A stretch of 23,883 bases of DNA from a virus. A program made the translations under genes and the position numbers. The notes below the pieces were generated by a model. It ran no database searches, was not told where the DNA came from, and was given only the letters and a program-made list of their open reading frames with translations. The stretch spans positions 1-23,883 of IMG/VR virus record IMGVR_UViG_3300044678_000102. One strand, written 5' to 3'. Below are positions 1 through 23,883 of the stretch, piece after piece; within the stretch, counting starts at the first letter, position 1, and every line of letters begins with the position of its first letter.

Positions 1-2353
1 CGAAGGTCGCTCCATTTATATTTAATTCACCTGCACCAGAGTCCCTAATTTTAAATCCATTAGATACAAAATCTAAAACTGAATTTACTCCAGTTGCTTC
101 TGCATTTGAGTTGTTTGGATACAAAATTTGTGTGGTTAAGTTAAATGTATTTCTAACAGAATCATAAACATACCAAAAAGTAGAATTTGTTGATGATTTA
201 ATCATTACATACTTAGGGCGGAAACCAGTAAAAATAAAGCTGCCATCACTAGAGCCATTACCTGTATATGAACCCATTGCAGAGTAACCTGCGATAGCTG
301 AGAAGCAATAGGCTACATAAGTTCCACTACCTGAGTTAGTTGCTGCTGATGTTCCTACTGAAAATACTGTGCTAGTTGGAGAAGTATCATTCCAAGGAGC
401 TGTAGCAGTTGCAGCAGCATCGGTCAAATCAAGATACAAGTTCTTTGTAGCACCAAGGCTGGAATGATAAACAGCCCAAGATTGAGAAGTATTTCTTCTC
501 TTAACAATAATCATCTTTGGTGCAACACCCAAGCCATGCCCTACTGTAGCTGCTGAACCTGTGCCACTATAAGTCACTACAGAGAATCCAGCACTTGTAT
601 TAGCACTTACTGTTGAAGTAATAGAACCAGCAGTATTGGATGAGCCAGCACCGTTGGCTTTCCAGTTCCATGCAACAATTGAAGAACCTGAGCTATTGTA
701 TGCTGTGTAGTTACCATCATTTCCTACAGTAAAGCCATCTGTATCAAATGAAAGTAAACCATTGTTTGTGCTTTCAGTATATTCAGCACTTGTGTTATTT
801 GTAGATAATGCACCTTTAGCACCTGTTACAGCATTGACTAAAGCATGACTTGTAGCAGCACTTCTTGATTTCCACCAAATTAAATCAGGCTGAAAACCTA
901 CACCAGTTACAGCTCTGCTAGAGCCTGTTCCAGTATAAGTAACAATGTTAAAGTTCTTACCAGCCTGTGTAGATGCTGTTGCACCAATAGTAGGAGTAGG
1001 TAGGTTAAAAGTATTTAATGCTACAAAGCCTGTAGGTGGTGTGTATGCGAATGGTCTTTGACCGAAGTTTGTAGTAAATGTATCAGTTCCTGAAACAAAA
1101 CCATAAGCAATAGCCGCTGTCATTGTTTGATTTGCTGTAAATGACTGAGATGGATTTGAACCAGTATTAGGAACACCACTTGCCATCCAAGTTCCATTTT
1201 TGCCATACCAAATCTTACCAGCATCAAGGTCTAAGGCAACATTTATGATGTCGTTATCAGTAGCTGTAACTCCATATGAACTTGCAGAATTATTATGAAA
1301 TACTCTACCATCAGTTAAATAGCACCATGTATTTGCAGTTTCACCTAAACCCTGATTAGCACCATCTAAATTACAAATGCCTATTCGCCCATAAGTTGCA
1401 TCAACTAACAAAACTTCCCAATAATATTTTCCAGCAGATGAAAAAATAGTTGATGGAATAGCTGTTGAAACACTAGAAACCACAGTTAAATTGGCATTTG
1501 AAAAAGTACCACGACCACATAAAGGATTCATCACCGCATAGTTACTAGCAGTCGCACTTGTCAATGTCGGCACATCTGTCATGCTGTCATAAGTAACACC
1601 AGCAGTTAATGAGATGTTATTAGTAGTCCAGTTATTACCATTGCCACTAGAGTCTGCACCTAGTGTAGTAGTGCTAGTATTGTCAGAGAATGGCAAATAG
1701 AATCCATTAGTGCCATAAGTGCCAGCATATTTCTTAGGTTGCCATACTCCTGTAGAAGCATTGTTAGCACCAAAAGATGATGGAGTTAGGGCTTGACCAT
1801 CAATGAAGTTTGTTTCAGCTAAATATCCATCAAAGTAACTATTGTTGTTATAGTTTCTTCCGATATTTTGAGGTTGTGTATTATTAAAATCAAAATTAAA
1901 GTTTAAAGATGGATAAGTGGAAACAGAAAATGATGTAATTTGATTCCCATTTACATACATTTTAATTCTATTAGAAGATGTTGCTTGTGTTGTATCTACC
2001 GCAACAACAATATGATACCAAGCTGAAATATCTCTAAATACTTGAGTGGTTTCTAATTGAACTGCATAAGAACCTGATTGATAAGCATAAATACCTAAAA
2101 TATTTCCTGAGGCATTAAAATAGATAGCATCTTCTTGTGTTCCGCCACTTCCAGCAGAAATAAAATGTTGATTAGTGCTTAATGCTCCTCTTTTTATCCA
2201 AGCACTAAATGTAAACTTTTGTCTATCAGTAGCACTAGCTGGAGTTCTACTTAAATAAGCACTAGCACTAGACCTTAATCTTAATGATTTATCAAGGTTA
2301 TAGCCAAATTGACCTGAAGAACCTGCAATAATATTTGAGCCAATAACTGACAT
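1..2353 (-). CDS. Modular tail fibre or receptor-binding protein, LamG + SPRY + DUF7483-like repeats (3' end beyond window)
   Basis: This open frame starts at ATG 2353 and runs 784 codons to the window edge without a stop, so its C terminus is missing. The ATG has a Shine-Dalgarno (AAGGA, about 6 bases upstream) and begins 8 bases after the preceding fibre gene. By eye the domains are: a LamG/concanavalin-like jelly roll at residues 25-195 (FTFSAWIKRG near 47, AWYHIVVAVD near 111, MYVNG at 132), a SPRY/B30.2-like domain at about 305-450 (KYYWEV, RIGIC, DLDAGKIWYGKNGTW), and three related units of about 105 residues from 465, 586 and 693. Each unit has a VTYTGTGS-like strand followed by GF.P..I..K; they resemble DUF7483, which is found in phage fibres. 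The likely role is adsorption to surface polysaccharide or protein, inferred from the fold types and the position last in the late operon. The exact receptor is unknown. Confidence 0.8.
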   Translation of the reverse strand, partial: MSVIGSNIIAGSSGQFGYNLDKSLRLRSSASAYLSRTPASATDRQKFTFSAWIKRGALSTNQHFISAGSGGTQEDAIYFNASGNILGIYAYQSGSYAVQLETTQVFRDISAWYHIVVAVDTTQATSSNRIKMYVNGNQITSFSVSTYPSLNFNFDFNNTQPQNIGRNYNNNSYFDGYLAETNFIDGQALTPSSFGANNASTGVWQPKKYAGTYGTNGFYLPFSDNTSTTTLGADSSGNGNNWTTNNISLTAGVTYDSMTDVPTLTSATASNYAVMNPLCGRGTFSNANLTVVSSVSTAIPSTIFSSAGKYYWEVLLVDATYGRIGICNLDGANQGLGETANTWCYLTDGRVFHNNSASSYGVTATDNDIINVALDLDAGKIWYGKNGTWMASGVPNTGSNPSQSFTANQTMTAAIAYGFVSGTDTFTTNFGQRPFAYTPPTGFVALNTFNLPTPTIGATASTQAGKNFNIVTYTGTGSSRAVTGVGFQPDLIWWKSRSAATSHALVNAVTGAKGALSTNNTSAEYTESTNNGLLSFDTDGFTVGNDGNYTAYNSSGSSIVAWNWKANGAGSSNTAGSITSTVSANTSAGFSVVTYSGTGSAATVGHGLGVAPKMIIVKRRNTSQSWAVYHSSLGATKNLYLDLTDAAATATAPWNDTSPTSTVFSVGTSAATNSGSGTYVAYCFSAIAGYSAMGSYTGNGSSDGSFIFTGFRPKYVMIKSSTNSTFWYVYDSVRNTFNLTTQILYPNNSNAEATGVNSVLDFVSNGFKIRDSGAGELNINGATF

Positions 2354-2361
2354 AGTTATCC

Positions 2362-3129
2362 TTAACTATAGTTAGCTGTAAATACCGCATGAATAGAAGT
2401 AGAGCTTCTGACAATATAGTCAATTCTATCTACTGCTCCGCTAGAAGTGCTTAGAGTAGGTGCTGTTCCACCAATAAAGTCATAGTAAGAGCCGTAAGCA
2501 AGAGTTCTTGAACCTGTGCCATCTTGACTGATAAAGATTGAACCTGTTTGACCAGCAGTTAGGTTAGATGGGTTAGCAAGAGTTCTGTTACCACCTAGAG
2601 TTACTGAGAAGTTATTAGCTACTGCAAAGTCTGGAGTAATAGTTGAGCCATCAGTAAGGGCTGAGATTGCACCTCGCTGTGCAGCAGTAAATGATTGAGC
2701 TACATCAGTCTTAGCTGTGTCAGCATCATAGGCTTGGACATCAGTACCAATTGTTAAGCCCAAAGAAGTCTTTAATGTTGCGCCTGACTCAACTACAAAG
2801 TTTGTGCCATTACCAATTACTACACCATTGTCTGTAGCAGTAAGACCAGCAATATCAGCTAACTGAGCATCAAAGGCTTGCACATCTGTACCAATAACAA
2901 GACCTAGGGCTGTTCTAGCAGTAGAAGCACTTGTAGCTCCTGTACCACCAGCAGTAAGGGGAATAGTATCTCCACTTGTACCAGCTTGTAAGTCTTTCAA
3001 GTCAGACATTAACTGTCGAATAGCATTATTAATACCGCTAGGCGCACAGCCTTCTGCAATATTAATACTGTTAATGTCAGTATTATTATCTGGGTTTACA
3101 TCAAATTCGGAGATTTTCGTTTTTGGCAT
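2362..3129 (-). CDS. Short tail fibre-like protein
   Basis: This 255-residue protein starts at ATG 3129 behind AAGGAAT, downstream of a good candidate promoter. The N terminus carries the INIAEGCAPSGINNAIRQLM segment (residues 22-41) that I associate with phage fibre N-terminal attachment regions. The middle has two copies of a short unit, LGLVIGTDVQAFDA at 75-88 and LGLTIGTDVQAYDA at 123-136, a layout typical of trimeric fibre shafts. The C-terminal third (about 155-255) is beta-rich and Gly/Ser/Thr-rich (TLGGNRTLANPSNLTAGQTG) and may form a tip domain. It lies 8 bases upstream of the large LamG fibre gene, and the two are probably cotranscribed. It may be the adaptor or shaft to which the larger fibre attaches; this pairing is inferred. 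Confidence 0.72.
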   Translation of the reverse strand: MPKTKISEFDVNPDNNTDINSINIAEGCAPSGINNAIRQLMSDLKDLQAGTSGDTIPLTAGGTGATSASTARTALGLVIGTDVQAFDAQLADIAGLTATDNGVVIGNGTNFVVESGATLKTSLGLTIGTDVQAYDADTAKTDVAQSFTAAQRGAISALTDGSTITPDFAVANNFSVTLGGNRTLANPSNLTAGQTGSIFISQDGTGSRTLAYGSYYDFIGGTAPTLSTSSGAVDRIDYIVRSSTSIHAVFTANYS

Positions 3130-3151
3130 GGTTTACAATTCCTTTTATGCA

Positions 3152-3180
3152 ATTATCTTACTTAACTGTACCTATTTCAA
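3152..3180 (-). promoter_or_regulatory. Candidate sigma70 promoter for the fibre genes
   Basis: On the minus strand there is a -35 hexamer TTGAAA (3180-3175), a 17-base spacer and a -10 hexamer GATAAT (3157-3152). Each hexamer differs from consensus at one base. Transcription would start near 3145, giving a leader of about 15-20 bases with the ribosome site AAGGAAT before ATG 3129. It lies in the only gap larger than 60 bases in the late region. Not experimentally shown. Confidence 0.6.
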
Positions 3181-3198
3181 TCATTTTAGGCAGATTAT

Positions 3199-3223
3199 CC
3201 TATGAATATTTTGGACTCATAGG
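3199..3223. repeat. Inverted repeat upstream of the fibre promoter
   Basis: Perfect 7-base arms CCTATGA and TCATAGG are separated by 11 bases, between the end of the 715-residue ejection-type gene and the -35 box of the fibre promoter. No T-run follows on either strand, so it is a poor terminator. It could be an operator or an RNA hairpin. Confidence 0.35.
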
Positions 3224-3231
3224 TGCTTCAA

Positions 3232-5379
3232 TTACCTTTCTAATAATCCTTGTACTTGCTGCGATTCTCTTTCTCTTAGCAAATCGGATACTGCACCGCC
3301 ACCAGCAACACCTACAGGCGCACCATAAGTACCCTGTAAAGTTGGTGCGGAAAGACCTCTTGTAGCTTGGAAGGCTGAAACAGCACCTCTTGCTGGCTTA
3401 ACTAGACCTGTAGCTGCTGTAAGACCAGCACCAGTAGCGACATCACCACCAGCCATTGTCATTAAGCCAAGACCCTTCATTAAGTCCTCACCAAGTCTTG
3501 CAATTTCATAACCTGTCTTAGATGGGTTCATTGCTTGTGATGGTGTAACTGTCTTAGCTAAAGCAGTTCTAAACTCTCTCAAAGATTTTACTTGTTCTGG
3601 GGTAAATATCTCATTAGCCAATTGTGCGCCTTTGCCCATAATAAGCTCATCTACTTCCTTAACAATTTTAGATGCCGGCTTTACATTGCCTTGAGTGTCT
3701 TGCACCAATCTCATGTAAGCAGCTTGTCTAAACTCATTAAATTGCTCTGAGTTTTCCCCAAAGATGTCTTTGAACTTCTTAGCAACTCTTACAGCTACTT
3801 GGTTCTCACCAATTTTTGAAGTTCCAAATAGATAATTCATTGTTTCTACAGGAGTTAAATCCTTAGATGCAATCTTATCAATTATTTTCTGTGCATCAAC
3901 ATCAGCAGCTTTAGGGTCTACTTTAAACTTACTGTAGTAATCTTTAGCGATTCCTCTAGCATCTTTTAACTTAGCCAATTGGTCAGCATCACCAGAAGCC
4001 AATCCTTTAGTAATTGTGTCATCTAGCCAGTTATCAAACTCATTTCTAATTGTGCTAATAACTGTTCTATCTGTATCGTTAGCAGCAGTACCATAAAAAG
4101 AGTTTAGCTTCTTTCTTGTTGATTCTAAAGACTTTAAATTAATATCAGTAACTGTAACCCCATCCATCTTTGGAACAGCATTTTTAACCTCATTAAATGC
4201 TTTTACAGCAGAAGGGGTTAATTCTGGGTCAAATACTAAATTTTGTTCTTGAATAACTTTTTGAACTCTAAATGGCATTTCATCAACAGCAGCAACAGGA
4301 ATATTTAAAGCTCTTAAATCTGTAGCATCATAAGCCTTAGTAACTCCAGCCTTCATCTGTTGCTTTTGACCTCTAAGCATTTCATAGATAGTGCCACCAG
4401 CTTCAGTCTGGTTTGCAGCTCTAGCTTCTGGAGCAATTACTTGACCAACAAGACCAGCTTCTTCTTCAATAGCTTTTCTTTGTGCAAGGTCAAATCTTTG
4501 CATAATGTTTTGTGCTAACTTACCTCTGCCAGCATTTCTCATAGCTTCTTCACTAGCAATCTGTCTTACATCACCAGTAGATTGACCAAGAGTTAAAGGT
4601 ATTCTTCCTGTATCGGCTGCACTAGCTACAGATGTAATTCTGTCAGCTTCTTGTGCAAATTTAGAGCCTAAATTCTTGTAAGCATTGACAATAGCTTCTT
4701 TGCCTTTTTCTCCAAACTCATCAAAGTTAATGCCTGATTGTTTTAAGATGTCCTTAAACTGACCAGATACTTCTCCTGCTGAATTAAATACTGGCTTTCT
4801 AGCTCTTAAATAAGTAGCTAAAGCATCACCAACAACTTGACCACCTGCACCAAAAGCAGTATCTAAACCTACTTTAAAAGTGTCAAATTCTTGTTGAGAA
4901 CCTAACATCTGAGCAGCAGTTTCTTTTGCCGCAGATATTCCACCACTAGTTACTCCAGCAATACCAAGTCTAGTAGCTGCACTTTTAGCAACACTAGCAA
5001 GTTTGGCAGCAGGTATAAATTGAATAATATCGCCCACAAAACCGACTGCATCAACAGGAGATAAGCCTTGTTTGTTTGTATAGAATGGTTTTCCACCAAT
5101 AACTACATAAGGGTTACCCTTTTCATCCTCACCACCTTGAGAGCCTTCTACAGAGCTTAAAATGATGTCTTGTAAAGCTCTAGGGTCAGTAGTAGCCATA
5201 GTACCCATAAACATCTTAAAACTCTCAGGAAGGCTTACTTTAGCTCCTAGATACTCTGGTGTTTCAGATGTTGGTACTGGTAACTTTGCTATGCCAAAAT
5301 CTTCATTTGTCATCACTTGAGTTGATGGTTTTGCAACACCCTCAAATGGGTTTCCTTCTACTGGTGTAAGAGTAGCCAT
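3232..5379 (-). CDS. Large internal virion / DNA-ejection-type protein (715 aa)
   Basis: The start is ATG 5379, whose A is the last base of the upstream TAA (TAATG junction). I do not recognise a catalytic domain. A hydrophobic Ala/Gly-rich stretch spans roughly residues 110-165 (GFVGDIIQFIPAAKLASVAK), consistent with a membrane-active segment. The middle part (about 200-620) is a long charged helical region with motifs such as IPLTLGQSTGDVRQ near 255. The C terminus has another Ala/Gly-rich segment and ends in a charged tail (LLRERESQQVQGLLER). Its size, helical character and place at the end of a run of Ala/Gln-rich virion-type genes suggest one of the proteins ejected with the DNA. That role rests on gene order and composition, not on a recognised family. 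Confidence 0.65.
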   Translation of the reverse strand: MATLTPVEGNPFEGVAKPSTQVMTNEDFGIAKLPVPTSETPEYLGAKVSLPESFKMFMGTMATTDPRALQDIILSSVEGSQGGEDEKGNPYVVIGGKPFYTNKQGLSPVDAVGFVGDIIQFIPAAKLASVAKSAATRLGIAGVTSGGISAAKETAAQMLGSQQEFDTFKVGLDTAFGAGGQVVGDALATYLRARKPVFNSAGEVSGQFKDILKQSGINFDEFGEKGKEAIVNAYKNLGSKFAQEADRITSVASAADTGRIPLTLGQSTGDVRQIASEEAMRNAGRGKLAQNIMQRFDLAQRKAIEEEAGLVGQVIAPEARAANQTEAGGTIYEMLRGQKQQMKAGVTKAYDATDLRALNIPVAAVDEMPFRVQKVIQEQNLVFDPELTPSAVKAFNEVKNAVPKMDGVTVTDINLKSLESTRKKLNSFYGTAANDTDRTVISTIRNEFDNWLDDTITKGLASGDADQLAKLKDARGIAKDYYSKFKVDPKAADVDAQKIIDKIASKDLTPVETMNYLFGTSKIGENQVAVRVAKKFKDIFGENSEQFNEFRQAAYMRLVQDTQGNVKPASKIVKEVDELIMGKGAQLANEIFTPEQVKSLREFRTALAKTVTPSQAMNPSKTGYEIARLGEDLMKGLGLMTMAGGDVATGAGLTAATGLVKPARGAVSAFQATRGLSAPTLQGTYGAPVGVAGGGAVSDLLRERESQQVQGLLER

Positions 5380-6611
5380 TAATCACTCACTTTATAAAAT
5401 TTATCACCTTGTTGAACATAGTAAGCACCATCTTTACCTTTTTTTCCAATTATTCTTTTATTACCTATTGTAAAAGGCAATTCATCAGGCTTTTCCATAT
5501 TTTCAAAAGGACTCTTAATTTGATTAGGATTAGCGCCAAAGTCTTTAGCAAATGACCTGTAAGTATCAACATCAGCTTGAACATTCTTAGAGTAACTATT
5601 AACCATGCCATAAGCAGTAGCCATAATGTCATCTCTTTGTCTAGGAGTTAATGAACCACCCCTATCAATCTGTTGCGCCAAACCAATTAAAGATTGAGGA
5701 ATACTTGACTTGCCTTTGATAGTGGCAATATCACCCTGTTGCACAGCACCTTGTGGGTCATAAATCTTAGCTAGACCATAGATTAGTGTAGAGTCTGTTG
5801 CTGGGTTTTCTTTATCTTTTGCTGCACCTACCATAGCATTGTATCGTCTAGCAACTTCTCTATAGTCTTTTACTTGAGTATTGAACTCTTTGACATTTCC
5901 AGAGGCAGCTTGAGCAACAGCAGTAGGGTCAGCAGTATTAATCTTAGGAGCTTTTGCTTGGTCAGACTGAGTAATATAAGTTTGAACTCTTGTTCTGTCC
6001 TCATCAGAAAACTTATCTGGTGTCTTTAATCTTCCACCTTCATCTTTGATACCTAAAACACTAACTGCTTCTTTTACTTGGCTAGGAACATCAGACATCT
6101 TCATTGTTGCACCGCCCAATAATGGCAATGCTTTATCAATATTGGCTAACTCATCAAATCTTCCCATTCCAGCCAATACTGGTGCAATCTTATTAATGTC
6201 GTATGTATATCCAGTAAGTTTTTGAGTTGGAGCTTGATAAGCAGGGTAATCTTCTCCTGCATAGTCAGTTAATGGAGCTGGCACAGTCTGATATTGAGGA
6301 GTTGCTGCACTTGCATATAATTGTTTTAACTGCTGTGTTTCTTTTTGCTTGCGGACTAATTCAGATATTTGAGTAGCCTTTAGCATATCATTTAGGCTTC
6401 TATCCATAGAGCCTTGATAGCCACTATATCCACCTAACAAAGCCTGACCAATAGCCTGACCAGTACCAACTGGTCTAGCTTGTGCGCCTGACATAGATAG
6501 TAACTGAGCAAGAGCATTTAAAGCACCCATACTTAAGGCTTCATTCTTCATCTGCCCATATTGTTCTTGCCCAAATAATTGAGCTAGTGGATTTGTGTCT
6601 AATAGTGCCAT
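5379..6611 (-). CDS. Internal virion / ejection-type protein (410 aa)
   Basis: It starts at ATG 6611, four bases after the Ala/Gly-rich gene stops, and ends in a TAATG overlap with the 715-residue gene. The N-terminal 75 residues are Gly/Ala/Met-rich and helical (NPLAQLFGQEQYGQMKNEAL, then GTGQAIGQALLGGYSGYQGS). A central region at about 240-330 has the YREVARRYNAMVGAA ... LIYGLAKIYDPQGAVQQGD pattern seen in many phage virion proteins of unknown function located near ejection genes. The C terminus is basic and beta-like (TIGNKRIIGKKGKDGAYYV). Likely packaged in the head and released on infection, inferred from context. No enzyme motif is seen. Confidence 0.65.
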   Translation of the reverse strand: MALLDTNPLAQLFGQEQYGQMKNEALSMGALNALAQLLSMSGAQARPVGTGQAIGQALLGGYSGYQGSMDRSLNDMLKATQISELVRKQKETQQLKQLYASAATPQYQTVPAPLTDYAGEDYPAYQAPTQKLTGYTYDINKIAPVLAGMGRFDELANIDKALPLLGGATMKMSDVPSQVKEAVSVLGIKDEGGRLKTPDKFSDEDRTRVQTYITQSDQAKAPKINTADPTAVAQAASGNVKEFNTQVKDYREVARRYNAMVGAAKDKENPATDSTLIYGLAKIYDPQGAVQQGDIATIKGKSSIPQSLIGLAQQIDRGGSLTPRQRDDIMATAYGMVNSYSKNVQADVDTYRSFAKDFGANPNQIKSPFENMEKPDELPFTIGNKRIIGKKGKDGAYYVQQGDKFYKVSD

Positions 6612-6615
6612 TTTG

Positions 6616-7356
6616 TTATCCTAATAATGAATACACATTTGGAGTTGATGTTCTTTGGTTTAACAAAGACAAAGTTGGTGAATAATCAACAACACCTTGT
6701 GGTCTTGTATTTTGTCTGCCTTGATATAAACCGCCATAAGGCTGTTGTTGCTGACCGCCAAATAATTGATTACCTAATCTTAAAGCATCTATAGCATTTT
6801 TAGGAGTAATTGACATTGGTGCAGTAACTCCTGTAATTCCAGCAGTTCCACTTGGTAATGCCTCTGCACCACCTAAATATCCTAGACCACTAGATGCGCT
6901 TGTTCCTACACCACCCATGCCAGCGCCTAATGATGTTCCTGCTAAAGAACCTGTGCTTATACCTGTTCCAGCAGCAGCTCCACCAGCAGCAGTACCAGCA
7001 CTTAATCCAAATCCTGTAGTGCCAGAACCTACTGCACCTGTTGCAGCACTACCTAAAGCCTGTGAGCCTAAAAAGTCTGTCCCACCAGCAACGGCAGCTT
7101 GTGTAGCATTAGCAGCAGTTGTTCCGGCAACAGCAGCTTCAGTAGCAGTAGCTCCCTGAGCAAGAGCAGTAGCTTCAGCAGTATTTCCAGCAGCAATAGC
7201 TTCAGCGCCAAAATAAGCACCACCAGCAACGGCAGCAACTGTGTACCAACCCCCCGGAATTTCCTCATTGACTTTATCGTCAATCCATGAGCCGGCATCT
7301 TTTAAAGGGTCTGTTACTGTATCTACTATGTTGTCTATAAATCCACCGCCACTCAT
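6616..7356 (-). CDS. Ala/Gly-rich virion-type protein
   Basis: It starts at ATG 7356 with GGAGAACAAACT before it and overlaps the stop of the GNAT-like gene as ATGA. The 246 residues begin with an amphipathic segment (FIDNIVDTVTDPLKDAGSW) followed by a hydrophobic Ala/Gly stretch at about 38-60 (YTVAAVAGGAYFGAEAIAAG). Low-complexity Ala/Gly/Thr sequence follows to about residue 165, then a Gln/Gly/Tyr-rich tail (GGQQQQPYGGLYQGRQ). The glycine-zipper-like spacing suits a protein that inserts into membranes during DNA ejection. No named family is recognised. The low complexity opens other reading frames on both strands, which are artefacts. Confidence 0.62.
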   Translation of the reverse strand: MSGGGFIDNIVDTVTDPLKDAGSWIDDKVNEEIPGGWYTVAAVAGGAYFGAEAIAAGNTAEATALAQGATATEAAVAGTTAANATQAAVAGGTDFLGSQALGSAATGAVGSGTTGFGLSAGTAAGGAAAGTGISTGSLAGTSLGAGMGGVGTSASSGLGYLGGAEALPSGTAGITGVTAPMSITPKNAIDALRLGNQLFGGQQQQPYGGLYQGRQNTRPQGVVDYSPTLSLLNQRTSTPNVYSLLG

Positions 7357-7754
7357 AGTTTGTTCTCCACTATTACATACTTTTCAGTAAATCCTAATCT
7401 TCTCCAAAGTCTAGCAATTGATTCTCTTGCTGCGCCTTGAACCTTAGTAGCTCCCTGAGTTTTTAACAACTCTGTGAACTCTTTGTAAATCTCTTTGTCG
7501 CTTATAAACTTACCACCAATAGTAGTAATAAAAGCCACCCTGTCATTCGGATAGTTTAAGAAAGATACTGTGCAACAGCCTTTAATCTTTCCTAAATTAT
7601 CTAAAGCAACTATTAACTGCCATTGTCCATTAGTTAAAAATACTTTAACTTGGTCTAGTGAGTAGTCATCAGAATACTGTAAAGCATCTTCAATGAAACC
7701 ACTTACTAGATTCCAAGTCTGTGAAACAAAGTTCTTATGAACTATTTTAAGCAT
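7353..7754 (-). CDS. GNAT-like protein, possible T7 gp13-type internal virion protein
   Basis: The 133-residue protein begins at ATG 7754 with a TAATG overlap and ends in an ATGA overlap. The pattern of strands and helices is GNAT-like: N-terminal helix pair, WQLIVALDNLGKIKGCCTVSFL as central strands at about 45-66, and the C-terminal AARESIARLWRRLGFTEKYV (about 108-127), which matches the usual GNAT ending of a helix followed by the YxxxGF-type strand. It sits between ejection-type genes, as T7 gene 13 does, and is similar in length to gp13. It may be a structural or assembly protein that has kept the acetyltransferase fold, or a real acetyltransferase. Fold call moderate, role uncertain. 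Confidence 0.6.
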   Translation of the reverse strand: MLKIVHKNFVSQTWNLVSGFIEDALQYSDDYSLDQVKVFLTNGQWQLIVALDNLGKIKGCCTVSFLNYPNDRVAFITTIGGKFISDKEIYKEFTELLKTQGATKVQGAARESIARLWRRLGFTEKYVIVENKL

Positions 7755-8698
7755 TAAAAGTATGAGCCACCTAATAATCCACCTAATGCAGCGCCACCAA
7801 AACCACCAGCAGTAGGGTTCATAACATAGTTTCCAAAAGAACCTAAAGTATTTGAACCACCACCCATAAGATAACTTGCTCCTTGACCGCCTAAATAACC
7901 TAAACCAGCACCAGCCAAACTGCCGATAATAGGATTGCTTGGCATATTCTGTGTCTGTGTACCATAAGAACCCATAGGACTACCATATACAGAAGATAAG
8001 TAACCAGATAACTGTTGGTATGGTAACTGCTGACCAAAGTTGAATCTAGCCATTTGCTCTTGTAATGGTTGAGCTGCAATAGCTTCTTGAGCTGCACCAA
8101 CTTGTGCCAATTGCTGAGAAGGAATGAACTGCTGACTATATATAGAAGGAGCTGCTGCTGCTAATCCAGCCAAGCCTAACTGAGCCTGTTGTTGCAATCC
8201 ACGCTCTTGCTGATACTGTTGTCCTGCAATGTTAGAAGTTACATCACCTAAAGCACGACCATAACCTTCTGTAGCCTGTCCTAAAGCATTTTGCATTGCA
8301 CCAGAACCATAGCGACCAGACTTAGAATATAAACTAGCAATCTGTGGCAATACTTGATTTGAGAATTGTTGCTCTAGTGGTCTAGTAGCAGCTTGCATCA
8401 TCTGAGATTGATAAGGGTTACTACCTAGGAATGAACCACCAGCAGTTGCACCAATACCACCCAATGACTGTGTGTAAGCCTGTTGAGCTTGCTGTAGAAC
8501 AGGACTTGTTTGGCGAGCTAGAGCTTCTTGTTGAGCCAATGCTTCAGTAGTCTGAGTAGATGGGCTAACATAAGTCTGCCCTTGAAAGAATTGTGGCTGT
8601 GCGCCTGTCAAAAATAGACTTCTAGCCCTGTCCAAGCCCTCTGTTAAATAGGGTCTAAGAGTAGGGTCTATAGATGAGGTGGTTACTGTTTCTGCCAT
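7754..8698 (-). CDS. Gln/Ala-rich virion-type protein with glycine-zipper C terminus
   Basis: This 314-residue protein starts at ATG 8698 with a strong AAAGGA site. The N-terminal two thirds are Gln/Ala/Ser-rich helix (ALAQQEALARQTSPVLQQAQ near 53) with a conserved-looking YSKSGRYGSGAMQNALGQAT segment near 123-142, which I have seen in phage proteins next to ejection genes. The C-terminal 60 residues are a run of Gly-rich hydrophobic sequence (SLAGAGLGYLGG, FGGAALGGLLGG), typical of glycine zippers that cross membranes. The probable role is as an internal or ejection protein. This is inferred from composition and neighbours. No catalytic motif is visible. Confidence 0.62.
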   Translation of the reverse strand: MAETVTTSSIDPTLRPYLTEGLDRARSLFLTGAQPQFFQGQTYVSPSTQTTEALAQQEALARQTSPVLQQAQQAYTQSLGGIGATAGGSFLGSNPYQSQMMQAATRPLEQQFSNQVLPQIASLYSKSGRYGSGAMQNALGQATEGYGRALGDVTSNIAGQQYQQERGLQQQAQLGLAGLAAAAPSIYSQQFIPSQQLAQVGAAQEAIAAQPLQEQMARFNFGQQLPYQQLSGYLSSVYGSPMGSYGTQTQNMPSNPIIGSLAGAGLGYLGGQGASYLMGGGSNTLGSFGNYVMNPTAGGFGGAALGGLLGGSYF

Positions 8699-8709
8699 GA
8701 TATTTCCTT
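8694..8709 (-). promoter_or_regulatory. Ribosome binding and start region shared with the gene at 12290
   Basis: The 16 bases AAGGAAATATCATGGC, covering the Shine-Dalgarno, spacer, start codon and second codon start, recur identically at 12286-12301. Both genes then continue with GAA as third codon. Confidence 0.5.
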
Positions 8710-9506
8710 TATCCGACTACTATATAATCAAAAGTTTTACCTGCGATTGAGTTAGCAGGATGACTAATTACTGCGCTTCCATTAGTTACTGAACTAATAT
8801 AAGGGTTTGTATAAATATTGCTTGTGTAACCATTGCTAGATAAGTAGCTCATGGTTGCTATTACTGATGGTGTTGCTGGTCTTGTAGGGCTTGTACCTGC
8901 TGCAAAATACTCAATATAAGTGCTTGTGCTACTTGGTCTCCATGCTAATTGAATATAATCATCTTTTTGCAAAGCAATAAAGAAGTTCATAGAACCAATG
9001 TCATGGCTATTGTCACCAGAGCCTTTTCTCTGAGAAATACCAAATTTACTATTAGAAGCTGCTATATCAGTACCATTTTTTCTAAACCAAATGTCCACAG
9101 TCTCATGGCTAGTTGTGCTATTCACTAATTGGACTGAAAACTGAATATTATATAAACCTGCAAACCCAGCAGTTAGCTTTGTGTTATCTACTAGACTCGC
9201 TCCTAAAGCATAGTCAGTAGCATTAAAGGTGATAATATTCACCCCAGTTGTATTGGGAGCTACTTGGTTTGTAGTATCTTGCACCGCCAAATAAGGATAG
9301 TAAGCAGTAGAAGATATATCATCTGTTGGAACAATAATAACTACTGAATCTACACCAATGCGAGCATCTGTAATAGTTGTAGTTGTTGCATTGCCTGTTG
9401 CTAAAGTTACAGTACCTGTATTATTTGTTTTGCCATTCATAATGCCATTGACTACTTCAGCAACACCTCGCTGGTCTGAGCCAAATGGGGGTAATAGTCT
9501 AAACAT
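8709..9506 (-). CDS. C1q/TNF-like jelly-roll virion protein
   Basis: The start ATG 9506 overlaps the nozzle gene's TAA by one base. The N terminus (MFRLLPPFGSDQRGVAEVVN) looks like a docking segment. Residues 25-100 form a Thr/Val-rich beta domain, and residues 105-222 look like a C1q-type jelly roll: LTAGFAGLYNIQFSVQLVNS, IWFRKNGTDIA, SMNFFIALQKDDYIQLAW, IEYFAA. The spacing of strands and the closing ATMSYL strand fit. The last 35 residues form a further small beta element. Such domains are used as trimeric decoration or fibre heads in phages. Following the nozzle gene, it could sit at the tail tip or on the head. Location on the virion is unknown. Confidence 0.68.
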   Translation of the reverse strand: MFRLLPPFGSDQRGVAEVVNGIMNGKTNNTGTVTLATGNATTTTITDARIGVDSVVIIVPTDDISSTAYYPYLAVQDTTNQVAPNTTGVNIITFNATDYALGASLVDNTKLTAGFAGLYNIQFSVQLVNSTTSHETVDIWFRKNGTDIAASNSKFGISQRKGSGDNSHDIGSMNFFIALQKDDYIQLAWRPSSTSTYIEYFAAGTSPTRPATPSVIATMSYLSSNGYTSNIYTNPYISSVTNGSAVISHPANSIAGKTFDYIVVG

Positions 9507-10954
9507 TATCTTCCACCCATAGGAACAATCTCGACATCAGCACCAATGGCTGTGTCCCAGTTAGCGCCTGTAGGATTAAATTGTAGTCTGTGGAATCTAC
9601 CCATGCTTCTCAATGAAACCCTGTTTTCTGAGTCTGCTGCTGTTGTTGAACCAAATACTACCTGTGTATTTAGTAAATCTCTTGAGAACACAGCTACATT
9701 GCATGAACCATTATCAACTATTGGCTGTACCATAGTTATCGCAGTTTTACGATTTTCAAGCGACAGTTCTCCTGTCTGGATTGTAGCAGTAGAATTTGCA
9801 CCTGTAAATGTAACTACTTTGTTTCCTCGGACACCTGCAAATAGCAGTTTTCCACCTAGCCAAATCCTTGAATCAAAGCTAGTTCCCAAAGCATCAATAG
9901 AGCTAGAAATAACATCTAAGCCCTCTAAAGTAGTAGATGGGCTAGAAGATGAGGCTATTCTGTCTACATCTGTAACACCACTAGACCACTTCTTAGTCTG
10001 AAAGTTATAAATCAATAGTCGGCTAACATTGCCACCCTGACCTTTGTGTGGGTAAGCCCAAATCACTAGGTTTTTAATAGGGTCAATGGCAGCAGACATA
10101 TTAAACAAATACTCCTCGTCTACATCTGAGAAGAAGAATCTGTCTACTTTCTCACCACCAATAGATACTACATTCTGTCCATCACAAGCATAGAAACCAT
10201 CATCTGCTAAGAAGAAAGTTAAGCCCTGATACTGAATAACTGAGTTAGCTTCATAACATCCTAGGTTTCTAGAGATATTGTCAAATTGGAATACTAATGG
10301 GCTACCAACATAAGTCATTCGGTAGATTGACCTATCCATCAAGACTAAGCCAAATTCACCACCGGTCACACCAACAATAGAGCCACCATCAGGAATCTCT
10401 TGGTAGTCTGACTGAGTTGTAGCTGAGTCAGTCCATGAAGTCTCATCATTTAAAGCAGACCACTTAACCCTAAAAGGTAATGAAGAACTGACATGACCTG
10501 TAACTACAAAGTCCCTAACTACTGTTACAAATCTAGAAGTAGGTGCATCAGCAGCCAAATCAGCCCATGCTGTAGAAGTTCCTAATAACCATCCTTGTAG
10601 CTTATCTGCACCATTTGCAGCTATAACCCTGTTACCAAACTGGGTAAATCTCCATCTTTGGTCTGTAGGTGTTGCATAAGTAGCACCAGATACATCATCT
10701 AATGACATATCAGTAGAATCTAGCTTATATAAATTAGTCTGGCTTCCGGCAAATATAGTGGTACTTCCATCAGGGTTTTTACCAGCTACTACATTGTTTA
10801 ATGGTTCTGAAGCTGCCTGTGTATAGTCCACAACAGAAGGAATACCACCATAGCCAATAGCTCTAGAGTAAACATTCTCTGCCTTTACCAATGCACCAGT
10901 AATTGATGGTTGGTCTGGTAGCCACTCTCCAAAGGTTATGCGCTGATTTGCCAT
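9506..10954 (-). CDS. Beta-propeller tail nozzle / P22 gp10-like stabilisation protein
   Basis: It starts at ATG 10954, 19 bases inside the preceding gene. Features in the 482 residues fit the tail-hub family (P22 gp10, T7 gp12 and SU10 nozzle type): an N-terminal ITFGEWLPDQPSITGALVKA with a Pro-rich arm, then repeated blades such as TTIFAGSQTNLYKLD (65-79), GNRVIAANGADKLQGW, FVVTGHVSSSLPFRVKWS, FGLVLMDRSIYRMTYVG, LTFFLADDGFYACDGQNVVS and LVIWAYPHKG, and a C-terminal beta domain (FHRLQFNPTGANWDTAIGAD). These are the strand repeats of a propeller. It would extend the tail below the adaptor ring. The family call is based on fold pattern and gene order, with no sequence search. Confidence 0.75.
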   Translation of the reverse strand: MANQRITFGEWLPDQPSITGALVKAENVYSRAIGYGGIPSVVDYTQAASEPLNNVVAGKNPDGSTTIFAGSQTNLYKLDSTDMSLDDVSGATYATPTDQRWRFTQFGNRVIAANGADKLQGWLLGTSTAWADLAADAPTSRFVTVVRDFVVTGHVSSSLPFRVKWSALNDETSWTDSATTQSDYQEIPDGGSIVGVTGGEFGLVLMDRSIYRMTYVGSPLVFQFDNISRNLGCYEANSVIQYQGLTFFLADDGFYACDGQNVVSIGGEKVDRFFFSDVDEEYLFNMSAAIDPIKNLVIWAYPHKGQGGNVSRLLIYNFQTKKWSSGVTDVDRIASSSSPSTTLEGLDVISSSIDALGTSFDSRIWLGGKLLFAGVRGNKVVTFTGANSTATIQTGELSLENRKTAITMVQPIVDNGSCNVAVFSRDLLNTQVVFGSTTAADSENRVSLRSMGRFHRLQFNPTGANWDTAIGADVEIVPMGGR

Positions 10955-11904
10955 TGTTCATTTCCACTTGTTGTAGCAGTCCAAGTTTCTGACCCTGCTG
11001 TTAAATCTGTCCAAGATTCATTGCCTGCTGTGCCATCTGTCCAGTTAGGACTTTCTGGTGTTTCTGGTGTCCAAGTCTCATTACCAATACTATCTGGACT
11101 CCAATTATCGCCAAATATATTACCTAAACACCTGATAGTAGCTGAGTTGCTAATTGAGCCTGATGCACTAAATACTGCATTTGCTGCAATTGATACTGTC
11201 GCAATGCCTCTAATCTCTGCGCTACCTGAGTACTCAACACCGCCCAGCGCTGTAACTGTAGATAATCCATTGATTGCTCCGGTAGAAGTTCTAATCCTTA
11301 TGCCATCAGCAGATATAGTTCCACTAGCAGAAATAGAGCCTGATGCGCTTAATACCCTAGCACCATTAGCTGTAACAGTAGCTGTACTTGATATTGAGCC
11401 TGCACCACTATAAATTCTGAATCCGCTTGCCAAAACAGTCGCTGTTGAGTTTACAGAACCTGTAGCAGTCCTTATCCTAAATGAGTCGCTTGATACTGTT
11501 GTAGAGCCTGTAATAGAGCCAGAACCACTATAAACAGCAAAAGTATTAGCTTCTAGTGTTCCATTGCCTGTAATTGAGCCACTAAAGAACATAATTCTAG
11601 AAGAATTGGCTGATACAGTTGCACTTGCTGTTACTGCACCAACACCTAATCTTTCTCTAAATCCACTAGCTGATACTGTGGCTTGAGAAGTAACACTTGC
11701 AGGATTTACAAAGTAAACAGTTACAGAGCCATTCCATAAAGCACTATCTAAAGACAGGTTAAGGCTGTCTATTGAGCCTATGCCATCTAAGGCTTCTAGT
11801 GTCCAGTTCCCTGTAACTCTGTCATCATACCAATCTAGGTCTAGAGAATAAACTAAATCATCTAGGCTTCCAAATTGGTCTAATTGCTCAAGAGTTAGTG
11901 GCAT
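10936..11904 (-). CDS. All-repeat beta-rich virion protein (31-, 20- and 10-residue repeats)
   Basis: The 322 residues start at ATG 11904 (TAATG overlap) and are almost entirely repeats. Residues 4-65 hold two copies of a 31-residue unit (TLEQLDQFGSLDDL and TLEALDGIGSIDSL). Residues 64-263 hold ten units of exactly 20 residues with the form (I/V)YSxSGSIxxxATVSAxGFR; this is visible in the DNA as a 60-base period. Residues 267-318 hold six units of exactly ten residues with Trp at 268, 278, 288, 298, 308 and 318 (GNESWTD type). The alternating small and hydrophobic residues suggest a beta-solenoid. Lying between a small virion protein and the nozzle gene, it is probably a tail or head fibre component. 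I do not recognise a named family. Confidence 0.72.
   Translation of the reverse strand: MPLTLEQLDQFGSLDDLVYSLDLDWYDDRVTGNWTLEALDGIGSIDSLNLSLDSALWNGSVTVYFVNPASVTSQATVSASGFRERLGVGAVTASATVSANSSRIMFFSGSITGNGTLEANTFAVYSGSGSITGSTTVSSDSFRIRTATGSVNSTATVLASGFRIYSGAGSISSTATVTANGARVLSASGSISASGTISADGIRIRTSTGAINGLSTVTALGGVEYSGSAEIRGIATVSIAANAVFSASGSISNSATIRCLGNIFGDNWSPDSIGNETWTPETPESPNWTDGTAGNESWTDLTAGSETWTATTSGNEQWQISA
10951..11106 (-). repeat. Six tandem 30-bp (10-residue) Trp repeats
   Basis: Residues 267-318 carry a Trp every ten residues within NxxW(T/S), such as GNETWTPETP, GNESWTDLTA and GSETWTATTS. The last copy lies partly in the overlap with the nozzle gene start. Confidence 0.85.
11116..11715 (-). 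repeat. Ten tandem 60-bp (20-residue) coding repeats
   Basis: Residues 64-263 of the all-repeat protein form ten 20-residue units with no insertion or deletion. Positions SGSI...ATVSA.GFR recur in each unit. DNA copies are diverged but keep the 60-base phase, for example the gagcc/gaacc ends every 60 bases between about 11340 and 11580. Confidence 0.85.
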
Positions 11905-12290
11905 TATGCCAAGGTGACTGACAAGTTACTAGAAGCAATCTTAAAGATGTCTCCTGTTGCAATAGCCTTAGAAACATCTAAAGCTGTATGAAATAACAGG
12001 TTGCCTGATGTTAAAGCATCATGGATACCAATAAAAGCTACAGTACCCCAATCAGCAGTACATTGTGGAAACTCTACTGCTGCGCTGTTTGTAGATACAC
12101 CATTGCTAGGTGCGCCAAAAGTAACCGCAACTCGAGCATAAGAACCGCCTGATACTTCAGTACCAGAGCCAGCATCTGTAGGGTCAGAAGTGAATAAACC
12201 TACATAAACTGTAGTTGGAGTTGTATAGCTTGTATTGCGGAGAACTGCATTAATTACTGCATTTTCCAAGTAGTTTGACATTTCAGCCAT
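11904..12290 (-). CDS. Small conserved-type virion protein
   Basis: This 128-residue protein starts at ATG 12290 behind AAGGAAATATC. It has the pattern I recall from a family of phage virion proteins often labelled tail fibre protein: an N-terminal helix (NYLENAVINAVLRNTSYTTP), the strand VYVGLFTSDPTDAGSGTEV at about 28-46, SYARVAVTFGAP near 50-61, and a C-terminal strand set ending FKIASSNLSVTLA. The fold is expected to be beta-rich. It follows the adaptor gene and precedes the all-repeat protein, to which it is joined by a TAATG overlap. It may connect repeat fibres to the virion. The label is descriptive and its exact place is not known. Confidence 0.65.
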   Translation of the reverse strand: MAEMSNYLENAVINAVLRNTSYTTPTTVYVGLFTSDPTDAGSGTEVSGGSYARVAVTFGAPSNGVSTNSAAVEFPQCTADWGTVAFIGIHDALTSGNLLFHTALDVSKAIATGDIFKIASSNLSVTLA

Positions 12291-12301
12291 GATATTTCCT
12301 T
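12286..12301 (-). promoter_or_regulatory. Ribosome binding and start region identical to that at 8694-8709
   Basis: The 16 bases AAGGAAATATCATGGC include the Shine-Dalgarno and the ATG at 12290 and match the start region of the Gln/Ala-rich gene exactly. Confidence 0.5.
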
Positions 12302-12920
12302 ATCTAGATGTTACTTTCATTTGTAAAGGCACTCCAGAATACTCTGAGCCTTCGTCTGATTCGTTGATGTTGTTTACTGCTCGGTCATACATACTAATCC
12401 ACATCTGCACTCTGGCATCATTGATTAGGTATGGTTCTGCTTCAGCTAATGCACCATATAACAAGGCATCAAAGTAATTAGCTAGAAATACATTGCTTGT
12501 ATTAGCATCTGACAAGACTGTAGGCTTGCCATAGTAAAGAATCTCTAAAGTGTAAGCAGTATCAGGCACAGGAGCAAATAAGAACTCAGCAGCCAATACT
12601 GTGTAATAAAATGGTTTGCCAGACTCATCTGCCCTAGCATCTCTTGTGAAGGCACTAGGGGACAGATAAGATACAGGCATCCTTGGGTTACCTTGAATAT
12701 ATAAATCTCTTACTTCTAAGAAGTCTGTAGGCAATGCTACCTTACCATCACCAGCCACAGTAGGAGTAGTTGCTGACTTCAACATCATTCTAGTTCTGAG
12801 TTCTCTAGCCATCCGAGTTTCAGCTAATCGAATAAAGTCAGGAATCTGAGTTGTCAAATCTGACCTACCTAAGTAGTTAGCTACTGTAGTTTTAAGGTCT
12901 GAGTAATTTGTAAAAGCCAT
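12300..12920 (-). CDS. Head-tail adaptor (connector) protein
   Basis: The 206 residues start at ATG 12920. The N terminus has the helical pattern of short-tail phage adaptors: YSDLKTTVANYLGRSDLTTQ, then IPDFIRLAETRMARELRTRM. This is followed by LPTDFLEVRDLYI (about 59-71), a beta segment (YYTVLAAEFLFAPVP, YTLEILYYGKP) and a helical tail (FDALLYGALAEAEPYL, then MYDRAVNNINESDE). This arrangement fits the gp6-like adaptor family that forms a ring under the portal and provides the platform for the nozzle. Gene order (capsid, then adaptor, then nozzle) agrees. I am confident of the family type; subunit number is not visible here. Confidence 0.77.
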   Translation of the reverse strand: MAFTNYSDLKTTVANYLGRSDLTTQIPDFIRLAETRMARELRTRMMLKSATTPTVAGDGKVALPTDFLEVRDLYIQGNPRMPVSYLSPSAFTRDARADESGKPFYYTVLAAEFLFAPVPDTAYTLEILYYGKPTVLSDANTSNVFLANYFDALLYGALAEAEPYLINDARVQMWISMYDRAVNNINESDEGSEYSGVPLQMKVTSR

Positions 12921-12928
12921 AATTCCCT

Positions 12929-13555
12929 CTAATTGATGTCATGCCATCCATAAGTATAATTTCCGACATGACCTATCTCTTGAGACAAATCATGGTCTAT
13001 AAAAGTATCAATTCCTACATCTTTTGCCTTGATACAGAAGTAAATATCCTCACCTAAGAGCTTGTTCTCAGGCAATAATTCAAAGAAGAACCAAGGTTTA
13101 GGGATAGCATTTAGAGTCTCTTTGCTTATCAGCATGACTCCACAGCCTATTCCATCAGCCTGTTGTATTCCTGTCTTATTCTTAGAAGATATTTGCTTCC
13201 AGTTGCAAGTTCCATCTTCATCTATTTCTAGTGTCTTTGCAGTCGCTTTAACAGGGCTTGAGCGAGTTGTAGCATTTACCCCTATTATCCCCTTACCATG
13301 AGCAATTAATCGCTCTAGGGTGTCTTTAGGGAAGCGCATATCGGCATCTATAAATAGAACATAGTCTGCACCTTCTTCTAGGGCAGATTCCACCATATTG
13401 TTTCTTTGGTCAAATATCAGAGTACCCATAGAGGTATAAAGATTGACTTCATGCTCTGTATTTCTAGCAATATGATTGACCATTCTAGCCAAATCAAATG
13501 CTGTTCCTACTTCCATCTGTCCCCTAGCTGGGATACATATAGCAATAGTAGCCAT
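12929..13555 (-). CDS. GT-A-fold glycosyltransferase within the head gene cluster
   Basis: The 208-residue protein begins at ATG 13555 (TAATG overlap). Residues 1-72 show a nucleotide-sugar Rossmann-like half: TIAICIPARGQ at 3-13, then DQRNNMVESALEEGADYVLFIDADMRFP (49-76) with a DAD metal site at 70-72. Later landmarks are GIGCGVMLISKETL (acceptor side loop) and GEDIYFCIKAKDVGI, where the ED could serve as the catalytic base region, and it ends DHDLSQEIGHVG with a C-terminal His. It probably transfers a sugar from a nucleotide donor in the host cytoplasm. The acceptor could be a virion protein, since it is cotranscribed with capsid and adaptor genes, but DNA or host glycans are possible. No membrane segment is seen. 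Confidence 0.78.
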   Translation of the reverse strand: MATIAICIPARGQMEVGTAFDLARMVNHIARNTEHEVNLYTSMGTLIFDQRNNMVESALEEGADYVLFIDADMRFPKDTLERLIAHGKGIIGVNATTRSSPVKATAKTLEIDEDGTCNWKQISSKNKTGIQQADGIGCGVMLISKETLNAIPKPWFFFELLPENKLLGEDIYFCIKAKDVGIDTFIDHDLSQEIGHVGNYTYGWHDIN

Positions 13556-13878
13556 TAAATCTGACCACCTCTAGTTCTAAACACAATATTGTCTGGGTCA
13601 TTCAGCCATCTTTTGAGTGCCGGCATATCAATAACATGGTAGCCTCGCATGATGCCTTTTTTGTTTAGGTCACCAATAACTTCTGAAGGTATTGAAGCAA
13701 TATGATTTCTAGGGTCTAGTGGGTTATCTCCCCATCCAGTTCTACCGCTATTATCGTTATATGCTTTCTTAGTAGCATCAATAAAGTTACTTAAATCTAC
13801 CTTGGTTTCAATGATTAAACCGCCATTGCCATCAGCATAAGCAGTTTTATTAGAGCCAAATTCACCTAGTTTTGACAA
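13555..13878 (-). CDS. Small hypothetical protein downstream of the capsid gene
   Basis: The best start is TTG 13878, which has GGAG six bases upstream; the protein has 107 residues. No family with known function is recognised. The first half is polar (GGLIIETKVDLSNFIDATKK at 19-38) and the second half has a conserved-looking block, IASIPSEVIGDLNKKGIM then MPALKRWLNDPDNIVFRTRG, which resembles small proteins in podovirus structural operons. It could be a head completion or decoration protein given the position right after the major capsid gene. The upstream hairpin may tune its level relative to the capsid protein. Function is not assigned. Confidence 0.6.
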   Translation of the reverse strand: MSKLGEFGSNKTAYADGNGGLIIETKVDLSNFIDATKKAYNDNSGRTGWGDNPLDPRNHIASIPSEVIGDLNKKGIMRGYHVIDMPALKRWLNDPDNIVFRTRGGQI

Positions 13879-13891
13879 TTAAATCTCCAAG

Positions 13892-13917
13892 AAATGAGGG
13901 TGAGTTTCCCCACCCCC
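13892..13917 (-). terminator. Stem-loop after the capsid gene, weak terminator or RNA-processing site
   Basis: On the minus strand GGGGGTGG and TCACCCTC can form an 8-base-pair stem (two G-U pairs) around a GGAAAC loop, 15 bases after the capsid stop. Only ATTTCTT follows, so termination would be weak. The ribosome site of the next gene comes just after it. Confidence 0.45.
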
Positions 13918-13932
13918 AATTCTACTTACAAA

Positions 13933-14883
13933 TTAACTTGCTGACAAGTCAAAGATACCGCCATGAGCGCCTTCGTTTTTAACTTCAAGAGTTAATTCAG
14001 CCAAGATTTGAGTCTTTTCTGAGTCACCTGATTTAGCTAATTCGATAGTCTGGAATGGGCGCAAATATGCTAATGCTGCATATTCTGGGTCTAATACCAA
14101 AGCATCACGAGTACGCATGAAACGGTTAGGAACAATTTGAAGAACACCAAAGTCTGACTGATAAAGGTCAGCACCACCAAGGATAGTTACATCACCATTT
14201 GTATTGCTGTTGTAACGGTGCTGTGACAAGCCTGTAAAAGCTGAAACAACTTGCTTCAATGCTGGAGAAACCATCAATACTGAAGGTGTACCACCAGAAG
14301 TGAACACTTTAGCTACTACATCTTTAAGCATAGACTCTTGGAAAGTACGAGTTGTACCATCTGTACGAGTAGATACACCGATAGTTGTAGGGTCTGCACC
14401 AGCAGTTGTACCAGAACCTTTGTTTGTGTTTGTCTTGATGTAAGACAATAGAGTACCCATAACACGAGCTGTTGAGCTATTACCAGCAGACTGACCTTGG
14501 TTAGCTGTGATAATACCTTCAATGTCTCGCTTCAATTCAGCAGATGCTTTAGCCAATTGATAAGCCTTCTCAGACTTACGACCAGCCTTGTCTACAGCTT
14601 CCAAAGTACCAGAAACTTGCACAGTCTTACCAACGATTTGTGTGTAGTTACCGATACGAGTTGTAGCTGACAAAGTTGCAGAAGTTGCATCAGCACCTTC
14701 AACAAGTGCATTGCTTGTGTTTACAGATGCCAAAGCATCAGTCTGCCACTCATGGTAAACAGCTTTAGCTGATGTCTTACCAATAGAGGACATGATAGGT
14801 GTGTCTTGTGGGCTGATGTTGTAAATTACATCAGATAAATCTTCTCTTGCGCCAATGGCGTCAAATCTTGTATATGTAGGCAT
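13933..14883 (-). CDS. Major capsid protein, SU10-like (DUF5309) type
   Basis: This 316-residue protein starts at ATG 14883 behind AAGGAATTTAGTA. The N terminus (TRFDAIGAREDLSDVIYNIS, then PQDTPIMSSIGKTSAKAVYH) and the EWQTDALA... TTRIGNYTQIVGKTVQVSGT block (about 46-95) match the SU10 major capsid family, which has the HK97 fold. Further family landmarks are KSEKAYQLAKASAELKRDIE (103-122), the VLMVSPALKQVVSAFTG segment and the VLQIVPNRFMRTRDALVLDP segment near 247-266. It forms the shell, guided by the scaffold encoded immediately upstream. No separate protease gene lies between portal and scaffold, so maturation by cleavage is not evident. Confidence 0.87.
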   Translation of the reverse strand: MPTYTRFDAIGAREDLSDVIYNISPQDTPIMSSIGKTSAKAVYHEWQTDALASVNTSNALVEGADATSATLSATTRIGNYTQIVGKTVQVSGTLEAVDKAGRKSEKAYQLAKASAELKRDIEGIITANQGQSAGNSSTARVMGTLLSYIKTNTNKGSGTTAGADPTTIGVSTRTDGTTRTFQESMLKDVVAKVFTSGGTPSVLMVSPALKQVVSAFTGLSQHRYNSNTNGDVTILGGADLYQSDFGVLQIVPNRFMRTRDALVLDPEYAALAYLRPFQTIELAKSGDSEKTQILAELTLEVKNEGAHGGIFDLSAS

Positions 14884-14895
14884 TACTAAATTCCT

Positions 14896-15873
14896 TTAAA
14901 TAAATTTTTCAAATAGTTTAGCAGCATCTTGCTTCTTTCCAGATTGCTTGAGCTTCTTAAACTGCTTATTCATTGCTTCTTGTTCTGATGTTCCCTGTGG
15001 TTGAGAAGTACCAGACCTTAAAGTCTTAGGAGCATCATTCACCTTCTTAGTGGCTACTGACTTGCCCTTCATCAACTTCTCATATTGCATGGCTTTATAT
15101 AGAGTCTGAACTGCTCTTGCATCATATACATTAGCTAATTCTTGGTCTGAGAAACCGATTGACTTTGCATAGGCTTTAATATCCTTGCGAGCCAAGTCTG
15201 CTTTTGCCTCATCCCTAAACTCAGGAATCCACTCCTTGAGCTTTTGTGCCTCTACTGCCAAATGTCCTTTTAGCTGTTCTTGCTGTTCTGCCTGTTGCTG
15301 TGTAGCAATACGCTGTCTTTCAGCTTGAACTGCTTGTAGTTGCTTGTCCTTCTCAGCTCTCTCTGCAACTCTAATGGCATAACCAATAGGGTCTGACTCT
15401 CGCAATTCGGAAAGATTCTCATTGTCAGCAGGCTGATTGAGCATCTGTTCTATTACTTGTAGTCTTTGAGAATAAGTGTCTCGCAACTGTTTAGCTTCGT
15501 CTATTCTCGCTCTTTCTGCTTCCACAGTTTTGCGAGATTCAGCCAAAGCCTGAGTTTTCTTTGTGTAATCCTTTGTGCGACTGTAACCTTGCTGAAGTTC
15601 CTCTAAGGTGACCTCAATCTCCTCATTGTCTACTTTGACTTTGAATCTTTGGGGTTCTTCGGTTTCTTCTTCTTGGTACTCAGTTTCTTCTGCATTTTCG
15701 TCTGTGTAGTCCTCAGTCTCAGATTCGGCTGAATATTCAACTTCTTCTGATTCTTGTTGGTCTACCTCTGGTTGAGCTTTCGCTTCCTCAGTAGGTGAGT
15801 CCATCATAGATAAAAATGCACTAGCTGCTTCGTTTACACTAACACTTCCGTTTGGATTGGTGTTTTCACTCAT
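14896..15873 (-). CDS. Capsid scaffolding protein
   Basis: The 325-residue protein starts at ATG 15873 with AAAAGGTAAATACA upstream. An acidic disordered region (about 28-75, rich in Glu, with EESEEVEYSAESETEDYTDE) is followed by a short beta unit (RFKVKVDNEEIEVTLEELQQ) and a long coiled-coil-like stretch (about 100-215, rich in Gln, Arg, Glu and Ala). The C-terminal tail is basic (KKLKQSGKKQDAAKLFEKFI), as in scaffolds that contact the capsid protein. It lies directly before the capsid gene. Acidic plus coiled-coil composition and order give the assignment. Confidence 0.78.
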   Translation of the reverse strand: MSENTNPNGSVSVNEAASAFLSMMDSPTEEAKAQPEVDQQESEEVEYSAESETEDYTDENAEETEYQEEETEEPQRFKVKVDNEEIEVTLEELQQGYSRTKDYTKKTQALAESRKTVEAERARIDEAKQLRDTYSQRLQVIEQMLNQPADNENLSELRESDPIGYAIRVAERAEKDKQLQAVQAERQRIATQQQAEQQEQLKGHLAVEAQKLKEWIPEFRDEAKADLARKDIKAYAKSIGFSDQELANVYDARAVQTLYKAMQYEKLMKGKSVATKKVNDAPKTLRSGTSQPQGTSEQEAMNKQFKKLKQSGKKQDAAKLFEKFI

Positions 15874-15894
15874 TGTATTTACCTTTTATGGTAG

Positions 15895-16125
15895 TTAAAG
15901 AATCTTCCACTTACTAGCCTGTATCTGCTTGTCATCTGCGACAGCTTGGAAACTAGCTAGTAGTTCTTCAATAGCTCTGTATTTGATTAAAGACTTCTCT
16001 CGAACATCTATATCATTCTCATCACTATTAAATATGTTGTTTTTATACAACAGTTTTTGATTTTCCACAAGTTCCATGAATAAATCATCTGTTAATAATA
16101 CTTTTGCTCTTTCAGCTTTGTTCAT
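15895..16125 (-). CDS. Small helical protein between portal and scaffold genes
   Basis: The ATG 16125 overlaps the portal stop as ATGA. The 76 residues are charged and helical (AERAKVLLTDDLFMELVENQ at 4-23, then IKYRAIEELLASFQAVADD at 47-65). Small proteins with the same AERAKxLLxDD start occur at this position in other phages. No function is known to me. A head assembly accessory role is plausible from position only. Confidence 0.6.
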   Translation of the reverse strand: MNKAERAKVLLTDDLFMELVENQKLLYKNNIFNSDENDIDVREKSLIKYRAIEELLASFQAVADDKQIQASKWKIL

Positions 16126-18194
16126 AGATTAGGAATATTGGGTGTGTTAGATATACCTGCACCAATAGTCATAGCCTTTAATTGGGCTTCTGCTTGGAAC
16201 TCTGCTGTCTTTAATTCTAGGTCTGCTTGGGCTTTCTCTCGCTTTAGCTGAATCTCAGCCTGTGCTTTAGCCTGTTGCAACTGCATATCAGCTTCTGCCT
16301 TCTGCTGTGATAACTGCATCTCTTGTTGAGCTTTAGCTTGGTCAATCTGCATCTGAGCCTGTGCTTGAGCCATGTAAGCCTGTACTGCTGGGTCTACCGG
16401 AGCTTGCTGTGGCTGTGGATTAGCAATCTGTTGCTCTAGTTCTGGTGGAATCTCTTTAAAGAACTCGCTTGAGTCTTTGTATCCAGCAGCTTCAATAAAG
16501 CGACCTAGTGTTTCTCTGTATTGGGTTAGGTTTACCAATGGGTTATTAAAGCCTTGAGTCTGGAGAATCTGCTCTTGCTTCTGTAATACCACAGCTACCA
16601 TAGCCATCTGTTCTTGTTTGTTGCCAGTTCCTAGACCTACATTGATAGAGATGTCAAAGCCATTTACCCATTCTCTAGGGTCAATAGATACATATTTACC
16701 TCTTAATCGGATAATGCGAGCCTTGTCCTGATACTTACATAGTAGGGCAAGAATCTTCTCAAATAGGTCTTTTACACCTGTCTCAGCAAAGATTCTAGCT
16801 ACCATCTCTACTTTACCGGCTGCTGCGGACTGCATTGCTGCAACTGCTGTAGCTGTAGTGTTTTGTAAAATGTTAGGGTCTAAACCTTGTTGAGCATCAT
16901 TAATACCTGTGCGCTTAGACTGTACTTGGTCTAGATACTGCAACATAGGGAATGATTGACTTGCTGTTGGTGGTACTGATAAAGGCACAATAGCATTTGG
17001 GTTCTTAATGCGAACAATACCGCCTGCTGTAACAGTTAGCATATCGTCTAGGTTTACTTGACCTTCAACTACACCCATTCTTGAGTTATTAGTTAGGTAC
17101 AAGTTATCTAGAATCTGTCTTGTAACTGTAGACTTAATCAACTGCAAATCAATTGCCCTGTCTGCCAGACTATGACCAAAAAACTTATGAGGCATAGGAA
17201 TAGGACAGATTGAGCAGAAAGGTACAAAGTCTACTTCTTCATTATCTAGAATCTCTGTGCCGGCATAGGTAATCTTGCGCAACTCAGCAATACCATCATT
17301 GTCATAATCAGTCTTGATATAGCACTCATAGACTTCAATATCTTGCATAGTGTGGTCTAGTGATGATTGCTCATCTGGCATCTCGCCTCGGTCATATCTT
17401 GCTACTCTTTCCTCTGTAAAGGTTAAGTCTGAGTAACTAGGCAAGCCATCTACTAGAGTCTTGTCAAATCCCATAGCTACTAATTCGCTACGAGTTGTTA
17501 GCTTTCTGTGAGCTACAAAAGGTGCATCAGCAATAGTTCTAGCCTTCTTAGAGATTAAGAACTCCTCTGGTGGGACATTCTCAACAATCACCTTACCATT
17601 GTTCTTTGTTCTCTTTAAAGTAACGCTGTATGAATATACAGGTGGCAATGGCATACCTGTCATCTGGTCTACCGTTTGAGCCATCTCTACTTCTTCCATC
17701 TGCTGACTAACGACTTCTACTTCTTCATCAGCCAAAAGCATGGTTAATTCTTCTTCATTTAGGTCTTGATACTTCTCTTTGGTAACATCTATCTGGTCAT
17801 CCCAATAGACTTTGACGATACCATTCTTCTGTAGCAAGGCATCCTTGAACCAGTTATGGAACAGGATTACACCTGAGTTGTCATGGTTTAGCACCCAATT
17901 GACATACTCTGTGGCTTGTTTAGCTTTATCCTCATCACCAGCACCTTTAGGTTCAAATCGAACCATCTCGTCTGATTGAGTAAATACTCTTAGTAATTGT
18001 GGCAATGCACCATCTACTACCTCGGCTACTTCACCAGTAACAATAGAGCTACGACCTTCTACTTCATTGCCATAGGCTTCTCTGTTGTAATACTGAAGCG
18101 CTCTCCTGCGCTCATCAGTAGTCTCTGTCTGAATGAAACCCAAAGAGTTATCAATCTCAGAATCCAGTATGCCTTTAAGAGTATTGTTATCCAT
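16122..18194 (-). CDS. Portal protein, P22-like
   Basis: The 690-residue protein starts at ATG 18194, immediately after the terminase stop. The N terminus has the usual portal pattern (RRRALQYYNREAYGNEVEGR, then SSIVTGEVAEVVDGALPQLL). Family-type blocks follow: GVILFHNWFKDALLQKNGIV near 103-122, VPFCSICPIPMPHKFFGHSL and RAIDLQLIKSTVTRQILDNL around 325-375, and the LQYLDQVQSKRTGINDAQQG helix (about 423-442). Its length is close to P22 gp1. The C terminus (608-675) is a Gln/Ala/Lys helix made of 11-residue repeats, expected to form the barrel. It makes the DNA channel and docks the terminase. Confidence 0.88.
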   Translation of the reverse strand: MDNNTLKGILDSEIDNSLGFIQTETTDERRRALQYYNREAYGNEVEGRSSIVTGEVAEVVDGALPQLLRVFTQSDEMVRFEPKGAGDEDKAKQATEYVNWVLNHDNSGVILFHNWFKDALLQKNGIVKVYWDDQIDVTKEKYQDLNEEELTMLLADEEVEVVSQQMEEVEMAQTVDQMTGMPLPPVYSYSVTLKRTKNNGKVIVENVPPEEFLISKKARTIADAPFVAHRKLTTRSELVAMGFDKTLVDGLPSYSDLTFTEERVARYDRGEMPDEQSSLDHTMQDIEVYECYIKTDYDNDGIAELRKITYAGTEILDNEEVDFVPFCSICPIPMPHKFFGHSLADRAIDLQLIKSTVTRQILDNLYLTNNSRMGVVEGQVNLDDMLTVTAGGIVRIKNPNAIVPLSVPPTASQSFPMLQYLDQVQSKRTGINDAQQGLDPNILQNTTATAVAAMQSAAAGKVEMVARIFAETGVKDLFEKILALLCKYQDKARIIRLRGKYVSIDPREWVNGFDISINVGLGTGNKQEQMAMVAVVLQKQEQILQTQGFNNPLVNLTQYRETLGRFIEAAGYKDSSEFFKEIPPELEQQIANPQPQQAPVDPAVQAYMAQAQAQMQIDQAKAQQEMQLSQQKAEADMQLQQAKAQAEIQLKREKAQADLELKTAEFQAEAQLKAMTIGAGISNTPNIPNL
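16170..16355 (-). repeat. Hendecad repeats encoding the portal barrel helix
   Basis: Residues 614-668 are five 11-residue units in unbroken register, for example EMQLSQQKAEA, DMQLQQAKAQA, EIQLKREKAQA, DLELKTAEFQA, followed by a partial sixth. Hendecads favour straight or slightly right-handed helical bundles. Confidence 0.75.
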
Positions 18195-19448
18195 TTATAC
18201 TATCCACTTTGTATTAATTTTAAGAGATTTGTTCCATTCGTTAGGCTTCTCATCTAAACCTACAGAAACATACCGCCAAGCATCAGCAGCGTGAGAGTGT
18301 TGGTCATGTAAGGGTTTGTCACTAAACATCTTTGTATCTGGGTCTACTGCATATCTGTAATGTCTTAAAGCCTGTAAGCCTTCAGCACATCTGTTCTGGT
18401 CAAAGTAACAACGATTCATCAACATTCTAGCTGAGTTTATACCATCAGAAATGGAGATTTTAGGGGTAATCCTAACCGGTAATCCCATGCCTTCAATAAT
18501 CTCTTTGGTACTGCGACCTGTCATATTCTTGTGTTCTGCATCATGCGGAAGCCAATGGTCTCTGTATGTATAGCCTTTATTCTGAAGCAACTGTACATAG
18601 TGGTCAATGGTTTTCTGACAGTTCTGGTAGAAGTCAATTACTCGAACTTCACCACCTGATATTGTCTGTATGAACCAGATACTAGTCATATCCGACCAGC
18701 CCAAGTCCCAGAAAGTTGAAACAGGAATAGCTTTGTCTATCTGTATATCCTTAATTCTGTTTTCTTCCTGTGCTTTCCTTAACTCATTGGCATAGACCGC
18801 ACCATCTAAAACCTGTCTTGTATTGCCTTCCCAGACATTCAAGTAAGCATCCATATCCCTAGCTTTTAAATCTTCCATCTCATCTCTTAGGACTGATGGA
18901 AACCAAGGATTGTCTGAATAGTTTACTTTTACTACTTTTGAATTGTTTGGTGGCATGACTACAAACCGCTTGTAAGTCTCATCTGTATCTAACTCAGGAT
19001 TGAAAGTAATCCATATCTCTGAGTTTTCTTTACGGATAGTGGGAATCAATACATCCCAGCTAGACTTAGAAGTAGTCTGTGCTTCTTCTACCCAGCATAC
19101 ATCAACACCTTCAAAAGACTTAATCTTTGTGACATTGTGCTTTAATCCGGCAAACAAGAACTCTGTACCATTCTTGCCATATATTGCTGTGTTCTGTACT
19201 TCATAGAATGACTCTAGGTTCATCTTCTTTATCTGGTCTGCCAATAGAGCATGAACAGAATCGCTGATAGAGTTCTGGAACTCTCTAGCACATAGTATTC
19301 TTAATGGTTTCTGAGCGCCTAAAGCCAATAAAGCTATAGATGCACCCCAAGACTTGCCAGAACCTCGACCACCATAAGCCACCTTATATCTGTGTGGCTC
19401 AAACAAGAAGCTCATCTTTTCTGGTAACTCTAGATTGAGTTCACTCAT
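18195..19448 (-). CDS. terL: Terminase large subunit (PBSX/Terminase_3 type)
   Basis: This ATPase-nuclease packages DNA into the prohead. The 417 residues start at ATG 19448 (ATGA overlap with the small subunit). The Walker A motif GGRGSGKS is at 26-33, Walker B at 115-122 (VDVCWVEE), and the coupling motif WITFNPE at 146-152. The C-terminal RNase-H-like nuclease shows FWDLGWSDMTS (Asp248), LPHDAEHK (Asp303) and HSHAADAWRY (Asp389) as likely metal ligands. Length is typical of the family. The next gene, portal, begins directly at its stop. Confidence 0.93.
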   Translation of the reverse strand: MSELNLELPEKMSFLFEPHRYKVAYGGRGSGKSWGASIALLALGAQKPLRILCAREFQNSISDSVHALLADQIKKMNLESFYEVQNTAIYGKNGTEFLFAGLKHNVTKIKSFEGVDVCWVEEAQTTSKSSWDVLIPTIRKENSEIWITFNPELDTDETYKRFVVMPPNNSKVVKVNYSDNPWFPSVLRDEMEDLKARDMDAYLNVWEGNTRQVLDGAVYANELRKAQEENRIKDIQIDKAIPVSTFWDLGWSDMTSIWFIQTISGGEVRVIDFYQNCQKTIDHYVQLLQNKGYTYRDHWLPHDAEHKNMTGRSTKEIIEGMGLPVRITPKISISDGINSARMLMNRCYFDQNRCAEGLQALRHYRYAVDPDTKMFSDKPLHDQHSHAADAWRYVSVGLDEKPNEWNKSLKINTKWIV

Positions 19449-19768
19449 TCAGGCTTCTTGAGATTGATATTGATAGAAGTTATTGTTTCAATTGCTCCAC
19501 CATCCAAGCCAGACATCTCTGTAACTTGAATTGCTTTGCCATCTACCCTATCCATGATTTCTTTAACTGCCCAAGGCTCTCCATCTTGAGCAGCCTCTAC
19601 TAGTTTCCTAGCAATCTTTCTTAACTTGATTGAATCTTCTTGAACTAGCTCTTTCCTTAACTGCTCAAAAAACAGTCTGCCCTTCTTGGCATTATCATTG
19701 CCTTTGGGCGCACCACCTTTATTTGTTGTTTCTACTAACAAATTGTTGTTTTCGATACTATTTTCCAT
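19445..19768 (-). CDS. Probable terminase small subunit
   Basis: I chose ATG 19768 (107 residues) over an upstream TTG at 19804 because the TTG lacks a ribosome site and would lie inside the candidate promoter. The protein has the GGAPKGNDNAKKGRLFFEQL motif (18-37), common in small terminase-like DNA-binding proteins, then a charged helix pair (KLRKIARKLVEAAQDGEPWA, then VKEIMDRVDGKAIQV). It overlaps the large subunit start by four bases. The assignment rests on this motif and on position; it lacks an obvious classic helix-turn-helix. Confidence 0.68.
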   Translation of the reverse strand: MENSIENNNLLVETTNKGGAPKGNDNAKKGRLFFEQLRKELVQEDSIKLRKIARKLVEAAQDGEPWAVKEIMDRVDGKAIQVTEMSGLDGGAIETITSININLKKPE

Positions 19769-19803
19769 TCCAATCCAAACGGTTATTGGTTGATGATGTT
19801 GCA

Positions 19804-19832
19804 AATATACAACACTTTTACTAATCTAGCAA
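19804..19832 (-). promoter_or_regulatory. Candidate sigma70 promoter upstream of the terminase genes
   Basis: On the minus strand there is a -35 TTGCTA (19832-19827), a 17-base spacer and a -10 TATATT (19809-19804). These match consensus at four and five of six positions. It overlaps the last codons of the upstream gene and would start RNA near 19797, about 30 bases before ATG 19768. Confidence 0.42.
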
Positions 19833-21191
19833 ACCTTGATTCAATAATGACTTTCTTCTAAGAAGGTCTGCACCTTCATTCCATATCAAGGCATCATCTG
19901 GGTTTATATCTAATCCAAACTTTCCTTGCTTAAATGGGAAATTTTCTAATCTTTGCTCTGGAGTCAAATCTATTCTTGTTTGGGCTAGTCTTGCTTCAGC
20001 CTCTCCAGCTAAATTGTTATACATTTCAAATGGACTGTAAGGAGTAGACCTTTTATCCAGACCATATAAAGTAACTAAATTTTGCAGCTCATTGTTTGGC
20101 TGTCCACCTACATCAGATACTATTTCCATAGTTTTCTTGTCTATAGGAGACATATCTAACTTTTCAAACATTTCTTTTACGGTTTTAGCTCTATCCTCAA
20201 AAGGGATTGAAGATGGAAGTCTATCTATCTCATCTCTTATCATTAATACTTTTTTAGCCAATAAAGCATCATCCTGTTGATTGAAGTAGTTAAAGTGACC
20301 GCCTCTATTCCAATCTTCTATCTTTTGAACACCATGCTGTAATTCATGGATTAGTGCGCTTTTCTGTTCTTTTGCATACTCAGACCCTGTTGCACCTTCT
20401 GGTCTAGGTGATACTGTGTATTCATTAGTTCTTTGATTGAAGGATGCGCCACCTACTTTTGGCTTACCCATAAAATCTCTTGTAAAAACAGCCTCATCAA
20501 CACCAACTGGAGCATTTGATAGCGCTCCACCATAATTACCATAAAGCTCTTTATGACCTAAAACATTTTGCATCTGTGGATAACTTGCAAGCTCTTTAGC
20601 TGTACCATAAGACAATACAGGAATATCTTTATCTGAGATTTCTTGTCTCCAATTGTTATCTAAACCTCTAACAGTACCTGTTTTTTCCCAAATTTCTTCT
20701 GGAGTTTTGCCAGCCTTTTCCATTTTTGATGCTTCAAATGCTGCTTTTTTATTAAAGTTTTTAGCACTTGCTCCAATAAAAATCTGTGATGGATTGTAAG
20801 CACTTGCATAGTCAATGACTTTTGCTCCAGTAGCCATTGGGTTTCCAGTAATAGTCTGCACTAACTTATCGCTTAACTTTGTTGCACCAGCACCCACAAA
20901 TGGGCTTGCTATGGCAGCATAGCTAAATGGTTCACCAGTTTGATAGCCTTCCATATAAGACCTATTTCTAGGGTCTAATACAGTTAAGTTTTCTCTTTGT
21001 GGTAAACCAGAAGCACCTTCAGCAAATCCAGCTTCTCTTGGCATTGCTGTTTTACCGGTTATTGCATCAATAAAAGCTGTAGGGTTTACTAAAAATCTGG
21101 CTGCATTTGTAGGAACATCCAATAAGCCTTGTAACTTATCACCTAATAGTGATAGATACTCGCTTTTGCGGATGTCATCAAGCAATGCCAT
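19821..21191 (-). CDS. Polyvalent-type protein with LPD23-like region and HExxH zincin motif
   Basis: The 456-residue protein starts at ATG 21191 (TAATG overlap). After an N-terminal helical and Ala/Gly part (SYAAIASPFVGAGATKLSDK near 90-109), residues 137-190 resemble the large polyvalent protein-associated domain 23 (FIGASAKNFN ... IWEKTGTVRGLDNNWRQEIS). Residues 279-300 carry ALIHELQHGVQKIEDWNRGG with HELQH at 282-286, a zinc-metallopeptidase HExxH signature as found in phage polyvalent proteins. A third metal ligand is not certain. It lies before the terminase genes and could be a packaged toxin-like or processing enzyme. Substrate unknown. Confidence 0.68.
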   Translation of the reverse strand: MALLDDIRKSEYLSLLGDKLQGLLDVPTNAARFLVNPTAFIDAITGKTAMPREAGFAEGASGLPQRENLTVLDPRNRSYMEGYQTGEPFSYAAIASPFVGAGATKLSDKLVQTITGNPMATGAKVIDYASAYNPSQIFIGASAKNFNKKAAFEASKMEKAGKTPEEIWEKTGTVRGLDNNWRQEISDKDIPVLSYGTAKELASYPQMQNVLGHKELYGNYGGALSNAPVGVDEAVFTRDFMGKPKVGGASFNQRTNEYTVSPRPEGATGSEYAKEQKSALIHELQHGVQKIEDWNRGGHFNYFNQQDDALLAKKVLMIRDEIDRLPSSIPFEDRAKTVKEMFEKLDMSPIDKKTMEIVSDVGGQPNNELQNLVTLYGLDKRSTPYSPFEMYNNLAGEAEARLAQTRIDLTPEQRLENFPFKQGKFGLDINPDDALIWNEGADLLRRKSLLNQGLLD

Positions 21192-21712
21192 TATTTCTTA
21201 ACCCCATAAAAGTATAAGTCTTTAGTCTGACCATTAACAGAAAACTCATATTCTGAGAACATACTGTCTAAATCAAACTTTTCTTTAAAATCTGCTTCTG
21301 TCAGGTTCTTGTAGTAATCCCACTCTACTAGAGGAGCATCTGCTGGGCTTGTTTTCTTAGTTCCATGCTCTGCTCTACCAGTTGTAGCACAAGACATAAC
21401 TACTAGCTTATTAGCCATACGGTGCATATTTTCAAAAGTAGCTATCCAGTAAGGATTATGCTCAAAGCACTCACAGGAAATAACTGTATCAAAGCTATCT
21501 TTAGGAGCTTGCATATCCTGACCTTGGCATACTAGGTCTACTCCCTTGCCTTCTCCTACATCTATTCCTAAGTAATCGCAGTCTGTAAAGAACTGCCTTA
21601 CCGAGCCATTGATGTCTAGGCTTCCTATTTCTAGGACTTTAGCCTTGTTAAATGACTCTGGGAACTTATCCCTGACCGATTTAACAAAGTCAAACTGTTG
21701 TTGGTGTGCCAC
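21191..21712 (-). CDS. SAM-dependent methyltransferase, class I fold
   Basis: The protein starts at GTG 21712, whose G closes the upstream TAG (TAGTG). The 173 residues have motif I VLEIGSLDINGSVR (26-39), the acidic end of strand two YLGIDVGEGKG (47-57), and strand four SFDTVISCECFEHN (73-86) with the usual post-motif. These positions suit binding of S-adenosylmethionine. There is no DPPY or similar DNA-amino-methyltransferase motif, and the ECFEH end is more like small-molecule or glycan methyltransferases. The substrate is not identifiable. It sits next to the DUF6496-like and HExxH genes in a compact operon. Confidence 0.78.
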   Translation of the reverse strand: MAHQQQFDFVKSVRDKFPESFNKAKVLEIGSLDINGSVRQFFTDCDYLGIDVGEGKGVDLVCQGQDMQAPKDSFDTVISCECFEHNPYWIATFENMHRMANKLVVMSCATTGRAEHGTKKTSPADAPLVEWDYYKNLTEADFKEKFDLDSMFSEYEFSVNGQTKDLYFYGVKK

Positions 21713-21873
21713 TATTTTTTATAACGAGCCATCTTAGCTGCTTCGCTAATCGCAATTGCAATAGCCTGTTTAGGGTTTTTAACTACTTTGCCACCCTTAC
21801 CAGAGTGCAGAGTACCTTCTTTGTACTCACCCATTACTTTGCCGATTTTCTTCTGAGTCTTAGTCATTTTCAT
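21712..21873 (-). CDS. Small DUF6496-like protein (53 aa)
   Basis: This short gene reads MKMTKTQKKIGKVMGEYKEG at the start, followed by TLHSGKGGKVVKNPKQAIAI and the ending SEAAKMARYKK. The combination of KVMGEYKEGTLHSG and KNPKQAIAIAISEA fits DUF6496, a small family of unknown function present in bacteria and phages. ATG 21873 is chosen because GGAAGAA lies a few bases upstream; ATG 21867 is the alternative. It overlaps both neighbours slightly. Basic composition would allow nucleic acid binding, which is inference. Confidence 0.75.
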   Translation of the reverse strand: MKMTKTQKKIGKVMGEYKEGTLHSGKGGKVVKNPKQAIAIAISEAAKMARYKK

Positions 21874-22222
21874 ATTCTTCTTCCATTTCTTCTTCTTCTG
21901 TGGCTACTTCAAACTCATCACAGCCATTCTTATCGCTGCAAGTAAACTCGAACTTGTCGCAGTAACCCATGCCCTTACCCATGCCACAAGTAGGCATATC
22001 TTTAGATGGGCAGAAATACTCACAATCCATGCACTTGGCTACTGGTTTGTCTGTGTAGTTAGCGACCACTACCGCTTTGCGCTTGTTACCTTCGTTAATT
22101 ACTTTGTCTTGTGTTGCCAATGGACAAGCAGAGACATCACTCTCAAGAAGTCCACCCTCTTTGCTTTCAGCCATCTTAGGTTTACCACCTAAAAGACCGA
22201 CCATGATTGTTGTCTTGTCCAT
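21860..22222 (-). CDS. Cys-rich protein with HiPIP-like cysteine spacing
   Basis: I take ATG 22222 (120 residues) with AGGA upstream. The frame could extend to TTG 22246, but this lies inside the terminator hairpin. Residues 50-105 hold VANYTDKPVAKCMDC, then YFCPSKDMPTCGMGKGMGYC and DKFEF: cysteines at 33, 64, 67, 71, 79, 88, 95 and 101. The CxxC..C..C-D-x-F spacing recalls high-potential iron-sulfur proteins or small zinc-binding phage proteins. The tail is acidic (EEEEMEEEYEND). It is the first gene after the terminator. Metal type and function are unknown. Confidence 0.62.
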   Translation of the reverse strand: MDKTTIMVGLLGGKPKMAESKEGGLLESDVSACPLATQDKVINEGNKRKAVVVANYTDKPVAKCMDCEYFCPSKDMPTCGMGKGMGYCDKFEFTCSDKNGCDEFEVATEEEEMEEEYEND

Positions 22223-22232
22223 AAGAATTCCT

Positions 22233-22258
22233 AAAAAAAAGCCCAACTTAATGGGCTT
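22233..22258 (-). terminator. Rho-independent terminator after the regulator cluster
   Basis: On the minus strand AAGCCCA and TGGGCTT form a 7-base-pair stem with a 6-base loop (TTAAGT), followed by a T-run (9 T in a row including the last two of the stem). There is no T-run on the other strand. It separates the right-end gene cluster from the virion operon. Confidence 0.85.
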
Positions 22259-22320
22259 AAATCTCTGTGAAGGAGAAAATGAAAAAAATCAGAAAACTGT
22301 AGATACAATTTCCCAAGGCA

Positions 22321-22349
22321 ATCTTACTACAATTTTTAAGAATCAACAA
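22321..22349 (-). promoter_or_regulatory. Weak candidate promoter between regulator cluster and terminator
   Basis: On the minus strand TTGTTG (22349-22344) and TAAGAT (22326-22321) are spaced by 17 bases. They match consensus at three and four positions only. If real, it would make a short leader ending at the terminator, as at the lambda late promoter. Confidence 0.2.
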
Positions 22350-22521
22350 CTTTTTCTTTGCAACTACAACAAATCCAACGCTGATTAAGGTTATTGTTAA
22401 ATTTCTGCATGAATCCTGTGTGTTTTGGTTGCTTTACCCTACAGTTATCACAAAGCCTTGTCTCTTGATAGCTTCCTGTTAAGCTCTTTGTTAATTCTTG
22501 CTCTGGCATCTTGTAGGTCAT
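22336..22521 (-). CDS. Small zinc-ribbon-like protein
   Basis: The 61 residues hold two CxxC pairs, C24-C27 (CDNC) and C51-C54 (CCSC), 23 residues apart, as in a zinc ribbon. They start at ATG 22521, or at ATG 22509 (57 residues), both inside the upstream regulator gene, so 74 or 62 bases are read in two frames. Zinc knuckles of this spacing are common in small phage regulators and recombination accessory proteins. No exact family is recognised. The four well-spaced cysteines are the main argument that this frame is real. Confidence 0.55.
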   Translation of the reverse strand: MTYKMPEQELTKSLTGSYQETRLCDNCRVKQPKHTGFMQKFNNNLNQRWICCSCKEKVVDS

Positions 22522-22834
22522 TCTCTAGTTTCTTTACATTAATTCTAAGGTAGTTAGCGATAGAATGGTTACTCTGGTATGGGTGGCTTACATAAAATGC
22601 CTTTAAAGCCCTTCTATGGTGTTCTGGAAGGTCTTTCATACAAAACTCTACTAGCTCACCATCCTTCCAATCAATGCTTGGCATATTAGGGTAATCTTCT
22701 TCCATGACATTGCCTAGCTCTGGGTTGTAGTTCTTTTCAAATGACCGGCAAGTAGATGGCTGCTTTGGAGTAGGGTCATCTAGCCATAGTGTGACATAGT
22801 AAGACCAGTTCAAAAGCCTCTCATGGACTGTCAC
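22448..22834 (-). CDS. Q-like antitermination or sigma region 4-like regulator
   Basis: The start is GTG 22834, preceded by AAGGAG about eight bases upstream and overlapping the glycosyltransferase stop as GTGA. The 128 residues begin with ERLLNWSYYVTLWLDD, like the aromatic N terminus of phage Q-type proteins. They end with a helix-turn-helix of sigma70 region 4 type at 68-118 (LPEHHRRALKAFYVSHP, SIANYLRINVKKLENDLQDA). Proteins of this build control late transcription in podoviruses. The neighbouring terminator and late operon agree with an antitermination role. An alternative is a general DNA-binding regulator such as ArpU type. Confidence 0.62.
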   Translation of the reverse strand: MTVHERLLNWSYYVTLWLDDPTPKQPSTCRSFEKNYNPELGNVMEEDYPNMPSIDWKDGELVEFCMKDLPEHHRRALKAFYVSHPYQSNHSIANYLRINVKKLENDLQDARARINKELNRKLSRDKAL

Positions 22835-23520
22835 TTAAAAAACTCCTTGCTAAAGTCTGACATATTGTTATCTATCCATGCTTTTGAATCAAGATGGTTT
22901 TTTTGGTTATTTGTGCCTATAGTCTGTGAACCGACATGGTGAACATAGCTTCTAGAGATAAAGTTTTGATAACCCATTGATACCATTTCTAAGCATTGAA
23001 TGTCATCACTATACCAATTAATAGGTTTGAAATCTACCCAAGCATCTTTAGAGATATAAGCAAATAATGGGGAGATGATTTCTACCTCATTGATGCAATA
23101 TTCTTCCTTGTATTTATCCCCATGCCTTTCTTTACCAAATCTAATATTTTGAGCTTCTCTAACATAGTCTGAGCGACTTGCTACCCACCCCAACTTGGGA
23201 CTAACATCAATCCTAGCCAAATGGTCTTTTAATCTTTCAATATCCTGCTCTAGCAACAAGTAGGAGTGAGGAGTTAAAACAATATCATCATTAGCCACTA
23301 TGATTTCATCATGCTCCTCAAATGCCTTCTGGACTACAGCATTGTAAGAATCCCCAAAGTTATCCCCATCATTAGGCATTGTGATAGTTCTGTGGTTTGG
23401 CAGAATATAGTCATATCCACTTAGGTAGACTGTTACATCATCAGGGACATATTGATTAATTGACTCCAGTAGAACTGGTAGACATCTGCCTGTCTTGGTT
23501 GCGATAACTATAGCTTTCAT
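22831..23520 (-). CDS. Glycosyltransferase family 2-like protein (GT-A fold)
   Basis: The 229 residues start at ATG 23520 (ATGA overlap). Residues 1-25 (KAIVIATKTGRCLPVLLESI) and 50-80 (NDGDNFGDSYNAVV, then HDEIIVANDDIVLTP with NDD at 77-79) fit the nucleotide-sugar half with its metal-binding DxD-like site. Later there is a LFAYISKDAWVDFKPINWYS stretch (acceptor side), DDIQCLEMVSMGYQNFISR (about 172-190) and VHHVGSQTI, where His and Asp residues are placed as in GT2 enzymes. No membrane helix is present. The target may be phage DNA, capsid or host glycan. It lies between the nuclease and the regulator, apart from the second transferase at 12929-13555. Confidence 0.76.
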   Translation of the reverse strand: MKAIVIATKTGRCLPVLLESINQYVPDDVTVYLSGYDYILPNHRTITMPNDGDNFGDSYNAVVQKAFEEHDEIIVANDDIVLTPHSYLLLEQDIERLKDHLARIDVSPKLGWVASRSDYVREAQNIRFGKERHGDKYKEEYCINEVEIISPLFAYISKDAWVDFKPINWYSDDIQCLEMVSMGYQNFISRSYVHHVGSQTIGTNNQKNHLDSKAWIDNNMSDFSKEFFK

Positions 23521-23783
23521 AATAGTTCCAAAGTATATTCCAAGAGTTGCTCCTCTGTCACTTGATACTTTCTTTCAAATGCTTTTCTACCAAGCCCATG
23601 AACTCCTGTATCTCCTCGGTGATGCTCTCTGCACAATCCAATGACAGGTGCTGTGTCTCGTTTCCCTGCTCGTCTAATATGATGGATTTCACAAGGACTT
23701 TCTCCAAGTTCGAGATGTCTACATAAAATGCAGGAGAGTCTAGCAACTTTGTCATAATGTTCTTTTTGTGCCTTAGTTGTCAT
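23517..23783 (-). CDS. Ref-like HNH nuclease
   Basis: The 88 residues match the build of the Ref recombination-enhancement nuclease family of phage P1: CILC (18-21), CEIHHIRRAGKRDTAPVIGL (31-50), CREHHRGDTGVHGLG (51-65) and FERKYQVTEEQLLEY near the end. The Cys pairs and His residues would hold zinc and form the HNH active site. Ref cuts DNA with RecA; here the role may be recombination or replication aid, inferred from the family. The start ATG 23783 has no good ribosome site and overlaps the end of a 19-codon leader frame (ATGA), suggesting translational coupling. Confidence 0.8.
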   Translation of the reverse strand: MTTKAQKEHYDKVARLSCILCRHLELGESPCEIHHIRRAGKRDTAPVIGLCREHHRGDTGVHGLGRKAFERKYQVTEEQLLEYTLELL

Positions 23784-23839
23784 ACAATGTAACTGTCTAT
23801 TGGTTTAGAAGGACTATTTATCGCTTTCAGTTTGTTCAT
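23780..23839 (-). CDS. Possible 19-residue leader peptide
   Basis: The frame starts at ATG 23839 behind AAGAGGTGGT, reads MNKLKAINSPSKPIDSYIV and ends with TGA overlapping the nuclease ATG. Its strong ribosome site contrasts with the absent one of the nuclease gene, so it may serve to deliver ribosomes. It is too short to prove as a gene. Confidence 0.35.
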   Translation of the reverse strand: MNKLKAINSPSKPIDSYIV

Positions 23840-23883
23840 ACCACCTCTTAATAAATAATCTTAGCTCAAGCAAAGAATCTCCT
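23814..23883 (-). CDS. C-terminal end of a gene truncated by the window edge
   Basis: From the right edge one frame reads GDSLLELRLFIKRWYEQTES followed by DK and a TAG at 23816-23814. The helical, charged sequence looks like a real protein end. It overlaps the possible leader peptide by 26 bases in another frame. Only 22 residues are visible, so no family can be named. Confidence 0.35.
   Translation of the reverse strand, partial: GDSLLELRLFIKRWYEQTESDK

Follow-up and report, generated by a model that had tools for sequence, protein, structure and literature searches.

The closest described counterparts of the repeat protein reported here come from several phages and one domain family. For podophage GP4, solved chains are available for gp80 ("fiber I"; PDB 8jou) and the tail collar; gp80 is homologous to the product of the gene neighboring ours, but none of the solved chains corresponds to the repeat protein itself. 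In phage SU10, Trp839, Trp847, and Trp857 of the fiber-dock loop form a pseudo-threefold star that holds the trimeric short fiber (PMC9509320). Both this loop and the C-terminal Trp ladder described below place a Trp every 8–10 residues in a tail protein, and both come from phages of SU10 type. However, the loop has three Trp in a threefold star and lies inside the nozzle, whereas our ladder belongs to a separate protein, the family of which has four or six Trp. The DUF2807 putative adhesin domain (PF10988) has beta repeats of approximately 20 residues, as in our protein, but the similarity is under the gathering cut-off, and the domain was described from cellular proteins rather than phage tails. 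In Burkholderia phage BcepIL02, the gene right after gp80 encodes gp56, which has a strong 20-residue period (z = 8) but differs in having no Trp ladder, a different N-terminus, and no significant profile similarity. Methylophilales phage Venkman gp51 (QLF88126) and a protein of Podoviridae sp. ctXG6705 (UOF77505) share our 20-residue consensus and have ladders with four and six Trp, respectively, but start with M[YF]GxxxFSQxPFSxL and are not encoded beside gp80. The proteins of C72C1 (WJE88089; four Trp) and ct2t2046 (UOF77096; six Trp, 35% identical) are encoded between gp80 and the nozzle, as is ours, and have an LD-rich N-terminal module, 20-residue units, and a ladder; they differ in having fewer 20-residue units.

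The stretch analyzed here (hereafter, the window; 23,883 bp) belongs to a short-tailed phage: it encodes a Terminase_3 large subunit along with a portal, a major capsid protein, and an adaptor of SU10 type. A minus-strand gene at 10936–11904, starting with ATG, encodes the repeat protein of 322 aa. The first-pass annotation had this interval right but gave no strand; the plus strand has stops throughout there. It had also placed a small virion protein on one side of the gene and the nozzle on the other, which agrees with the flanking genes that we identified, all on the minus strand. Upstream is a homolog of gp80 (11904–12290; Pfam PF23140, "Podophage GP4 fiber I protein gp80," E = 1.1e-49), which also matches chain 8jou_a of phage GP4 (E = 2e-11) and phrog_240, and further upstream is the SU10-type adaptor (12300–12920; Pfam PF24175, E = 1.2e-38). 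Downstream is a tail nozzle homolog (9506–10954; 8zkk_O "nozzle gp16," E = 7e-15; 9nwi_Y; phrog_3287). The genes are tightly packed: the start codon of the repeat gene shares one base with the gp80 stop codon (TAATG), and the last 19 nt at its 3′ side are shared with the nozzle gene. The repeat protein matches no Pfam family and no PHROG, and no Rfam or tRNA feature was found in the window.

Three repeat regimes can be recognized along the protein. The N-terminal module (11719–11904, minus strand) has two 31-residue units (residues 1–31 and 32–62) that are 45% identical to each other, with the pattern LxLEQLDxFGSLDDLxxSLD. It is followed by a beta part, the proposed shaft, with ten 20-residue units (11119–11718, minus strand; residues 63–262). 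Aligned in constant register with the ladder, these beta-type units have the consensus SGSITATATVTADGIRIRTG. The C-terminal Trp ladder has six 10-residue units after a GDN motif (10939–11118, minus strand; residues 263–322; consensus WTDVSAGSET), with Trp at residues 268, 278, 288, 298, 308, and 318. Compared with residue shuffles of the same segments, the periodicity z-scores are 7.3 for lag 31, 10.9 for lag 20, and 6.9 for lag 10, so these periods are not due to chance; the ladder segment is as periodic at lag 20 (z = 7.1) as at lag 10. The counts of units in the first-pass annotation and the lack of any indel in the 20- and 10-residue sections are correct, but the repeats that it called exact are exact in period only, and their sequences are degenerate. 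For the protein, neighboring 20-residue units of the beta part are approximately 34% identical (lag 20) and the 10-residue units of the ladder 38% (lag 10); the corresponding DNA identities are 46% and 52%. Tandem Repeats Finder detected no 60- or 30-nt array at this gene. The low identity and the lack of such an array indicate that the repeats are old and diverged, which excludes recent DNA slippage as their origin.

The same architecture is widespread among viruses. Five scans of viral contigs, each with a different family member as the query, gave 14, 294, 82, 76, and 60 partly overlapping hits. Counting each distinct complete ORF with at least three Trp spaced by ten residues gave 193, a few of the shortest being chance ORFs; thus, approximately 190 distinct viral ORFs combine the 20-residue region with a Trp ladder. 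We defined the family by 20-residue beta units in constant register and a C-terminal G[DE]xW ladder with a Trp every 10 residues, a description that the window protein fits. Two classes can be distinguished. Class 1, to which the window protein belongs, has an LD-rich N-terminal module in one or two copies and a gene after gp80, mostly directly before the nozzle. The place after gp80 is kept in nearly all class-1 relatives, and among those not cut by a contig end, most have the nozzle gene directly downstream. Class 2 (Venkman gp51 and ctXG6705) has a different N-terminus, and its gene lies elsewhere in the fiber module. Some members match PHROGs of unknown function, and others carry meaningless annotations, such as "serine-rich adhesin" for ctXG6705. 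A scan of genome contigs for prophage or host relatives found none. So many viral ORFs show this architecture, and phage genomes that are circular or from culture also encode it (Venkman gp51 and C72C1), that the suggestion of a new kind of fiber is too strong. The best reading is a widespread, uncharacterized family of tail appendages built by a clear rule of 20-residue steps, which would be a variant of phage fibers rather than a new category. In three relatives (L171, 3938–4585; L177, 762–1409; L253, 3932–4771), insertions of YWELGY/GYFVIGY type were observed in the ladder region, and a similar YWEYGY motif is also present at the N-terminus of the first two.

Relatives keep the regular repeats, and their lengths differ in a restricted manner. 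All complete closest relatives (68–100% identity) have 321–322 residues, indicating that the number of repeats does not change readily over short evolutionary distances. Elsewhere among the relatives, the beta part gained or lost 20–80 residues, always in multiples of 20, as seen in near-relative pairs with differences of −20 (L129/L112), −80 (L084/L036), +80 (L222/L209), and −40−40 (L161/L115), as well as one of 20+60 residues. Of these relatives, L084 is 217 aa long and L222 is 404 aa long. The prediction that the length can change by repeat gain or loss is therefore borne out across relatives, in 20-residue steps only. Indels in the ladder are also exactly 20 residues, corresponding to two Trp units (L128/L118; L246/L247; L081, L085/L086); L118 and L128 are 99% identical outside one such insertion. 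The ladder has four (72 ORFs) or six (109 ORFs) Trp in 181 of the 193 distinct ORFs. The other 12 were scored as having three Trp: eight belong to the family but have four Trp with one spacing irregular, and the remaining four are short unrelated ORFs. In a tree built without the ladder, parsimony placed 13 switches between four and six Trp, at least five of which are on supported branches. The exception to the even number is a remote relative, ctjtQ328, with three Trp. From the even ladders and the 20-residue ladder indels, we infer that the Trp period of 10 residues is nested within the very 20-residue unit from which the shaft is built. These two observations disfavor a period that truly halves along the chain, as had been noted initially; one 20-residue quantum with two Trp per unit is a better description.

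The gene following gp80 is often periodic in other phages as well. In 14 of 19 phage loci, it is the most 20-periodic ORF of the locus (expected 1.8; binomial p ~4e-11, which is indicative only, as non-coding ORFs are among the decoys and family members account for two of the loci). This pattern covers Lessievirus, Ittyvirus, Namazuvirus, PBC5-type phages, Wolominvirus, and Zobellviridae, and is weaker in PVJ1, a Bacillota phage that carries the repeats as a fusion with a Mu gp48-like baseplate domain. Exceptions are ACP17, Quesadilla, DB2, and ctvy9321, as well as Lietuvens, where the gene ranks second. As operon neighbors, the repeat protein and the gp80-type protein may be partners, as this association suggests, with putative physical contact. 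Shared ancestry of these partners beyond the ladder-bearing family is unproven, because profile comparisons (hhalign) of the family with the partners of BcepIL02 and OspP_OH were not significant and a reversed control for MEP402 gp62 scored almost as well as the forward sequence (E = 2.8e-9 vs. 2.6e-11), such that this homology was not accepted. For ctjtQ328, the forward match (7.8e-12) was far better than the reversed one (2.3e-5). BcepIL02 gp56 was deposited as "virion-associated" and belongs to phrog_19041 ("virion structural protein"), with which the window protein has no HMM match and no significant profile similarity. As a separate observation, MEP402 gp62, the repeat protein encoded right after gp80 (L320, 3256–4071; phrog_6977, minor tail protein), and gp61, from the following gene (4074–4379), both end in VKxxGxWK repeats rather than a 10-residue Trp ladder.

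Purifying selection acts unevenly along the protein. The overall dN/dS against relatives is 0.21–0.27, with the strongest constraint in the N-terminal module (0.06–0.14), the weakest in the shaft (0.25–0.39), and an intermediate level in the ladder (0–0.25). This gradient fits an anchored shaft in which the length register matters more than the sequence, with a conserved end and no fast-changing receptor tip. Structure prediction was less informative. The AF2 monomer model of the window protein has a mean pLDDT of 48, with periodic strands and a ladder below 50, and that of the relative L084 has a mean of 49, with approximately 80 for the N-terminal module and approximately 74 for a part of the ladder that lacks secondary structure (45 and 29 sequences, respectively). 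The outcome is low confidence rather than clear disorder throughout. At these pLDDT values, the best Foldseek hit (E = 0.36) is meaningless, and a sequence search of solved structures in the PDB for the repeat proteins gave nothing convincing. At this level of confidence, the proposed 20-residue beta-solenoid turning into a Trp ladder is conjectural.

Taken together, we consider it about an even bet (probability approximately 0.5) that the protein is an oligomeric beta-shaft tail appendage of a podophage, anchored by its N-terminus at the collar formed by gp80 and the adaptor–nozzle junction. From gene position and constraint, the 31-residue module would anchor the protein where the adaptor, the gp80-type protein, and the nozzle meet. 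The 20-residue units would build a shaft rich in beta structure that is probably an oligomer, most likely a trimer. The observed quantum may reflect that one unit corresponds to one structural layer, such that only gains and losses of whole units are tolerated. The ladder would keep to this 20-residue spacing, each layer holding two Trp. Rather than acting as a variable tip for receptor binding, it may be a conserved cap or offer a surface on which another virion protein docks. With models at pLDDT 48 and 49, the fold, the oligomeric state, and the role of the ladder are only inferred. The placement of class-2 relatives elsewhere in the fiber module argues against an appendage at the gp80 collar. 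The three Trp of ctjtQ328 and the absence of JC1 gp54, a positional counterpart, from the virion proteins tabulated for that phage also count against this reading.

Other explanations place the emphasis on different parts of these data. The ladder may act as a docking peptide for trimeric fibers, similar to the SU10 fiber-dock loop, given the comparable Trp spacing (8–10 residues) at the corresponding place in the tail of a phage of related type, the part of the L084 ladder modeled with higher confidence but no secondary structure, and the presence of the ladder in two classes with different N-termini. We regard this as unlikely, if worth keeping in view: ladders of four or six Trp, in steps of two, are at odds with a threefold star, the SU10 loop belongs to the nozzle rather than to a separate protein, and the ladder has a pLDDT below 50 in the window model. 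The association with gp80 could instead point to a scaffold or ruler, in which the repeat chain extends alongside a gp80 fibril and the number of units sets the number of gp80 copies per fiber, each 20-residue unit (or pair) binding gp80 by beta-strand exchange. The 14 of 19 loci, including the Bacillota phage with the Mu gp48-type fusion, are consistent with such a role. So are the ten gp80 chains of the GP4 entry 8jou, equal to the number of our 20-residue units, although this match of one number may be coincidental. In addition, 8JOU_g was reported to form a fibril joining an adhesin to the nozzle collar in the LSH1 paper (PMC13243795), and chain g would be gp80 according to the chain lettering. 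No PDB chain matches the repeat proteins, and class-2 members are not beside gp80, so we judge the ruler improbable. Its extension is doubtful: an unrecognized two-component appendage, occurring in podophages as well as certain other tailed phages, whose gp80-type protein would assemble along a quantized 20-residue chain, the unit number would encode fiber length or gp80 copies, and the paired-Trp ladder would close or dock the end.

A monomeric beta-solenoid adhesin similar to the DUF2807 "head GIN" domain, with 20-residue coils capped by the Trp ladder, seems equally doubtful. The family profile matches the putative-adhesin PDB chains 4opw (E = 0.007) and 3ljy (E = 0.016), and for MEP402 gp62 a DUF2807 match falls short of the threshold (E = 0.0035; 17.6 vs. 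24.2 bits). However, that match is under the Pfam cut-off, the window protein has no Pfam hit, and repetitive sequences inflate such profile scores, as the reversed MEP402 control demonstrated. AF2 generally models solenoids well, and its pLDDT for the window protein is only 48. A protein that is no virion component at all, being either disordered or a folding or assembly factor, is very improbable. Low AF2 confidence would agree with it, as would JC1 gp54, the positional counterpart of BcepIL02 gp56, which is absent from the mass-spectrometry table of JC1 virions (PMC9144972). Against it stand the strict unit length, the purifying selection, the gene position in the tail module, and the virion-associated label of the Burkholderia counterpart.

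In many environmental viruses, the annotation of short-tailed phages has a gap between the nozzle gene and the gene for the gp80-type protein. Should both the 20-residue quantum and the pairing with gp80 hold, the genes in this gap could be named as tail-appendage proteins, with lengths readable from the sequence, and the simple rule to expect would be that only whole 20-residue steps assemble. The paired-Trp ladder would represent a new capping or docking motif.

Other genes were also noted. A tail fiber gene of the window (2362–3129, minus strand; phrog_24210 and phrog_4757) is a candidate for the receptor-binding fiber of this phage. A glycosyltransferase-like gene (12929–13555, minus strand; Pfam Anp1, E = 8e-7, just above the cut-off) lies between the capsid and adaptor genes. 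Beside the terminase genes, a 456-aa protein (19821–21191, minus strand) contains large polyvalent protein domain 23 (LPD23; E = 8e-11) and an HELQH motif. A methyltransferase-like gene with a GTG start is found at 21191–21712 (minus strand; Methyltransf_23, E = 5e-6, just below the cut-off). In Venkman, gp55 (L015, 1116–3308; 730 aa) has a very strong 17-residue period (z = 19.5), and its C-terminal end is peptidase_S74-like by eye, an ordinary phage adhesin pattern.
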